This document shows positions 1-64,000 of a stretch of DNA of 64,000 bases, in pieces. The position numbers were made by a program, and so were the translations under genes. Every line of letters starts with the position of its first letter. Position 1 is the first letter of the stretch. The stretch is from Halogeometricum sp. S3BR5-2 (lineage in GTDB: Archaea > Halobacteriota > Halobacteria > Halobacteriales > Haloferacaceae), in NCBI RefSeq assembly GCF_031624635.1, contig NZ_JAMQOQ010000005.1, forward strand, positions 310,001 to 374,000, given 5' to 3'. The notes beneath the pieces were generated by a model. That model did no database searches. It had not been told where the DNA came from and was given only the letters and a program-made list of their open reading frames with translations.

Positions 1-38
1 ACCATCTCGTGTAGGTCCCCGATATCTGCCCTCCCCAT
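1..38 (-). CDS. 5' end of an unidentified minus-strand gene (partial)
   Basis: An ATG on the minus strand (complement of 36-38) opens a frame that reads MGRADIGDLHEM and leaves the window at its left edge. A TATA-like stretch (ttaatact, about 67-74) lies some 30 nt upstream, as expected for a leaderless haloarchaeal gene. Only twelve codons are visible, so no function can be given. The divergent gene begins at 212; the space between holds only this promoter-like stretch. Confidence 0.4.
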   Translation of the reverse strand, partial: MGRADIGDLHEM

Positions 39-211
39 ACCATCCGAACAACCGTCCCGAGGGGAGTTAATACTTACTAGGATTACATTTCGACACGACA
101 CGTCGACGAGCGCGGCTCCCGTCACCGACTCGCCCGGACCGCCGCGCTCAGAGGGAATCAGTTCCGGCCGCGGGCGACAGCGTCAAGCGTCCGCTGGTCG
201 AGGCGTCGGAC

Positions 212-532
212 GTGAGCGACTCCGATTCCGACACCGAGTCCCCCGACGATTCCGCCGCCGAGAACGACGACAGCGTCCGCTGTTGGCTCGTCGAACGGAC
301 GTACACCGACCGCGGCCTCATCGACCTCGTGTACGCGACGCCCGCGGGCGACCGGGTGCGGCGAAAGCAGATATCGGCGACCATCATGCGCCAACGCGGC
401 ACCGAGGCCACCGCGGCGACGACGGTGGCGGCCGCGGACCTCGAACCCGTCGACGACGCCGAGACGCGGGAGCGCTACCGGACCGAGGTCGAACGCGTCC
501 GCGAACGGTACGACCCCGGCGACGAACTCTAA
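212..532 (+). CDS. haloarchaeal hypothetical protein, 106 aa
   Basis: A short acidic protein with a disordered Asp/Ser/Glu-rich head (residues 1-22) followed by a compact, probably beta-rich segment (CWLVERTYTDRGLIDLVYAT) and a charged C-terminal helix. I do not recognise a named domain. It has no membrane segment or cysteine motif. The start is a GTG and no clear TATA box precedes it, so the N-terminus is uncertain. It sits alone between a divergent partial gene and the ABC transporter promoter. Confidence 0.6.
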   Translation: MSDSDSDTESPDDSAAENDDSVRCWLVERTYTDRGLIDLVYATPAGDRVRRKQISATIMRQRGTEATAATTVAAADLEPVDDAETRERYRTEVERVRERYDPGDEL

Positions 533-598
533 ACAGAGTTCGGGGCGAGACCCCCCGGAACGCGCCTCCCAGTCTCAACGCTGATTTTTGCACCAAAC

Positions 599-606
599 GC
601 TTTATC
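599..606 (+). promoter_or_regulatory. TATA-like box for the ABC transporter pair
   Basis: The sequence ctttatcc is centred 28 nt before the ATG at 630, the spacing expected for a leaderless transcript. It supports 630 over the upstream in-frame start at 588, which would lie before this box. Confidence 0.6.
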
Positions 607-629
607 CGGGGAACGGACTACCCTCGCCC

Positions 630-1655
630 ATGGCCGCCATCGAACTCGACGGGGTAACGAAACGGTTCGAGGAGGGCGGGAGACTCTCGCGCCTCGTCGA
701 CTCCGTTCGGAACGCCGAGCGTTCCGACGACGTTACCGCAGTCAGAAACCTCTCGCTGACGGTCGAGGAGGGCGAAGTGTTCGGTTTCCTCGGTCCCAAC
801 GGCGCGGGGAAATCGACGACCATCAACATGCTCCTCGACTTCGTGCGCCCCACCGAGGGCTCGATTCGCGTCCTCGGCTTCGACGCCCGCGACGAGAGCG
901 TCGACGTGCGCGCACGTACCGGTGTCCTCCCCGAAGGCTTCGACGTGTACGACCGCCTCACCGGGCGGCAGCACGTCGAGTTCGCCGCCTCCTCCAAGCG
1001 ACTCGACGAGAGCGACGCCGACATAGACGCCGTCCTCGAACGCGTCGGTATCGCCGACGCCGCCGACCGGAAGGCCGGCGGCTACTCGAAGGGGATGCGC
1101 CAGCGCCTCGCCCTCGCGATGGCGCTCGTCGGCGACCCGGACCTGCTCGTCCTCGACGAACCCTCCTCCGGCCTCGACCCGGCCGGGGCCAAGGAGATGC
1201 GCGACATCGTCTCCGAGGAGGCCGAACGCGGGACGACCGTGTTCTTCTCCAGCCACGTCTTAGAGCAGGTCGACGCCGTCTGCGACCGCGTCGGCATCAT
1301 GCGCGAGGGCGAACTCGTCGCCGTCGACAGCGTCGATAGCCTGCGCGAGAAGTCCGACGCCGACGCCACCCTCCGCGTCGAGGTGTCGGGGGACGTCTCG
1401 GCGCTGGACGCCGAGGCGGTCACCGCCCTCGACGGCGTCCGCTCGGTCACCGTCGACGACGCCGCCGACTCCCTCACCGTCTCCTGCGTCGGCGACGCCA
1501 AGATGGCCGTCATCGACGAGTTGGAGTCGCAGGGCCTCGACGTGACCGACTTCGAGACGCGCGAGGCGTCGCTTGAGGACCTGTTCCTCTCGTACACCGG
1601 CCACAGCGCCGCGGACGCGGACGAAGCGGCCGACGGACAGGAGGCGCGCGCATGA
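630..1655 (+). CDS. ABC transporter ATP-binding protein
   Basis: ATPase subunit of an ABC-2 type exporter, 341 aa. It carries a Walker A (GPNGAGKST), a signature stretch (YSKGMRQRLALA), a Walker B followed by the catalytic Glu (LLVLDEPSSGLDP) and the switch His in FFSSHVLEQ. The C-terminal ~90 residues form the accessory domain usual in DrrA/NatA-like proteins. The start at 630 is chosen because MAAIELDGVTKRF is the normal beginning and the TATA box fits. The stop overlaps the permease start by 4 nt (ATGA), so the two are translationally coupled. Substrate is not predictable; export of a lipid, drug or ion is typical of the family. Confidence 0.93.
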   Translation: MAAIELDGVTKRFEEGGRLSRLVDSVRNAERSDDVTAVRNLSLTVEEGEVFGFLGPNGAGKSTTINMLLDFVRPTEGSIRVLGFDARDESVDVRARTGVLPEGFDVYDRLTGRQHVEFAASSKRLDESDADIDAVLERVGIADAADRKAGGYSKGMRQRLALAMALVGDPDLLVLDEPSSGLDPAGAKEMRDIVSEEAERGTTVFFSSHVLEQVDAVCDRVGIMREGELVAVDSVDSLREKSDADATLRVEVSGDVSALDAEAVTALDGVRSVTVDDAADSLTVSCVGDAKMAVIDELESQGLDVTDFETREASLEDLFLSYTGHSAADADEAADGQEARA

Positions 1656-2581
1656 CCTGGCAGGCGGTCGCCCGCAAGGAGTTCGACGACTCCATCCGCT
1701 CGCGGTGGCTCCACGGGGCGACGCTGTTTTTCGTCCTGTTCGTCGGCGGCGCGTCGTTCCTCATGTTCGGCGTCCTCCTCCCTCCGCAGTTGAACGACGC
1801 CTCCAACCTGTTCGGCTTCTTCGCCGACCTCGGCATCTTCAGGCTCTCGTTCCCCGGTCTGCTCGCCCTCGTGCTCGGTTTCGTCGCGCTGTCGACGTCG
1901 TACGGGGCGATAACCGAAGAGCGGGAGACGGGAACGATAAAGCTCGCCCTGTCGCTGCCGAACTCGCGGCGCGACCTGATGGCCGGGAAGTTCCTCGGCC
2001 GCGGCGCCGTCGTCGCCGCCGCCCTCCTCGTCGGCTTCCTCGCGGCGTTCGTCGTCCTCGTCGCCACGGGGACGACGATGAGCGTCGAGTCGCTGGTGCC
2101 CGTCGTCGCGCTGACGGTGCTCCTCGGCTTCGCGTTCGTCTCCGTCGGCCTCGGCATCTCCGCCGTCGCCGACTCGAACCGGGAGGCGACGCTGGCGACG
2201 CTGGGACTGTACCTCATCTTCGGCATCCTCTGGAAGCCCATCGCCGAGGGCATCCCGAAGCTCCTCAACTACGCCGCCGAGGAGGCCGGCGTGGGCGCCC
2301 TGGAGAACTTCACGCGGGTGAAGATAGGGCTGTTCCTGAAGTACCTCAACCCGCTCCGGACGTACGAGACGCTCGTCGCGCAGGTGTACTACGGCCCCGC
2401 GCAGGCCCGCCTCACCGGCGCCACGACGGGCGAGGCGTTCGTCGTCGGCAACCAGTTCGCCCCCGCGCAGGGCGGCGTCCCCGTCTACCTCTCGGGCGGG
2501 GTGATGCTCCTCGTCTTCCTCGCGTGGATAGTGGCCCCGGCGGTCGTCGGCTACTACGTCTTCCGCAAACGGGACCTGTAG
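1652..2581 (+). CDS. ABC-2 type transporter permease
   Basis: Membrane partner of the preceding ATPase, 309 aa with about six hydrophobic segments. It has the ABC-2 layout: a cytoplasmic N-terminal helix (WQAVARKEFDDSIRSRW), a first membrane helix, then a loop with the EERETGTIKLALSLP motif, typical of NosY/copper-type ABC-2 permeases. A soluble loop rich in polar residues precedes the final membrane helix, and the protein ends with the usual short cytoplasmic tail (YYVFRKRDL). It overlaps the ATPase stop by 4 nt. Together they should form a dimeric exporter in the cytoplasmic membrane; the cargo is unknown. Confidence 0.9.
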   Translation: MTWQAVARKEFDDSIRSRWLHGATLFFVLFVGGASFLMFGVLLPPQLNDASNLFGFFADLGIFRLSFPGLLALVLGFVALSTSYGAITEERETGTIKLALSLPNSRRDLMAGKFLGRGAVVAAALLVGFLAAFVVLVATGTTMSVESLVPVVALTVLLGFAFVSVGLGISAVADSNREATLATLGLYLIFGILWKPIAEGIPKLLNYAAEEAGVGALENFTRVKIGLFLKYLNPLRTYETLVAQVYYGPAQARLTGATTGEAFVVGNQFAPAQGGVPVYLSGGVMLLVFLAWIVAPAVVGYYVFRKRDL

Positions 2582-2602
2582 CGGGTTCGCCGTCCGCCGC
2601 GA

Positions 2603-2607
2603 TTTTT
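2603..2607 (+). terminator. T-run between convergent genes
   Basis: A run of five T lies 21 nt beyond the permease stop in the 38-nt space before the convergent DICT gene. Archaeal termination commonly uses such T-runs. It is short, so this is only a candidate. Confidence 0.3.
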
Positions 2608-2619
2608 CGACCGCGTTCC

Positions 2620-3360
2620 TCACCGCTCCCCTTCGACCGCCGGGAGGAGCGACAGCGCCCGGTCGACGAGTTCGGGGTCGTACGTCCAGACGCCGCGGAA
2701 GGAGCCGTCCGGTCGCTGTTCGGCGACGAGCGCCACCCCCTGTTCGGGGTCCTCTCCGCCGTCGAAGACGAGAAACCAGTAGCGACCCAGTTCCTCGGGG
2801 GGGTCGGCGTGCAGGGTCGCGTTCGGTTCGTCGAGCGGTTCCGGTTCGGCCCCCTTCCCGCCGCCGACGTAGACGTGCACGTCCAGCGCCGTCTCGGCGG
2901 CCAACGCCCGGTACAGCTCTCGCTGCGGGGCGAACGCCGCCGCCGACTGGAACCCGGTGTGCAGCGTTCCGGTCCCCACCCGCAACGCGCGGTCCTCGAA
3001 CTCCCGCACGGTCGACAGCAGTTGCCGCTTCGACAGCGACGAGAACACCGTGTCGTCGAGCAGTTCGGTGACGATGGCGCGCGCCTCGGGGTCCTCGGTC
3101 ACCGCTCCGCGCCGGTTCCGGGTGACCGCGTATTCGCGGAGCGCTTCGACGGGCATCGCTCCCCGGAACCGCCCGCCGTCCCGGACGACGAGAAACGGCT
3201 CGGGTCCCCCCGGCGGAATCGGCCGGAACTCGACGTCGAGGTTCCGGGTGTCCAACCGCTCCGCGAGGTCGCCGGCCTCCGGCGCGTAGTGCGTGACGGA
3301 CTTGCGGCGCCGCTCGGCGGCGTCCAGTATCGCCCGCAGACCATCTTCGTCGCCCGCCAT
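2620..3360 (-). CDS. DICT-domain sensory protein
   Basis: Protein of 246 aa resembling haloarchaeal DICT (diguanylate cyclase and two-component associated) sensory-domain proteins. Visible landmarks are the N-terminal helix with RRKSVTHYAP, the VFSSLSKRQLLSTVREFEDRAL helix region split by acidic loops, and the strand set ending in YWFLVFDGG and GVALVAEQ. There is no enzymatic motif. It begins 6 nt after the HTH gene and is certainly in one operon with it. I infer a signal-sensing partner of that DNA-binding protein; the ligand is not known. The family name rests on overall pattern, not on a search. Confidence 0.72.
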   Translation of the reverse strand: MAGDEDGLRAILDAAERRRKSVTHYAPEAGDLAERLDTRNLDVEFRPIPPGGPEPFLVVRDGGRFRGAMPVEALREYAVTRNRRGAVTEDPEARAIVTELLDDTVFSSLSKRQLLSTVREFEDRALRVGTGTLHTGFQSAAAFAPQRELYRALAAETALDVHVYVGGGKGAEPEPLDEPNATLHADPPEELGRYWFLVFDGGEDPEQGVALVAEQRPDGSFRGVWTYDPELVDRALSLLPAVEGER

Positions 3361-3366
3361 CCGACC

Positions 3367-3771
3367 TCAGACTCCCCGGCCCGCGACGGCCCGCTCGTAC
3401 TGGTAGCTGAACTTGATGAGCACTCTGATCGGTTCCGGCGGCGCGGAGAGCCGAACCGCGCCCGTCTCGACGTCGTACTCCACGAGGTCGCTCTCCGCGA
3501 GCACCGGCAGGTGGTGGTGGTGGAGGGCGGCCAGCACCCGCCGGTGTTTCTCGGGTCCGGCGGCGTCCTCGCCGTCCTTCAGTTCCCACCCCACGAGGAC
3601 GTCGGCCACCTCCGCGAGGGCCGTCTCCGGGCGCTCCAGGAGGAACCACAGCACGCGGCGCCGCTGGCGGTGCGAGAGCGCCCGAAACAGCGCGTCGGGC
3701 GCGGGGACGCCCGAGAGACGCTCCCAGTCGTAGCCTTCGTACCCCGAGAGAGCCGAATCGTCGTCGATCAT
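3367..3771 (-). CDS. winged-helix DNA-binding protein (DUF7344-like)
   Basis: A 134-aa protein with the haloarchaeal winged-helix pattern: DALFRALSHRQRRRVLWFLL as the first helix pair, then LAEVADVLVGWE, a recognition-helix region ending in LHHHHLPVLAESDLVEYD, and a beta wing (VETGAVRLS). Such proteins (DUF7344 group) accompany sensory partners in haloarchaea. It is the first gene of a two-gene minus-strand operon with the DICT protein 6 nt downstream. Likely a transcription regulator whose activity is set by the DICT partner (inference). Confidence 0.78.
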   Translation of the reverse strand: MIDDDSALSGYEGYDWERLSGVPAPDALFRALSHRQRRRVLWFLLERPETALAEVADVLVGWELKDGEDAAGPEKHRRVLAALHHHHLPVLAESDLVEYDVETGAVRLSAPPEPIRVLIKFSYQYERAVAGRGV

Positions 3772-3874
3772 GTCTGACTCGAGCTCTTGACCGAATCGTC
3801 AGTATGTGGACCGTCAGCACGCTTCAAACCACCGAAACCCGTCGTCTGGGGAGACATTCGAGGGAGTCGACCGG

Positions 3875-7925
<4,051 letters not shown>

Positions 7926-7999
7926 ACGAATCGGACCGCTCGCAGTCGGGCACGGCGTTCGGCGGACGCGCCCGCGCCTGCGCCCGGGAGTAGGCCGAC

Positions 8000-9202
8000 G
8001 TGGTCGAACTCAACCTCCTCCTCACGGTCGGACTGCTGCTCTCGCTGCTCGCCGCGGCGGGCGCGGTCGCGCTCAGGGTCGACCAGTCGGTCATTCCGGC
8101 GTACATCCTCCTCGGCGTCCTCGTCGGCCCGTACGCCCCGACGGTCGGCGGCGCCTCCCTGACGCTTGTGGAAGACCCGAACGTCGTCAGACTGCTCGGC
8201 GACCTCGGCGTCGTCCTCCTCCTGTTCTTCGTGGGCCTCGAACTGAGTTTGGACCAGTTGCTGACGAACCGGACTAAGTTTCTTCGCGCCGGCGCCGTCG
8301 ACGTCGGCGTCAGCGTCCCTCTCGGATTCGGACTCGGGCTCGCGTTCGGGTTCTCCCTCCTCGAGGCCGGCTTCTTCGCCCTCGTCGTCTTCAACTCCTC
8401 GACGGTCATCATCGCCAAGTCGCTCATCGACCTCGGCTGGATCGCCGACTCGGAGGGACGGGCGGTGCTGGGCATCGTCGTCATCGAGGACGTCATCACG
8501 GCGGTGACGTTCGCCGTCCTCTCGGTGTTTCTGCTCGGCGGAACCGACGCCTCGGCGGTCCTGTCCTCCGTCGGGCGGTCGCTCGCGTTCCTCCTCTGTC
8601 TCCTCCTCCTTGCTTACTACGGGGCCGGCGCGCTCGACCGACTGTTCGACACCGAGTCCCCGGAACTGTTCGTCGTCGGCGTCCTCGGCGCGGGGGCGGT
8701 CGTCGCGGGCGCCGGCATCGCCGTCGGCGTGAGCGAAGCCGTCGCGGCGTTCCTCGTCGGAACGGCGTTCGGTCGGACTCGACACACCAGGCGGATCGAG
8801 CGTCTCCTCGCGCCCAGTCGGGACGCGTTCGCGGCCGTCTTCTTCGTCGCCGTCGGCCTCGGGACTGACCCGGCGCTCCTCTCGGCCACTGGCGGTCTCG
8901 TCGTCGTCGCGGCGGTACTCACCACCGCGGGACAGCTTTTCAGCGGCTTCCTCGCCGGTCGGTCGTACGGGCTGGACCGTCGACGCGCGGTTCGCGTCGG
9001 CTGCGCGCTCGCCCCCCGCGGGGAGTTCTCGCTCGTCATCGCGGCGTTTCTGGCGGCGGCCGGAACGACGCCGGCGCTCCGCGAGACGATTCCGGCGTTC
9101 ACCGTCGGTTACGTCCTCGTCACGAGCGTCCTCGGAACGCTCCTCGTACGGAACTCCCGACCGTTCGAGGACGCCCTGACGCGACGCACGTCGTCGGAGT
9201 GA
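8000..9202 (+). CDS. CPA2 family cation/proton antiporter, KhtU/KefB-like
   Basis: Membrane antiporter of 400 aa with about 12 hydrophobic segments. It has the CPA2 pattern: RVDQSVIPAYILLGVLVGPYAP near the N-terminus, LGVVLLLFFVGLELSLDQL, FNSSTVIIAKSLIDLG with the ion-site region, and VCGALAPRGEFSLVIA-like RVGCALAPRGEFSLV near the end. There is no fused TrkA-N domain; the separate KhtT-like protein upstream supplies regulation. The frame opens at a GTG at 8000. Likely exchanges K+ (or NH4+) for H+ across the cytoplasmic membrane. Confidence 0.9.
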   Translation: MVELNLLLTVGLLLSLLAAAGAVALRVDQSVIPAYILLGVLVGPYAPTVGGASLTLVEDPNVVRLLGDLGVVLLLFFVGLELSLDQLLTNRTKFLRAGAVDVGVSVPLGFGLGLAFGFSLLEAGFFALVVFNSSTVIIAKSLIDLGWIADSEGRAVLGIVVIEDVITAVTFAVLSVFLLGGTDASAVLSSVGRSLAFLLCLLLLAYYGAGALDRLFDTESPELFVVGVLGAGAVVAGAGIAVGVSEAVAAFLVGTAFGRTRHTRRIERLLAPSRDAFAAVFFVAVGLGTDPALLSATGGLVVVAAVLTTAGQLFSGFLAGRSYGLDRRRAVRVGCALAPRGEFSLVIAAFLAAAGTTPALRETIPAFTVGYVLVTSVLGTLLVRNSRPFEDALTRRTSSE

Positions 9203-9264
9203 CCCTCGCAGTCCCTCGCTCGTCCTCCCTCCAACCTTTTGTCAGTCCGCTACCAACTGTTCGT

Positions 9265-9726
9265 GTGACTAGTTCGCATTCCCGTCTCGCCTCGCTCGGC
9301 CGCGGACTCGGTCTGCTCGCGACGCTCGCCGGAGTGGCGGGCGCGGTCGGACTCTTCGTCTATCTGGTTCTTCCCTACGTCTCCGTCTCCCCGTCGGGCG
9401 TCTCCCTCGTCGACCGCGGCGGACTGGGTGCCGAGAACGCGCCCACCGTGGCGTTCTGGGCCGGCGTGCTCGCCGTCCTCGCGCTCCTCGTCTGGAACGC
9501 CGTCGTCGACGAGGCGCTCGGAGCTCTCGGTGCGCTGGCGGTTCTCGTCGCGTTTTTCGCTTTCCTCACGGGGTTCAGCATCGGCGGCTTCGTCGCCCCG
9601 TTCGCGCTCCTCACCGTCTGCGCGGCGCTCGCGTTCGCGGGCGACCGGATACTCGGCCGCGGCGGTCGGCGGCGGTCCGGCGACGGCGACGGCGGTGGGA
9701 ACGGCGACGGCGCCGCTCCAGAGTGA
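9265..9726 (+). CDS. small haloarchaeal membrane protein, 153 aa
   Basis: Four hydrophobic stretches make up most of this protein (LGLLATLAGVAGAVGLFVYL; AFWAGVLAVLALLVW; ALAVLVAFFAFLTGF; FVAPFALLTVCAALAFAG), ending in a Gly/Asp-rich tail. No family is recognised. The frame is open from a GTG at 9199 that overlaps the antiporter stop, but ttttgt at 9237-9242 is a TATA-like box centred 26 nt before the GTG at 9265, so the shorter form is chosen. Orientation and closeness suggest loose association with the antiporter only. Confidence 0.65.
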   Translation: MTSSHSRLASLGRGLGLLATLAGVAGAVGLFVYLVLPYVSVSPSGVSLVDRGGLGAENAPTVAFWAGVLAVLALLVWNAVVDEALGALGALAVLVAFFAFLTGFSIGGFVAPFALLTVCAALAFAGDRILGRGGRRRSGDGDGGGNGDGAAPE

Positions 9727-9729
9727 ACG

Positions 9730-12099
9730 CTACTCCAACCGACTGCGCGCCCGGTCTCTGACCGAGTCGTCGGGGTCCTCCTCGGCCACCCACCGGAGGA
9801 GAAAGCGCGAGCGCGGGTGGTCGAGTCGGCCGAGGGCCGTCACCGCCTCCCAGCGGAGGTCCGCGTTCTCCGCGCCGCCGAACGCCGAGGAGCGGTCGCG
9901 CTCGGCCCCGCGGGCGTCGACGCCCGCCTCCCGGACGTCGAGGATGGCCTCTAAGGCGTCGAACACCTCGTCGCGGTCGTCGCCGACGCGGCCCAGCGCC
10001 TCCACGGCCTCGACGCGGACGGCCGGCCGGGGGTCCTCGCGGGCGAGGCGGCAGAGTCGGGAGACGCCCGCGGCGGTGCCGAGGCGGGCGCAGGCGCGGC
10101 AGGCGCGGCGCCGGACGCCCGGCCGGTCGTCGTCCAACGCGGCGACGACGGTAGGGATGGCCCGCGGGTCGCCGATGCGGCCGAGGGCGTCGACGACGCT
10201 CGGCCGGCACTCCGTATCCCGGTCGTAGGCGTCGCACAGGGGGGCGACCGACTCGGGGTGCGCCTGCGACCCGAGCGCCTCTATCACCGTCGCCCTGACG
10301 GCGGCGCTCTCGTCGTCCAACCGTTCGAGCAGCGAGCGGACCACGCGCGTCCGTGTCTCCGGGCCGAACGCCCCCTCGCCGTGGTAGTCGGGCGTGCGCG
10401 CGCCGAGTTCGACGAAGGCGCCGGCGGCGGCGGCCCTGACCGTCGGGTCGTCGTCCATGAGGCGGCGCAGGAGGCCGCCGACGGGTCGCTCGTCGGTGAG
10501 CCATCGGACCGCGTCGATGGCCTCGCAGGCGACGGCGGTGTCCGGGTCGTCCAGCGCCTCCACGACCAGCGCCTCCGCGTGGACGCTGCGCGTCCCGCTG
10601 AGCACGCGGACGACCGTCTCGCGCACCTCGGGGTCGGTGTCGGTGCGGACGAGGCCGGCGAAGTAGTCGAGGGCGTTCGTCGGATCGACGTCGCGGGCCG
10701 CGCGGGCGACGGCGCGGCGCGTGGCGGCGTCGGACTCCGAGCGCACGGCGGCCAGCAGGGGGTCTATCGACTCGGGGTCGCCGATGGTGGCGAGGGCGCC
10801 CGCGGCGGCCCGGCGCACGTCCGGGTCGGGGTCGGCCAGTCGGTCGACCAGTCCCGGCACGGCCGCGCGGTCGTCCAGCACGTCGAGCGCGCGGACGAGG
10901 GCGCGGCGGTCCGCCACCGGCGGGTCGGTTCGGAGGCAGTCGACGAGGGCGTCCGCGGCGTCCTCGGCCCCGCGCCGGGCGAGTTCGGCGGCGGCGGCGG
11001 CGCGGCGCGAGGGGTCCGACAGCGAGTCGCGCAGCGACGCGTCCGACCGGTCGGTCAGCGACGGCGCGTCGGTGACGGCGATGTCGCTCAGGTGGACGCG
11101 CGAGGCCCGAAGTCGCAGGAAGTCGCCGACCGCGACCGAACCGCCGTTTGCACCGTTTCCGTCGCCCGCCGCCACCTCGTCGGGGTCGAACGCCACCGTT
11201 CCCGCGCCGACGTGCAACAGCGCGTACCGCTCGGGGGCGCGGTCGGCGGGCGTGCGGGCCGACGCCGGCACCGGACCCACCGAGACCACCTCGCCGGCGA
11301 AGGCGTGGTCGTGCCAGACGAGGGCGTCCGGGTTGGGTTCGACGTGCCGTCCGACGCCGTCGCCGCGGTCGACCGTCTCGACGTCCGAGAGCCAGATTCG
11401 GGCGGCGGCCGGTGCGTCGCGCGCGGTGTCGTCGGCCAGCGTGTCGCCGTCGAAAGCGCCGAATCGTGCGTCGCCGGCGGCGACGACGGCCGTCTGTGCG
11501 TACACCGTCCCGCCGTACGCCGTCTCCGGGACGGCGTCGAGCAGGCGGACGGGCAGGCCCCACTCCCCGAACCCCGCGGCGGCGACGCGGGCGGCGCCGA
11601 CGCGTTCCCGGACCGGCGCGACGTCCGCCGCCAGCGCGGGGTTCGCCCCGACGGCCACGTCGCAGAACGTCTCGGCCGTCCGCAGTATCTCGGTCAGGAA
11701 CCCCTCGCGGTCGACGGCGACGCCCGCGTCCCGGTCCCCGCCTCCGTCCGCGCTCTCCGCCCCCGCGCCTTCGATTGCCGTCTCTCCGTCGGTGCCCGTC
11801 CGCACCGCGGCGTCCGGGACGATTCGGAGCGTCTCGCCCGCGGGGACGAGGCGGTACCGTCCGCCGCCGCCGTAGCACTCGACGGTCGCGGCGTCGCCGG
11901 CGAGCACCGACTCAGCGGCGTCGAGTAGTCGGCCGCAGTATCGGCGCAGTCCGTCGCGCCCGCGCGTCAGTTCCCGACCGTCGGCCGACACCCGGACGAC
12001 CGCCTCGGGGTTCGACTCCCCGCCCCGGAACCGTTCGTACACCGCGGCGTCGTACCCCACCTCGATTCGGGCGTCCGCCGCGCCCGTCTGATTCGACAT
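9730..12099 (-). CDS. large HEAT-repeat protein
   Basis: A 789-aa acidic protein. Residues 1 to about 340 form a haloarchaeal region without a named fold that I recognise (it starts MSNQTGAADARIEVGYDAAV). From about 345 to the end there are roughly a dozen HEAT/PBS-lyase type repeats with the recurring pattern DDRPGVRRRACRACARLG and DPDPDVRRAAAGALATIGDP. Such repeats form a right-handed solenoid used for protein binding; some relatives are phycobilin-lyase-like scaffolds. An A-tract on the opposite strand near 12124-12129 supplies a TATA-like box 27 nt before the ATG at 12099. It is convergent with the membrane protein (3 nt apart) and divergent from the MetY gene. Partner unknown. Confidence 0.85.
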   Translation of the reverse strand: MSNQTGAADARIEVGYDAAVYERFRGGESNPEAVVRVSADGRELTRGRDGLRRYCGRLLDAAESVLAGDAATVECYGGGGRYRLVPAGETLRIVPDAAVRTGTDGETAIEGAGAESADGGGDRDAGVAVDREGFLTEILRTAETFCDVAVGANPALAADVAPVRERVGAARVAAAGFGEWGLPVRLLDAVPETAYGGTVYAQTAVVAAGDARFGAFDGDTLADDTARDAPAAARIWLSDVETVDRGDGVGRHVEPNPDALVWHDHAFAGEVVSVGPVPASARTPADRAPERYALLHVGAGTVAFDPDEVAAGDGNGANGGSVAVGDFLRLRASRVHLSDIAVTDAPSLTDRSDASLRDSLSDPSRRAAAAAELARRGAEDAADALVDCLRTDPPVADRRALVRALDVLDDRAAVPGLVDRLADPDPDVRRAAAGALATIGDPESIDPLLAAVRSESDAATRRAVARAARDVDPTNALDYFAGLVRTDTDPEVRETVVRVLSGTRSVHAEALVVEALDDPDTAVACEAIDAVRWLTDERPVGGLLRRLMDDDPTVRAAAAGAFVELGARTPDYHGEGAFGPETRTRVVRSLLERLDDESAAVRATVIEALGSQAHPESVAPLCDAYDRDTECRPSVVDALGRIGDPRAIPTVVAALDDDRPGVRRRACRACARLGTAAGVSRLCRLAREDPRPAVRVEAVEALGRVGDDRDEVFDALEAILDVREAGVDARGAERDRSSAFGGAENADLRWEAVTALGRLDHPRSRFLLRWVAEEDPDDSVRDRARSRLE

Positions 12100-12209
12100 G
12101 CCTCGGAGACGTTCTGCGGAGCGAAAAAACACTTCGGTGCGCCCGACCCGCCGCCGTCGGCTACCGTAACCGTAGGTTATATCTCTCACGGGGAATATGC
12201 GTGTAGTAC

Positions 12210-13493
12210 ATGACACACGGGTTCCACACCCGGAGCCTCCACGCCGGGCAGGAGCCGGATTCGGCCACCGGGTCGCGCGCGCCGCCCATCTACCAGACCA
12301 CCTCGTACCTGTTCGAGGACGCCGACCGCGCCGCCGACCTCTACTCGCTGGACGCCGAGGGGGACGTCTACTCGCGCATCTCGAACCCGACGACGCGCGT
12401 GCTCGAAAACCGGCTGGCGGCGCTCGAATCGGGCGTCGGCGCCGTCGCCACCGCCTCCGGTATGGCCGCCTTCGACGCCGCCGCGAGCATCCTCGCCTCC
12501 GTCGGCGACAACGTCGTCGCCTCCGCGGACATGTACGGCGGCACCTCCACGTACCTCACGAAGATGGCCTCGCGCCGCGGCGTCGAGACGCGCGTCGTGG
12601 ACACCCTCGACTACGACGCCTACGAGGAGGCCGTCGACGAGGACACGGCGTTCGTCCACGTCGAAACGATAGCCAACCCCTCGCTGAAGACGCCGGACTT
12701 CGAGCGTCTGGCCGACATCGCCCACGAGGCGCGCGCCCCGTTGGTCGTCGACAACACGTTCGCGACGCCCTACCTGTGCCGACCCATCGAACACGGCGCC
12801 GACATCGTCTGGGAGTCGACGACGAAGTGGATTCACGGGTCGGGGACGACCGTCGGCGGGATACTGGTCGACGGCGGGACGTTCCCGTGGGCGCGCGCCG
12901 ACTACGATGAACTCTCCGGGGAGAACCCCGCGTTCGGCGTCGACTTCGTCGAGCGATTCGGCGACCGGGCGTTCGCGATGGCCGCGCGTCAGCGCTCGCT
13001 CCGCACCCTCGGAAACCAGCAGTCGCCGTTCGACGCGTGGCAGACGATTCAGGGCGTCGAGACCCTCCCGCTTCGGATGGAGAAACACTGCGCGAACGCC
13101 CGCGAAGTGGCGGAGTTCCTCCGCGGTCACGACGACGTGGCGTGGGTGTCCTATCCCGGATTCGAGGACCATCCGACGCACGGGAACGCGAGCGAATACC
13201 TAGAGGGAGGCTACGGCGGTATGGTCACCTTCGGCCTCGCGGACGGCTACGAGGCGGCCAAGCGCACCTGCGAGAACACCGACCTCGCCTCCTTCCTCGC
13301 CAACATCGGCGACGCGAAGACGCTCGTCATCCACCCCGCCTCGACGACGCACGCGCAGTTGAGCGCCGAGGAGCAACGGGCGGCGGGCGTCGGCCCCGAC
13401 ATGCTCCGCCTCTCCGTCGGCATCGAAGACTCGGCGGATATCGTCGCCGACTTGGACGAGTCGATTCGCCGGGCCGCGGAGGCGGTTCGGTAA
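12210..13493 (+). CDS. O-acetylhomoserine aminocarboxypropyltransferase (MetY-like), copy 1
   Basis: Cys/Met-metabolism PLP enzyme of 427 aa. It begins with [20 protein letters not shown], followed by [10 protein letters not shown] and the SGMAAFDAA phosphate-binding stretch. The Asp contacting PLP is in [13 protein letters not shown] and the Schiff-base Lys is in [13 protein letters not shown]-terminal [12 protein letters not shown] is typical of the sulfhydrylase branch. It should make homocysteine from O-acetylhomoserine and sulfide. The stop is followed after one base by metX, which makes its substrate, so the two are cotranscribed. A close paralogue lies at 15825-17162. Confidence 0.93.
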
Positions 13494-13494
13494 G

Positions 13495-14703
13495 ATGCAG
13501 ACCGACAGCGGCACCGTCGACGTGGGCGCGTTCGACTTCGAGTGCGGGGCCGACATCCCCTCTCTGGAGGTCGCCTACGAGTCCTACGGCGAGTTCGACG
13601 GCGACAACGCCGTCCTCGTCTGCCACGCCCTCACCGGCAGCCAGAACGTCGCGGGCTACGGGACGAACACGGCCGGACAGGCCCGCGCGTGGTGGAACGA
13701 CATCGTCGGCGCGGGCAAGGCCATCGACACGAACGACTACTACGTCGTCTGCGCGAACGTCCCCGGGTCCTGCTACGGGACGACCGGCCCCGCCTCTCCG
13801 GGTCCGGACGGCGAACCGTACGGCACGGACTTTCCGCCGGTCACCGTGGGCGACTGGACGCGCGCCCAGCGTCTCCTCCTCGACGAACTCGGCGTCGGCC
13901 GCCTGCACGCCGTCGTCGGCGGCAGCGTCGGCGGGATGAACGCTCTCGACTGGGCGCAGCGCTACCCCGACGACGTGCATCACCTCGCCGTCGTCGCCGC
14001 CGCCGGCCGCCTCGACCCGCAGTGTCTCGCCCTCGACGCCATCGCGCGGCGCGCCATCACCACCGACCCGGACTGGAACGGCGGCGACTACTACGATTCG
14101 GACCCGCCCACGGACGGCCTCGCCCTCGCCCGCCAACTCGGCCACGTGATGTACCTCTCGAAAGCGTCGATGGAGCGGAAGTTCGGCCGGCGCGCCGCCG
14201 GCCGCGACGCCCAACGGGAGTCGTTCCCGACGGACCCCGCGGCCGCGTACTTCCCCTACCGCGACGTGGAGTCCTACCTCGACTACCAGGCCGAGAAGTT
14301 CGTCGAGCGCTTCGACGCGAACTCCTATCTCTACCTCACGCGCGCGATGGACGACTACGACCTCGCGGAGGGGTACGAGAGCGACGCCGACGCCCTCGCT
14401 GCCTTCGAGGGCGAGACGCTGCTGCTCTCCTTCACGGGCGATTGGCACTTCACGACCGAGCAGTCCGAGTCGCTGGCCGAGTCGCTCCGCGAACTCGACG
14501 CCCCCGTCGCCCACCACGTCGTCGAGTCCGACCACGGCCACGACGCCTTCCTCGTCGAACCCGAGAAGGTCGGCCCGCCGCTCAGGGACTTCCTCGACGC
14601 GGGCGTCGAGGGCCGCGCGATTCACGACACCGAGGAGGAACCCGAGTCGCTGCCGGACGACCGGGACTTCGCGCCGGTGCACTCCTCGCTGTTCAGTCGG
14701 TGA
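13495..14703 (+). CDS. metX: homoserine O-acetyltransferase
   Basis: Alpha/beta-hydrolase acyltransferase of 402 aa that acetylates homoserine with acetyl-CoA. The family signature [13 protein letters not shown] is clear. The nucleophile Ser is in [14 protein letters not shown] (about residue 143), the Asp in [12 protein letters not shown] and the His in [11 protein letters not shown]. The length is usual for MetX. It starts one base after the MetY-like gene and supplies that enzyme with O-acetylhomoserine. Succinyltransferase activity cannot be ruled out from sequence, but pairing with a sulfhydrylase favours acetyl. Confidence 0.95.
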
Positions 14704-14802
14704 GCGGAGGAACGCTCGCGGCGAAATCGCCGCATTCGGAAAAGAGAACGAGCGCGTCGGACGCGCTACGGAGGCCGACGCGCCGCGTGAGGCTCCGAAC
14801 GG

Positions 14803-15168
14803 CTACCGCGTCGCCATCCGCATCGCTTCCGCCTTGTCGTCGGCGAGAAGGACTTCGACCTCCGGGAGGTCGTCGATCCGACTCCGGAGCGCCATGTTCT
14901 TGATGGTATCGGAGACGATAATCCAGCGGTCGATACCGAACTCGACGCCCGCCTCCGCGGCCTCGTTCGCCCGTTCGAAGACGTCGGAGTTCAGCGGCGA
15001 CTCCATCTCCAGAACCGACACGTGCGTGTCGACGGCCGGTCGAGAGGCGAGTTTCTCGAACCGCTCGTTCACCTCCGCGAACATCTCGTCGGTCAGATCC
15101 ATGTCCGCGTGGAAGTCCGCCACGAGAACGTTGTCTTCGACGTACAGTTCCCATCGTTTGCTTTGCAT
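14803..15168 (-). CDS. SpoIIAA/STAS-like haloarchaeal protein, 121 aa
   Basis: A small acidic protein beginning MQSKRWELYVEDNVLVADF, with alternating strands and helices (DTHVSVLEMESPLNSDVF, then IDRWIIVSDTIKNMALRSRI and a terminal DLPEVEVLLADD). The pattern resembles SpoIIAA-like/STAS single-domain folds, but the assignment is tentative and no phosphorylated Ser motif stands out. It is transcribed alone, convergent with metX. Function unknown. Confidence 0.65.
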   Translation of the reverse strand: MQSKRWELYVEDNVLVADFHADMDLTDEMFAEVNERFEKLASRPAVDTHVSVLEMESPLNSDVFERANEAAEAGVEFGIDRWIIVSDTIKNMALRSRIDDLPEVEVLLADDKAEAMRMATR

Positions 15169-15389
15169 GTACGGAGTCGATTCGTACCGGCGACAAATAC
15201 GTTCCGTATAGAATATCTATTCTGATATCGAGCGCGTCACCGCCTCAGTACGGACGAGTGACTCGCGCGCCGGAGCCGGTGTCCCGCAGTCGGGGTTCGG
15301 AGTGGCTGTGGTCCGACCGGACGCACCGTCCGCGAGACCACCCGGATGGACCCGAAGCGACTTTCCCGTCCCCGAACGACGCCGTTCGT

Positions 15390-15767
15390 ATGTCGTTCGC
15401 TCGTCTCATCGGTCGACTCGGCGGCCTCCTCGCCGCCGCCGTCGGCGCCTTCGTCGCCTACTACGGTCTGCTCGTCGGGTCCGCGACGGTCCCGAGAGGT
15501 CTCGACGCGCTGCTCGCCGGCGAACTCAACGTCTTCGTCGTCATCGGTCTCTCCGGTGTCGTCGTCGCCCTCGTCGGCCTCGCCGTCGCCGCGGGCCGCG
15601 GTCGGCCGTGGGCTATCACCGTCGGCACGCTCTTGATCGCCGTCGCGGCTCTCGGCCTCGCCCTGTACGCGCTCTCGCCGCTCGTCGTACTCGTGGCTGG
15701 CGTCGTCGGCCTTCTCCTGTTCTTCTCCGGGGCGTCGCTGAACGCGGCACGCGGCGACGCGACCTGA
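15390..15767 (+). CDS. small multi-pass membrane protein, 125 aa
   Basis: Almost wholly hydrophobic protein with four predicted membrane helices, for example LGGLLAAAVGAFVAYYGLL, VFVVIGLSGVVVALVGLAVA and LVVLVAGVVGLLLFFSG. It has no polar functional motif and no recognised family. An in-frame start at 15258 exists, but the 44 extra residues are Arg/Asp/Pro-rich and look non-coding, so the ATG at 15390 is preferred. It lies between a divergent STAS-like gene and the second MetY gene. Confidence 0.6.
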   Translation: MSFARLIGRLGGLLAAAVGAFVAYYGLLVGSATVPRGLDALLAGELNVFVVIGLSGVVVALVGLAVAAGRGRPWAITVGTLLIAVAALGLALYALSPLVVLVAGVVGLLLFFSGASLNAARGDAT

Positions 15768-15793
15768 CGCGGTCCGCCGCGCGCGCCGCCTCG

Positions 15794-15800
15794 TTTTAAC
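15794..15800 (+). promoter_or_regulatory. TATA-like box of MetY copy 2
   Basis: ttttaac is centred 28 nt before the ATG at 15825, the leaderless spacing seen at other genes in the window. The second copy therefore has its own promoter. Confidence 0.6.
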
Positions 15801-15824
15801 ACCCCGTCACGCGTCCTCACGCGC

Positions 15825-17162
15825 ATGGCGGACGACACAGACAACGCGGACGACGGAACCGACGGGAACGACGCGAACGGAACGCCGGGGTTCAGCACGC
15901 GAAGCCTCCACGCCGGGCAGGAACCGGACGCTGCCACCGGGGCGCGCGCGCCGCCCATCTACCAGACCACCTCCTACGTCTTCGACGACGCCGAGGACGC
16001 CGCGGGTCAGTTCGCCCTGGAGAAGGAGGGGTACATCTACTCGCGGCTGATGAACCCGACGGTGGCGATGCTGCAGGAGCGACTCGCCTCCCTCGAAGGT
16101 GGCGTCGGCGCGGCGGCCACCGCCTCCGGGATGGCGGCGTTCGACCTCGCCACGTTCCTCCTCGCCGAGGCGGGCGACAACATCGTCTCCGCCTCGTCGC
16201 TGTACGGCGGGACGTACACCTACCTCACGCACACCGTCGAGCGGCGGGGCGTCACGACGAAGTTCGTCGACACGCTGGATTACGACGCCTACGACGAGGC
16301 CATCGACGACGACACCGCGTTCGTCCACGTCGAGACCATCGGCAACCCCGCCCTGGTAACGCCCGACTTCGAGCGTCTCGCGGAGGTGGCGCACGACAAC
16401 GGCGTCCCCCTGTTCGTCGACAACACGTTCGCGACGCCCTACCTCTGCCGACCGCTCGAACACGGCGCCGACTTGGTGTGGGAGTCGACGACGAAGTGGA
16501 TTCACGGCGCGGGCACGACCATCGGCGGCGTCCTCGTCGACGGCGGGTCGTTCCCGTGGACCGACCACGCCGAGAAGTACTCCGAGATAGCGAAACCGAA
16601 CCCGGCGTACCACGGCGTCGACTTCTCCGAGCGGTTCGGCGATGCGGCGTTCACCTACGCGGCCATCGCCCGCGGCCTGCGCGATTTGGGTAACGCCCAG
16701 TCGCCGTTCGACGCGTGGACCACCCTGGAGAAGATAGAGTCGCTCCCGCTGCGGATGGAGAAACATTGCGAGAACGCGATGGCCGTCGCGGAGTTCCTGG
16801 AGGACCACGACGCCGTCTCGTGGGTGAACTACCCCGGCCTCGAATCCCACGAGACGCACGAGGAGGCCTCGAAGTACTTGGAGGGCGGCTACGGCGGGAT
16901 GATAACGTTCGGCCTCGCGGAGGGCTACGAGGCTGCGAGGGGAACCGTGAACGGCGTCGAACTCGCCTCGCTGCTCGCCAACGTCGGCGACGCGAAGACG
17001 CTCGTCATCCACCCGGCGTCGACGACCCACCAGCAGCTCACGGAGGACGAACAGGCCGCCGCGGGCGTGACGCCCGACATGGTCCGCCTCTCCGTCGGCG
17101 TCGAGGACGCCGCGGACATCGTCGCGGACCTCGAACAGGCCATCGAGGGGACGACGAACTGA
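15825..17162 (+). CDS. O-acetylhomoserine aminocarboxypropyltransferase (MetY-like), copy 2
   Basis: Second Cys/Met PLP enzyme, 445 aa, clearly paralogous to 12210-13493 (by eye about two thirds identical). It carries an extra acidic head of about 20 residues (DDTDNADDGTDGNDANG). Landmarks match copy 1: [32 protein letters not shown] and [13 protein letters not shown] with the PLP Lys. It has its own promoter, unlike copy 1 which leads metX. The copies differ around the substrate entrance (SLYGGTYTYLTHTV here against [14 protein letters not shown]), so one may prefer another sulfur donor or act as a cystathionine enzyme. Confidence 0.92.
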   Translation: MADDTDNADDGTDGNDANGTPGFSTRSLHAGQEPDAATGARAPPIYQTTSYVFDDAEDAAGQFALEKEGYIYSRLMNPTVAMLQERLASLEGGVGAAATASGMAAFDLATFLLAEAGDNIVSASSLYGGTYTYLTHTVERRGVTTKFVDTLDYDAYDEAIDDDTAFVHVETIGNPALVTPDFERLAEVAHDNGVPLFVDNTFATPYLCRPLEHGADLVWESTTKWIHGAGTTIGGVLVDGGSFPWTDHAEKYSEIAKPNPAYHGVDFSERFGDAAFTYAAIARGLRDLGNAQSPFDAWTTLEKIESLPLRMEKHCENAMAVAEFLEDHDAVSWVNYPGLESHETHEEASKYLEGGYGGMITFGLAEGYEAARGTVNGVELASLLANVGDAKTLVIHPASTTHQQLTEDEQAAAGVTPDMVRLSVGVEDAADIVADLEQAIEGTTN

Positions 17163-17200
17163 GCGCGGATTCGACTACCCGAAGACGACCGTCTGGGGGG

Positions 17201-17206
17201 TTTAAC
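17201..17206 (+). promoter_or_regulatory. TATA-like box of the first PiT gene
   Basis: tttaac is centred about 26-27 nt before the GTG at 17230. It sits within a G6/C6 surround (ggggggtttaacgcccccc), giving a short inverted repeat around the box. Confidence 0.55.
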
Positions 17207-17229
17207 GCCCCCCGTTCCGCAGTTCGAAC

Positions 17230-18390
17230 GTGACCGAAGCACTCCTTCTCGTCGGTATCGCCGTCGCCTTCTTCGTCGGATTCAACATCGGCGGGTCGAA
17301 CACCGGGGTCGCCTTCGGTCCCGCGGTGGGCAGCCGAACCGTCTCGAAACTCGGCGCGGGGGCGCTCATGGGCGTCTTCGCCCTCCTCGGCGGCTGGACC
17401 GTCGGCCGGCGCGTCGTCACGACGCTCGGCTCGGACCTCGTTGTCGGCGACCCGTTCACCGTGGCGGCGAGCGTCGTCGTCCTCCTGTTCGTCGGCCTCG
17501 CCCTGTTCGTCTCGAACCTGTTCGGCGTGCCCGCCTCCACCTCGATGACCGCCGTCGGTGCCGTCGCAGGCTACGGATTGGCGACCGACCGACTCGCGAC
17601 CGGACTCGCCCTGGAAATCGTCTCGTGGTGGCTGGTCGCCCCGCTCGCGGGCTTTTGGATCAGCGCCGTCGTCGGGCGCTACGCCTACGCCGACATCGAC
17701 GCGCGGGTCGCCATCGACCGCTCGGAGGGACCGCTCTTGGCGCTTCGTCGCGACGGCGTCCTGCCCGTCCCGACGCTCGGCGAAGGAACGACGCGCCGCG
17801 AACTCTCCGGCTCGTTCCTCGTCGTCGCCATCGGCTGTTACATGGCGTTCTCCGCGGGCGCGTCGAACGTCGCCAACGCCGTTGCGCCCCTCGTCGGCAA
17901 CGGCTCGCTGTCGATGGACGCGGGCATCCTCCTCGCGGCCGTCGCCATCGCCGTCGGTGCGCTCACCATCGCCCGCCGGACGCTGGAGACGATGGGCAAC
18001 GACCTCACCGAACTCCCCCTGACCGCCGCCCTGGTCGTCGCGACTGTCAGCGCGACGCTCGTCACCGTGCTGTCGTGGCTCGGCATCCCGGCCAGTTTCG
18101 TCGTCATCGCCACCATGTCCATCGTCGGCCTCGGGTGGGGGCGCGAGACGGTCCGCGAACGGGAAGCGTCGGTCCTCGCATCCCCCTCGCCCACCCCGGA
18201 CCCGACCGCACCCGGACCCCCGGATCGCCTCGACGCCGCGGACCCGGGACTCGACGCGGACGGGCGGGCGGCCCTGTACCGGCCGGCGACGACGGCGCGA
18301 GTCGTGTTCCTGCAGAACCTCGTCCCCGCGGTGGCCACCGTCGGCGCGTACCTCGTCTTCTCGGCCGTCGGCCCCGCCGTCGCCCTCTGA
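17230..18390 (+). CDS. PiT family inorganic phosphate transporter, copy 1
   Basis: Phosphate permease of 386 aa with around ten membrane helices. It contains both copies of the PiT signature: FVGFNIGGSNTGVAFGPAVG near the N-terminus and FSAGASNVANAVAPLVGNG in the second half, each with the polar residues that bind phosphate. GVPASTSMTAVGAVAG-like and GNDLTELPLTAALV stretches complete the family pattern. Transport is usually driven by H+ or Na+. Translation begins at a GTG. A paralogue follows 66 nt downstream with its own promoter. Confidence 0.93.
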   Translation: MTEALLLVGIAVAFFVGFNIGGSNTGVAFGPAVGSRTVSKLGAGALMGVFALLGGWTVGRRVVTTLGSDLVVGDPFTVAASVVVLLFVGLALFVSNLFGVPASTSMTAVGAVAGYGLATDRLATGLALEIVSWWLVAPLAGFWISAVVGRYAYADIDARVAIDRSEGPLLALRRDGVLPVPTLGEGTTRRELSGSFLVVAIGCYMAFSAGASNVANAVAPLVGNGSLSMDAGILLAAVAIAVGALTIARRTLETMGNDLTELPLTAALVVATVSATLVTVLSWLGIPASFVVIATMSIVGLGWGRETVREREASVLASPSPTPDPTAPGPPDRLDAADPGLDADGRAALYRPATTARVVFLQNLVPAVATVGAYLVFSAVGPAVAL

Positions 18391-18425
18391 GGGTCGAGGG
18401 GTCGAACCCGGAACCGGATGATGAC

Positions 18426-18433
18426 GCTTATCC
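18426..18433 (+). promoter_or_regulatory. TATA-like box of the second PiT gene
   Basis: gcttatcc is centred 28 nt before the GTG at 18457. This, together with alignment to copy 1, decides that start against the ATG at 18418. Confidence 0.55.
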
Positions 18434-18456
18434 ACGGCTCCCCCGAAGGTTCACCC

Positions 18457-19611
18457 GTGGTCGAAATACTCCTCGTCGTCGGCCTCCTCGTCGCCGTCTT
18501 CGTCGGCTTCAACATCGGCGGCTCCTCCACCGGCGTGGCCTTCGGCCCGGCCGTCGGCAGCGGCCTCCTCAGCAAACTCGCCGCGGCCGCGCTGATGACC
18601 GCGTTCGCCCTGCTCGGCGCGTGGACCGCCGGACGGGAGGTCATCAAGACGATGGGCGGTCAGATCGTCCCGCAGTCGGAGTTCACGCTCGCGGCGAGCG
18701 TCGCCGTCCTCTTCTTCGTCGGCCTCGCCCTGCTCATCTCGAACACGTTCGGCGTCCCCGCCTCCACCTCCATGACCGCCGTCGGCGCCATCGCCGGTCT
18801 CGGCGTCGCCACGGGGACGCTCGACGAGGGCGTGATGCTCGAAATCGTCTCGTGGTGGATCGTCGCCCCCGTCATCGCCTTCTGGACCTGCGCCATGGTC
18901 GGCCGGTACGTCTACCCGCACCTCGACGCGAAACTCAAACTCGACAGTTCGCCGGGACCGCTCGTCGAGATAGACAAATACGGTATCCCGACGCCGAAAC
19001 TGGGGCCGAACACCACCGTCCGCGAGGCGGCCAGCACCGTCCTCGTCGTCGTCATCGCCTGCTACATGGCCTACTCGGCGGGCGCGTCGAACGCCGCGAA
19101 CGCCGTCGCGCCCCTCGTCGGCAACGGCGCCCTCGGAATCAACGAGGGCATCCTCCTCGGCGCGGGCGCCATCGGCCTCGGCGCGTTCACCATCGCCCGC
19201 CGGACGCTCGACACCGTCGGCAACGACCTCACCGAACTCCCGATTCTCGCGGCGCTCATCGTCGAGACGGTGTCGGCGTCGCTCATCACGTTCCTCTCGT
19301 ACATCGGCATCCCCGCCAGCCTCGCCGTCTCGGCGACGATGTGCATCGTCGGCCTCGGGTGGGGTCGGGCGACCCGCACGGTGACCATCGGCGAGGCCAT
19401 CGGCGGGAAATCGCCCGGCATGTCGGTGAACGCCCTGACCGCCGAGACGCGCGAGGACGTGCCGCCGGTCGGCGAGGAGTCCGAGACGGACCTCGCCGGG
19501 TCGGACCTGTTCGACCCGGGGACGACCGGCCGCGTCATCTTCTTCTGGCTACTCACGCCGTCGCTGTCGGCCGTCGCCTCCTACGCGCTGTTCTCGGTCA
19601 CGCCGCTGTGA
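18457..19611 (+). CDS. PiT family inorganic phosphate transporter, copy 2
   Basis: A 384-aa permease, paralogous to the gene just upstream. It begins VVEILLVVGLLVAVFVGFNI, aligned with copy 1 from its first residue. Signature copies are FNIGGSSTGVAFGPAVGSG and YSAGASNAANAVAPLVGNG. Between them lies the longer loop LDSSPGPLVEIDKYGIPTPK. The C-terminal segment before the last helix is acidic (VGEESETDLAGSDLFD). Two tandem PiT genes with separate promoters suggest different affinity or regulation. I see no PhoU gene beside them. Confidence 0.92.
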   Translation: MVEILLVVGLLVAVFVGFNIGGSSTGVAFGPAVGSGLLSKLAAAALMTAFALLGAWTAGREVIKTMGGQIVPQSEFTLAASVAVLFFVGLALLISNTFGVPASTSMTAVGAIAGLGVATGTLDEGVMLEIVSWWIVAPVIAFWTCAMVGRYVYPHLDAKLKLDSSPGPLVEIDKYGIPTPKLGPNTTVREAASTVLVVVIACYMAYSAGASNAANAVAPLVGNGALGINEGILLGAGAIGLGAFTIARRTLDTVGNDLTELPILAALIVETVSASLITFLSYIGIPASLAVSATMCIVGLGWGRATRTVTIGEAIGGKSPGMSVNALTAETREDVPPVGEESETDLAGSDLFDPGTTGRVIFFWLLTPSLSAVASYALFSVTPL

Positions 19612-19721
19612 CCGCGATTGGGTTTAGGCGGGCCAAATAACCGAAATTCGGCCGATTTGGGGGTCCGATTTTCGGCGAAGAACAGCAAAGTCTAATGGCG
19701 TGCGTCGTGAACCAATCGGTG

Positions 19722-20111
19722 ATGCCCACGGTAGAATACCTCAACTACGAAGTACTCGACGACAACGGCTGGGAAATCGACGACGACGACCTCTTCGAGA
19801 AGGCCGCCGACGCGGACTTCGACGACGAAGACTACGGCTCTCTCGAAGTCAACCAGGGCGAGTACATCCTCGAAGCGGCCGAGGCGCAGGGCTACGACTG
19901 GCCCTTCTCGTGCCGCGCGGGCGCCTGCGCGAACTGCGCGGCCATCCTGAAAGAGGGCGAAATCGAGATGGACATGCAGCAGATTCTCTCCGACGAGGAG
20001 GTCTCTGACAAGAACGTCCGTCTCACCTGCATCGGGTCGCCGGAGGCAGACGAGGTCAAAATCGTCTACAACGCGAAGCACCTCGACTACCTCCAGAACC
20101 GCGTCATCTAA
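19722..20111 (+). CDS. halophilic 2Fe-2S ferredoxin
   Basis: Plant-type [2Fe-2S] ferredoxin of 129 aa with the haloarchaeal N-terminal acidic insertion. It begins [16 protein letters not shown] after the Met, identical in form to the purified Halobacterium ferredoxin N-terminus, which fixes the start at 19722 rather than 19695. The cluster ligands are three Cys in CRAGACANC and the fourth in LTCIGSP. It serves as the electron carrier for 2-oxoacid:ferredoxin oxidoreductases and other cytoplasmic redox enzymes. It stands alone, preceded by a region with repeated ccgattt motifs and a small inverted repeat at 19641-19651. Confidence 0.96.
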
Positions 20112-20169
20112 TCGCGGAGCGTATCTCCGACGATATACGACCGCGAACTGCAGGCGACCTCGAATCCGA

Positions 20170-20175
20170 TTTTTT
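20170..20175 (+). terminator. T-run after ferredoxin
   Basis: Six consecutive T lie about 60 nt after the ferredoxin stop and before the convergent zinc-ribbon gene. This fits an archaeal U-tract terminator. Confidence 0.4.
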
Positions 20176-20228
20176 CCGCGTACACTCCTTCGAGGCGAGA
20201 GAGTTCTCCTCGCTGTGGGAACCGTTCG

Positions 20229-20450
20229 TCAGGTGACCTTCTCTCTCGACGACTCCCCGCAGTAGACACACGCTACGACTCGGTACGGTTTCTTCGCGTA
20301 GTCCCGGTTTTCGACTCGGATGTCGTCTCTGGTCTCGCCTCGGAGCAGTTCGAGGTGGACCGCGTGCTCTCGCCGACCACCGCAGTCCTCGCAGTGTCTG
20401 ATCGCGGATTCGGTAACGCCGGACGTCTTCCCGGACTGTTTACTTGTCAT
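20229..20450 (-). CDS. zinc beta-ribbon protein (DUF7835-like), 73 aa
   Basis: Small protein with two CxxC knuckles, HCEDCGG (about 19-25) and ACVYCGE (about 60-66), separated by a basic strand-rich segment (HAVHLELLRGETRDDI). This is the haloarchaeal zinc beta-ribbon of the DUF7835 type. Such proteins may bind nucleic acid or partner proteins; the role is unknown. It is convergent with the ferredoxin gene, and upstream of its start is a long AT-rich space. Confidence 0.75.
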   Translation of the reverse strand: MTSKQSGKTSGVTESAIRHCEDCGGRREHAVHLELLRGETRDDIRVENRDYAKKPYRVVACVYCGESSREKVT

Positions 20451-20896
20451 GGTTGGGGGGCGACGAGCGGTTCGGGGGAGTACCGCTCGTCAACGTCTCG
20501 TGAGACGACGATTTCGATGATACGTCTGTACGCTGTCGTTGAAACGCTTATTTGTATCTCTAAGGTTTATCTGAAATTAAATTTCTCCGACTAATCCGGC
20601 GGTCTGATTTCGACGGCTCCGCCTCCGTCTCTCCCGAGAGAACCGAATGCGCGCCCGAATCGCTCGCGAGCGCCGCCGCCGATAACGGAAACATATTCCG
20701 ACTTTTCGGAGTTCCCGATACTCCATGATAGGTATGAGCACAGACTAAATGCGTCGACGCCGTACGACAAGCGGGACGACTGAACGCCCCCTTTGTGTGT
20801 TCCTCACGGGGCCCTAATGTGGGTTGCTGGCAGTCCGTTCGTCGCGCAGACGAGTGGACACATAATCGGCTTTTACGCGCCCCAGACCAGTCAACC
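20451..20896. other. intergenic region, AT-rich, no convincing gene
   Basis: 446 nt between the divergent zinc-ribbon gene and the leader ORF. Positions 20540-20595 are markedly AT-rich (cttatttgtatctc, taaggtttatctgaaattaaatt), out of line with the surroundings and rich in promoter-like elements on both strands. Around 20685-20705 is a small hairpin (cggaaacatattccg). At 20870-20877 cttttacg forms a TATA-like box for the ORF at 20897. Frames across the region look random. Confidence 0.5.
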
Positions 20897-21007
20897 ATGA
20901 TACCTTCCCGTTCGCGGAGTCACGAGCCGAATCTCCGTCACGACCCGTCCGCACTGCTCGCTCTCCGACCACGTCCGTCGACGGATGCCGGGGGTGAGGA
21001 CCGATGA
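20897..21007 (+). CDS. 36-codon leader ORF overlapping the HTH-10 regulator
   Basis: A short frame (MIPSRSRSHEPNLRHDPSAL, rich in Arg, Ser and Pro) that ends in TGA overlapping the ATG of the regulator by 4 nt. The only good TATA-like box nearby (20870-20877) is placed for this ORF, not for the regulator 107 nt further on. I infer it is translated first and couples translation of the regulator. It has no recognised domain, and it might instead be an untranslated leader. Confidence 0.35.
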   Translation: MIPSRSRSHEPNLRHDPSALLALRPRPSTDAGGEDR

Positions 21008-21654
21008 CCGCCTTGCTCCAGTTCACCGTCCAGAGCGACGAGTTCGTCCTCGGAGAGGCGCTGGACGTGGACGCCGCGACGTACATCGAACTCACCCAGT
21101 TCGTCCCCGTCGGAGAGGCCCTCATCCCGTACTTCTGGGCGGACACGGAGGACGACGACGCGGTCGCTTCGGCGGTCCGCGCCTCCGAGTACGTGGAGTC
21201 GGTCGACAAACTCAACGGTGCGACCGGACGGAGTCTGTTCCAGGTGCGGTGGAAGCCGGGCGTCGACGGGTTGCTCGACGCCCTGGAGACGCACGACCTC
21301 GCGGTCCAACGGGCCATCTGCTCGGAGGGCAGTTGGCGATTCGAACTCATCGCCGAAGATAGAGAGACGTTCGCGGAGTTCCAATCCACCTGCAAGGAGA
21401 AGGGACTCGACCTGACGGTGACTCGCTTGTCGGACAGTATCGCCCGCGACAGCGCCCTGTACGGGTTGACCGACAAGCAACGAAACGCGCTCCTCGAGGC
21501 GTACGAAGCGGGCTATTACGACGTGAACCGAACGGTCAGACTCGGAGAGATAAGCGAGGAACTGGAGATAAGCCAGCAGGCGCTCGGCGCACTCCTCAGA
21601 CGCGGGACCGGTTCCCTGATCGAGCACACCATCGCCGTCGAACACAGCGTGTAG
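21004..21654 (+). CDS. Bat-type HTH-10 transcription regulator, 216 aa
   Basis: Haloarchaeal regulator of the bacterio-opsin-activator type. Residues 1 to about 150 form the N-terminal sensor-like domain (FTVQSDEFVLGEAL, then RSLFQVRWKPGVDGLL). The C-terminal HTH-10 domain (about 158-212) reads LTDKQRNALLEAYEAGYYDV, followed by LGEISEELEISQQALGALLR and ending in the usual RRGTGSLIEHTI. There is no PAS or GAF domain, so it belongs to the short class. The start overlaps the stop of the leader ORF. Target genes cannot be told. Confidence 0.88.
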   Translation: MTALLQFTVQSDEFVLGEALDVDAATYIELTQFVPVGEALIPYFWADTEDDDAVASAVRASEYVESVDKLNGATGRSLFQVRWKPGVDGLLDALETHDLAVQRAICSEGSWRFELIAEDRETFAEFQSTCKEKGLDLTVTRLSDSIARDSALYGLTDKQRNALLEAYEAGYYDVNRTVRLGEISEELEISQQALGALLRRGTGSLIEHTIAVEHSV

Positions 21655-22069
21655 CTCTCCCACCGGAAAAGCCGCCAGTGAGGTGGCGACTCGTGTGGAC
21701 GACATCTCGGATACTGGTGGGACGCGCTCCGAAATGCCTCGCCCACCAGCAGCGATACCTCCGCCCGTGTCTACAGAGAACGTCGGAAGCCGACCGCTGA
21801 TGGACGTTCCGAGGTCGACGGTGCGGCGACGTAAGCGTCCGGATTGTACGTGAAAACCACTCATTACCCTTCGCCGACGGGCCCCGGTCGCGGCGCCGAC
21901 CCGACGGCGCCGACCAGACATATCAGATACATTTCCTATCCGTGCCGCGGTCCGGAGCCGACGATACGCCGTCTCGGGGCTCCTCCGCAGCATCGTTCGC
22001 CGCGGCCGGGCCATTTATCAGACAGCCAGACACATAGTTTCGCTAACGCTGTTCACCCGTTCGCCCTCC
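21655..22069. other. intergenic region upstream of the PAS/GAF regulator
   Basis: 415 nt with no convincing gene; short frames have atypical composition. It holds AT-rich promoter-like pieces (gacatatcagatacatttcc near 21916-21935; ccatttatcag near 22010-22020) and a 10-bp direct repeat ggcgccgacc at 21892-21901 and 21906-21915. A leader of some tens of nucleotides before the ATG at 22070 is likely if the box near 22010-22020 is used. Confidence 0.5.
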
Positions 22070-24994
22070 ATGCCCTCAGACGCACCCCTCGCCCTCTACG
22101 TCGACCCCGACCCTGACCGCGCCGACGCGCTTCGTTCGGCCCTCCGGGAGTCGCACCCGGACCTCCGGCTTCGGACCGTCACGACCGTCTCGGCCGCCGA
22201 GACGGCGCTCTCGGAGTCGTCGGTCGACTGCGTGGTCGCCCGCCTGACGCTCTCGGGCGCCGAGTCGTCCGGAGAGGATCCGGCCGGCGACACATCGTCC
22301 GTCGACGCCGCCCCGTCCGCCCCCGACGACGGCGTGGACTACCTCGCGTCCGTCGCCGCGCGGTATCCGTCGGTCACGACGGTCCTGTTCGATACCGAAC
22401 GCTCGCCTGAACTCCTCGGCCGGGTCCGTGAGGCGGGGGTCGACGAGTACGTCCGGGACACCGGCCCCGACGGCGCCGCCGTCCTCGGCGACTACGCCGT
22501 CGCCGCCCGGACGGCGCCGCCCGACCGGACGGACGCGGAGTCCCGGGAGACCCGAGAGACGCTTGAGACGCTCCTCGACGTCTCCTCGGACCTCATCCTC
22601 TCCATCGACGAGGAGAACACCATCCGGTTCGTGAACTCGGCCGTCGAGGACGTCCTCGGCTACGCGCCGGAGGAACTCGTGGGCGAACCGCTCGACGTCA
22701 TCACGCCCGACGAGATGGGGGCGCGCCACAGGCGGGGACTGGCCCGCTATCTGGAGACGGGCGAACGGCGCCTCGACTGGGGGGAGGTCGAACTCCCGGG
22801 CGTTCACCGCGACGGCCACGAGGTACGGCTGAGCCTCGCGTTCAACGAACTCGGCTCGACGGACGGGCGACGCTTCGTCGGCATCGCCCGCGACGTCACC
22901 GAGCGAAAGCGCCGCGAGCGCGATTTAGAGCGGTACGAGGCGATGGTCGAAACCGTCCAGGACGGCGTGTACGTCCTCGACGACCGGAGCCGGTTCGTCG
23001 CGGTCAACCGGGCGTTCACCGAACTCGTCGGGCGATCCGAGGAGGAACTGCTCGGCGAACCGGCGACGACCGTATCCGACGAGGAGACGAACGAGGAGGT
23101 CGAGTCGCTGCTGGCGGAGTTGCTGCGAAACGACGGGAACGCCGTCACGTACGAGACGACGGTGTCGACGCCGCGGGGGGACGTCCCCACGGAGACGCGC
23201 ATCTCGCCGTTCCCCTTGGGCGACGGGACGTACGGCCGCGTCGGCGTCGTCCGCGACGTCACCGAGCGACAGCGTAGGGAGTCGCAACTCGCCTCGCTCA
23301 ACGAGACGGCGCAGGCGCTGACGACCGCCGAGACGGCCGAGGAGGTGTGCGAACTGGCCGTCCGGGCGGCCGCGGAGACGCTGGAACTCCCCCTCTCGGA
23401 CATCAAACTGTACGACGACGGGGGCGAACTCGTCGTCACCGCGCGCACCGACGCCGCCGAGGAGTACGTCGGCGACGGGTCGCTGTTCGGCCCGGACTCC
23501 GACGTGCCGTGGCGGGTGTACGCCAGCAGCACCAGCGCGGTGTACGACGACCTGGCCGCCGAGGAGTCCTCGGAGTCGCCGCTCCGGAGCGCCATCGTCC
23601 TCCCCATCGGCAAGTACGGCGTCTTCGTCAGCGGTCGCACGGAGGCGAGCGCGTTCTCCGAGACGGACGTCGTCCTGGCGAACATCCTCGTCGCCAACGT
23701 GCGCGCCGCCCTCGAACGCACCGACAGAGAGCAGACGCTGCGCGAACAGAAAGCGGAGTTGGAGGCGCGCACGGCGACCTTAGAGCGCGTGAACCGCATC
23801 AACACCGTCATCCGCGACCTGACGCGGGCGCTCACGGAGGCGACCTCCCGCGAGGAGATAGAGCAGGTCGTCTGCACGCAGTTGGCCAACGCCGACCCCT
23901 ACCGGTTCGTCTGGATCGGCGAACAGGAGACCGTAAACGGGGACCTCGTCCCCCGCGCGTCCGCCGGCGTCGGCCGCGGCTACTTAGAGGAGATAACCGT
24001 CACCGTCGACGACAGTCCGACCGGTCGGGGACCGGCCGGTCGGGCGGTCCGAACGCGCGAACCGCAGGTGCAGAACAACCTCCACACCGACCCGCCGTTC
24101 GAACCGTGGCGCGCGAAGGCGCTCCAGCGGGGGTTCCGCGCCTCCATCTCCATCCCGCTCGTGTACAAGGAGACGATGTACGGCGTGTTGAACCTGTACG
24201 CGGGCGAACCCGGCGTCTTCGACGACCTGGAGGTGAACGTGCTGGAGGAACTCGGCAAGACCATCGGCTTCGCCATCAACGCCCTCGAACGGCGCAAGGC
24301 GCTCGTCAGCGACCGGGCGGTGGAACTGGAGTTCCGGATGGACGACGTGGACATCCCGCCCGTCACGCTGCCGCGAGAGACCGAGAGCACGTTCGAACTC
24401 GACGCGCTGGTCGAACGGGGCGACGGCGAGGTTCGCATCTTCTTCGTCGTCGACGGCATCGACCCCGACGAGGCGCTGTCCGTCTCCTCGCAACTGACGA
24501 CCATCGGGAACGCGAGCCTCATCTCCGAACGCGACGACGGCCACCTGTACGAGGCCACGTTGGAGGACGGGAACTTCTTCGGTGCGCTCCTCGACTACGG
24601 CGCGCACCCCACCGGGTTCACGGCGACGCCCGACGGCGCGACGCTCACCGTCGAACTCCCGCGGACCGGCGACATCCGGGCGTTCCTCGACATGCTCCTC
24701 CGGACGTACGACGGGGTCGAACTCGTCGCCCGCCGCGAACTCGAACGGCCCATCCAGACCGAATCGGAGTTCCGCGCGCTCTACCGCAAGCGCCTCACGG
24801 ACCGACAGGAGGAGGTGCTCCGGACGGCGTACTTCGCGGGCTTCTTCGACTGGCCCCGGAAGGCGACCGGAAAACAGGTCGCGGAACTCCTCGACGTCTC
24901 ACAGCCGACGGTGAACCGGCACGTTCGGAAGGGCGAGTACGAACTGTTCTCGCTCGTGTTCGGGGAGCAGCGACCGGACGATGAATCAGTATAG
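22070..24994 (+). CDS. multi-sensor transcription regulator: receiver-like, PAS, PAS, GAF, GAF, Bat, HTH-10
   Basis: A 974-aa cytoplasmic signal regulator. Residues 1-150 resemble a response receiver (LALYVDPDPDRADALRSAL), but the usual phospho-Asp after the DCVV strand is replaced (DCVVARLTLSG). Two PAS domains follow (about 160-285, with DLILSIDEENTIRFVNSAVE, and 286-405), then a GAF (about 410-550), a coiled coil, a second GAF (about 590-745) and the bacterio-opsin-activator domain (about 755-905). HTH-10 ends it (LTDRQEEVLRTAYFAGFFDW, QPTVNRHVRKGEYELF). There is no kinase domain, so it links sensing directly to DNA binding. Signal and targets unknown; HalOD1 lies 74 nt downstream. Confidence 0.92.
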   Translation: MPSDAPLALYVDPDPDRADALRSALRESHPDLRLRTVTTVSAAETALSESSVDCVVARLTLSGAESSGEDPAGDTSSVDAAPSAPDDGVDYLASVAARYPSVTTVLFDTERSPELLGRVREAGVDEYVRDTGPDGAAVLGDYAVAARTAPPDRTDAESRETRETLETLLDVSSDLILSIDEENTIRFVNSAVEDVLGYAPEELVGEPLDVITPDEMGARHRRGLARYLETGERRLDWGEVELPGVHRDGHEVRLSLAFNELGSTDGRRFVGIARDVTERKRRERDLERYEAMVETVQDGVYVLDDRSRFVAVNRAFTELVGRSEEELLGEPATTVSDEETNEEVESLLAELLRNDGNAVTYETTVSTPRGDVPTETRISPFPLGDGTYGRVGVVRDVTERQRRESQLASLNETAQALTTAETAEEVCELAVRAAAETLELPLSDIKLYDDGGELVVTARTDAAEEYVGDGSLFGPDSDVPWRVYASSTSAVYDDLAAEESSESPLRSAIVLPIGKYGVFVSGRTEASAFSETDVVLANILVANVRAALERTDREQTLREQKAELEARTATLERVNRINTVIRDLTRALTEATSREEIEQVVCTQLANADPYRFVWIGEQETVNGDLVPRASAGVGRGYLEEITVTVDDSPTGRGPAGRAVRTREPQVQNNLHTDPPFEPWRAKALQRGFRASISIPLVYKETMYGVLNLYAGEPGVFDDLEVNVLEELGKTIGFAINALERRKALVSDRAVELEFRMDDVDIPPVTLPRETESTFELDALVERGDGEVRIFFVVDGIDPDEALSVSSQLTTIGNASLISERDDGHLYEATLEDGNFFGALLDYGAHPTGFTATPDGATLTVELPRTGDIRAFLDMLLRTYDGVELVARRELERPIQTESEFRALYRKRLTDRQEEVLRTAYFAGFFDWPRKATGKQVAELLDVSQPTVNRHVRKGEYELFSLVFGEQRPDDESV

Positions 24995-25068
24995 CGCCCC
25001 GACCGCCCGGGGGGATATCCAGATACGCCATAGGAACATGGGGCCGGACGCGATAGTATGAGCTGTCA

Positions 25069-25422
25069 ATGAGTGAGTGTCAAACCGTCTGCGTCAGTTC
25101 TGAGGGAGACGTCTGTTTCGCCGTAATCGATGCCGTGTCGGAACTCACGGCCACCGACCCGCTCGAACTCGAACCGCTGGGGGCCGTCGTCGACACCGAC
25201 GCCGTCGAGACGCTGTTCGACTCCGCGCCGTCCGGGACCGTCCGACACGACGCCAGCCTGTCGTTCCGATACGAGAACTGCGACGTGACCGTCGGGAGCG
25301 ACGGAACCGTCTCCGCGACCCGCGCGGCGACGACGGCGACGTTCGAGTCCGAGTACCCCGCCGCTTCCGCCGTCGACGTGGGGTCGGCGGCGGGCGGCCG
25401 AGGCGATGCCGACGTCCGGTAA
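25069..25422 (+). CDS. HalOD1 output-domain protein, 117 aa
   Basis: Matches the HalOD1 haloarchaeal output domain: a start with VCFAVIDAVSELTATDPLEL, then LEPLGAVVDTDAVETLFDS and the strand pair LSFRYENCDVTVGSDGTVS. These small domains occur alone or fused to receivers and are thought to act in signal output. It follows the large Bat regulator and overlaps the next gene by 17 nt, suggesting one transcript. The extra C-terminal ~25 residues look disordered. Confidence 0.85.
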   Translation: MSECQTVCVSSEGDVCFAVIDAVSELTATDPLELEPLGAVVDTDAVETLFDSAPSGTVRHDASLSFRYENCDVTVGSDGTVSATRAATTATFESEYPAASAVDVGSAAGGRGDADVR

Positions 25423-25753
25423 CTCGACGGACCGTCCCGACGGAGGGTCCGAGTCGACCGAGTTCCGCGTCGGACGCGTCACCGTCGGCAGGTGGACGCT
25501 GATGCGGTATCCGGACGACGAAGCCGCCGAGGAGGGACGCCGCCGGGACGACGAAGTCGCCGAGGAGTGTCGCCGCTCGGACGCCGACGCGGACGGGAAA
25601 CTGTGCGCCGCCTGCGGGGAGGCGGTCGACCCGACGCGCCGGCATCCGGCCGCCATCGCTCCGGACGACTCCTCGACCGTCTACCTGTTCTGCGGCGACG
25701 CCTGCAGGACGGCGTGGATGGACGACGGCGAGAACGGTCGGCGCGACGGCTGA
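25406..25753 (+). CDS. small zinc-binding protein (DUF7576-like), 115 aa
   Basis: The N-terminal half is charged and probably disordered (RRRDDEVAEECRRSDADADG). The C-terminal half carries a treble-clef-like pair LCAACGEAVDPTRRH and YLFCGDACRTAWM, four Cys placed to bind one zinc. This is the haloarchaeal DUF7576 pattern. It overlaps the HalOD1 gene by 17 nt. Function unknown; possibly a nucleic-acid or protein adaptor. Confidence 0.75.
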   Translation: MPTSGNSTDRPDGGSESTEFRVGRVTVGRWTLMRYPDDEAAEEGRRRDDEVAEECRRSDADADGKLCAACGEAVDPTRRHPAAIAPDDSSTVYLFCGDACRTAWMDDGENGRRDG

Positions 25754-25806
25754 AGGGGAACAGCGCATCCGACCACGAACGCGAACGCATACGCACACGC
25801 AACCAG

Positions 25807-25959
25807 ATGCCCACGAACACCGACACGGAACCCGGACGCACCGACCGCTACAGATACATCCAGTACAACGACGACGGCGGCACCGTCACCGTCATCCAGG
25901 ACACCGAGAACCACCACGCGTGGATTCAGTCGACGCTGCACGTCGCCGTCGAGCAGTGA
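25807..25959 (+). CDS. DUF7331-like small protein, 50 aa
   Basis: A 50-codon ORF whose product reads RYRYIQYNDDGGTVTVIQDT followed by ENHHAWIQSTLHVAVEQ. It is the compact beta-hairpin plus helix form seen in haloarchaeal DUF7331 proteins. The open frame extends upstream without natural sequence, and the ATG at 25807 is the fitting start. Role unknown. It ends the run of small signalling-associated proteins. Confidence 0.75.
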   Translation: MPTNTDTEPGRTDRYRYIQYNDDGGTVTVIQDTENHHAWIQSTLHVAVEQ

Positions 25960-26131
25960 CGGCGACGACGTAACGCCGCGCTCCTACGCGGACGCCGAAC
26001 CGTCGACCCCGTCGACGGACCCGTGCGACACTCACTCTCCGAACGCCACGCCCGGAGGCGCACCTCCGCCTCGCGGTGCCGGCGTCTCAACATTCCAAAA
26101 CGCTAACTCCCCCCGGACTCGTTCGACCTGT

Positions 26132-27091
26132 ATGTTCGCCTCCGTACCGGACCTCCTCCGTCTCGTCGTTCTGCCCCTCCTCGGGTGGGCGGCGTGGCGG
26201 GACATCGAGACGCGGCGGGTGCCCTCCGTCGTCTGGTATCCGCTCGTCGCCCTCGGCGCGGTGCTCCTCGCGTGGGACTCGCTCGGGCATCTCGCCTTCA
26301 GGCCCGTCGACCAGTTGTACTTCCTCCGCGTCGGAATCAGCCTCCTCTTCGTCGCGCCCCTCTCGTACGTGTTCTGGCGACTCGGCGGGTTCGGCGGCGC
26401 CGACGCGAAGGCGCTCATCGCCATTTCGATACTGCTGCCGACGTTCCCGCGGTACCTCCTGCCGGGGTTCGGACTCCCGGTCGTCAGAACGACGCTCGGC
26501 GTGTTCTCGATGACCGTCCTGACGAACACCGTCGTGCTCGCGGCGGGATATCCGCTCGCCCTCGGCGTCCGGAACCTCCTCGACGGGAGCGTCGAACTCC
26601 CCCTCATGTTCCTCGGCCGCCGCGTGTCGGTCCCCTCGCTGTCGACGGCGCACGGCCGCCTGTTCGAGACGACCACGGGCTACACGAGGAACGGCCTCGA
26701 CATCGACGCCCTGCGGATGTACCTCCGCTGGCGCGGCCTCACGCTGACGGAACTCCGCGAAGGCCCCGACAGACTCCGCGACCCGGACAGCATCACCGAG
26801 ACGCACGACCCGACGGACGGCGCCGTCGGCGACGGGATGGCCGTCGACGGCGGGACCGTCGAGGCGGAGGACCCGTGGGGCGCCGAGGCGTTCCTCGAAG
26901 ACATCGACTCGACGGCGTACGGGACGACGCCGGAGAAACTCCGCGACGGTCTGCAGGTGGTCTCCTCCCGCGAGGAGGTGTGGATTTCGCCCGGCATCCC
27001 GTTCCTCGTCCCCATGTTCTTCGGCACCGTCGTCGCGTTCACCTACGGCGACATCGTCTTCGGCGTCGTCGGAGCGCTCGGTCTGGTCTGA
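26132..27091 (+). CDS. archaeal prepilin peptidase (A24 family)
   Basis: Aspartic membrane protease of 319 aa that removes class III signal peptides from pilins and archaellins. The first catalytic Asp is in WAAWRDIETRRVPSVVWYPL and the second in the GGFGGADAKALIAIS motif (GxGD variant). About six membrane helices are visible, with a soluble insert rich in acidic residues (about 215-290) before the last two. This resembles haloarchaeal PibD. TATA-like gctaact is 27 nt before the start. No pilin genes are adjacent. Confidence 0.93.
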   Translation: MFASVPDLLRLVVLPLLGWAAWRDIETRRVPSVVWYPLVALGAVLLAWDSLGHLAFRPVDQLYFLRVGISLLFVAPLSYVFWRLGGFGGADAKALIAISILLPTFPRYLLPGFGLPVVRTTLGVFSMTVLTNTVVLAAGYPLALGVRNLLDGSVELPLMFLGRRVSVPSLSTAHGRLFETTTGYTRNGLDIDALRMYLRWRGLTLTELREGPDRLRDPDSITETHDPTDGAVGDGMAVDGGTVEAEDPWGAEAFLEDIDSTAYGTTPEKLRDGLQVVSSREEVWISPGIPFLVPMFFGTVVAFTYGDIVFGVVGALGLV

Positions 27092-27133
27092 GCACACCTC
27101 GCAAACGCGGCCCTCACGTTTCGCCGACGCGAC

Positions 27134-27140
27134 ACTTTTC
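27134..27140 (+). promoter_or_regulatory. TATA-like box of the small membrane protein gene
   Basis: acttttc is centred 28 nt before the GTG at 27165, which supports this non-ATG start. Confidence 0.5.
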
Positions 27141-27164
27141 TCCCGCGCGCCCCAACGGTCGGAC

Positions 27165-27563
27165 GTGTCCCGCACCACTCGCGCCGTCGCACTCGTCGGC
27201 GGTCTGTTCGGCGGCGTCGTCTCGTACGTCCTGTACCCGGACCCGTTGCTCGCGGCGACGGCGGCGTTCGTCTGGGGCGTCGCGGGGGCGCTCACGTATC
27301 GGGAGCGGGAGACGTGGACGCGGGGGTCCGAGGGCGTCTCGCTGGCGAACGCCGTTCCGGCCGTCCTCCTCTCCGTCGTCGGGACGATGGGCGTCCACGC
27401 CGGCCTCCCCCTCCCCGACTCGCTCCGGTGGGCGCTGGTCGCCCTCGTCTTCGGGGCGGTACTCGCCGCCGTCGGCGCCGGCATCGCCCTCGGACGCCGA
27501 GGCACCGCCGCCTCCGGTTCGACGGCGGAGTCCACCGGTGCGGCGAGCGACGGAGCGGACTGA
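27165..27563 (+). CDS. small membrane protein, 132 aa
   Basis: Begins at a GTG. Three or four hydrophobic stretches (ALVGGLFGGVVSYVLYPDPL; FVWGVAGALTYRE; LRWALVALVFGAVLAAVGAG) and a Ser/Ala/Thr-rich acidic tail. No family recognised. It lies between the prepilin peptidase and hisI with its own promoter. Function unknown. Confidence 0.7.
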   Translation: MSRTTRAVALVGGLFGGVVSYVLYPDPLLAATAAFVWGVAGALTYRERETWTRGSEGVSLANAVPAVLLSVVGTMGVHAGLPLPDSLRWALVALVFGAVLAAVGAGIALGRRGTAASGSTAESTGAASDGAD

Positions 27564-27638
27564 CGGTCGATAGTCCGCGATTCGAGGGCTGCCACCGGTA
27601 CACAAGACATATCGGCCGGAATCACGTGTCCACAGTCG

Positions 27639-28004
27639 ATGACAGACGACGTCGAGGTCGATTTCGGGGCGGACGGTCTCGTCCCCGCGGTCGCGCAGGA
27701 CGCAGACTCCGGCGAAGTGCTGATGCTCGCGTACGTCTCGCCCGAAGCCCTCGAACGCACCCGCGAGACGGGCCGCGCGCACTACTACTCCCGCAGTCGG
27801 GACGAACTCTGGGAGAAGGGGGCGACCAGCGGGCACACCCAGTCGGTCGAGGAGGTCCGCGTCGACTGCGACGCCGACACCCTCCTCTACCTCGTCGACC
27901 AGACCGGCGGCGCCTGCCACACGGGCCACCGCTCCTGTTTCTACCGCACCGTCGACGGCGAACACGTCGGCGAGAAGGTGTACGACCCCGACGACGTCTA
28001 CTGA
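27639..28004 (+). CDS. hisI: phosphoribosyl-AMP cyclohydrolase
   Basis: Third step of histidine synthesis, opening the adenine ring of phosphoribosyl-AMP. 121 aa, the usual length for the stand-alone enzyme. Metal ligands are visible in [18 protein letters not shown] (Asp/Cys cluster) and [14 protein letters not shown] (Cys ligands). No HisE fusion is present. TATA-like acatatc (27607-27613) is 29 nt upstream. The next gene starts 6 nt after its stop, so they are probably cotranscribed. Confidence 0.95.
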
Positions 28005-28010
28005 TTCGAG

Positions 28011-29150
28011 ATGACCGACGAACATTCGACTCCCACCGCGGCCGAGGCCGAGGACCTGCGCGAACGACTCGCGGCGGCGCGCGAGGCCCGCGACGACGCG
28101 GAGGAGTCGGTCGCGGAGACGGGCGAGGAGTCCGTCGTCGCCGCCGCCGACGCCTACCGGAAGGCGACGCGCCTCCTCGACCGCTACGAGGACTCCGCCG
28201 TGGGGTCCGGCGACTTCCAGGCGTACGTCGAGTTCCAGGACAAGTTCCTCGGACTCGTCGAGGACCTCCCGGAGGACCTGCCGTACCGCGACGCGTTCGA
28301 GGCCGCGGCCGACCGACTGGACCGCCGCCGCCTCCGCGAACGCGACTTCGAGGGCGCGCGCGAGGACCTCGAACCCGCCGCTTCCGCCGTCGACAGCCTC
28401 GACCGCAGGCGCGAGGCGCGCGAGGAACTGTCGTCGGCCCAACGCGACGCGAAACTCCGTCGGAAGGACATCGACGCCCGCCTCGAGGAACTGGAGCGAC
28501 TGCTCGAACTCGGCGAGGCGGACGTCGAGGCGCCCGTCGAACGCCTCCGCGACCCCGTCGAGGCGTACAACGACGCCGTGACCGAGGAGTTCCGGACGTA
28601 CAAGCGCGAGGAGTCGGCGTACGAGGTTGTCACGACTATCGAGGCGACCGAGTGGTACTCGCTCGTCGACTACCGGACGCCGCCGCGGGACCTCCGGGAG
28701 TTCGTCCGCGAGAGCCCCGACGCCGACGAACCGATTCCGCAACTGCTGGAGTTCGCCGACTACACGGGGTCGAAACTCGACCACTACGCCGAGGACCCGG
28801 CGGCCCTCCAGACGGCCGTCGCCGTCCACCGGACGTACCTCGAACGCCTCGACGCCGACCCCCTGCGCGTGTCGTTCCCGCCGCCGCCGGCCGAGACGCT
28901 CCGTCGCCGCGCGGACGAACTCATCTCGGTCTTGAACCGTTTCGCGGACGAGGAGACGATAGCCCGTCTGCGCGAGGTTCGGAAACTGACTCAGTTGGAG
29001 GAGTACGACCGCCTCCGGACGGCGGCGCGCGCCCGCACGGAACTGACGGACGACCAACTCGACCGACTGCGCTCGGGCGCCGTCGAGACGGACCTGCGCG
29101 AACTCCGCGAGGCGCGCGAGAACCTGACCGCCGAACTCGACGAGGACTGA
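28011..29150 (+). CDS. haloarchaeal coiled-coil protein (DUF7118-like), 379 aa
   Basis: A soluble, charged, mainly helical protein. The first ~200 residues are Glu/Arg/Asp-rich with long heptad-like helices (DARLEELERLLELGEADVEA). The centre has a more ordered part (WYSLVDYRTPPRDLREFV), and another long helix region ends the chain. It matches a family restricted to haloarchaea (DUF7118 type) lying next to hisI. Role unknown; a structural or chromosome-associated function would be speculation. Confidence 0.75.
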   Translation: MTDEHSTPTAAEAEDLRERLAAAREARDDAEESVAETGEESVVAAADAYRKATRLLDRYEDSAVGSGDFQAYVEFQDKFLGLVEDLPEDLPYRDAFEAAADRLDRRRLRERDFEGAREDLEPAASAVDSLDRRREAREELSSAQRDAKLRRKDIDARLEELERLLELGEADVEAPVERLRDPVEAYNDAVTEEFRTYKREESAYEVVTTIEATEWYSLVDYRTPPRDLREFVRESPDADEPIPQLLEFADYTGSKLDHYAEDPAALQTAVAVHRTYLERLDADPLRVSFPPPPAETLRRRADELISVLNRFADEETIARLREVRKLTQLEEYDRLRTAARARTELTDDQLDRLRSGAVETDLRELREARENLTAELDED

Positions 29151-29223
29151 ACGGTCTCGGCCGTCGGCGCGTCCGCGGTGCCGGCCCCATCGACGCGCTG
29201 CTTCTTCCGACCGCGTGACGGAA

Positions 29224-30588
29224 TCAGACCCGGTCGAGCGCGTCTTTCAGCGCCTCTTCGGCGCCCGACGCGAGTTCGGTGGCGCGCTCTTCGTTCCGCG
29301 CCTCGGCGTAGACGCGCACCTTCGGTTCGGTGCCGGAGGGGCGCACGAGCACCCACGCGTCGCCGTAGTCGAGGCGGTAGCCGTCCGTCGTGTTCGGCGT
29401 CGCCTCGGACGCTTCGGCGTACTCGTGGGCGGCGTCGAGCATCGCTTCGAGTTCCGCGTCGCTCTCGTAGGGGAGGTTGACGCGGACGTTCACGTAGTCG
29501 GAGTACGGGGCGACCACCTCGCTCGTCGGCCGTTCGGCGACGAGTTCGAGGAACTTCGCGGCGGTGTAGGCGCCGTCGCGGACGAGGCGGTAGTCCGGGA
29601 AGAAGACCCCGCCGTTGCCCTCGCCGGCGACGGGGACGGTTTCGCCCCGCGCCCAGAGGTCCCGGATTCGAGTGATGATGTTCGTCGCGCCGATGGGCGT
29701 CAGTTCGAGGTCCGCGCCCGTCTCCTCGCAGACGTCGACGAGTCGCTGGGAGACGTTGACCGCGGCGACGGTGGTGTCGTTCGGCCCGAGGTGGGCCGCG
29801 GCGAGGGCGGCCAGCGACGCCTCGCCGGCGACGAACTCGCCGTGCTCGTCGACGAAGACGGCCCGGTCGGCGTCCCCGTCGTGGGCGACGCCGACGTCGG
29901 CGTCGCTGGCCTTCACGAGGCGGCAGAGGTCGCCGAGTTTGCTGCCGACCGGTTCGGACTCGCGACCGGGGAAGCGGCCGTCGGCGTTGGCGTTGACGGT
30001 CACCACCTCGCAGCCGAGTTCGCGGAAGAACTCGGGGCTGGTGAGACACCCGGCGCCGTGGCCGGGGTCGAGGGCGACGGTCAGGCCGGCGTCGGCGATG
30101 GCCTCGCGGTCGGCCGCGGCGAGGAGGTCCTCGACGTACTCGCGGTTCGCGGAGTCGACCTCGCGTATCTCGCCCACCTCGTCCCACGCCGCGGTGGCGA
30201 AGTCCTCCGCGAGGATGTGCTCTTCGATGCGCTCTAAGTCGGACACGGAGAGTTCGACGCCGTCGTCGCCGACGAGTTTGATGCCGTTGTACTCCGGCGG
30301 GTTGTGCGAGGCGGTGACGACGACGGCCGGAACCTCCTCCACCTCGCAGTAGCGGACGACGCCCGGCGTCGGGACGGGTCCGAGCACGTCCACGTCGACG
30401 CCGACGCTGGCGAGGCCGCTCGTCGCCGCGTCGGAGAACATCTCGCCCGTCGTTCGGGTGTCCCGCGCGACCACCGCACGGTCCGACGCCCAGACTGTTC
30501 CGGCCGCCTTCGCGACTCGCAGGACGAACTCGGGCGTGAGACCGTCACCCACCACGCCCCGGGTCCCGCTCGAGCCGAACAGCTTCAT
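29224..30588 (-). CDS. glmM: phosphoglucosamine mutase
   Basis: Phosphohexomutase of 454 aa. The catalytic phosphoserine is in VVTASHNPPEYNGIKLVG, the metal-binding loop is DGDADRAVFVDEHGE, the sugar-binding loop is GEGNGGVFFPD (GEMSGH-type position, with Gly-Asn-Gly) and the phosphate-binding loop RPSGTEPKVRVYAEA. The glucosamine loop form EGNGG is typical of archaeal GlmM that make UDP-GlcNAc precursors for glycosylation; phosphoglucomutase or phosphomannomutase activity is possible. Transcribed alone, divergent from hisA. Confidence 0.92.
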   Translation of the reverse strand: MKLFGSSGTRGVVGDGLTPEFVLRVAKAAGTVWASDRAVVARDTRTTGEMFSDAATSGLASVGVDVDVLGPVPTPGVVRYCEVEEVPAVVVTASHNPPEYNGIKLVGDDGVELSVSDLERIEEHILAEDFATAAWDEVGEIREVDSANREYVEDLLAAADREAIADAGLTVALDPGHGAGCLTSPEFFRELGCEVVTVNANADGRFPGRESEPVGSKLGDLCRLVKASDADVGVAHDGDADRAVFVDEHGEFVAGEASLAALAAAHLGPNDTTVAAVNVSQRLVDVCEETGADLELTPIGATNIITRIRDLWARGETVPVAGEGNGGVFFPDYRLVRDGAYTAAKFLELVAERPTSEVVAPYSDYVNVRVNLPYESDAELEAMLDAAHEYAEASEATPNTTDGYRLDYGDAWVLVRPSGTEPKVRVYAEARNEERATELASGAEEALKDALDRV

Positions 30589-30773
30589 TACCTCCTTTTG
30601 ATTCGTCCGGCGTCAAAGCGGTTGCGAATCGATTCCTTCGAATCGCTCGCGTCTCTCCCGAACGATGTCCACGTTTTCGCCCCTCGCGGCTGACGTTCCG
30701 GGGCCGGTCCGCTCCCCGGCGGCCGCGTCGACCCGGCCCCGACCCGCGCCCGCACGTCAGCCGTCTCCGGTGA

Positions 30774-30779
30774 CTTTAC
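30774..30779 (+). promoter_or_regulatory. TATA-like box of hisA
   Basis: ctttac is centred 28 nt before the ATG at 30805, the leaderless spacing. Confidence 0.55.
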
Positions 30780-30804
30780 GCGCGCCGGGCGTTCACGCTC
30801 CGGT

Positions 30805-31539
30805 ATGACGGAGGCGTTTCCGACGTTCGAGGTGGTCCCCGCGGTGGACATGCAGGACGGCGAAGTCGTCCAGTTGGTGCAGGGCGAACGCGGCACCGAG
30901 ACGCGCTACGGCGACCCGGTCGAGGCCGCGGAGCGCTGGGTCGACGAGGGGGCGCGCACGCTCCACCTCGTCGACCTCGACGGCGCGTTCGAGGGCGAGC
31001 GAAAGAACGCCGACGCGGTGGAGGCGGTGGTCGAGGCCGTCGACGTGCCCGTCCAGTTGGGCGGCGGCATCCGGTCGGCCGACGACGCGGTCGAACTGCT
31101 CGAACTCGGCGTCGAACGCGTCATCCTCGGCACCGCGGCCGTCGAGACGCCGGAGATAGTGGGCGAGATAAGCGAGTCGCACCCCGACTCGGTGATGGTG
31201 AGCCTCGACGCCAAGGACGGAGAGGTCGTCGTCTCGGGGTGGACCGAGGGAACGGGGCTGGACCCCGCCGAGGCCGCCGCGCGCTACGAGGACCTCGGCG
31301 CGGGCGCGATACTGTTCACCGACGTGGACGTCGAGGGGCGGTTAGAAGGGGTTCAGACCGACGTGACGAGTCGGGTCGTCGACGCCGTCGACATCCCGGT
31401 CGTCGCCTCCGGCGGCGTCGCGTCGCTCTCCGACGTTCGAGCACTGAAAGAGGCGGGCGCGGCGGCCGTCGTCGTCGGGACGGCCCTCTACGAGGGGACG
31501 TTCACGCTCGGAGAAGCGCAGGCGGCGGGCCGCGAGTAA
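30805..31539 (+). CDS. hisA: ProFAR isomerase (HisA)
   Basis: Fourth-step enzyme of histidine synthesis, a beta/alpha barrel of 244 aa. Hallmarks are VVPAVDMQDGEVVQLVQGE at the N-terminus with the catalytic Asp, LHLVDLDGAFEG, VPVQLGGGIRS, the second catalytic Asp region ILFTDVDVEGRLEGV and the C-terminal phosphate loops VVASGGVASLSDV and VVVGTALYEG. It is complete, with its own promoter. hisI and hisB lie 3-4 kb to either side, not in one operon. Confidence 0.96.
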   Translation: MTEAFPTFEVVPAVDMQDGEVVQLVQGERGTETRYGDPVEAAERWVDEGARTLHLVDLDGAFEGERKNADAVEAVVEAVDVPVQLGGGIRSADDAVELLELGVERVILGTAAVETPEIVGEISESHPDSVMVSLDAKDGEVVVSGWTEGTGLDPAEAAARYEDLGAGAILFTDVDVEGRLEGVQTDVTSRVVDAVDIPVVASGGVASLSDVRALKEAGAAAVVVGTALYEGTFTLGEAQAAGRE

Positions 31540-31624
31540 CGGGAGTCCTCGCCGCTCGTCGCGCGTTCGGGGCCGAGTCGCGCGCTCGCGGCCGCGCGCT
31601 GTTCTCGCCGCATCGCCGGTCCGG

Positions 31625-31810
31625 TCACTCCACGTCCCGCCGTCGCTTCCCGCGCGCCGGCCGGTCGGTGGTGACTCTCGCCACCGCGGCCGTCGACACG
31701 AGGGCGATCAGCGCGACGCCGAGCGCGGTCCCGGTGCCGGACTGCGCGAACAGCAGGAGGCATCCGAGCGTCAGCGTGTACAGCGCCACCGCCGCTCCCT
31801 TCATGCGCAT
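31625..31810 (-). CDS. small membrane protein, 61 aa
   Basis: Starts MRMKGAAVALYTLTLGCLLL, followed by a second hydrophobic helix (ALGVALIALVSTAAVARV) and a basic tail (RPARGKRRRD). Two membrane helices with a positive cytoplasmic end make it a credible small membrane protein. The open frame extends much further upstream, but those residues look non-coding. No family recognised. Confidence 0.55.
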   Translation of the reverse strand: MRMKGAAVALYTLTLGCLLLFAQSGTGTALGVALIALVSTAAVARVTTDRPARGKRRRDVE

Positions 31811-32185
31811 GGCTACTACTCTCTTGACGGCCCGAGACGCATGAATATCCGGCAGACACCCGTCAGACGGTATGCAAGCGGCATGCACTGAACGTCCGGA
31901 TGTCCCGACGATGCGAGACCCGGTAGTGTGACGATGTGAAGTAACGACAGGGACTTCAGACGTGTAAACGTCTTCTGTACCACTGTTCGTCGCGGAGCGT
32001 ACCCGCGGGAACAGGGTGAAAAATTCAGATGTACTTCGATACAACGTCAGTCTCGACCGAGTCGCCACGAAGACTTGTTACCGGCCGTCGACAGCCGGCC
32101 ACCCCCTTCAGCCAGGATGAATCGCACGCGGCCATCGCCGCCGCCCGGATCGGGGCGTTCCCCCTGCCCGCGGAGTCGTGGTGAG
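31811..32185. other. intergenic region, no clear gene
   Basis: 375 nt between divergent genes. It contains a 6-bp-arm hairpin agacgt-gtaa-acgtct at 31958-31973 and, near 32010-32050, a moderately AT-rich stretch (gaaaaattcagatgtacttcgata). No reading frame looks natural. It probably holds the two promoters and a leader for the regulator at 32186. Confidence 0.5.
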
Positions 32186-32854
32186 ATGCTGCTAGAACTC
32201 TCGGTACCGGTCGGCGCGTTGGGACTCGTCGCTCCCGAGGCGTCTCTCCCGTCGCTCACCGTCGAATTCGAGCGCACCGTGTTCGCTTCGGACTGTACCT
32301 CCTTGGTCGTCGTTTCGGACGAGGACGCGGCGTCGACGGCGGCCGCGTTCCGGGAGCGCCCTATCGTCGAGGACGTCCTCCGCGTCGACGAGGTGGAGGA
32401 CGGAGTGGTCTATCGACTCTCGTGGGGCGAGACGTTGCCCGACCTGTTCCAGCGTATCCGAGAGTTCGACGGCGCGCTCCTCCGGGCCAGTTCGCACGAC
32501 GGGAAGTGGCATCTGGCGATTCGGTTCCCGGACCGCGTGACGATGTCGAAGTTCTACGTGACGTACGACGACTCCGCGTATCCGATAACCATCCATCGCA
32601 TCAGCGCGTCCGAGCCGGCGGTCAACGCGTCGGAGGACCGTCTGACACCGACGCAGCGAAAAGTGCTCCGACGGGCGTGGGAAGGCGGGTACTTCGACAT
32701 TCCGAGGCGGATGCCGCTGACGGAACTCGCCGACGAGTTCGACGTCTCGGATACCGCAACCTCGCAGACGCTGCGACGCGGAACCGCCAACCTCCTCGGA
32801 CGATACCTCGGCGGCTCCAAGCGGAACGAATCCGTGAACCCCCCCGATAACTGA
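32186..32854 (+). CDS. Bat-type HTH-10 transcription regulator, 222 aa
   Basis: Short-class haloarchaeal regulator. The N-terminal ~150 residues are a sensor-like fold (LLELSVPVGALGLV, VVYRLSWGETLPDLFQRI, SSHDGKWHLAIRFPDRVTM). HTH-10 covers about 155-210 with LTPTQRKVLRRAWEGGYFDI, PLTELADEFDVSDTATSQTL and RRGTANLLGRYL. The ATG at 32186 is preferred; the upstream extension is Pro/Arg-rich. It is a paralogue of 21004-21654 in architecture. It lies near the TrmB pair but faces the first member. Confidence 0.88.
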   Translation: MLLELSVPVGALGLVAPEASLPSLTVEFERTVFASDCTSLVVVSDEDAASTAAAFRERPIVEDVLRVDEVEDGVVYRLSWGETLPDLFQRIREFDGALLRASSHDGKWHLAIRFPDRVTMSKFYVTYDDSAYPITIHRISASEPAVNASEDRLTPTQRKVLRRAWEGGYFDIPRRMPLTELADEFDVSDTATSQTLRRGTANLLGRYLGGSKRNESVNPPDN

Positions 32855-32953
32855 CGGGGTACACGCGCGTCTGCCGGCGGTCCCCGCCGACGCGTCGCTC
32901 GTCCGATAGTGACGACGCGGGTCGAGAGCGTCGCTTCGGGAGTCCTCGCGCAC

Positions 32954-33766
32954 TCAGCCGCGGGTGCGTTCGTCGCTCTCGTCGCTTCCGAGCTGCCACG
33001 TGAACATGGCCCTCAGTACGACGACTAGACTGTTGGTTTCGCCCGCTCCCCAGATGGCCGTTTCGTCGCGGGGTTCCGGCGGGTGGTCGCCGTTCCCTCG
33101 GACGAGGACGCTCACGAGCGTCTTCTTCCCGTCGACCATCAGGAGCCGACCGGCGGGGGTCTCCGACCACACCCACAGCGATTCGAACAGTTCTGCGTCC
33201 GGGACCGCGTCTTGGATATCCCCCTGTACGGACTCGGAGAGTCCGGCCACCCGGACAGTGACGCCGCGGTCGGCGGCCGCGCGAAGCCGAGCGACTATCT
33301 CCTCGGTGAGGAGTTCTTCGACCGTCATGATCGCGATTTCGTCGGTCGCGGTCTCGACGAGCTCGGTGACGCGGTCGGCGATCGTCTCGCGCCCGGTGAC
33401 GGTCCAGACGCCGCGTTGTTCGGCCGTCGCCGACGCCGGTTCGACGTCGTTCAACGCGTTGATCAGTCTGTCCAGTCGGCGGGTGTACTCGCGTTCGAGC
33501 CGCCGTCTGGTCGTCTCCGAGGAGACGACCCAGAACTGCTTGGGAGAGGACTGCCGTACGTCGACCAACCCCCGTTCCCGCAGTTCCTTGACGGCGTCGT
33601 ACACGCGCGTTCGGGGGACGTCGGATACGTCGCTGACGTCCCGTGCGGTCCCTCTTCCGAGGCTGGCCAGCGCCACGAACGTCCTGGCGGCGTAGCTACT
33701 CAGCCCGATGGCTTCGAGTTGTTCGACGGCGACGGCGTCCGGAGCGGTCGGAGAATCTGTGGGCAT
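32954..33766 (-). CDS. TrmB-family transcription regulator 1, 270 aa
   Basis: Winged-helix TrmB protein. The DNA-binding domain spans about 10-80: LEAIGLSSYAARTFVALASL, TARDVSDVSDVPRTRVYDAV and LRERGLVDVRQSSPKQFW. A linker helix follows, then a phospholipase-D-like effector domain (ETATDEIAIMTVEELLTEEI, RGVTVRVAGLSESV, LLMVDGKKTLVSVLV), without the catalytic HKD. Relatives sense sugars or other small ligands. Divergent from its paralogue at 34135, with inverted and direct repeats between them. Confidence 0.9.
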   Translation of the reverse strand: MPTDSPTAPDAVAVEQLEAIGLSSYAARTFVALASLGRGTARDVSDVSDVPRTRVYDAVKELRERGLVDVRQSSPKQFWVVSSETTRRRLEREYTRRLDRLINALNDVEPASATAEQRGVWTVTGRETIADRVTELVETATDEIAIMTVEELLTEEIVARLRAAADRGVTVRVAGLSESVQGDIQDAVPDAELFESLWVWSETPAGRLLMVDGKKTLVSVLVRGNGDHPPEPRDETAIWGAGETNSLVVVLRAMFTWQLGSDESDERTRG

Positions 33767-33786
33767 GGTGGCACGATCTCTCGTTC

Positions 33787-33810
33787 CGAAACTGCCCGGA
33801 GGCAGTTTCG
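33787..33810. repeat. perfect inverted repeat upstream of TrmB regulator 1
   Basis: Arms CGAAACTGCC and GGCAGTTTCG with a 4-nt loop (CGGA), 21-44 nt upstream of the start at 33766. It could be an operator, or, if transcription begins at the AT-rich part near 33880, a hairpin in the 5' leader. Confidence 0.75.
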
Positions 33811-33824
33811 GCGCACGGCCGCAG

Positions 33825-33839
33825 TGAGGTTGGGACCCA
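33825..33839 (+). repeat. 15-bp direct repeat, copy A
   Basis: TGAGGTTGGGACCCA, identical to 34121-34135. Its core TGGG-A-CCCA is itself palindromic, so it could be an operator half or whole. It lies about 60 nt upstream of TrmB regulator 1. Confidence 0.65.
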
Positions 33840-33889
33840 GTCGGGCCGTACGCTATCTACCGCTGCGTTCTCCTTCGGTATATTTGTAT

Positions 33890-33908
33890 TGTGATTAAGT
33901 GAGTGAAC
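33890..33908 (+). repeat. 19-bp direct repeat, copy A
   Basis: TGTGATTAAGTGAGTGAAC, matching 33964-33982 at 17 of 19 positions; the two differences are adjacent in the centre. Start-to-start distance is 74 bp, about seven helical turns. Confidence 0.65.
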
Positions 33909-33963
33909 GGAACGTCGGGACGCAGTGTGCCCCCCCCTGCATCGATATTCATAGAAAGAATCC

Positions 33964-33982
33964 TGTGATTATCTGAGTGAAC
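33964..33982 (+). repeat. 19-bp direct repeat, copy B
   Basis: TGTGATTATCTGAGTGAAC; see copy A. Both lie in the middle of the divergent control region, away from either coding sequence. Confidence 0.65.
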
Positions 33983-34120
33983 CCAGTTTTCAAGTCGTTC
34001 ACCGACGTAGATAACACGTCTCTGACACTCGCCGTATCGATTCCGAGGACGACGCGCTGGAGCGGAAACGTCTTTCGTCGCGACATTGAACTGCGAGGTA
34101 GCGACTGGATAGCCGGTCTA

Positions 34121-34135
34121 TGAGGTTGGGACCCA
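34121..34135 (+). repeat. 15-bp direct repeat, copy B, at the start of TrmB regulator 2
   Basis: Same 15 bp as 33825-33839. Its last base is the A of the ATG at 34135. A protein bound here would cover the translation start or the transcription start of a leaderless message. Confidence 0.65.
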
Positions 34136-34977
34136 TGGATGACCTAACAAACGTCGAACGAGCGATCGAACTGCTCCAGAAGCTCGGGCTGAAAGAGTAC
34201 GAAGCGAAGTGCTTCGTCGCGCTCTCACAGCTTCCGAGCGGAACCGCGAAACAAATCAGCGAGATATCCGAGGTACCCCGAACCCGCGTCTACGACGCGG
34301 TCAGGGTGCTCGAAACGAAGGGGCTCGTCGAGATACAGCACTCGAATCCGCAGCGGTTTCGCGCGGTGCCCATCGAGGAGGCGGCGGAGACGCTCCGGTC
34401 CGAGTACGAGTCGCGGACGGACTCGCTCCGAGAGACCCTTCGCGGCATCGACTCGGCCACCGTCGACGACGACGTCGACGTCTCGCACGAGGTGTGGGCG
34501 CTCTCCGGACACGCGGCCATCGCGACTCGGGCGACGCAACTCATCGACGAGGCCGAACGGGAAGTCGTCCTCATCGTCGGCACCGAGGAGACGCTGACCG
34601 ACCAGTTGACCGGCCGTCTGGAGTCCGCTCAGGACCGCGGCGTCGACGTCATCGTCGGGACCGTCTCCGAGGCGTTGCAGGAGGAGGTACGCGGAACGCT
34701 CCCGAACGCTGAGGCGTTCGTCTCGGGGCTGGACTGGTTGCGTCCGGCGATGTCGGGTGACGAGACGGAGATCACTCGACTCCTGTTAGTCGACCGCTCG
34801 ACCATCCTCGTGAGTACCGCACACCGGCCCGACGGGACGGAGAGCGCCCCCGAGCAGGCGGTGTTCGGACGCGGGTTCGACAACGGCCTCGTGACCATCG
34901 TCCGCCGCCTGATGGCGACGGGGCTGTTCCCCCTCGGCGATTCGGACGGCGTCGAATCCGACCCCGACGCCTCGTGA
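34135..34977 (+). CDS. TrmB-family transcription regulator 2, 280 aa
   Basis: Paralogue of regulator 1 with the same plan: HTH (AIELLQKLGLKEYEAKCFVA, AKQISEISEVPRTRVYDAVR, LETKGLVEIQHSNPQRFR), helical linker, and a phospholipase-D-like effector domain (IDEAEREVVLIVGTEETL, DRGVDVIVGTVSEALQEEV, LLVDRSTILVSTA). The ATG at 34135 (MDDLTNVERAIELL) is preferred to the one at 34120, which overlaps the 15-bp repeat. Ligand and targets are unknown; the shared control region suggests cross- or auto-regulation. Confidence 0.9.
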   Translation: MDDLTNVERAIELLQKLGLKEYEAKCFVALSQLPSGTAKQISEISEVPRTRVYDAVRVLETKGLVEIQHSNPQRFRAVPIEEAAETLRSEYESRTDSLRETLRGIDSATVDDDVDVSHEVWALSGHAAIATRATQLIDEAEREVVLIVGTEETLTDQLTGRLESAQDRGVDVIVGTVSEALQEEVRGTLPNAEAFVSGLDWLRPAMSGDETEITRLLLVDRSTILVSTAHRPDGTESAPEQAVFGRGFDNGLVTIVRRLMATGLFPLGDSDGVESDPDAS

Positions 34978-35064
34978 CGGACGTCGGGACGTGATACCGA
35001 CCGACGAACGACCCCGTTGTTCCGAGAGCGCAACCGTGATACCGCCCCGCGACGACACGCCGGT

Positions 35065-35700
35065 ATGACCGACGACGCCGACTCCGACGCGGACCCGGAC
35101 CGAGACGCCGGGGCCGCCTCGCGCGCCGCCGCCATCTCCCGCGAGACGGCCGAGACGACCATCGACGTGACGCTGCGCGTCGACGGCGACGGGGACAGCG
35201 TCGTCGACACCGGCGTCGGGTTCTTCGACCACATGCTCGAAGCGTTCGCCAAGCACGGGCTGTTCGACCTGACCGTCCAGTGCGACGGCGACCTGCACAT
35301 CGACGACCACCACACCGTCGAGGACGTGGCCATCGTCCTCGGCGACGCTTTCGAAGAAGCCCTCGGTGACAAGCGCGGCATCGTCCGGTACGCCGACCGG
35401 AAGGTCCCCTTAGACGAGGCCGTCGCGGGCGTCGTCGTGGACGTGAGCGGCCGCCCGTACTTCGACTTCGACGGCGCGTTCTCGCAGGACGAAATCGGCG
35501 ACTTCACGAGCGACATGGCCCGGCACTTCGCCTACTCGCTGGCGATGCACGCCGGCCTGACGCTGCACACGGAAATCGAGGGGGACAACGCCCACCACGA
35601 GGCCGAGGCGCTGTTCAAAGCGCTCGCCCGCGCACTGGACGACGCGACGCGCGTGGACCCGCGGCGCAGCGACACCCCGAGCACGAAGGGGGCGCTCTAG
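35065..35700 (+). CDS. hisB: imidazoleglycerol-phosphate dehydratase
   Basis: Sixth-step histidine enzyme of 211 aa. An acidic head of about 20 residues precedes the core ([20 protein letters not shown]). Manganese-binding motifs are [40 protein letters not shown]-type region [19 protein letters not shown] and [18 protein letters not shown]. No phosphatase fusion. The ATG at 35065 is chosen because the upstream frame is Arg-rich. It stands alone after the TrmB gene and is convergent with the zinc-ribbon gene. Confidence 0.96.
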
Positions 35701-35708
35701 CTCCCCGC

Positions 35709-36737
35709 TCAGGCTTTCTGAAGTCGTCCGTCCTCTTCCTCCAGCACGTCGCGCCGAATCGCGTAGTCGATGATGGCGTCAACCTCCGAGCGATCGAGGT
35801 CGTACGCGCCGGCGGCGACGTCGGCGAACTCGTCGCGTTCGACCGGAAGGTCGCGGTTGTTCAGCAGGCGCATCACCCGCCGGAACTTCTCCGGTTCGGC
35901 CTCGATGGCCTCCGCGTCGTCCAGTTCCTCGCTCGCCGCCGCCACGCCCTCCCCCACGTCGTCTTCGACTTCGTAGTCCTCGGCGGGGTCGTCGGCGGAC
36001 TGCCGCCTGTCGGCGTCGTCGACCTCGTAATCTTCGGCCGGTCGGTCCCCGAACGTCTCCTCGTCGCTCGTCTCCGCTCGACGCTCCTCGTCGGCCGCGG
36101 GAGCGCCGTCCTCCGTCGCGGCCGGGGTCTCGGCGTCCGTCGCGGCCTCCGTCTCTTCGGCTACCGTCTCTTCGTCGACCTCGTAGTCCTCGGCCGGCCG
36201 GTCACCGAACGTCTCCTCGTCGCTCGTCTCCTCGTTCGGCGTCGCTCTGTTCCCCTCGTCGTCGACGTCGGTCGTTTCGCCGTGGGCCGCTTCGTCCCCG
36301 TCGTCGCCGTCGGTTCCGCCGTCGGCGCTCCGGGCCGCGTCTCCGGCTTCGGTCGTCATCGGCGTCGCGTCCGTCGCGTCCGGTGCGTCCGGGGCGTCCG
36401 GTGCGTCCGGTGCGTCCACCGTGTTCGCCGTCGAGGTGGCGACGGGGCGTTCGGTGATGTCGCCCTCCCGGTTGCTCATCCCCGACGCGGAGACCGGTTC
36501 GGGAGACTCGCCGCGCCCCCGTTCCTCGACGGCGGTGTCTCTGCTCGCCGCCGCGTCGAAGCCGAGACGGGCCAGGAGGGGGTCGACGACGGTTTCGAGC
36601 GTCTGGAGGCAGTCGTCGCAGAGGACGACGCGACGCTGTTCGTCTTCGGTCGGCGAGAGTTCCGCGGGCAGGACCTCGTAGATGCCGCTGGCGTCCTCGC
36701 CGCAGAAGTCACACGAGCGAAGCTGTCGCATGGGCAT
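35709..36737 (-). CDS. acidic zinc-ribbon protein with internal repeats, 342 aa
   Basis: Three parts are visible. Residues 1-60 form a zinc ribbon (SCDFCGEDASG, LCDDCLQTLE). Residues about 65-265 are low-complexity and very acidic, with a 17-residue unit (SDEETFGDRPAEDYEVD) occurring twice, a shorter DDPAEDYEVEDD copy, and an Asp-Ala-Pro tandem run. The last ~75 residues are a helical domain (FRRVMRLLNNRDLPVERDEF, SEVDAIIDYAIRRDVLEEE). A TATA-like box (ttaaag near 36763-36768) sits about 28 nt before the ATG at 36737. Function unknown; the layout suggests a nucleic-acid or chromatin-associated adaptor (inference). Confidence 0.75.
   Translation of the reverse strand: MPMRQLRSCDFCGEDASGIYEVLPAELSPTEDEQRRVVLCDDCLQTLETVVDPLLARLGFDAAASRDTAVEERGRGESPEPVSASGMSNREGDITERPVATSTANTVDAPDAPDAPDAPDATDATPMTTEAGDAARSADGGTDGDDGDEAAHGETTDVDDEGNRATPNEETSDEETFGDRPAEDYEVDEETVAEETEAATDAETPAATEDGAPAADEERRAETSDEETFGDRPAEDYEVDDADRRQSADDPAEDYEVEDDVGEGVAAASEELDDAEAIEAEPEKFRRVMRLLNNRDLPVERDEFADVAAGAYDLDRSEVDAIIDYAIRRDVLEEEDGRLQKA
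36367..36417. repeat. 9-bp tandem repeat within the acidic protein gene
   Basis: Just under six units of gcgtccggt (last unit partial), encoding Asp-Ala-Pro/Thr repeats on the minus strand. Length variation between strains would be expected. Confidence 0.8.
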
Positions 36738-36872
36738 GGTTCGGGATGCTCACCGCGGGCGGTTAAAGCCTCTCGCCGCGGGACGGGACCGATTTCGGCC
36801 CTCCCGCGGTCGTCCCCTTCCGGCGGCGAACGAGGGATTAATGCCGCCGCCTTCCAATCTCCCGGAAAGGCG

Positions 36873-37376
36873 ATGTTCGACGAGATAATGCGGAAGTTCG
36901 AGGGCAGTCCGAGCCAACAGGAGGTCATCCGCCTCCTCCTCGAACGGGGGTTCTCCGTCAACGACGAGGGGCGCGTCGTCTCCGGCGGCATCGAGATTCC
37001 GAACACCGGCATCGCCCGCGAAATCGGCGTCGACCGCCGCGTCGTCGACTCCACCACCAGCGCCATCCTCGACGACGAGCAACTCCGCCGCATTTTCCAG
37101 AACATCTCCTCGATTCCCAGCCTGATGGACCTCGCGCCCGTGCTGGACCTCTCGGTTCTCACCGTCGAAGTCGCGGACGCCGACGCCCCCGGCATCGTCG
37201 CAGAGATAACCTCTCGGCTGGCAGACCGCGACATCTCCATCCGCCAGACGGTGAGCGAGGACCCCGAGTTCACCGACGACCCGAAACTCTACGTCGTCAC
37301 CGACGAACCGGTCCCGGGGGACCTGCTGAACGAACTCTCCGGACTCCCTTTCGTCCGCCGTATCAGCATCGCGTGA
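36873..37376 (+). CDS. ACT-domain regulatory protein, 167 aa
   Basis: The N-terminal half is helix-turn-helix-like (SPSQQEVIRLLLERGFSVND, IAREIGVDRRVVDSTTSAIL). The C-terminal half is an ACT domain (LSVLTVEVADADAPGIVAEI, RLADRDISIRQTVSEDPEF). Haloarchaeal proteins of this type are annotated as amino-acid-binding ACT proteins and may act as transcription regulators of amino-acid metabolism. The ATG at 36873 is chosen; the longer open frame is a shadow of the opposite-strand gene. Divergent from the acidic zinc-ribbon gene. Confidence 0.87.
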   Translation: MFDEIMRKFEGSPSQQEVIRLLLERGFSVNDEGRVVSGGIEIPNTGIAREIGVDRRVVDSTTSAILDDEQLRRIFQNISSIPSLMDLAPVLDLSVLTVEVADADAPGIVAEITSRLADRDISIRQTVSEDPEFTDDPKLYVVTDEPVPGDLLNELSGLPFVRRISIA

Positions 37377-37412
37377 AGGCGCCCTCCGAAGTCGGCGCAA
37401 TCTTCTTGAGAG

Positions 37413-37430
37413 CGTATATTCGAATATACG
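37413..37430. promoter_or_regulatory. perfect 18-bp palindrome before the antitoxin gene
   Basis: CGTATATTCGAATATACG is identical to its reverse complement and ends 2 nt before the ATG at 37433. It is the AT-richest spot nearby. Toxin-antitoxin operons are usually autoregulated through such an operator bound by the antitoxin. Confidence 0.8.
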
Positions 37431-37432
37431 GC

Positions 37433-37669
37433 ATGACGAAGACGATTCGCGTCTCCGACGAGTACCACCGGTACCTCAAATCACACAACCGGGAGGGGGA
37501 GACGATGGAGGAGACGCTCCGGCGACTGACGCGCGGCCCGGACCCGTCGGACCTCGCAGGCTTTCTCACGGACGACGAGGCGCGGCGGGCGAAAGAGGCG
37601 GTGAAGCGGCGACGCGAGGGCGACGTCGAGAAGAAAGACGCGGCGCGCGAGGCGTTCTCCGACGGATGA
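37433..37669 (+). CDS. VapB-type antitoxin, 78 aa
   Basis: The start MTKTIRVSDEYHRYLKSHNR reads as the short beta strand and helix of a ribbon-helix-helix or AbrB-like antitoxin. A helical acidic/basic tail (DEARRAKEAVKRRREGDVEK) would wrap the toxin. It overlaps the PIN toxin by 4 nt (ATGA) and is preceded by the 18-bp palindrome. It binds and inactivates the toxin and represses its own operon in known systems; both roles are inferred here. Confidence 0.82.
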   Translation: MTKTIRVSDEYHRYLKSHNREGETMEETLRRLTRGPDPSDLAGFLTDDEARRAKEAVKRRREGDVEKKDAAREAFSDG

Positions 37670-38061
37670 TTCTCGATTCGACGTATCTGTTCGATCTGAT
37701 GCGCGACGACCCGGACGCGTTCGACAAAGGAACCGAACTCGTCGAACGTGGCGAGATACAGTGGCTCCCGACGCCCGTGGTCGCGGAGGCTTTCTACGGG
37801 GTGGCGACCGTCAGGAGCGACCGGACGGAGTCCGAACTCAGAAACAGGCTACTCGGCTACCCGCGGATCGAACTGGACGAGGAAATTGCCCGGCGTGCGG
37901 GGCTCCTCCTCGCGCGGGCTGACGACGAGGCGGGCGGCGCGTCGGGTGTCGGGTGGAACGACGCGCACATCGGCGCGACGGCCGACGTCTTCGGTGACAC
38001 CGTACTGACCGAGAACGTCGCGGACTTCGAGAAACTCGGCGTGTCGGTCGAGACGTACTGA
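37666..38061 (+). CDS. vapC: VapC-type PIN-domain toxin
   Basis: PIN nuclease of 131 aa. Acidic active-site residues are Asp4 in MILDSTYLFDLM, Glu in VVAEAFYGVATV (about 44), Asp in VGWNDAHIGATA (about 105) and the acidic position in TENVADFEKLG. All four positions look intact, so the toxin should be able to cut RNA. It is coupled to the antitoxin. The target (tRNA or rRNA in known VapC) is not predictable. Confidence 0.9.
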   Translation: MILDSTYLFDLMRDDPDAFDKGTELVERGEIQWLPTPVVAEAFYGVATVRSDRTESELRNRLLGYPRIELDEEIARRAGLLLARADDEAGGASGVGWNDAHIGATADVFGDTVLTENVADFEKLGVSVETY

Positions 38062-38093
38062 GGCCTCGATCACCCTCCGTCGCGACCGAACCC

Positions 38094-38099
38094 TTTTGA
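38094..38099 (+). promoter_or_regulatory. TATA-like box of the YigZ-like gene
   Basis: ttttga is centred about 27 nt before the GTG at 38123 and overlaps the competing TTG start at 38096, so it decides for 38123. Confidence 0.5.
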
Positions 38100-38122
38100 C
38101 CGAACCCGCTCCACCTCCCACC

Positions 38123-38743
38123 GTGACCGACGCCTACCGCACCGTCGCCGGCCCCGGCGAGGCCGATTTCGAGATTCGCGGCTCCGAGTTCATCGGCTAC
38201 GTCGACCGGGCGAACACGGTCGAGGAGGCGGAGGCGTTCGTCGACGCGGTGCGGGAGCGACACGCCGACGCGACGCACAACGTGCCCGCCTACCGCGTGC
38301 CCGCCGGAGGCGAGTCGGCGGGGTCGGGGGAGATGCTCCGCGAGTACTCCTCGGACGACGGCGAGCCCTCCGGTTCCTCCGGAAAGCCCGCCCTGAACGT
38401 CCTCGTCCAGCAGGACCTCAGAAACGTCGTCGCCGTCGTCACGCGCTACTACGGCGGCACGAACCTCGGCGTCGGCGGCCTCGCCCGCGCGTACTCCCGC
38501 GGCGTGAAGGACGCCGTCGACGCGGCCGGAATCGTCGAGGAGGTGCCGCACGAGACGTTCTCAGTGACGGTCGCCTACGACGACTCCGGCACCGTCCGGG
38601 GCATCTTAGAGAGCGCCGGCGTCGAGTTCGACGCCGCCTACGAGGCCGACGTGTCGTTCGACGTGCGGGTTCCGGTCGAGGACGGGTCCGGTCTGCGCGA
38701 CCGGATTCGAAGCGCGACCAGCGGACGCGCGGACGTCGAGTGA
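38123..38743 (+). CDS. IMPACT/YigZ family protein
   Basis: A 206-aa protein with the UPF0029 domain: FEIRGSEFIGYVDRANTVEE at the start, THNVPAYRV, SSDDGEPSGSSGKPALNVL and VTRYYGGTNLGVGGLARAYS, the family signature. The C-terminal ~75 residues form the DUF1949-like ferredoxin fold (FSVTVAYDDSGTVRGILES). Bacterial and eukaryotic relatives are linked to translation control, but the biochemical role is unsettled. Convergent with the cupredoxin gene 55 nt away. Confidence 0.9.
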   Translation: MTDAYRTVAGPGEADFEIRGSEFIGYVDRANTVEEAEAFVDAVRERHADATHNVPAYRVPAGGESAGSGEMLREYSSDDGEPSGSSGKPALNVLVQQDLRNVVAVVTRYYGGTNLGVGGLARAYSRGVKDAVDAAGIVEEVPHETFSVTVAYDDSGTVRGILESAGVEFDAAYEADVSFDVRVPVEDGSGLRDRIRSATSGRADVE

Positions 38744-38798
38744 GACCGTCGTCGACCGCGTATCCGGTTCTCACCCGACTCGGAAACCTATCGCCCGT

Positions 38799-39524
38799 CT
38801 ATCCCCTGTACATCGGCGGGATATCGTCCCAGCGGATTCGCCCCGCCTCGATTATCCGCTCCGGGCGGAGTTGCGGCGCACGCAGCACCTTCGCACCGAC
38901 GTCCGTCGGCGGATACAGCGTGACGTTCCCGACTTCTTCCGGCGGCGTGATGGGGTCGGTGCCGGGACCCGTCGCCGACCCGCAGACGATTCGCACGACC
39001 ATGCCGAGGAACTCGTGCGGCAGGCACATCAGGTCGTACACGCCCTCACGTTCGAACCGATAGAGGAAGTAGGTGCCCGGCCAGAGGATGGGCGAGGAAA
39101 TCACGGGCTCTGCGCGGGGGACGCGTAGCTTGTATCCGAAGACGGGGTGGTACGACGATACGGTGTGAATCTCCCGTCTGACGTCGAACCGGACCGTCTC
39201 ACCGGGTTCGATGTACAACCCCACCGGGTCGAAGAACCACTGGCCCTGCTCGAACGCCTCGGACGGGGCCCTGACGTCCAGCACCACCTCGTGGTCCGGT
39301 TCGACGGGCGGGTCCCTCGCCGCGAGGTCCGAGTAGCCGAACCCCGGACGAATCGCCCGCCCGCCCTCCCCGGCGGCGCCATCGTCGGTGGTTTGAGCGA
39401 ACGCGGTCCCGGCCACGGCTGGGAGGACGGCGCTCGCACCGAGAGCTCTCATCATCGCGCGTCGGTTCAGCGCGGGGCGGAAACTCTCCCGCATCCTCGC
39501 GCCTTCGGAATCGTGGTCTCTCAT
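38799..39524 (-). CDS. Tat-exported cupredoxin-domain protein
   Basis: A 241-aa exported protein. The signal has a twin Arg followed by a hydrophobic stretch (NRRAMMRALGASAVLPAVAG, then TAFAQ as a likely cleavage site). The mature part is a cupredoxin fold: WFFDPVGLYIEPGETVRFDV, a first His ligand in IHTVSSYHP, and the Cys-His-Met set in MCLPHEFLGM, so a type 1 copper centre is likely. The C-terminal ~70 residues are an extension not usual in halocyanin. It may carry electrons at the outer membrane face. A start at 39494 is possible. Confidence 0.85.
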   Translation of the reverse strand: MRDHDSEGARMRESFRPALNRRAMMRALGASAVLPAVAGTAFAQTTDDGAAGEGGRAIRPGFGYSDLAARDPPVEPDHEVVLDVRAPSEAFEQGQWFFDPVGLYIEPGETVRFDVRREIHTVSSYHPVFGYKLRVPRAEPVISSPILWPGTYFLYRFEREGVYDLMCLPHEFLGMVVRIVCGSATGPGTDPITPPEEVGNVTLYPPTDVGAKVLRAPQLRPERIIEAGRIRWDDIPPMYRG

Positions 39525-39538
39525 CGCGTCTCACCCCG

Positions 39539-39559
39539 CTCCGTACAACATGTACGGAG
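39539..39559. promoter_or_regulatory. inverted repeat upstream of the cupredoxin gene
   Basis: Arms CTCCGTACA and TGTACGGAG, perfect over 9 bp with a 3-nt spacer, 15-35 nt before the start at 39524. Its position over the expected promoter marks it as a candidate operator for a dimeric regulator. Confidence 0.65.
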
Positions 39560-39803
39560 ATAACCACGATTGCCCGCGCCTCGGAATATCTCGGCGCTCA
39601 AACAGTACTGACGCTTCGAGCCTGTTCTCCCTCGAATTTCTAATACTGGTCTCGTTCCCATCGCTGACGCCGAACGAGAGTGTCCAAAACTACCCATAGA
39701 AACAGCACGCGGGAACCGTGCCCGGAACTGAAAACCGTCTTACATTCCGTTCAGAGCGTTCGACTCTACCGACTCCGCCGCCGCCGCCCGGGCTCGGTGC
39801 GTC

Positions 39804-39869
39804 GACTGTGTCCGTGTGCGTGGACGCGACGCCCCGTCTCGGTCGCTCTCCGCGCACACGGACACAGTC
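39804..39869. repeat. long inverted repeat (17-bp perfect arms) before the FAD oxidoreductase
   Basis: Arms GACTGTGTCCGTGTGCG (39804-39820) and its exact complement (39853-39869) with a 32-nt loop. The stem extends inward by a G-T pair and three more pairs. It lies 59-124 nt before the oxidoreductase start and would form a strong RNA hairpin in a leader starting near 39770. Confidence 0.8.
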
Positions 39870-39927
39870 ACCACCCCGGACCGCCGGAATCGACACACTC
39901 TCACGAACCGATTCCGTCGCCGTCGGT

Positions 39928-41100
39928 ATGACAGACCGATACGAGGCGGTCGTGGTCGGCGGGGGCATCGTCGGGTCGTCCGTCGCCTACCACCTCGCCC
40001 GCGAGGGAGTCGAGACGCTCCTCGCGGACCGGCGCGACGAGGGCCGGGCGACCGACGCCGGCGCGGGCATCCTCTCGCCGGCGACGACCAGCAGGGACAA
40101 CGAACCGTGGGTCGAGTTCGCTATCGAGGCCGTCGGCTACTACGACGAACTGGTCGCGGCGCTCGAACGCGAGCAGGACGGCCCGCACGGCTACGCCGAA
40201 CGCGGCGTCCTGAGCGTCGCCGTCGACGACGACGAGGTGGAGGCGTTCGAATCGACGACGGAACTCATCGAGGAGCGACGCGAGCGCTTCGGCGTCCCCG
40301 AACCGGGGTCGCTGCGGGAACTCGACGCCGAGGAAGCGAGGGCGCGGTTCCCGCCGCTGGCTGACGTGGAACGCGCGCTCTACTACGACGACGCGGCCCG
40401 AGTCGACGGGCGGACGTTCGAGTCGGCGCTCCGGCGGGCCGGCCGGACGCACGGGCTGACCGAACGCGAGGCGAGCGTAGGGGAGTTGGTTCTCGGAGGT
40501 GGCGGAGACGAGAACGGGGCCGGAAGTCGAGAAGTCGACGGCGTCGTCCTCGACTCCGGCGAGCGAATCGACGCCGAGAACGTCGTCGTCGCGGGCGGCG
40601 CGTGGTCCGAGTCGTTCGGGTCGCAACTCGGCGTCGAGGTGCCCGTCGAACCGCAACGCGGGCAAATCGTCCACCTCGACGTGGACGCCGATACCGACGG
40701 CTGGCCCATCGTGAGCCCCTTTCGGGGTCACTACATGGTGTCGTGGGACGACGGCCGCGTCGCCGCCGGCGCGACCCGCGAGGCGGGGTCCGGGTTCGTC
40801 CCGCACACGACGGTGAAGGGCCTGCGCGAGGTGTTCGACGAGGTGCTCCGCGTCGCCCCCGGCCTCGCAGACGCCTCGCTCCGCGCCTCGCGCGTCGGCC
40901 TCCGGCCGCTGACCCCCGACGGTCTGCCCGTCTTGGGCGCCGTCCCGGGCGTGGAGGGGGGTTACCTCTGCACGGGGCACGGACCCACGGGTCTCCAGTT
41001 GGGACCGTACAGCGGGAAAGTGGTCGCCGACGTCGTGCGCGGCGAGGTGCCGGGGATGGAGAACGCGGACCTCGACCGGTTCTCCGTCGACCGCTTCTGA
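39928..41100 (+). CDS. FAD-dependent oxidoreductase (DAO family)
   Basis: Flavoprotein of 390 aa. The dinucleotide fold is at the start (YEAVVVGGGIVGSSVAYHLA), with the ribose Asp/Arg region ADRRDEG. The substrate domain includes VPVEPQRGQIVHLDV and the C-terminal FAD part LRPLTPDGLPVLGAVPG with CTGHGPTGLQLGP. It belongs with glycine/sarcosine/D-amino-acid oxidases and dehydrogenases; the substrate is not fixed by sequence. The ATG at 39928 begins directly before the Rossmann strand. It is convergent (3 nt) with the TRAP operon, which might import its substrate (speculation). Confidence 0.88.
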   Translation: MTDRYEAVVVGGGIVGSSVAYHLAREGVETLLADRRDEGRATDAGAGILSPATTSRDNEPWVEFAIEAVGYYDELVAALEREQDGPHGYAERGVLSVAVDDDEVEAFESTTELIEERRERFGVPEPGSLRELDAEEARARFPPLADVERALYYDDAARVDGRTFESALRRAGRTHGLTEREASVGELVLGGGGDENGAGSREVDGVVLDSGERIDAENVVVAGGAWSESFGSQLGVEVPVEPQRGQIVHLDVDADTDGWPIVSPFRGHYMVSWDDGRVAAGATREAGSGFVPHTTVKGLREVFDEVLRVAPGLADASLRASRVGLRPLTPDGLPVLGAVPGVEGGYLCTGHGPTGLQLGPYSGKVVADVVRGEVPGMENADLDRFSVDRF

Positions 41101-41103
41101 CGC

Positions 41104-43920
41104 TCAGTCGCTCGTCGTCGCGGCCGTCGGGTTCGGCTTCTCGTCGGCCCCGCGGCGGTTCCGGAACGCGAGCAGTGCGAACAGGACGCCGCCGGCGGCG
41201 CGCATCCCGATGTCGAGGAGGAGCGGTTCGCCGAGGTTCGTCAGGACGCCGACCAGTCCGAGCACGTCGGTGACGGCGTTCAGAAGCAGCATCGGCGCCA
41301 TGAGCAGCAGCGCCGCGACGGCGTAGAGGACGCGTTCGCCGGCGCCGACGGTGCGGTAGAGGAAGCCGATGACGGTCACGCCGAGGGCGACGACGCCGAG
41401 GAACACCCCGGCGACGGGGATGACCACCTCGGGGAGGAAGTACGCCACGTCGGTCACGTCGGCCGTCGTGAGGACGCGGGCGGACTCGCCGCTCCCGCGG
41501 AGGAGCAGGATGCCGGGGGTGAGCGCGAACGCGAACGGCACGATGGCCTTGTTGAGCGACAGCGAGAACGCCTGCACCCCCGTTTGGAACGGATCGGACT
41601 TCGCTATCCCGGAGGCGGCGTAGGCGGCGACGGCCACCGGCGGCGTGATGTCCGCGATGACGCCGAAGTAGAGGATGAACAGGTGCGCCGCCAGCAGCGG
41701 AATGTCCGAGGACTGCGCGATGGCCGGCCCGAGGAGCGAGACGAGGATGATGTACGTCACCGTCGTCGGCATCCCCATCCCGAGGATGATGGACGCGACG
41801 GCGGTGAACACCAGGAGGAGGACGAGCGACCCGCCCGCAGTCGTGCGGATGAGCGCCGTCAGGTTGGGGCCGAGACCCGTCGCGCTGACGACGCCGGGGA
41901 TGATGCCCGCGGCGGCGACGGCGACGACGACTTCCGTGGCGGTGCGCGCGCCGGAGTCCATCGACTTGCCGACGAACACGCTGTAACGGAACGCGTTCAG
42001 GCGGGCGAGCGCCGGCCGGCCGACCGACCGCGCGACTCGCTCGCCGGCCTCGTCGACGGCGGCGTCCAAATCGAGCAGCGGCGCGTCGATGCGCGGCCGG
42101 ACGAGGAGGAACGCGAGGCTGACGACGACGACGATAGTCCCGAGGTCCCCGCCCGCGGCGAACACGGCCTCCACGGGGCCCATCGCCTCCTCCGCGCCGC
42201 CCGTCGCGGCCGCGAGGACGCCGACGTCGGTCAGGAGGTAGGAGACGACCTGCGCGGCCGTGAGTGCGGCGATAGCGCCGACCAACGGCACCCGCGTCCG
42301 GCGGTTGTACGCCGCGACGAAGGCGACCAGCGCCATGATGGCGACCAGGGTGAACCACGCCGACCGCGCGACGGTGAGTCGCTCGACCAGCAGGTAGAAC
42401 AGCAGCAGGCCGACGGGGAGGAGGTAGAACCACCCGACGCGGAGGTGCGCTCCGAGGTCGACAACCTCGCTGCGGTCGAGGCCGCCGATGTCCGCGCGGA
42501 CGGCTTCGAGGTGGACCATCACCCAGACCCCGAAGAAGAACACGATGGCCGGGATGGTCGCGGCGATGATGATGTCCGAGAAGGGGACGCCGATGAACTC
42601 GATCATCAGGAACGCCGCCGCGCCCATGACCGGTGGTAAAATCTGACCGCCCGAGGAGGCCGAAGATTCCACGGCGCCCGCGAACTCCGGGCGGTAGCCC
42701 GACTTCTTCATCAGGGGGATGGTGAACGCCCCCGTCGTGACCGTGTTGGCGATGGAGGAACCGGATATCATCCCCATGAACCCGGACGCCAGAATCGAGG
42801 CCTTCGCCGGACCGCCCCGGCGCGTCCCGGTGGCGGCGTACGCGAGGTCGATGAACCACTGGCCGGCGCCGGACATCTCCAGGAACGCGCCGAACAGGAT
42901 GAAGATGTAGATGAACTGCACCGAGACGGTGACGGGGATGCCGAAGACGCCGTTCTCGGTGTTGTACCAGAGGTTCTGGACGATGTTCGCCCACGACCCC
43001 TCGGTGATGGAGAGGACGCCGATGACCGGCGTGTCCGGCGCGATAAAGTAGCCGTACCGCGCGTAGACGATGAACGAGGCGACGATGAGCATGAGGTAGA
43101 GGCCGAGGGCGCGGCGGGTCGCCTCCAACACGAGGAGGACGCCCACGGCGCCGAGGAAGAACGGGTAGGAGACGTCGGCCAGCGGAATCCCGACGGCGCT
43201 CACCGCCTCGGCGAGGACGCCGAACGGGCCGAGGTACTCCGCGACGGACCGGCCCGCCGCCAGCCCCAGCACGCGGAGTTGCTGTATCTCGTCCCACTCG
43301 GTTACCATGTACTGCGCCGTGGCGACCGAGAGGAGGATACAGACGAGGTCCGCGGGCGTCACGCGGTTCCGCTCGCCGTCGACGACCGCCCAGCGGACGC
43401 CGCCTCTGACCGCCGTCGCCCCCCGCGCTATCGGGCTGTCGGCGCCGAACCGCGCGCGCGCCGCGGGGACGACGCGTCCGAGACGCCGCGAGACGGCCCC
43501 GGAGCCGTCGGTCGGGGGGAAGAGGACGAACGCGAGGACGAGGGCGAACGCGACGTGGACGGCGTTCACTTGGAGCAGTTGGAGCTGTCCGACTCCCACC
43601 TCGCCGACGAGGGGGAGGTCCACCTCGAAGGTGAACCCGCGCGCGGCGAGCCACATCTGGTACAGCGAAAAGGCGATGCCGACGACGGAGACGAAGAGGG
43701 CCGCGTAGCCCGAGAGGGAGCGCTTCCGCTCTATCTCCTGGAGGAGTTCCTCGGCCTCCTCGTCGCTCAGCGCGTCCGCTTCTTCGTCTCCGGAGTCCCG
43801 ACCGTCGTTTCGGCCGTCGCGGTCCCGGCCGCCGTCGGCGACCGCGCGGACCCGCGCGTTCGTCTCGGGGTCCGTCCCCGCTCCGTCACCGCTCCGAGGG
43901 TCGTCTGTGTCTGATGTCAT
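41104..43920 (-). CDS. TRAP transporter permease, fused small and large subunits (TAXI type)
   Basis: A 938-aa membrane protein with an acidic, soluble head (~60 residues) followed by about 16-18 membrane helices. The first third is DctQ-like. The remainder is DctM-like, with ATRRALGLYLMLIVASFIVY, the conserved FMGMISGSSIANTVTTGAFT and YRPEFAGAVESSASSGGQIL motifs, and GMGMPTTVTYIILVSLLGPA. This fused form is characteristic of TAXI-TRAP transporters, which use Na+ or H+ gradients to import organic solutes. It overlaps the DUF1850 gene by 4 nt and is last in the operon. Confidence 0.95.
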   Translation of the reverse strand: MTSDTDDPRSGDGAGTDPETNARVRAVADGGRDRDGRNDGRDSGDEEADALSDEEAEELLQEIERKRSLSGYAALFVSVVGIAFSLYQMWLAARGFTFEVDLPLVGEVGVGQLQLLQVNAVHVAFALVLAFVLFPPTDGSGAVSRRLGRVVPAARARFGADSPIARGATAVRGGVRWAVVDGERNRVTPADLVCILLSVATAQYMVTEWDEIQQLRVLGLAAGRSVAEYLGPFGVLAEAVSAVGIPLADVSYPFFLGAVGVLLVLEATRRALGLYLMLIVASFIVYARYGYFIAPDTPVIGVLSITEGSWANIVQNLWYNTENGVFGIPVTVSVQFIYIFILFGAFLEMSGAGQWFIDLAYAATGTRRGGPAKASILASGFMGMISGSSIANTVTTGAFTIPLMKKSGYRPEFAGAVESSASSGGQILPPVMGAAAFLMIEFIGVPFSDIIIAATIPAIVFFFGVWVMVHLEAVRADIGGLDRSEVVDLGAHLRVGWFYLLPVGLLLFYLLVERLTVARSAWFTLVAIMALVAFVAAYNRRTRVPLVGAIAALTAAQVVSYLLTDVGVLAAATGGAEEAMGPVEAVFAAGGDLGTIVVVVSLAFLLVRPRIDAPLLDLDAAVDEAGERVARSVGRPALARLNAFRYSVFVGKSMDSGARTATEVVVAVAAAGIIPGVVSATGLGPNLTALIRTTAGGSLVLLLVFTAVASIILGMGMPTTVTYIILVSLLGPAIAQSSDIPLLAAHLFILYFGVIADITPPVAVAAYAASGIAKSDPFQTGVQAFSLSLNKAIVPFAFALTPGILLLRGSGESARVLTTADVTDVAYFLPEVVIPVAGVFLGVVALGVTVIGFLYRTVGAGERVLYAVAALLLMAPMLLLNAVTDVLGLVGVLTNLGEPLLLDIGMRAAGGVLFALLAFRNRRGADEKPNPTAATTSD

Positions 43921-44423
43921 AGCTTGCTACCTGCCAGCGAGAGGGCGTGCGAGAGCGCGGACCGGCGCTCGACCGCCAACCGGACCGACCGGGCGTCGGA
44001 GAGGGCGACGAGGTCGTACGTCTCGTCGCCGACGCGGAGTTCGTGGCCCGCGACGTGACCGGGCTTCACGTACAGTTCCTCGTACGTGCCCTCGGGGTCG
44101 AAGACGAACGTCCCGTTCTCGACGGTCACGTCCGCTCGCGCCGGGAGCCCCGCTCCGTAGGACTCGAACTCCATCCGCGTCATCGTGAGGTTCGTCCCGT
44201 CGACGGCGTAGCCGTCCAGCACGCGCGTCTTCTCCACGCTGTGGGTGTATTCGAGGGCGACGGGCGTCCCCTCGGAGACGGGAACGGTCAGAAGCGTCTC
44301 GCCGGTCTCGGCGTCCTCGACCGTCAGCACGCGGTCGTCGGGCGTCGCCGCCCCCGCCCCGGCGACGAGGAGGACGAGGACGGCGAGACCGGCGAGCGAG
44401 CGCGCGGTTCGTCTCGGCGTCAC
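43917..44423 (-). CDS. DUF1850 protein of the TRAP operon
   Basis: A 168-aa protein with an N-terminal hydrophobic segment (ARSLAGLAVLVLLVAGAGAA), so it is exported or anchored. The mature part shows the DUF1850 pattern: EGTPVALEYTHSVEKTRVLD, MTRMEFESYGAGLPARADV and a strand with VKPGHVAGHELRVG. DUF1850 genes are commonly found between TAXI binding proteins and fused TRAP permeases; an accessory role in transport is assumed but not established. It is 10 nt after the binding-protein gene and overlaps the permease by 4 nt. Confidence 0.88.
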   Translation of the reverse strand: MTPRRTARSLAGLAVLVLLVAGAGAATPDDRVLTVEDAETGETLLTVPVSEGTPVALEYTHSVEKTRVLDGYAVDGTNLTMTRMEFESYGAGLPARADVTVENGTFVFDPEGTYEELYVKPGHVAGHELRVGDETYDLVALSDARSVRLAVERRSALSHALSLAGSKL

Positions 44424-44433
44424 GACCGACCGC

Positions 44434-45483
44434 TTACCCGAAGTACGCCTGCGCGCCCGGGTGGAGGTCGATGGACATCCCGTCCTGAGCGGACTCCGCC
44501 GAGATGAAGTCGGTCTTGATGGTGAGTTGGTCCGTGTTGTCGAAGATGGCCGCCGTGACCTCCTCGACCGTGGCCTCGTCCACCTGCGTCGTCGTGGCTA
44601 TCATCGCCTGCACCGACACCGTCGGGACGGCGGAGTCGAGGCCGTACGTTCCGGAGGGCACCTCGTCGTCGGCGTAGAACGGCGCGGCGTCCTTGACCGC
44701 CTGCCTGTTGTCGCCCTCGACGGGGACGACGACGACGTCCTCGGTCGCCGCCAGTTCCTCGATGGCGCCGACGGGCCACCCGCCGACGACGAACGCCGCG
44801 TCGATGTCGCCGTTCTTCAACTGGTCGGACGCCGTGGAGAACCCGGTGTTCTGTTCCTCGTAATCCGAGACGCCGAGCGCTTCGAGGATCTGCGTCGCGT
44901 TCACCTGCGTCCCCGACCCGAGGTCGCCGGTGTTGATAGTCGCCCCCGAGAGGTCCGAGGGGGACTCGATACCCGTTCCGGCGAGCGTGACGATGTGGAT
45001 GGTCTCGGGGTACAGCGTCGCGACGCCGCGGAGGCTCTCGACGGCGTTCCCCTGGAAGGCGTCGATGCCCTCGCCGTTGAACGCGAAGTAGGCGATGTCG
45101 TTCTGGATGAGCGCGAAGTCGGCCTCGCCGCGGGCGAGACTGCCGACGTTCTCCACCGACGCCCCGGTGGACTGCACCTGTAGCGTGTAGTCGGTGTTGC
45201 CCTCGACGACGGTCTTGAACTCGTTCGACAGCGGGAAGTACGTCCCGCCGGTCCCGCCGGCGTGCCACGAGAGGCGCCCGCTACCGCCGGACCCGCCGGA
45301 CCCGCCCGACGACTCCGTCTCGGTGTCCGTTCCCATCTCCGTCGACTCGCCTTCGCCGCCGGAGGTGGTCGTCTCGTCCTCGCCTTCGCCGCCGTTGCCG
45401 CCGCTCGAACAGCCCGCGATACCGACCAAGCCCGCCGCGCCGGTCGCTGCGATGAACTGACGGCGCCGCATCTTATCTGCCAT
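44434..45483 (-). CDS. TAXI family TRAP solute-binding lipoprotein
   Basis: Extracytoplasmic binding protein of 349 aa. It begins MADKMRRRQFIAATGAAGLV with a Tat-type twin Arg and a lipobox ending in GIAGCSS, followed by a Gly/Ser/Thr/Glu linker. The binding domain opens with WHAGGTGGTYFPLSNEFKTV, characteristic of TAXI proteins, and includes SLARGEADFALIQNDIAYFA and SGATINTGDLGSGTQVNA. It captures the substrate outside the cell and passes it to the fused permease. First gene of the three-gene operon; palindromic TATA DNA lies 23-32 nt upstream. Confidence 0.95.
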   Translation of the reverse strand: MADKMRRRQFIAATGAAGLVGIAGCSSGGNGGEGEDETTTSGGEGESTEMGTDTETESSGGSGGSGGSGRLSWHAGGTGGTYFPLSNEFKTVVEGNTDYTLQVQSTGASVENVGSLARGEADFALIQNDIAYFAFNGEGIDAFQGNAVESLRGVATLYPETIHIVTLAGTGIESPSDLSGATINTGDLGSGTQVNATQILEALGVSDYEEQNTGFSTASDQLKNGDIDAAFVVGGWPVGAIEELAATEDVVVVPVEGDNRQAVKDAAPFYADDEVPSGTYGLDSAVPTVSVQAMIATTTQVDEATVEEVTAAIFDNTDQLTIKTDFISAESAQDGMSIDLHPGAQAYFG

Positions 45484-45505
45484 ATTCCCGTACCTACCCC
45501 CGCCA

Positions 45506-45515
45506 CGTATATACG
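45506..45515 (-). promoter_or_regulatory. TATA-like box of the TRAP operon
   Basis: CGTATATACG, a 10-bp palindrome centred 27 nt before the ATG at 45483. This fits a leaderless promoter for the TAXI-TRAP operon. Confidence 0.6.
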
Positions 45516-45645
45516 GATTTTTATCAATTACCGGATTATCTGCAAATACGGAAGTTAATCTCAACTCAGATACACGTTAACACCCGTCAGCGGCCGTCCC
45601 CGCCGGTGGGCGTAACGCTTTCAGCGGAGGTGTCGAAGCCGGAGT

Positions 45646-47718
45646 ATGACTCACGTCGCCGCGACGGACTACCACGACATCGTGCAGGTCGAGGACCCAC
45701 GCGTGTCGCCGGACGGGGGGCGCGTCGCGTTCGTCCGCAAGGAACCGAAGGACGAGGAGTCCTACGAACAGACCGTCTACGTCGTCCCGACGGACGGGAG
45801 CGCGGACCCGCGACGACTCACCATCGCGGAGGGGGTCGACTCCCAACCTCGCTGGAGTCCGGACGGCGACCGACTCGCGTTCGTCTCCACGCGCGGCGCC
45901 GACGACGACCGGCCGCAGTTGTGGGTGCTGCCCCTCGGCGGCGGCGAGGCCGAGCGAATCACGGACGTGCCCGGCGGCGTCTCCGGCATCGAGTGGAGTC
46001 CGAACGGGCAGCGAATCGCCTTCCAGCAGGCGACGACGGAAACGGAACGAGAGGACGGCATCGACGTCGGCCTCGACGGCGAGGAGTACGAACGCGAGAC
46101 GCCGGACCCGCGCGTCGTCGACCGACTCGTCTACCGACAGCACGAGCGCTACCGCGACGGAACCGTCGCGCACGTCTACGTCGCGGACGTGGGAGAGGGC
46201 GGCGACGCGGACTCCTATTCGGACCGCGTCGACCGCCTCACCGACGGCGACTTCGACCACGTCTCGCCGGCGTGGCGCGACGACGGGACGCTGTACTTCG
46301 GCGTGAAATACCCGCAAGGGGAGGTCGAACCCGACGACAGCGTCGTCATCGACATCCGGTCGCTGGACCTCGACTCCGGCGACCTCTCGGACGTGACGCG
46401 GACGACGTGCTGGGCGCTGGTGATGGACGTGGCCTCGGACGGCCGCGTCGCCTACGGCCACACGCCGGAGGAGCGACTGTCGATGCGAAGCTCCGATGTT
46501 CGCGTGTACGACCCCGAGACGGACGAGACTGTCACCCCGACCGCGAACCTCGACCGCACGGTCGACCTCTCGGGGTTCGAGTGGGGGCCGGGCGAGGAGT
46601 TCGTCTACTTCCTCACGCCCGACGAGGGTCACTACGTCTCGCGGCGAGTCAGGGGCGACGCCGCCGAAGACCCCGAACTCCTCGTCGGCGAGGGCCACGC
46701 GACGACCGTCTCCGTCGGCGGCACCCCCGAAAACCCGGTGGTCGCCTACGCCAAGAGCGAGTGGGACCACCGCGGCGACGTGTTCGCCTTCGAAGGGGGA
46801 ACGGAGACGCGTCTGACCGAGGTGAACGCCGACTACCTCGCCGGCGTCGACGTGGGGGAACCCGAGGAGATACGGTTCGAGTCCGACGGCGAGGAGGTGC
46901 AGGGGTGGCTGTTGACGCCGCCGAACGCCGGCGAAGAGGAGTCCCATCCGCTCGTCGTCGAGATTCACGGCGGCCCGCACGCCATGTGGACCGCCTCGGG
47001 GACGATGTGGCACGAGTACCAACTCCTGGCCGCCCGCGGTTACGCCGTCTTCTGGTCGAACCCGCGCGGGTCGACGGGCTACGGCGAGGCGTTCGCCACG
47101 GCCATCGAGTCCGACTGGGGCGACGTGACGATGACGGACGTGATGGCCGGCGTCGAACTCGTCTGCGAACGCGACGACGTCGACGAGTCGAACGCGTTCG
47201 TCACCGGCGGGTCGTTCGGCGGGTTCATGACCGGATGGATCGTAGGCCACACCGACTTCTTCGCCGGCGCCGTCGCTCAGCGCGGGGTGTTCGACCTCTC
47301 GTCGTTCTACGGGTCGACGGACGCGTTCAAACTCATCGAGGGCGACTTCGATTCGACGCCGTGGGAGGACCCCGAGTTCCTCTGGGAGCAGTCGCCCGTC
47401 GCCTACGCCGACGAGGTGACGACGCCGACGCTGGTGATGCACGCGGACAACGACTTCCGCGTCCCGGTCAACAACGGCGAGATGTTCTACCTGTTCATGA
47501 AGAAGAACGGCGTCGAGACCCGTCTGGTGAGATACCCCCGTGAGGGACACGAACTCTCCCGGTCGGGCGAACCGGCCCACGTCGTCGACAGACTCGAACG
47601 CACCGTCCGCTGGTTCGACGGCTACTCCGAGCATCACGGCGCGTCGAAAGCGCTCGAACGCGGCGACGACGGCCTCTCGGCCGCCGAGAGCGACGACCAA
47701 GACGAGGACGCGAAGTAA
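45646..47718 (+). CDS. S9 family peptidase (acylaminoacyl/dipeptidyl peptidase type)
   Basis: A 690-aa serine peptidase. Residues 1 to about 400 form a beta-propeller with repeated strand units (QPRWSPDGDRLAFVSTRGAD, GIEWSPNGQRIAFQ). The C-terminal alpha/beta-hydrolase domain begins near LVVEIHGGPHAMW (oxyanion region). The nucleophile Ser is about residue 523 in TGGSFGGFMTGW, the Asp is in MHADNDFRVP and the His in YPREGHELS. There is no signal peptide, so it is cytoplasmic and should clip short peptides. It is divergent from the TRAP operon. Confidence 0.94.
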   Translation: MTHVAATDYHDIVQVEDPRVSPDGGRVAFVRKEPKDEESYEQTVYVVPTDGSADPRRLTIAEGVDSQPRWSPDGDRLAFVSTRGADDDRPQLWVLPLGGGEAERITDVPGGVSGIEWSPNGQRIAFQQATTETEREDGIDVGLDGEEYERETPDPRVVDRLVYRQHERYRDGTVAHVYVADVGEGGDADSYSDRVDRLTDGDFDHVSPAWRDDGTLYFGVKYPQGEVEPDDSVVIDIRSLDLDSGDLSDVTRTTCWALVMDVASDGRVAYGHTPEERLSMRSSDVRVYDPETDETVTPTANLDRTVDLSGFEWGPGEEFVYFLTPDEGHYVSRRVRGDAAEDPELLVGEGHATTVSVGGTPENPVVAYAKSEWDHRGDVFAFEGGTETRLTEVNADYLAGVDVGEPEEIRFESDGEEVQGWLLTPPNAGEEESHPLVVEIHGGPHAMWTASGTMWHEYQLLAARGYAVFWSNPRGSTGYGEAFATAIESDWGDVTMTDVMAGVELVCERDDVDESNAFVTGGSFGGFMTGWIVGHTDFFAGAVAQRGVFDLSSFYGSTDAFKLIEGDFDSTPWEDPEFLWEQSPVAYADEVTTPTLVMHADNDFRVPVNNGEMFYLFMKKNGVETRLVRYPREGHELSRSGEPAHVVDRLERTVRWFDGYSEHHGASKALERGDDGLSAAESDDQDEDAK

Positions 47719-48064
47719 CCTCGTTTCCGGGTTGAGTATATAGCTCACCGCGCGGTCCGGGGGGCTGTTTCGGCTCCGCTTCTCGCCCCGCCGTCCGACC
47801 GCAGTCGCCCGTTTTCGAGCCGAAGCGAAGGGGTTCGCGGAGGGGACCCGACGGCGGCCCGGAAGGTACCCGCGACTACGTTTCCCACGGGTGCCGTCGA
47901 GTGGTCCGTTTCGTGTCGTTCGGTTCGAAAGAAAACCGCATGACTGCGGCCGTGTTCCATTCGAAGCGAGGGGGTTCCCCGGCGGTCGACGGGGAACGGA
48001 GACGACATCGGCGCCCGCGGGTCCGACGCAACAGTGATGGGTACGCGGGCTAAATGGCAACCCA
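47719..48064. other. intergenic region with a degenerate direct repeat
   Basis: 346 nt with no convincing gene. Two related segments occur, about 47798-47836 and 47935-47977, sharing accgca...gcgaaggggttc with scattered changes. A TATA-like gagtatatag is near 47734-47743. It may carry an untranslated RNA or a decayed duplication; nothing firmer can be said. Confidence 0.4.
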
Positions 48065-48442
48065 ATGAAACGAAGAACGACCGCCCGCCTCGAACTCCTC
48101 GTCGGACTCGCGACGCTCGGGTACGCGGTGTGGCTCCGACGGTTCCTGCGCCGGCACGGCGAAGACGTCGAACCGCTCTCACCCTTCGCATTCGTCGCGG
48201 GGGCGGTGACCGCGGCGGCGCACCGGAACCTGTACGACCGCGACGTCGGCCGCATTCGGACGAGTCGCCGCCGCGGCCTCCTGTTCGGCCTCTGTAACGT
48301 CGGATGGCAGCGCCTGCTCCGACGGCGCTCCGCGGACCCGGACGCGTTCCGGCACGGCTACGGCCTCGGCCGCGGCGTCGGCACCGTGCTCTACCGGACT
48401 TGGTTCGGTCTCCTTCGCGACCTGCCGGGCGACGACGAGTAG
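48065..48442 (+). CDS. haloarchaeal hypothetical protein, 125 aa
   Basis: A basic protein (unusual in this proteome) with a hydrophobic stretch LELLVGLATLGYAVWL followed by RRFLRRH, and a second hydrophobic part FAFVAGAVTAAA. The rest is Arg-rich (RIRTSRRRGLLFGLCNVGWQ). It is probably membrane-associated. I do not recognise the family. Convergent with the glycoside hydrolase gene. Confidence 0.6.
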   Translation: MKRRTTARLELLVGLATLGYAVWLRRFLRRHGEDVEPLSPFAFVAGAVTAAAHRNLYDRDVGRIRTSRRRGLLFGLCNVGWQRLLRRRSADPDAFRHGYGLGRGVGTVLYRTWFGLLRDLPGDDE

Positions 48443-48468
48443 GACGCCTCCCCCGAGTCCGGACGGAC

Positions 48469-49566
48469 TCAGAACTCGCCGCGGAACTCGCTATCAGTTA
48501 GTCGTCGCGGGTCGGTGGGGTGCGCGCCGAGCGTCGACTCCCGTTCCATCACGCGCTTGTAGGCGTCGTATACGTGGACCGTCTCGCCGTCCACCGTCGC
48601 CTCGTCGGTGCCGCGGACGCCGTCGAAGACGCGCCAGTCCGTCTCCTTCGCGTGCTCGAACCACGAGACGAGTTTCACGTCCTCGGCGGCGACGTAGTCG
48701 TAGAAGTCGGCTATCCACGCCGCCTTCCGCGCGGGGTCGTTGCCGCCCTCGACTTCGCTGGAGCAGGCGACTTCGGTGATAGCGAGAGGGGCGTCGGTGA
48801 CGCTCCGAACCCGCTCGAACGCCTTCGAGTATATCTCCGGGGGGTCGAACCATCCGGCCCACTCCCACCAGTTGTAGCCGTTGACGGCCGCCCAGTCGAC
48901 GGCGTCGTCGCCGGGGTAGTAGCGCGGAATCGGGATACCGCCGCGACCGCCGGCGTTCGGTCCCCACACCCACTGCACGTCCGTCGGGCCGAGTCCCGTC
49001 GCCATCACGCGGCCGCGCACGCGGCGGAACATCTCGATATAGTCCTCGGGCGTCGACCCGCCCGCGGGCGCGCCCCACTTCACCCAGTCGCCGTTCATCT
49101 CGGGGGCGAACTCGACGAAGAGGCGGCGGTCCGGGCGGCCGACTCCGCGGCGGACCCACCCGGCGATGGCCTCGCCCCACGCGTCCACCCGGTCGTCGTG
49201 GTCGCCGGCGGCCACGTCGGCAGAGACGGTGGTCGGCGTCTCTTCTTCCGTTCCGAACGTCGGTTCGAGCACGAGCATCGGCACCTGTCCCCGCGCCCAG
49301 ACGGCTTCGAGCGCCGACATCGTCCACGCTATCTCCTCGTCGGACTGCCCGAGGGCGGCGTACTGCGTGACGACGGCGTGTCGCTTCCCGGTCCAGCGCT
49401 CGAAGCGGTCGAGCGTCTCCACGGTCGGTCGCTCCACCGAGACGCCGGCGAGGAAGCCGCCCGTCCGCGTCGCTCCCGTCTCCGAGGCGGTCCGCATCAG
49501 TCCCGCGACGCCGACGGCGGCGCCCGCCGACGCGCCGACCAACCCCAGAAACTGCCGTCGTTCCAT
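48469..49566 (-). CDS. Tat-exported glycoside hydrolase, GH26-like
   Basis: A 365-aa exported enzyme. The signal has MERRQFLGLVGASAGAAVGV, a classic haloarchaeal Tat leader. The catalytic domain resembles GH26 (clan A barrel): a probable acid/base Glu in LFVEFAPEMNGDWVKW (the H/P-E-M-N-G motif), VQWVWGPNAGG, and a probable nucleophile Glu in PLAITEVACSSEV. GH26 enzymes cut beta-mannan or mixed-linkage glucan; specificity is not readable here. A Trp-rich loop (YNWWEWAGWF) should form part of the cleft. Transcribed alone. Confidence 0.85.
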   Translation of the reverse strand: MERRQFLGLVGASAGAAVGVAGLMRTASETGATRTGGFLAGVSVERPTVETLDRFERWTGKRHAVVTQYAALGQSDEEIAWTMSALEAVWARGQVPMLVLEPTFGTEEETPTTVSADVAAGDHDDRVDAWGEAIAGWVRRGVGRPDRRLFVEFAPEMNGDWVKWGAPAGGSTPEDYIEMFRRVRGRVMATGLGPTDVQWVWGPNAGGRGGIPIPRYYPGDDAVDWAAVNGYNWWEWAGWFDPPEIYSKAFERVRSVTDAPLAITEVACSSEVEGGNDPARKAAWIADFYDYVAAEDVKLVSWFEHAKETDWRVFDGVRGTDEATVDGETVHVYDAYKRVMERESTLGAHPTDPRRLTDSEFRGEF

Positions 49567-49734
49567 ACGCGCTTTCCGTCCCGACTCGGCATTAGTAGCG
49601 CACCGCTACCCCGGCTTCTCCCCCGCTAAACCGGTCGTTTCACCGTCCGAGACCGGTTAAACGACCGATTTCGTCCCGTCGCGTTTTCGGTCACCGACTC
49701 GATAACAATATCTCTGAATTTCATCTATCGGAGT

Positions 49735-50046
49735 ATGTTGGATGGAACACACGCGTCCGCTTCTCGGAGCCACCGCGCGGACCCGGACTGTCCGGACTGC
49801 GGCGAGGGTCGGGTGCGGCGGGTCGGCGCGTTCGAGCACGTGCGGTGCGGATTTGTCGACGTCGTCGCCGCCTTCGACGCCGACGGTCCGAACGCCGTCT
49901 GTCCGAAGTGCGACGCGACGCTCGCGCCGGCGGACGAGGACCTGCGGTGCGTCGGCTTCCTGTACGACTGCTCGTCCTGCGACCACCGGTTCGACGCGCC
50001 GGTTTCGTTCGCCTCGCGCCTCCCCCGGACGGCGGAGTCCGACTGA
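49735..50046 (+). CDS. TackOD1-like zinc-ribbon protein, 103 aa
   Basis: Three Cys pairs are arranged as DCPDCGEGRVRRV, AFEHVRCGFVDV, VCPKCDATL and YDCSSCDHRF. The order CPxC, EH-x-x-CG, CPKC and CxxC matches the TackOD1 output domain as I recall it. It would bind two zinc ions. The stop overlaps the ATG of the glycosyltransferase by one base, so the proteins are made together. It may regulate or tether the membrane enzyme (inference). Confidence 0.7.
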   Translation: MLDGTHASASRSHRADPDCPDCGEGRVRRVGAFEHVRCGFVDVVAAFDADGPNAVCPKCDATLAPADEDLRCVGFLYDCSSCDHRFDAPVSFASRLPRTAESD

Positions 50047-51755
50047 TGGCGGCGGCGCCGCCGGACCGGGCGGCCCGGTGGACCGGCCGCGCCCCGGTGC
50101 AGTTGCTGCTCTTGCTCGTCGCTGTCCTCGCCGGGACGCTGCTGTTTCCGGCCCGTCTCGTCCTCGCGCCGCTCGGATTCGCGCTCGTCCTCTCGGCCCT
50201 GCTCTTCGCCGCCGAGCGCTGGCCTCGCGGCTTCGACCGACTCTTCGCCGCATCGCTGCCGGTTCCGGTCTGGGCCGCCGCCGCGGCGCTCCTCGCTCTC
50301 GCGTTCTCGGGCGCGCTCACCGTCGCCGAACGGCTCACGGCCGAGACCGCCGCGTTCGCCCTGCTCACGTCGCTGTGCCTCCCGTGGCTCGTCGCCCTCG
50401 CTTTCGACGGGAACGCCCGCCGAGCCGCGTCGACGCGGCTTCGGGTCCCGACGTGGCCGCTCTCCGTCCTGTCGCTGCTCGGTCTCACCGGCGCGTTCGT
50501 CTTCGGCGGACGCCTCCCCTCGGCGTTCGAGGCGGCCGTCTTCGCGGGCTTTCTCGTCGTCTCCTGCATCGTCGCGGTGGTCGTTCCCTTGACGCTCGCG
50601 CAGGTCCGCGGCCGCCCCGAACTGGACGAGACGTTCGGCGGCGACGCGCCGTTCGTGAGCGTGCTCGTCCCCGCGTACAACGAGTCCGACTACGTCGGCG
50701 CCTGCGTCGAGTCGATACTCGCCTCCGACTACCCCACAGACCGGATGGAGGTACTCGTCGTCGACGACGGGAGCACCGACGGCACGTACGCGGAGGCGGC
50801 CGCCTACCGCGACGACGACCGGGTGTCGGTGTACCACCGCGCGAACGGCGGCAAGCACGCCGCGCTGAACTTCGCGCTCTCGTGTAGCCGCGGCGAGTTC
50901 GTCGTCACCGTCGACGCCGACAGCGTCCTCGACGCCGGGGCGCTCCGGACGGCGGCGGCGAAACTCGACGCGAACCCGGAACTGGGCGCCGTCGCCGGCA
51001 CCGTCGTCATCGACAACCCCGAGGGCGTCGTCGGCGGCGTGCAGGCGCTGGAGTACGTCCTCGGCATCAACACGCTCAGGCGCGCGTTCTCCCACCTCGG
51101 GTCGGTGATGGTCGTCCCCGGCTGTCTCGGCGTGTTCCGCCGCGAGGCGCTGGTCGGCGTCGGCGGCTACGACCCCGACACCGTGACCGAGGACTTCGAC
51201 CTGACGCTCTCGCTCCTGAAGGCCGGCTGGCGGGTGGAACTGTCCGAGGGCGTCGTCTACACCGAGGCGCCGTTCTCCGTCTCGGACCTCCTCCACCAGC
51301 GACTCCGCTGGACCCGCGGGAACGTCCAGACGCTCTGCAAGCACCGCGACGTGCTCTGGACGCCGGCGTACGGTTCGCTGCATCGGTTCACGTTCCCCCT
51401 GTGGGCGTGCTCGCTGCTTCTCGTCCCGTTGGCGGGGGCGCTGGTCACGGCGACGCTCGTCGGCGCGGCGCTCCACGGCACCCTCCCCGCCGTCGCCCTC
51501 GCCACCGGCTACTTCGTCGTCGTCCTCTCGCTCGTCGCGGCGACGGCGCTCGACGTGTCCGGGAGCGACTGGCGACTGCTCGCGTACGTCCCGCTCCACG
51601 TCGTCGGCTACCGGCAGTTCCTCGACTTCGTGGTGTTCCGGACGCTCGTCGGCCTCCTCCGCGGGTCGACCGAGCGCTGGGAGTCGGTCGCGCGGGCGCG
51701 TCAGGAGCCCTCGGACGCGCCGTCCGCCGGCGTTCGCGCCCCCGCCGACGACTGA
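50046..51755 (+). CDS. membrane glycosyltransferase family 2
   Basis: A 569-aa processive-type glycosyltransferase. The N-terminal part has five or six membrane helices. The GT2 domain begins FVSVLVPAYNESDYVGACVE and contains VLVVDDGSTDGTYAEA, the metal-binding FVVTVDADSVLD, GCLGVFRREALVG, the acceptor-site TVTEDFDLTLSL (TED) and QRLRWTRGNVQ (Q-x-x-RW). Three or four more helices end the protein. This set is that of hyaluronan/cellulose/poly-GlcNAc synthases, so it may make an extracellular polysaccharide. It is coupled to the zinc-ribbon gene. Confidence 0.92.
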   Translation: MAAAPPDRAARWTGRAPVQLLLLLVAVLAGTLLFPARLVLAPLGFALVLSALLFAAERWPRGFDRLFAASLPVPVWAAAAALLALAFSGALTVAERLTAETAAFALLTSLCLPWLVALAFDGNARRAASTRLRVPTWPLSVLSLLGLTGAFVFGGRLPSAFEAAVFAGFLVVSCIVAVVVPLTLAQVRGRPELDETFGGDAPFVSVLVPAYNESDYVGACVESILASDYPTDRMEVLVVDDGSTDGTYAEAAAYRDDDRVSVYHRANGGKHAALNFALSCSRGEFVVTVDADSVLDAGALRTAAAKLDANPELGAVAGTVVIDNPEGVVGGVQALEYVLGINTLRRAFSHLGSVMVVPGCLGVFRREALVGVGGYDPDTVTEDFDLTLSLLKAGWRVELSEGVVYTEAPFSVSDLLHQRLRWTRGNVQTLCKHRDVLWTPAYGSLHRFTFPLWACSLLLVPLAGALVTATLVGAALHGTLPAVALATGYFVVVLSLVAATALDVSGSDWRLLAYVPLHVVGYRQFLDFVVFRTLVGLLRGSTERWESVARARQEPSDAPSAGVRAPADD

Positions 51756-51808
51756 GCCGAGACAGGCCGGGGCGGGGTCGCGGCAAGCGGAGAGGGAGAG
51801 AAAGGGAG

Positions 51809-52489
51809 TTACTTCGTGCGGAACGCCCGGTCGCCGGCGTCGCCGAGGCCGGGGACGATGTAGCCGTCGTCGTCGAGGTGGTCGTCGATGGAGACGGTCA
51901 GGAGGTCCGCCTCGGGGAACTGGTCGCCGACGCGCAGGAGGCCGTCCGGCGCGGACACCGCCGAGAGCACGAACAGGTCGGCGGGGTCGGCCTCGGTGCT
52001 CTCCAGGACGTGGTCGAGGACGGCGCACATCGTGCTGCCCGTCGCCAGCATCGGGTCGGCCACGATGACGGTGTCCTTCTCGGTTATCTCGGGCAGTTTC
52101 ACGTAGTCGACGGTGATGGGGAACTCCCCCTCCTCGTCCATCCCGGCGTCCTCGTCGCGGCCGGCGCTGATGACGCCCTGCTTGGCCCGCGGGAACGCCT
52201 TCAGCAGCCCCTCCACGAACGGCGTCGCCGCGCGGAGCACGTTGATGATGACGACGTCGTCGAGCCCTTTCACTCGCTCGCCCGTCGTCTCCGTCAGCGG
52301 CGTCTGCACCGTCACGTACTCCGTCTCCATCACGCCGTCTATGACTTCGTAGCCGCAGATGCGCCCGAGTTTCACGAGGCCCTTGCGGAACGCCACCTGC
52401 TCCGTCTCCACGTCGCGGAGTCGCAGCAGCGTGTCCTTCGCCAGCGCGTGCGTGATGAGGTACGCGTCGTCTCGGTCTTCGATGGGCAT
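51809..52489 (-). CDS. upp: uracil phosphoribosyltransferase
   Basis: Salvage enzyme of 226 aa making UMP from uracil and PRPP. The PRPP loop is [20 protein letters not shown]. The uracil-binding C-terminus is [17 protein letters not shown], with the conserved GDAGDR. The N-terminal part ([19 protein letters not shown]) shows the usual Lys/Arg-rich region. Complete, with its own promoter region, convergent with the glycosyltransferase. Confidence 0.96.
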
Positions 52490-52604
52490 GTTGTTCGAAA
52501 CGCGGACCGCCCAGCGACATAAATTCCGATGAATCCCCCGCAGACGCGCTCGTGCGGGTGGTTCACGCGAGACAGTGCGCGTGACGATTCGTGTCCTCGC
52601 CGCG

Positions 52605-52793
52605 TCACCGCGTCACGAGGTACGTCACGGCCATCACGACGAGCGCCAACGACGCGACGTTCACGAACGTCAACTCGAGCAGCCCGAGGAAGTCCAGTCC
52701 CCACACGACCACCGCCGCGAACACCGACGAGAGGACGAGGTTCATGACGAACAGCACGCGCGGGTCGCCGCGCGAGGTGGCGTCCGTTTCCAT
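52605..52793 (-). CDS. small membrane protein, 62 aa
   Basis: Begins [20 protein letters not shown] and contains two membrane helices ([35 protein letters not shown]). It is the compact form conserved as an uncharacterised protein in haloarchaea. A TATA-like acttatag (52816-52822, opposite strand reading) centred 26 nt upstream supports the ATG at 52793. Confidence 0.7.
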
Positions 52794-52992
52794 ACCGAAC
52801 AGTTCCCCTTCGCACACTTATAGTGCCGTCCGACACCTCACGCGAAGTATCTGATTGATCGTCCACCGAGCCGCGACGAATATCCCGAATTTGACGATTG
52901 GCTCAAAATTGATGCGCATGTAGGAACCAAATGGAGATATAACAACCCATTCTTCCAAAGGTCTTTTGTACGATGCCCGCATGTACCCGAGT

Positions 52993-53151
52993 ATGACCGA
53001 CCGCAGTGGACGCACGCCCGTCGCATCGCACACCGAGTACGCGCGCAGTCGAGTACGGTGCTTCGACTGCGGCGAGTACGTCTCGACGCGGAAGGCGCGC
53101 GGCGGGAAGATCCGCTGTGCGAACTGCTTGAAGGCCGAGGCGACCGCGTAA
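52993..53151 (+). CDS. small zinc-finger protein, 52 aa
   Basis: Basic protein with RVRCFDCGEYVSTRKARGG and IRCANCLKAEA, two CxxC knuckles that should bind one zinc. In-frame Met codons at 52966 and 52981 allow a slightly longer product; 52993 is preferred. The next gene starts 3 nt after its stop. Probably nucleic-acid binding, role unknown. The upstream DNA is unusually AT-rich. Confidence 0.68.
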   Translation: MTDRSGRTPVASHTEYARSRVRCFDCGEYVSTRKARGGKIRCANCLKAEATA

Positions 53152-53154
53152 TCG

Positions 53155-53346
53155 ATGAACTCGGAGAAACGGACGCCGGTACCCGATGACGCCGACGACG
53201 CGCCCGACGTCGAGTTGGAGTGGTTGTACGACGACCGCGCGGACCCCTCCGAACTGACTATCTTCTCGCCCGGCGAGCGAACGCTGGCGACGGAGTGGAT
53301 CACCGTCGACCGCTCTGTCGCCCGGTCGCTCGACAGCGTTCGCTAG
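53155..53346 (+). CDS. DUF7511-like protein, 63 aa
   Basis: An acidic head (PVPDDADDAPDVELEWLYDD) followed by ELTIFSPGERTLATEWITVD and a short helix. This Asp-rich, TIFSP...ATEWIT pattern is the haloarchaeal DUF7511 domain. It follows the zinc-finger gene by 3 nt and is likely cotranscribed. Function unknown. Confidence 0.75.
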   Translation: MNSEKRTPVPDDADDAPDVELEWLYDDRADPSELTIFSPGERTLATEWITVDRSVARSLDSVR

Positions 53347-53403
53347 CGGGCCGCCGTCGGCCCGAGTCGGCAGTTATACGCGGCCGTTCCCACCAGCTAG
53401 CGT

Positions 53404-53820
53404 ATGCGTCAGGTCACGGTCTCCCGATTCGTCCCGCGGTCGAAGCCGACGGTGCTGCGGCGACTCGCGCCGGAGGCGATGGTGCGGTACGAGGGGAGTT
53501 TCGACGTGCGAGGGGTCCGCGAGGAGGGCGCGGAGACGGTGGTGACCGTCGGCGCGCGGGGCGTCGAGTTCGCCCTCCGCTTCGCGTCCGCGGAGGACGG
53601 CCTCCGCTACGAACAGGACGGCGAGGCCGGCCCGTTCGAGGCGATGGAGACGACGGTGACGGTGGACCCGGCCGACGGCGGCGTCTCCGTCACCGCCCGT
53701 TCGTCGGTCGCGCTCGGCCTCCCCTTTTCCTCGCTGACCGACCGCCTCGCGGCGTGGAAGCGCCGCGGCGAACTCGAACGCGCCCTCGACGCTCTCGCCG
53801 CGGACGCGACGGGGGAGTGA
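53404..53820 (+). CDS. SRPBCC (polyketide cyclase/START-like) protein, 138 aa
   Basis: Starts MRQVTVSRFVPRSKPTVLRR, a typical first strand and helix of the SRPBCC helix-grip fold. It is followed by alternating strands (YEGSFDVRGV, TVVTVGARGVEFALRFA, METTVTVDPADGGVSVTARS) and a long C-terminal helix (AWKRRGELERALDALAAD). These proteins bind hydrophobic ligands. Specific ligand unknown. Convergent with the CobW gene, 3 nt apart. Confidence 0.82.
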   Translation: MRQVTVSRFVPRSKPTVLRRLAPEAMVRYEGSFDVRGVREEGAETVVTVGARGVEFALRFASAEDGLRYEQDGEAGPFEAMETTVTVDPADGGVSVTARSSVALGLPFSSLTDRLAAWKRRGELERALDALAADATGE

Positions 53821-53823
53821 GGG

Positions 53824-55107
53824 CTACTCCTCCGGCGTCGGTTCCGAAAGCGTCGCCCGCCCGCCCGGTTCCTCGGGGAAGGGGTTCTCGAACGTCTCCC
53901 ACGACTCGCCCATCTCCTCGTCGGTGAGCAGGCAGTCGTTCAGCGCGGCGACCAGCGCCTCCTCGTCCATCCCGCGGCCGATGAACACCAGTCCGGTGCG
54001 CCGGTCGCCCCACTCTTCGTCCCACTCGAACCCGAGGTCCGAGCGGTTGCGTCGATACGCGTCCTGCTCGAACTCGGGGAGGCTCGCCACCCACCGGCCC
54101 GTGACCTCGGCGTAGGCGGAGGGACCGGCCCGACTGTAGGTGAGGTGGGCGTCCTCCCGCCCGGCGACCCACATCGACCCCTTCGCGCGGAGGACGCTGC
54201 CGGGGAGGTCCGCGAGGAGGGCGGCGACGCGCGCGGGGTGGAACGGCCGGCGGCGGCGGTAGACGAACGAGTCGACGCCGTACGCCTCCTCGGGGTGGGC
54301 GTGCTCGTGCTCGTGGTCGGAGTGGCCGTCGTGGTCGTGTCCGACGCCGCCGTCTCGGTCACCGCTCTCGTCCGCGTCTAGCGCCCGCCGCCACCCCGCG
54401 CGTTCGGCCGCCGTCCCCGGGTCGAACAGGTCGGTGTCCAACAGGCGGTCTACCGGCACCGCGGCGTACTCGGCGGCGACGATGTCGGCGTCCGGGCGCA
54501 GGGCGCGAACGACCGACTCGACCCGTTCGCGTTCGGCGTCGCTCACCAGGTCACATTTGTTCAGGACGACGAGGTCCGCGAACTCGACCTGTTCGACCAG
54601 GAGGTCCGAGAGCGGTCTGCGCTCGCCGTCGCCGTCCTCGGCGACGGCCCGAGTCGGCTCCCCGTCGGAGCCGAACGTGTCCGCGAACTGCCGGGCGTCG
54701 ACGACGGCGACGACGGCGTCCACGTCGTAGCGGGCGGCCGCGGGCGACCCGCCCGTGAACAGGCGCGCGACGGGCGCGGGTTCGCTGATTCCCGAGGGCT
54801 CGACGACGAGGTGGTCGAACGAGCGCTCGCGGGCGAGGCGGACGACGGCGGTTTCGAGGTCGTCGCGGAGTTCACAGCAGATACAGCCGTTCGACAACTC
54901 CGCGACCGTGCCGTCGGCGACGGAGAGGTCCGACTCCTCGCTGACGAGTTCGGCGTCGACGTTCAACTCGCCCATGTCGTTGACGAGGACGGCGACGCTC
55001 CGGTCGCCCGCGTTCCGCAGGAGGTGGTTCAGAAGCGTCGTCTTGCCGGCGCCGAGGCTCCCGGTGAGGATGGTGACCGGTGTCGCGTCCGACCCGCCTA
55101 AACTCAT
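53824..55107 (-). CDS. CobW/COG0523 G3E GTPase with His-rich loop
   Basis: A 427-aa metal-handling GTPase. Walker A is LTGSLGAGKTTLLNHLL; the metal site is the GCICCELRDDL (CxCC) motif; Walker B and the base-recognition NKCDLV are present. A His/Asp/Glu-rich loop (HDHDGHSDHEHEHAHPEEA) lies before the CobW C-terminal domain (RRRRPFHPARVAALLADLPG, VLRAKGSMWVAGR). Such proteins deliver Zn2+ or cobalt, or act in zinc limitation. No cobalamin gene is adjacent, so zinc is more likely. Divergent from a small membrane protein. Confidence 0.92.
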   Translation of the reverse strand: MSLGGSDATPVTILTGSLGAGKTTLLNHLLRNAGDRSVAVLVNDMGELNVDAELVSEESDLSVADGTVAELSNGCICCELRDDLETAVVRLARERSFDHLVVEPSGISEPAPVARLFTGGSPAAARYDVDAVVAVVDARQFADTFGSDGEPTRAVAEDGDGERRPLSDLLVEQVEFADLVVLNKCDLVSDAERERVESVVRALRPDADIVAAEYAAVPVDRLLDTDLFDPGTAAERAGWRRALDADESGDRDGGVGHDHDGHSDHEHEHAHPEEAYGVDSFVYRRRRPFHPARVAALLADLPGSVLRAKGSMWVAGREDAHLTYSRAGPSAYAEVTGRWVASLPEFEQDAYRRNRSDLGFEWDEEWGDRRTGLVFIGRGMDEEALVAALNDCLLTDEEMGESWETFENPFPEEPGGRATLSEPTPEE

Positions 55108-55204
55108 ACCGGTGAGTGGTTCGGCTCGCTATTTCAACCTGCGGTCGAGTCAGTGAGGCGGTCGGTCCCCGAAAGACAATGAATGCACGGCGACATGTTC
55201 GAGT

Positions 55205-55405
55205 GTGACGAGTCCCTCCAAACGAATCGCCGTCGGACTGTACGCCCTGTGGCTCCTCGCCGTCGTGTTGCTGCTCGCCGGGCGGTACACCGGACTTCCG
55301 GTGCTGCCGGGCGTCCACCTCGGCGTCGTCGTCGGCGCGAGCGTCTTTTTCCTCGTCGGCGCCGGCGAACTGCTCCGTGACGGCTACCGGCGAGTCGCGG
55401 ACTGA
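55205..55405 (+). CDS. small membrane protein, 66 aa
   Basis: Begins at a GTG. Two membrane helices are visible (IAVGLYALWLLAVVLLLAG; VHLGVVVGASVFFLVGAGEL) and a short basic tail. No family recognised. It lies 97 nt from the divergent CobW gene, so the two promoters share one region. Confidence 0.6.
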   Translation: MTSPSKRIAVGLYALWLLAVVLLLAGRYTGLPVLPGVHLGVVVGASVFFLVGAGELLRDGYRRVAD

Positions 55406-55486
55406 CCGCCCGACGGGAAGTTCCGCCTATCGTGTCGGCGGAACGATTATTCTCCCAGCGGGCGAACTATACCCCGAATCTCCGCC

Positions 55487-55511
55487 GGGAGCGACCGCGA
55501 TGGTCGCTCCC
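55487..55511. promoter_or_regulatory. inverted repeat before the 211-aa membrane protein
   Basis: Arms GGGAGCGACC and GGTCGCTCCC, perfect over 10 bp with a 5-nt loop, ending 19 nt before the ATG at 55531. Candidate operator or leader hairpin. Confidence 0.65.
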
Positions 55512-55530
55512 CCGAGATCTCGTGATCGCA

Positions 55531-56166
55531 ATGACTCAGTACGAACGACAAGGGATAGAACGGTCGACCGCGGCGTCGTGGACGCGGCTCAGCGTACTCA
55601 GCGGTATCGTCGGCGGCGCGCTCATGGTATTGACGAGCCTCGCGCTGTTCAGCGTCCTCAACGAACTCGAATTCGCGTTCGTCGACCCGCTCGGAGCGGT
55701 CGCGATGGTCCTGCTCGCGCTCGCGCTTCCGGCGCTCTACGCCCACGAACGCGGCTGGTTCGGCCGACTCGCGACGGTCACCTTCTGGCTCCTGAGCCTC
55801 GGGTGGGTCGTCGCGACGGTCGGACTGGTCGTCACGACGCTCACGATGCCCCCCGTCTCCGAGACGGCGTTCCTCGCGTTCCTGCTCGGCCTGCTGGTCG
55901 CGATGCTCGGCGCGCTGGCGTTCGGCGTCGCGATACTGCGCGCGGACACGACGGCGATACCCCGCACGGTCGGCTGGCTTCTCGTCGCCGCGCTCCCGGT
56001 GGGCGTCCCCCTCGCGCTCGGATTCACGACGTACGTGATGGGCGAGGCCGCGGATCCGTGGGGCGGTCCCATGCTGTTCTACGGCCTCGCGTGGGTCGTC
56101 CTCGGACGGTACCTCTGGACGCACGAGTCCGAGACGGCCGGCACCGCCGCGGCCGACGCTCGGTAG
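55531..56166 (+). CDS. six-helix membrane protein, 211 aa
   Basis: A short polar head (MTQYERQGIERSTAASWTRL) leads into six hydrophobic segments, among them VLSGIVGGALMVLTSLALF, LGAVAMVLLALALPALYA, VVATVGLVVTTLTM, LAFLLGLLVAMLGALAFGVA and VGWLLVAALPVGVPLALGF. There is no catalytic motif or known family. The ATG at 55531 is chosen because the extra upstream residues are non-natural. A 10-bp inverted repeat precedes it. Function unknown. Confidence 0.7.
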   Translation: MTQYERQGIERSTAASWTRLSVLSGIVGGALMVLTSLALFSVLNELEFAFVDPLGAVAMVLLALALPALYAHERGWFGRLATVTFWLLSLGWVVATVGLVVTTLTMPPVSETAFLAFLLGLLVAMLGALAFGVAILRADTTAIPRTVGWLLVAALPVGVPLALGFTTYVMGEAADPWGGPMLFYGLAWVVLGRYLWTHESETAGTAAADAR

Positions 56167-56290
56167 CGTAGTCGACGCTCGGCGGTCCGGTTCGGGGCGC
56201 CGAGCGGTCACCGACTCGGACCCGGACCCGGACACGGACCGAGGGCCGTGAACGACATCCTTTTGCACGCGAGAGGAGGTACGTGAACGC

Positions 56291-56587
56291 ATGACGCTCG
56301 CGGACCGCATCGGCGACTATCGCGCGGCCCTCGAAGAGTGGCTTCGCGGCTTCTACCACGGACTCATCTCGCACCCGGCGTACGAGAAGATAGAGCAGGA
56401 GGCCGAAGACCAGGAGGACGCGTTCATGCTGGCGTGCTTCCCCGAGGCGTTCGGCATCCCGAGTCCCGTCTCCTACTACACCGCCGAACTCCTGCCGTAC
56501 CTCGAAGACGAGTTCGAGGCGTGGGAGCGGCGGATGTGGGACCGCGGGTCGCTGCTCGAACGGAAGGGCCACCAGTACCACTTCTGA
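56291..56587 (+). CDS. conserved small protein paired with ArsA-like ATPase, 98 aa
   Basis: A helical, acidic protein (MTLADRIGDYRAALEEWLRG; FMLACFPEAFGIPSPVSYYT; LLPYLEDEFEAWERRMWD) ending in LERKGHQYHF. It is rich in aromatic residues and has no membrane segment. Its stop is 2 nt before the ATPase start, so the two are made together. I do not recognise a domain. It is a candidate partner or client-delivery factor of the ATPase (inference from context only). Confidence 0.78.
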   Translation: MTLADRIGDYRAALEEWLRGFYHGLISHPAYEKIEQEAEDQEDAFMLACFPEAFGIPSPVSYYTAELLPYLEDEFEAWERRMWDRGSLLERKGHQYHF

Positions 56588-56589
56588 CG

Positions 56590-57558
56590 ATGCGCAAGTT
56601 CGTCTTCTTCGGCGGCAAGGGCGGCGTCGGCAAGACCACCCTCTCCTCGGCCTACGCGCTGAAGTGCGCCCGCGCCGGCCTCGAAACGCTCGTCGTCTCC
56701 ACCGACCCGGCGCACAGCACCTCCGACGTGTTCGACCAAGAGTTCGGAAACGACCCCCGAGAAGTGGAGGGCGTGGAGAACCTCTCTGCGATGGAGGTGG
56801 ACCCCGACAGCGAGGTGGAACGGCATCTGATGGAGACCAAGCGGGCGCTGAACAACCAGGTGAGTCCGGCGATGGTCAACGAAATCGATAGGCAAATCGA
56901 GATGGCCCACCAGACGCCCGGCGCGTACGAGTCGGCGCTGATGGACCGCTTCATCGAGGTGATGAAATCCTCCGAGGCGTTCGACCGCGTCGTCTTCGAC
57001 ACCTCGCCGACCGGCGGGACGCTCAGACTGCTCTCCCTGCCCGACCTCTTGGAGGGGTGGATAGACCGACTCGCCCACAAGCGCGAGAAGTCCATCGACC
57101 TCTACGAGAAGGCGGCCATCGGCAACAACGAACCCCGGCGCGTGATGGACGGCGACCCCATCCTCGCCCGCCTGCGGGGCAGGAAGGAGCGCTTCGAGTT
57201 CGCCGGCGAGACGCTCAGGGGGTCCTCGACGTTCTTCCTCGTCGTCAACCCCGACGAACTCTCCCTGCGGGAGACCCGCCGGGCGGCCGACGACCTCGAA
57301 TCCTACGGGCTGACCGTCGGCGGCCTCGCGGTCAACCGCCTCACGCCGGAACCCGAACCGCACGAGGAGGGCCGCGGCGCGCGCTTCCTCCGAAACAGGG
57401 TCGAAACCGAACGCGCCCGCCTCCGCGAACTCCGCGAGTCGTTCGACTACCCGGTCGTCGCCGAGATAGCCACCCGCGTCTCCGAGGTGAAAGGCGACTT
57501 CCTCGAAGAGGTGGCCGCGGAGTTGGACATCGACGCGACCGCCGAACGACCCGCGTAG
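56590..57558 (+). CDS. ArsA/Get3-like ATPase
   Basis: A 322-aa P-loop ATPase of the ArsA/Get3/TRC40 group. It has the deviant Walker A FFGGKGGVGKTTLSSAYAL with the signature Lys, switch I VVSTDPAHSTSDVFDQEFG, switch II FDTSPTGGTLRLLSLP and a GLAVNRLTPEPEP base-recognition region. A single ATPase domain is present, so it would work as a dimer. The client-binding helical part is short. No arsenical genes are near, which favours a chaperone role for membrane or other proteins over arsenite export. It follows the 98-aa gene by 2 nt. Confidence 0.92.
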   Translation: MRKFVFFGGKGGVGKTTLSSAYALKCARAGLETLVVSTDPAHSTSDVFDQEFGNDPREVEGVENLSAMEVDPDSEVERHLMETKRALNNQVSPAMVNEIDRQIEMAHQTPGAYESALMDRFIEVMKSSEAFDRVVFDTSPTGGTLRLLSLPDLLEGWIDRLAHKREKSIDLYEKAAIGNNEPRRVMDGDPILARLRGRKERFEFAGETLRGSSTFFLVVNPDELSLRETRRAADDLESYGLTVGGLAVNRLTPEPEPHEEGRGARFLRNRVETERARLRELRESFDYPVVAEIATRVSEVKGDFLEEVAAELDIDATAERPA

Positions 57559-57780
57559 CGGGCGCCCCGAAGAGACGCGACGCCGAGGGGGCCCTCCGAA
57601 CGACCGTCGGGGCGGTAGAATTGCGCACGGGACACTGGTTCGCGACGCGACCCGGAGTCGGAACCGCGGTATCCGTTCATCGCGGATTTTGGGGTTACGA
57701 CAAGCTTATTCGGGAATTCAGAGGATAATAATCGTTATCGTTAAATCGCTGTTTTTCATGTGGAGCTAACGAGGCATACC

Positions 57781-59613
57781 ATGGTACAAGTTATCTGGCT
57801 GGTGGCGGCGGTACTCGCACTCTTCACGGCGGGCTATCTCGGCTACTCGAGATACCTCGCCCGGTTCGTCGAACTCGACGATAGCCGTGCGACGCCGGCT
57901 CACAAGTACGAGGACGGGCAGGAGTACGTCCCGGCGAAGAAGCCGGTCTTACTCGGGCATCACTATTCGAGCATCGCGGGCGGGGCGCCCATCGTCGGCC
58001 CCATCACGGCCGGCGTCGTCTGGGGGTGGGTCCCCGCCTTGGTGTGGATCGCCATCGGCAACCCGCTGATGGGCAGCGTCCACGACTTCGTCTCGCTGTC
58101 GGCCAGCCTCCGACACGAGGGGAAGTCCATCGGCTACATCATCGGCGAGTACGTCGGCGAACGGGGCAAGAACATGCTGTTGTGGTTCGCCTTCCTCACG
58201 ATCGTCCTCGTCGTGGCGGTGTTCGCCCTCGTGGTCGCCATCGTGTTCAACGCCTACCCCGAAGCGGCGACGGCCAGTCTGATATACATCGGACTCGCCG
58301 TCGTCTTCGGCGTCTACCTCTACCAACTGAACCTCCCGTTCATCCCGGGCACCGTCGCCTTCGTCGTCGCGATGTTCGTCGGCGTCTATCTGGGCACGCT
58401 GTACCCGCTGGCGCTCTTCGAACCGGCCTCGCGGGCGCCCGCCGACACCATCGTGCTGTTCGCGAGCGGCGGGTCGTGGATTCCGGGGGCGTCCTCGCTC
58501 GGCACCAACACCGCGGCCTGGGTGCCCGTCATCCTCCTGTACGGGGCGCTCGCGAGCGCCCTTCCGGTCTGGGTGCTCCTGCAACCGCGCGACTACCTCT
58601 CGTCGTTCCTGCTGTACACGGGCGTCGGCGGGGCGCTCCTCGCCGTCATCGTCGGCACCGTCGGCGCGACGTTCGGCATCGCGGCCGTGACGCCGAGCCA
58701 ACCGCTGACGACCAACCTCGAACCGTACTACGGATTCATCGGTCGCTCCGGCGCGCCGCTGTTCCCTCTCCTGTTTATCACCATCGCCTGCGGGACCATC
58801 AGCGGGTTCCACTCGCTGGTCTCCTCGGGAACCACCTCGAAACAGCTGAATCAGGAGTCGGACGCGCGCGTCATCGGTTACGGCGGGATGCTCGGCGAGG
58901 GTCTCCTCGCCACCGTGGCGCTCATCACCGTCGCCATCGTCGCCCCCGAAGTCGGCGGCGGCATCGGTCTCGCCCTGCCGACGTTCGCGACGGGCGGCGG
59001 CATCATCCTGACGAGTTTCGGCATCCCCGCTTCGTTCGGCGGGCCGTTCATGGCGCTCGTGCTCGTCAGTTTCCTCCTCACCTCGACGGACACGGCCGTC
59101 CGCCTGGGCCGGTACATGATGGAGGAGATAATCGGGACGCCCGAGTCCTCGTTCCAGTCGTTCGCGTCGGACCGCTACGGTAACGCGGTCGTACAGGCGC
59201 TCCCGGCGTACATCCTCATCACCAGCGGCTCGTGGCTGACGCTGTGGCAACTGTTCGGCGGCGCGAACCAACTGCTCGCCGCCTTGGCGCTGCTCACCGC
59301 GACGGTCTGGCTGGCCAACTGGAGCGAGTCCAAACAGCTCATCAGCACCGGCGCGCCGATGGCGGTGATGACGTTCATCACGGTCATCGGTCTCCTGTGG
59401 CTGGCGCTGCACGACAACGTCTACGCGAAGTTCCTCAACGACGCGTGGATGGCCGAGGCGACCGCCTTCGCCATGCTGTCGGCGGTGGTCCAAATCGCCA
59501 TCGCGTTCGTGCTCATCTACCTCGCGCTCTCCTTGGTGGTAATGGGCTACCGAAATATCAACCGCGTCCGCGAACTCCCCGAGGAGGGCGGCTACTCGCC
59601 GGGCGACGACTGA
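57781..59613 (+). CDS. cstA: carbon starvation protein A family transporter (CstA)
   Basis: A 610-aa membrane protein with about 15-16 helices. Family landmarks are TPAHKYEDGQEYVPAKKPVL, GHHYSSIAGGAPIVGP, IGNPLMGSVHDFVSLSASLRHEGKS with its loop, and TISGFHSLVSSGTTSKQL. CstA and the related pyruvate transporter BtsT carry peptides or pyruvate. The start at 57781 is preferred over the GTG at 57760, with gagg just upstream as a possible ribosome site. The 220-nt leader region holds ATCGTTATCGTTA (57731-57743) beside an AT-rich promoter. Confidence 0.94.
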   Translation: MVQVIWLVAAVLALFTAGYLGYSRYLARFVELDDSRATPAHKYEDGQEYVPAKKPVLLGHHYSSIAGGAPIVGPITAGVVWGWVPALVWIAIGNPLMGSVHDFVSLSASLRHEGKSIGYIIGEYVGERGKNMLLWFAFLTIVLVVAVFALVVAIVFNAYPEAATASLIYIGLAVVFGVYLYQLNLPFIPGTVAFVVAMFVGVYLGTLYPLALFEPASRAPADTIVLFASGGSWIPGASSLGTNTAAWVPVILLYGALASALPVWVLLQPRDYLSSFLLYTGVGGALLAVIVGTVGATFGIAAVTPSQPLTTNLEPYYGFIGRSGAPLFPLLFITIACGTISGFHSLVSSGTTSKQLNQESDARVIGYGGMLGEGLLATVALITVAIVAPEVGGGIGLALPTFATGGGIILTSFGIPASFGGPFMALVLVSFLLTSTDTAVRLGRYMMEEIIGTPESSFQSFASDRYGNAVVQALPAYILITSGSWLTLWQLFGGANQLLAALALLTATVWLANWSESKQLISTGAPMAVMTFITVIGLLWLALHDNVYAKFLNDAWMAEATAFAMLSAVVQIAIAFVLIYLALSLVVMGYRNINRVRELPEEGGYSPGDD

Positions 59614-59682
59614 ACCGCGCGCGAACCGCCGCCCTCGGCCTCTCCGCTTCTCTCTTTTCCTCTCCTCCGTTCTCTCACCCGT

Positions 59683-60339
59683 TCAGCGGCGCAGACGGTC
59701 CAGCAGGCGGCCGACGACGCCCCGTCCCGACCCGGCGGTCGGGTCCACGTCGTCCCAGAGGGTGAACGCCCGCGCCGCGTCGGCGCCTTCGCTGGCGACG
59801 GCGTCTTCCGCTTCGGGGGCGACGACGGCGAGGTTCACCTCGTAGTGGCCGTAGTAGCCGAACTTCAGGAGCGTCCGGTCGGAGAACTCGGCGACGAACG
59901 CCCGGACGTCCTCGGGCACCGCGTCGGCGACGAGGACGAACGTGAAGTCGGTGCCGAAGTGCTCCTCGTCGGCCTCGACCCACTCCTCGGCCAGTTCGTG
60001 CCCGAGGTCGACCAGCCGTTCCAACTCCGCCCGCGTCGCGGTGGGGACGCGACGGGCGAACAGGAACTCGCGCGTCTCGTGGTTCGCGTAGTTCAGCGCG
60101 GGGTGGAAGAAGCGCTTCTCGGACTCGATGCGCATCTCCCCGAAGAGGTCGAACCGTTCGCCGCGGACGCTACGGTCTTTCTCCAAGTCGTAGTTGAACA
60201 TCAAGCGGTCCGACACCCTGTCGAGGTACTCGTCCTCCCAGTCGGGCACCGCCGAGAGGTCGACGCCCGCCTCCTCGGCGGCGGCCTTCGGGTCGAACGA
60301 GTCGTCCCCCCCGTCCCCGTCGTCGGCCGCCTCGCTCAT
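59683..60339 (-). CDS. haloarchaeal conserved protein, 218 aa
   Basis: Soluble, acidic protein with an Asp-rich head, then a region of alternating helices and strands: WEDEYLDRVSDRLMFNYDLE, FDLFGEMRIESEKRFFHPAL, EFLFARRVPTATRAELE and TLLKFGYYGHYEVNLAVVAP. The aromatic, charged pattern recurs in haloarchaea but I cannot name a function. It overlaps the upstream cupin gene by 4 nt and so shares its operon. The ATG at 60339 is chosen; the longer frame runs through the cupin gene out of phase. Confidence 0.75.
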   Translation of the reverse strand: MSEAADDGDGGDDSFDPKAAAEEAGVDLSAVPDWEDEYLDRVSDRLMFNYDLEKDRSVRGERFDLFGEMRIESEKRFFHPALNYANHETREFLFARRVPTATRAELERLVDLGHELAEEWVEADEEHFGTDFTFVLVADAVPEDVRAFVAEFSDRTLLKFGYYGHYEVNLAVVAPEAEDAVASEGADAARAFTLWDDVDPTAGSGRGVVGRLLDRLRR

Positions 60340-60722
60340 TCCTCCTCGTCCTCCGGGTCGTACGGCACGGCGTCCCCAGAGACGGGCGGCGCGCCGAGGG
60401 CGAGGACGCTCACCGCGGCGTCGGCGTCCGCGGGGTTGTACGCTCGCTGCGGGCTCCTCGGGTCGACGGCGAACAGGCAGTTCTCGCCCACCTCGTACGT
60501 CTTTTCGGGCGTCTCGACCGACAGCGTCCCCGAGAGGACGTAGAACGCCTCCTCCTGCTCCTCGTGGTAGTGGTATGCCAGCGGAATCTCCTGACCCGGC
60601 TCCGCCCGGAAGCGGTTGAGCGCGACGTTGTCCAACCCGGCGGGCTCCGACAGGCGGCGCATCTCGCAGTCCCTGTCGTCGCTCGGCGCTACGTCCTCGC
60701 AGTCCACGACGCGGTATCCCAT
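60336..60722 (-). CDS. cupin-domain protein, 128 aa
   Basis: A small beta-barrel protein. Cupin motif 1 is PLAYHYHEEQEEAFYVLSG with two His and a Glu as metal ligands, and motif 2 is VGENCLFAVDPRSPQRAYNP (the usual His is replaced by Gln/Arg near the end). It may be an isomerase, dioxygenase-like or binding protein; the motif is not specific. First gene of a two-gene minus-strand operon, overlapping the next by 4 nt. Confidence 0.85.
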   Translation of the reverse strand: MGYRVVDCEDVAPSDDRDCEMRRLSEPAGLDNVALNRFRAEPGQEIPLAYHYHEEQEEAFYVLSGTLSVETPEKTYEVGENCLFAVDPRSPQRAYNPADADAAVSVLALGAPPVSGDAVPYDPEDEEE

Positions 60723-60817
60723 ACGCGTTCACACTCCGCACGTTCTGAAAAGCGGCTCGGGTCCGCCGCGGTCACAACGCTTTAATCGTGATGGTCCTTG
60801 GTGCGAGGTGAACGACG

Positions 60818-61072
60818 ATGTCGGAGAAACGAACCGAATCCTGCGGCCGGTGCGCGATGTCCACCGTCGTCGACGCCGTCGGGGAGAGCGGCGGGGCGGG
60901 GGACGGCGGCGGTGACGCCGACGGCGACGGGGCGCGCGCCTCGGCGTTCGGCGGCGACCGCATCGAACTCTCCGACCGGGAACTACGGGCCACCTCGCCC
61001 GCGGCGTGGCTCTCGAACCTCGTCTCCCGCCTCGACGCCGCCGCCTCGCGGTTCGTCTACGGCCCGCGCTAG
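60818..61072 (+). CDS. small haloarchaeal protein with CxxC, 84 aa
   Basis: The sequence starts MSEKRTESCGRCAMSTVVDA, with a CGRC pair, then a Gly/Asp-rich linker and a helical tail (LRATSPAAWLSNLVSRLDAA) ending ASRFVYGPR. A single CxxC pair could bind metal as a dimer or act as a redox site. No family recognised. A tttaat box 35 nt upstream suggests a short leader. Confidence 0.6.
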   Translation: MSEKRTESCGRCAMSTVVDAVGESGGAGDGGGDADGDGARASAFGGDRIELSDRELRATSPAAWLSNLVSRLDAAASRFVYGPR

Positions 61073-61183
61073 CGCGGCGCTCCGGCCGTCGTCGGCCGAG
61101 ACGCCACTGCGTGTGACTGTCTGACCGGATGCAAGCCGCAAGTAGAGTTTTATACGGCTCCGAACTTATCACCCCTCAACCAG

Positions 61184-61870
61184 ATGGAAGAGAGCGTTTC
61201 CGGCTTCAAAATTCGGGGGTCGTGGGGCGACGTCGTCGAACACGGCGAGCGCATCACCCGCGCCCTCCGGGACGCCGGCGTCGAGAGCGACGCGTTCGAG
61301 CAGTGGGACGAGTGGCGTCCCAAGGCGCACGAGCGACTGAACGAGGACGTAAACGAGAAGACGGCGGCGCAGGCCAGCGTCGGCGAGGGTGAAGGGGAGA
61401 AGGCGGGCAAAGAGCCCAACGAGGACCTCCAGACCGCGGGCGAGAAGCTCTCGGAGTCCTACCAGAAGGTGGACGAGGGAGACAACGACGGCGCCGTCGA
61501 GCGCTGGAGCGAGTCAATCGGCTACGTCGCCCGCGCCGCCGACTCCGCCGGCCGGCGGGCGCTCCGGAAGGTCGAAGACACCGTCTACCGGAAGGTGATG
61601 ACCCAACTCGCGCCGTACTACTTCGACAACGAACTCATCAGCGCCAACATCCAGAAATCTCACCGCGGCGAGGAGGAGGTGACGTTCATCTTCGAGGTGA
61701 ACATCAACGACGACGACCTGAAATCCGCCGTCAGCACTCGTCTCGGCGAGTACGACGACACCGTCGACCGCTGGCACGTCGACGTCGAGAAGGAGACGAC
61801 GAACGCGGAGGCGGCCGAGGGCGTCGAACCGCCGGAATCGAAGCCGGAGTCGAACCCCGGCACGAACTGA
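61184..61870 (+). CDS. DUF5828 family protein, 228 aa
   Basis: A soluble acidic protein starting MEESVSGFKIRGSWGDVVEH. The first half is helical (QWDEWRPKAHERLNEDV). The centre has DSAGRRALRKVEDTVYRKVM, and the C-terminal domain is mixed alpha/beta (EEEVTFIFEVNINDDDLKSA). This is the haloarchaeal DUF5828 pattern. The tail is Glu/Pro/Ser-rich. Function unknown. A ttttatac box lies about 33 nt upstream. Confidence 0.82.
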   Translation: MEESVSGFKIRGSWGDVVEHGERITRALRDAGVESDAFEQWDEWRPKAHERLNEDVNEKTAAQASVGEGEGEKAGKEPNEDLQTAGEKLSESYQKVDEGDNDGAVERWSESIGYVARAADSAGRRALRKVEDTVYRKVMTQLAPYYFDNELISANIQKSHRGEEEVTFIFEVNINDDDLKSAVSTRLGEYDDTVDRWHVDVEKETTNAEAAEGVEPPESKPESNPGTN

Positions 61871-61944
61871 TCGGCGACGCGACCCGCCGACGCCGGGTTC
61901 CGCCGACGGTACCCTCATTAGCGAGAGGTCCGTCGGTACGGGCG

Positions 61945-62184
61945 ATGCCCGAACCGCTCCGCGCGAAGTCCGGCGAGTTGACGGTCGAAGAGATCATCGA
62001 CGCGGTCCGGGAGGGCCGCCGCGTCGTCGTCGAGGCGGAGATGCTCGGCGGCGTCCACGAGGTGTCGCTCCGCCACGACGGCACGACCTACTACTGCGAC
62101 ACGCCGACGACGCTGCACAAACACGCCGACGAGGAGGGGATGCGCGACTGCATCGTGAAGATGGGCTACGCGCGGAGCGACTGA
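61945..62184 (+). CDS. small haloarchaeal protein, 79 aa
   Basis: Reads MPEPLRAKSGELTVEEIIDA, then VVVEAEMLGGVHEVSLRHDG and TYYCDTPTTLHKHADEEGMR. A compact alpha/beta protein with one Cys and several His, conserved in haloarchaea as an uncharacterised family. No catalytic motif. It stands between DUF5828 and an HTH gene, each apparently with its own promoter. Confidence 0.72.
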   Translation: MPEPLRAKSGELTVEEIIDAVREGRRVVVEAEMLGGVHEVSLRHDGTTYYCDTPTTLHKHADEEGMRDCIVKMGYARSD

Positions 62185-62281
62185 GGCGGAGCGAGGCGAG
62201 GCGAAGTGAGCGGAGTCGGCGGGAACGACGGGGCCGACGGAGCGGCGCCCGCGACGGCTACCGGTTGCAGGTTGCAGGTCG

Positions 62282-62287
62282 TTTTAA
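62282..62287 (+). promoter_or_regulatory. TATA-like box of the HTH regulator
   Basis: ttttaa is centred 28 nt before the ATG at 62313 and lies just downstream of the alternative start at 62265, so it decides for 62313. Confidence 0.55.
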
Positions 62288-62312
62288 TCGGCCGGGCGGC
62301 CAATGGGCGGAC

Positions 62313-62735
62313 ATGAGCGACGCGCCAAACATGGGGGACCTCATCGAGACGGACGACCCGAGTTTCCAGCACGTGCTCGCGTGCGTCTTCGGCATCCAGG
62401 GCCACGAGAGTCGGACCTACCTCACCCTCCTCGACAACCCCGGCAGCACCGTCGCCGAACTCGCGGACATCTTGGAGCGCGACCGGAGCAACGTCAACCG
62501 CTCGTTGACGACGCTGATGGAGAAGGGTCTCGCGGACCGCGAGCGACGGCTGCTCGACCCCGGCGGCTACGTCTACCAGTACACCGGGACGCCGCTGCCG
62601 GAAGCCAAGGAGATGCTCCACGCCGCCCTCGACGAGTGGGTCGAACAGGTCCACGCGAGCATCGAGGGGTACGGGCGCGAGGACGAGAGCGGGGAGGGGA
62701 GCGAGGGTGAAGGGAAGGGAGAACCGGGGGCCTGA
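62313..62735 (+). CDS. winged-helix transcription regulator (TrmB/MarR-like), 140 aa
   Basis: Single-domain regulator. The core is FGIQGHESRTYLTLLDNPGS, followed by VAELADILERDRSNVNRSLT as the recognition helix and LMEKGLADRERRLLDPGGYV as the wing. A C-terminal dimerising helix follows (AKEMLHAALDEWVEQVHASI), then a Glu/Gly-rich tail. It resembles haloarchaeal TrmB-like repressors without an effector domain. It precedes threonine synthase by 68 nt, but target genes are not known. Confidence 0.85.
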   Translation: MSDAPNMGDLIETDDPSFQHVLACVFGIQGHESRTYLTLLDNPGSTVAELADILERDRSNVNRSLTTLMEKGLADRERRLLDPGGYVYQYTGTPLPEAKEMLHAALDEWVEQVHASIEGYGREDESGEGSEGEGKGEPGA

Positions 62736-62803
62736 CTCCGTCCGTCCGGCAGCACGCGCCCGAACCGTCCCCCTTTTGCCCGCCGAACGTGTCGCATCGG
62801 ACA

Positions 62804-64000
62804 ATGAGCCTCGACCTCACCGCGCCCGCGCCCGACGCCCCGGACGTCGCCGAGGACGGCGTGTGGCTGGAGTGCATCGAGACGGGCGAGACGTACGCCC
62901 CCTTCGATGAGATACGCTACACCAGCGACGGCGGTCACCTGCTCGAAGTCAAGTACGCCGACCCGCCCGCCCTCGAGGACTTCGAGGGGCAGGGCCGCGG
63001 CGTCTGGCGCTACCGCGACGCGCTCCCGTTCGAGGAGGGCGTCAGCCTCCCCGAGGGCGACACGCCCCTCCACGAGGCGCCCCGTCTGCGCGAGGATATC
63101 GGCGTGAACACCCTCCGCATCAAGCACGAGGGGATGAACCCGACGGGCAGTTTCAAGGACCGCGGGATGACCGTCGGCGTCCGCGTGGCGAAGGAACTCG
63201 GCGTCGACCGCCTCGCCTGCGCCTCCACGGGCAACACCTCCGCCGCCCTCGCCGCCTACGGCGCCCGCGGCGGGATGCAGACGCTCGTTCTCCTCCCCTC
63301 CGGCAAAGTCGCCGCCGGCAAGATAGCCCAGGCCGCCCTTCACGACGCCCGCATCCTCGAAGTCGACGGCAACTTCGATTCGTGTCTGGACATCGTGCAG
63401 GACCTGGCCGAACGCGGCGAGGTGTACCTGCTGAACTCGCTGAACCCCTTCCGACTGGAGGGGCAGAAGACCATCGGGCTGGAGATTTTAGAGGAGTTCC
63501 GCGACGACTACGGCCGCTTCCCGGACCGCATCGTCCTCCCCGTCGGCAACGCGGGCAACACCGCGGCGCTGTACAAGGCGTTCCGCGAACTCGTCCAGTC
63601 GGGCTCGCTGGACCCCGAGGAGGTGCCGAAACTCACCGGCGTGCAGGCGGAGGGCGCCGCCCCGATGGTCGAGGCCGTCGAGAACGGGTGGGAGGACACC
63701 GAGCGCTGGGACGAGGTGGAGACGCGCGCGACGGCCATCCGCATCGGCAACCCGGTCAACGCGCCGAAGGCCCTGCCCGGAATCCGCCAGACGAACGGGA
63801 CGGCCGTCGCCGTCTCCGACGCGGAGATAACCTCGGCGCAGCGAGACCTGGCCCGCGAGGGCATCGGCGTCGAACCGGCCTCCGCGGCCTCCGTCGCCGG
63901 CCTGCGAAAACTCCGCTCGGACGGCGTCGTCGACGCCGACGAGGACGTGGTCTGTCTCACCACCGGCCACCTGCTCAAAGACCCCGACGCGGCGTTCGAG
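62804..64000 (+). CDS. thrC: threonine synthase (3' end outside window)
   Basis: PLP enzyme converting O-phosphohomoserine to threonine; 399 codons are present and the frame is open at the right edge, so only the last few residues are missing. The PLP Lys is in NPTGSFKDRGMTVGV, the phosphate-binding loop is SSGNT-type CASTGNTSAAL, and LPVGNAGNTAALYKAF follows. The N-terminal zinc-ribbon-like lead (WLECIETGETYAPFDEIRYT) keeps only one Cys. Homoserine is the shared precursor with metX at 13.5 kb. Confidence 0.95.
   Translation, partial: MSLDLTAPAPDAPDVAEDGVWLECIETGETYAPFDEIRYTSDGGHLLEVKYADPPALEDFEGQGRGVWRYRDALPFEEGVSLPEGDTPLHEAPRLREDIGVNTLRIKHEGMNPTGSFKDRGMTVGVRVAKELGVDRLACASTGNTSAALAAYGARGGMQTLVLLPSGKVAAGKIAQAALHDARILEVDGNFDSCLDIVQDLAERGEVYLLNSLNPFRLEGQKTIGLEILEEFRDDYGRFPDRIVLPVGNAGNTAALYKAFRELVQSGSLDPEEVPKLTGVQAEGAAPMVEAVENGWEDTERWDEVETRATAIRIGNPVNAPKALPGIRQTNGTAVAVSDAEITSAQRDLAREGIGVEPASAASVAGLRKLRSDGVVDADEDVVCLTTGHLLKDPDAAFE

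Follow-up and report, generated by a model that had tools for sequence, protein, structure and literature searches.

What is known of the control of bacterial polysaccharide synthases mostly concerns c-di-GMP together with PilZ, PelD or PgaCD, and PMC8461298 describes three arrangements close to the one reported here: in BcsA, a PilZ domain gates the glycosyltransferase (GT2); in Alg44, PilZ is joined via one helix to a periplasmic domain and the partner is Alg8; and in PelD, a degenerate GGDEF domain is used. Among archaea, the REC-GT2 fusions of Methanobacteriales (MTH_548) resemble our loci in placing a response-regulator input on a BcsA-like GT2 and differ from them in that the fusion is direct, TackOD1 being unmentioned in the account of these proteins (PMC5847659). 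The same 2018 paper calls the function of TackOD1 (PF18551; arCOG06883) obscure, and no link between TackOD1 and a glycosyltransferase was found in its treatment of the domain; in the relevant part of PMC4858521, arCOG06883 is placed in thaumarchaeal type IV pilus loci. Our literature search, which did not reach preprints and many subscription papers, found no pairing of TackOD1 with a GT2. To our knowledge, no control of such synthases has been described for organisms without c-di-GMP, haloarchaea included.

We analysed a stretch of 64,000 nucleotides from Halogeometricum sp. S3BR5-2 (henceforth the window), in which a first-pass annotation had proposed a TackOD1-like zinc ribbon "fused in operon" to a processive glycosyltransferase. 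Both open reading frames are present where that annotation had placed them (Table 1), and at their junction, GACTGATGG, the TGA stop of the ribbon gene and the ATG start of the GT2 gene overlap by the one base noted there. The same junction occurs in a second species of the genus. The pair in the window is a two-gene operon and a gene fusion is excluded here, so that the operon in the proposed wording stands and the fusion does not.

Table 1. Features of the ribbon/GT2 locus and of other genes in the window, with profile matches.
Feature	Coordinates	Strand	Matches
DUF1850 protein, adjoins NMT1-like gene	43917-44423		82.4 bits
NMT1-like substrate-binding protein	44434-45564		210.6 bits
P0003, secreted GH26-like glycoside hydrolase, 365 aa, Tat signal	48469..49566	-	PF02156 26.3 bits (cut-off 20.2); TIGR01409 TAT 17.7 (cut-off 16.7)
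P0001, probable minimal TackOD1 double zinc ribbon, 103 aa	49735..50046	+	PF18551 38.8 bits (cut-off 32)
P0002, membrane GT2 of the processive polysaccharide synthase type, 569 aa	50046..51755	+	PF00535 114.6 bits; PF13641 100.1 bits
CobW-type GTPase with His-rich stretch	53824-55107		183 bits

The ribbon protein P0001 has eight Cys, within the six to eight anticipated, arranged as three CxxC plus an HxxC that likely form two zinc sites (C19, C22, H35, C38 and C56, C59, C79, C82), with C72 as a surplus Cys outside both. Seven of these ligands (C22, H35, C38, C56, C59, C79 and C82) are unchanged across seven standalone ribbons, P0001 included. The PF18551 match spans only positions 90-161 of the 188-position profile: positions 1-89 are missing and 18 residues precede the first Cys, which leaves no room for a winged helix-turn-helix (wHTH). 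A full TackOD1 domain has ~190-200 residues and 11 conserved Cys in five CxxC plus an HxxC; P0001 shares with it the zinc-ribbon half, CxxC-HxxC-CPxC-CxxC, and lacks the first CxxC along with the rest of positions 1-89, the last CxxC and any REC domain, while its gene is accompanied by those for a GT2 and a GH26-like enzyme. To judge from its sequence, P0001 is a minimal or derived TackOD1 ribbon and not the full domain.

Profile comparison bears out the proposed family and argues against an unrelated ribbon. By hhalign, the seven standalone ribbons match 14 TackOD1 proteins with E 2.2e-16 (probability 98.7), ribbons of a second, fused class (see below) match them with E 2.8e-16, and the two kinds of ribbon match each other with E 3.3e-17; two zinc-ribbon controls gave E 0.015 and 0.012, as single sequences, which are weaker controls than multi-row ones. 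L083 was left out of set A4. With a limit of E <= 1, PF18551 was found in 7/7 standalone and 7/8 fused ribbons, the best of the latter at 4.8e-11; one fused member has 18.0 bits, short of the cut-off (32). An FmdB-type ribbon was considered as the main family of P0001 and rejected, since its matches to Zn_ribbon_8 (PF09723, 38.4 bits, cut-off 34.4) and TIGR02605 (34.1 bits, above cut-off) are each broken into three stretches and pass only by their sum. Compared with the sister species, the 103 ribbon codons show 27 base differences, 16 of them at third positions; 12 codons are amino-acid-changing and 11 silent, suggesting moderate constraint on the whole ribbon protein.

Structure prediction gave a pLDDT of 75.1 for P0001 and 60.2 for a Chryseobacterium TackOD1 protein, in which the ribbon part is well predicted. 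Foldseek returned nothing at E <= 0.001 for either model, and the weak matches of P0001 include RING, rubredoxin and RNA polymerase zinc proteins. We saw no solved TackOD1 structure, the best PDB profile (E 0.0043) being an anaerobic ribonucleotide reductase. Three archaeal TackOD1 proteins (L270, L279 and L281) carry an extra conserved C-terminal part of ~150 residues that looks nuclease-like by eye.

The second gene, P0002, carries the D, DxD, TED and QxxRW motifs and the flanking membrane helices of processive GT2 synthases, as the first-pass annotation had read it. In 13 GT2 sequences, P0002 included, DAD, the second D and the GS of DDGS, ED within TED and the Q, R and W of QxxRW never vary; conservation is 90% or higher for the first D of DDGS and for the T of TED. 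Hydropathy places four membrane segments ahead of the catalytic domain and two or three behind it, and PDB profile matches include BcsA and hyaluronan synthase. PgaC_IcaA is the best NCBIfam match for the GT2 in three lineages, which is a likeness to the PNAG synthase (PgaC/PgaB/PgaD); P0002 itself reaches 168.5 bits against the 422.3 required by the equivalog cut-off, and was rejected as a PgaC/IcaA.

On the other side of the ribbon gene, the nearest gene is the divergently transcribed P0003. A nine-sequence P0003 profile matches Endoglucanase H (2vi0, E 3e-27), and the PEMNGDW and ITEVA motifs of P0003 align with HEANGDW and IAEFA of that enzyme, as expected of a GH26 member; we take the aligned Glu of the two motifs to be the catalytic pair. 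Endoglucanase H is, as we understand it, a lichenase-type enzyme, and from this likeness one might guess, no more than that, at beta-glucan or mannan as the polymer. Deacetylase-like and glycoside-hydrolase neighbours such as are found around these GT2 genes (see below) recall, to our mind, the two halves of PgaB, the GH26 of P0003 presumably differing from the PgaB hydrolase family. Farther out in the window, the NMT1-like and DUF1850 genes are arranged as we would expect of TAXI-type uptake loci and are presumably ordinary. The CobW-type GTPase gene, possibly concerned with metal handling, lies ~1.3 kb past an upp-like gene (by eye), and a similar gene sits at the same end of the ribbon/GT2 pair in L012 and L036.

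That the pair might be peculiar to this genome is ruled out by its recurrence in the genus and the order. Within the genus, two of five genomes carry a ribbon match beside this GT2. For the order, a search of 293 genomes with P0002 (E <= 1e-90) found 34 places, spread over 33 genomes, and the window and 33 regions around these places were scanned with four HMMs built in this analysis. The ribbon is in the same cluster as the GT2 in 22 of these 34 close haloarchaeal loci and absent from 12, counts that are circular to the extent that the ribbon HMM was trained on many of the loci it scored; outside its training set it matched L094, L096, L097, L148, L160 and L175-L178 with 40.7-69.4 bits. Three layouts are found. 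In six loci, the window included, a small standalone ribbon gene precedes the GT2 and a GH26-like gene lies divergently alongside; in 14, a single frame holds the ribbon and a DUF2334/deacetylase-like part, one membrane helix joining the two, again before the GT2; and in two, the ribbon, the DUF2334-like protein and the GT2 each have their own gene. Fusions thus do occur, at other loci. Pfam recognises DUF2334 at 90 bits in one fused protein (L079), and in all seven fused proteins examined, six from the 34-locus set and one from Natronococcus (L094), positive charge is greater on the helix flank that carries the ribbon, with a weak bias in L077, suggesting a cytosolic ribbon. Relatives of P0003 adjoin the GT2 in nine of the 34 loci and lie farther off in one more. 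Two of the 12 ribbon-free loci hold both GH26-like and DUF2334-like genes and the other ten neither, as judged by HMMs that were likewise built from loci of this set. Those two, L075 and L078, have the GH26-like gene, the GT2 and the DUF2334-like protein with no ribbon found, so cassettes that lack the zinc protein do exist.

Ribbons also occur apart from this GT2. A P0001-like ribbon was found in 22 genomes and is near a GT2 in eight, the other 14 having been inspected for ~1.5 kb on each side (more for three). One haloarchaeal genome has two TackOD1-ribbon genes in tandem (L043:7300-9230), and no GT2 or DUF2334-like gene was found in that 15 kb region. In the genome of the window, PF18551 matches three places, namely the window ribbon (36.3 bits in this search), a longer TackOD1 on contig C1 (73.1 bits) and one place below the cut-off, and 14 control genomes have no match. 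The gene of the longer protein (330 aa as called; L009:8099-9088, genome G000) is flanked by NADH-dehydrogenase-like genes on one side and by a purE-like gene on the other (named by eye); no GT2 of the P0002 kind was seen in its vicinity, and G002 and G004 have it at the same location.

A tree of 61 GT2 domains places the window GT2 in a clade made up of seven standalone-ribbon loci, with support of 96/87, and the fused class in one of 15 (99/93). Nine ribbon-free haloarchaeal GT2 form one group (84/82); of the remaining three, two join the standalone clade (83/60) and the third is placed next to G065. Distances among the ribbons correlate with those among the GT2 (Mantel r 0.71 for 24 haloarchaeal pairs and 0.58 for 49 pairs, reached in 0/2000 permutations each), a correlation to which shared species history contributes.

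The pairing extends to other archaea and to bacteria. A survey of named genomes by GT2 profile, using patterns that were too general, gave 80 loci among the matches listed; a ribbon adjoins the GT2 in five of them, one being the haloarchaeon Natronococcus (L094), and the rest are mainly bacterial, Streptomyces above all. In Nitrosarchaeum (L097), the GT2 is accompanied by a polysaccharide deacetylase and a REC-TackOD1 protein; in archaeon Bin_33_1 (L096), by a TackOD1 protein whose start resembles REC and by a histidine-kinase-like gene (both by eye); in Brockarchaeota (L148), TackOD1 is followed by the GT2; and in Chryseobacterium (L160), an outer-membrane-protein-like gene (Pfam below cut-off) and an HlyD-like gene (by eye) precede TackOD1 and the GT2. 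By eye, extra Cys/His zinc-finger-like motifs are present at the N-terminus of the GT2 of Nitrosarchaeum (one, L097:4233-6050) and Bin_33_1 (two, L096:394-2190), and the gene two before TackOD1 in the Bacteroidia loci L243:5605-7683 and L160:766-2787 has outer-membrane efflux and hydrolase-like parts (Pfam weak).

Two lineages were counted systematically: Bacteroidia and Thermoproteota, which we take, in GTDB usage, to be the class of the Chryseobacterium genome and the phylum of the Nitrosarchaeum genome. TackOD1 scores above cut-off in 18 of 247 Bacteroidia genomes, and all 18 have a GT2 inside the 1.5 kb flank; four matches below the cut-off have no GT2 in that flank. By comparison, a weak GT2 match occurs in this class at one of 29 loci of a DZR-type zinc-ribbon control (Fisher p 4e-12), of which 25 are below the family cut-off or reach it only with neighbours and four are above it. 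In Thermoproteota, TackOD1 is above cut-off in 92 of 151 genomes, and among the best-scoring 30 loci (not a random sample) a GT2 lies within 1.5 kb at eight, against 0/30 TFIIB controls (p 0.005); the other 22 have no GT2 within that distance, some of them ending at contig ends. Larger regions, partly chosen after the first flank result, were kept out of the counts. On plasmids, 17 records match the Chryseobacterium TackOD1 protein; in nine of the ten examined a GT2 follows TackOD1, with one small gene between them in Alisedimentitalea, and the Haladaptatus locus has TackOD1 without a GT2. After the GT2 in these nine come an annotated HlyD-family gene (four), a gene annotated "hypothetical" (three), an unannotated record (one) or the record end (one).

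Signal-input domains occur on some of these proteins. Pfam assigns REC to two of eight plasmid TackOD1 proteins (Roseibium and Palleronia), GGDEF to two (Plesiomonas and Aeromonas) and no input domain to four. In the three gammaproteobacterial proteins, from Plesiomonas, Aeromonas and Photobacterium, the GGDEF is degenerate, its catalytic motif gone and RxxD kept; the RxxD rule is taken from a part of PMC5567048. The C-terminal part of Bacteroidia TackOD1 matches the gammaproteobacterial one with 85% probability (L207 left out), and Pfam GGDEF at E <= 1 is found in three of 12 such parts (best 0.0015). These 12 form set A8, out of the 16 Bacteroidia proteins found by a Cys pattern that missed L182 and L208 among the 18. 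At the aligned site, three of the 16 have RxxD (L192, L198 and L207), 11 have KxxD and two neither; RxxD is found elsewhere in two further proteins. Among 23 genomes that have the pair, 10 of them from haloarchaea and 13 from Bacteroidia, none has GGDEF above cut-off, the one weak match lying inside the TackOD1 frame itself, and PilZ (PF07238) was found in 0/23. Nor was PilZ found in 59 haloarchaeal genomes or among the Pfam matches listed for P0001 (25 of 29), P0002 and P0003; a literal or hidden PilZ as the control part of the GT2 was therefore rejected for the proteins and genomes searched. The REC and degenerate GGDEF domains on GT2-adjacent TackOD1 proteins, together with the lack of PilZ and of above-cut-off GGDEF in the 23 genomes, fit the PilZ-like role that the first-pass annotation had suggested for the ribbon, and give that suggestion partial support.

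Much as PilZ and PelD do, TackOD1 stands beside a GT2, shares a protein with a membrane helix, or is combined with REC or a degenerate GGDEF, and we read it by analogy as a cytosolic partner that probably controls (or assembles) GT2 polysaccharide synthases, with a probability of roughly 0.55. The families of the parts, their conserved linkage, the fusions and the absence of PilZ from the genomes searched are observed. In the proposed mechanism, the GT2 would polymerise and extrude the chain, the GH26-like enzyme would work on it outside the cell, and the ribbon would bind the GT2 from the cytosolic side and decide whether it works, filling the place that PilZ has in BcsA and Alg44 and the degenerate GGDEF in PelD. 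In other haloarchaea the ribbon would be tied to the membrane through the DUF2334/deacetylase-like protein, and in bacteria a full TackOD1, at times with REC or degenerate GGDEF, would take this place beside the GT2, with an HlyD-type gene in several. The fused haloarchaeal class, with its small cytosolic domain, one helix, extracytoplasmic domain and adjoining GT2, compares with Alg44/Alg8, as do TackOD1 genes with GT2 and HlyD neighbours, whereas here the cytosolic part is a zinc ribbon with no PilZ found and the haloarchaeal outer part is DUF2334-like instead of a membrane-fusion domain. With PelD the likeness is the degenerate GGDEF with RxxD of the gammaproteobacterial proteins; by contrast, a GT2 stands here for PelF and TackOD1 for GAF, and the haloarchaeal ribbon has no GGDEF part. 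The ribbon is not always required: 12 of 34 close haloarchaeal GT2 lack it, nine of them in one clade, which counts against a general need, and the presence of arCOG06883 in pilus loci counts against TackOD1 being a GT2 partner in general, as do the many TackOD1 genes of Thermoproteota and haloarchaea that lie away from a GT2.

Part of this evidence can be read differently. The ribbon could serve constitutively in assembly or coupling, as a subunit that keeps synthase and extracellular enzymes together and carries no signal. No recognised sensor domain was found in the haloarchaeal ribbons, four of the eight plasmid TackOD1 proteins have no Pfam input domain, and the single frame shared with a DUF2334-like part in 14 loci would suit a tether between synthase and modifying enzyme; REC or degenerate GGDEF on other GT2-adjacent TackOD1 proteins suits signalling instead, and we consider a purely structural subunit unlikely. 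Still less probable is that TackOD1 proteins bind DNA or RNA and regulate expression of the neighbouring operon, as the REC-wHTH-TackOD1 architecture described in part of PMC5847659 might suggest. Zinc ribbons are frequent in transcription proteins and the weak Foldseek matches include RNA polymerase zinc proteins, but the standalone haloarchaeal ribbon is too short for a wHTH and the fused-class ribbon belongs to a protein that also has a membrane helix. Lastly, the neighbourhood might have been inherited by descent with no working link between ribbon and GT2, since shared species history would also yield the Mantel correlation and the clade structure. This is very improbable given that the pair is found in Halobacteria, Thermoproteota, Bacteroidota and Alpha- and Gammaproteobacteria with differing partners, gene orders and fusions.

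Returning to TackOD1 as a cytosolic control partner, a wider proposal can be made tentatively: TackOD1 might be the central switch of an unnamed class of GT2 polysaccharide machines in Archaea and Bacteria, which would read varied inputs (REC, degenerate GGDEF or, with the bare ribbon, a haloarchaeal signal) and control the synthase by direct contact, even where a lineage has no c-di-GMP enzymes. If so, TackOD1 would be a c-di-GMP-independent counterpart of PilZ. In polysaccharide synthesis the small zinc protein may be a control component that has been overlooked; the widespread, linked zinc ribbon gives PF18551, a domain of obscure function, a concrete and testable job, and archaeal surface polysaccharides gain a defined cassette of genes, accessible to deletion in haloarchaea amenable to genetics.
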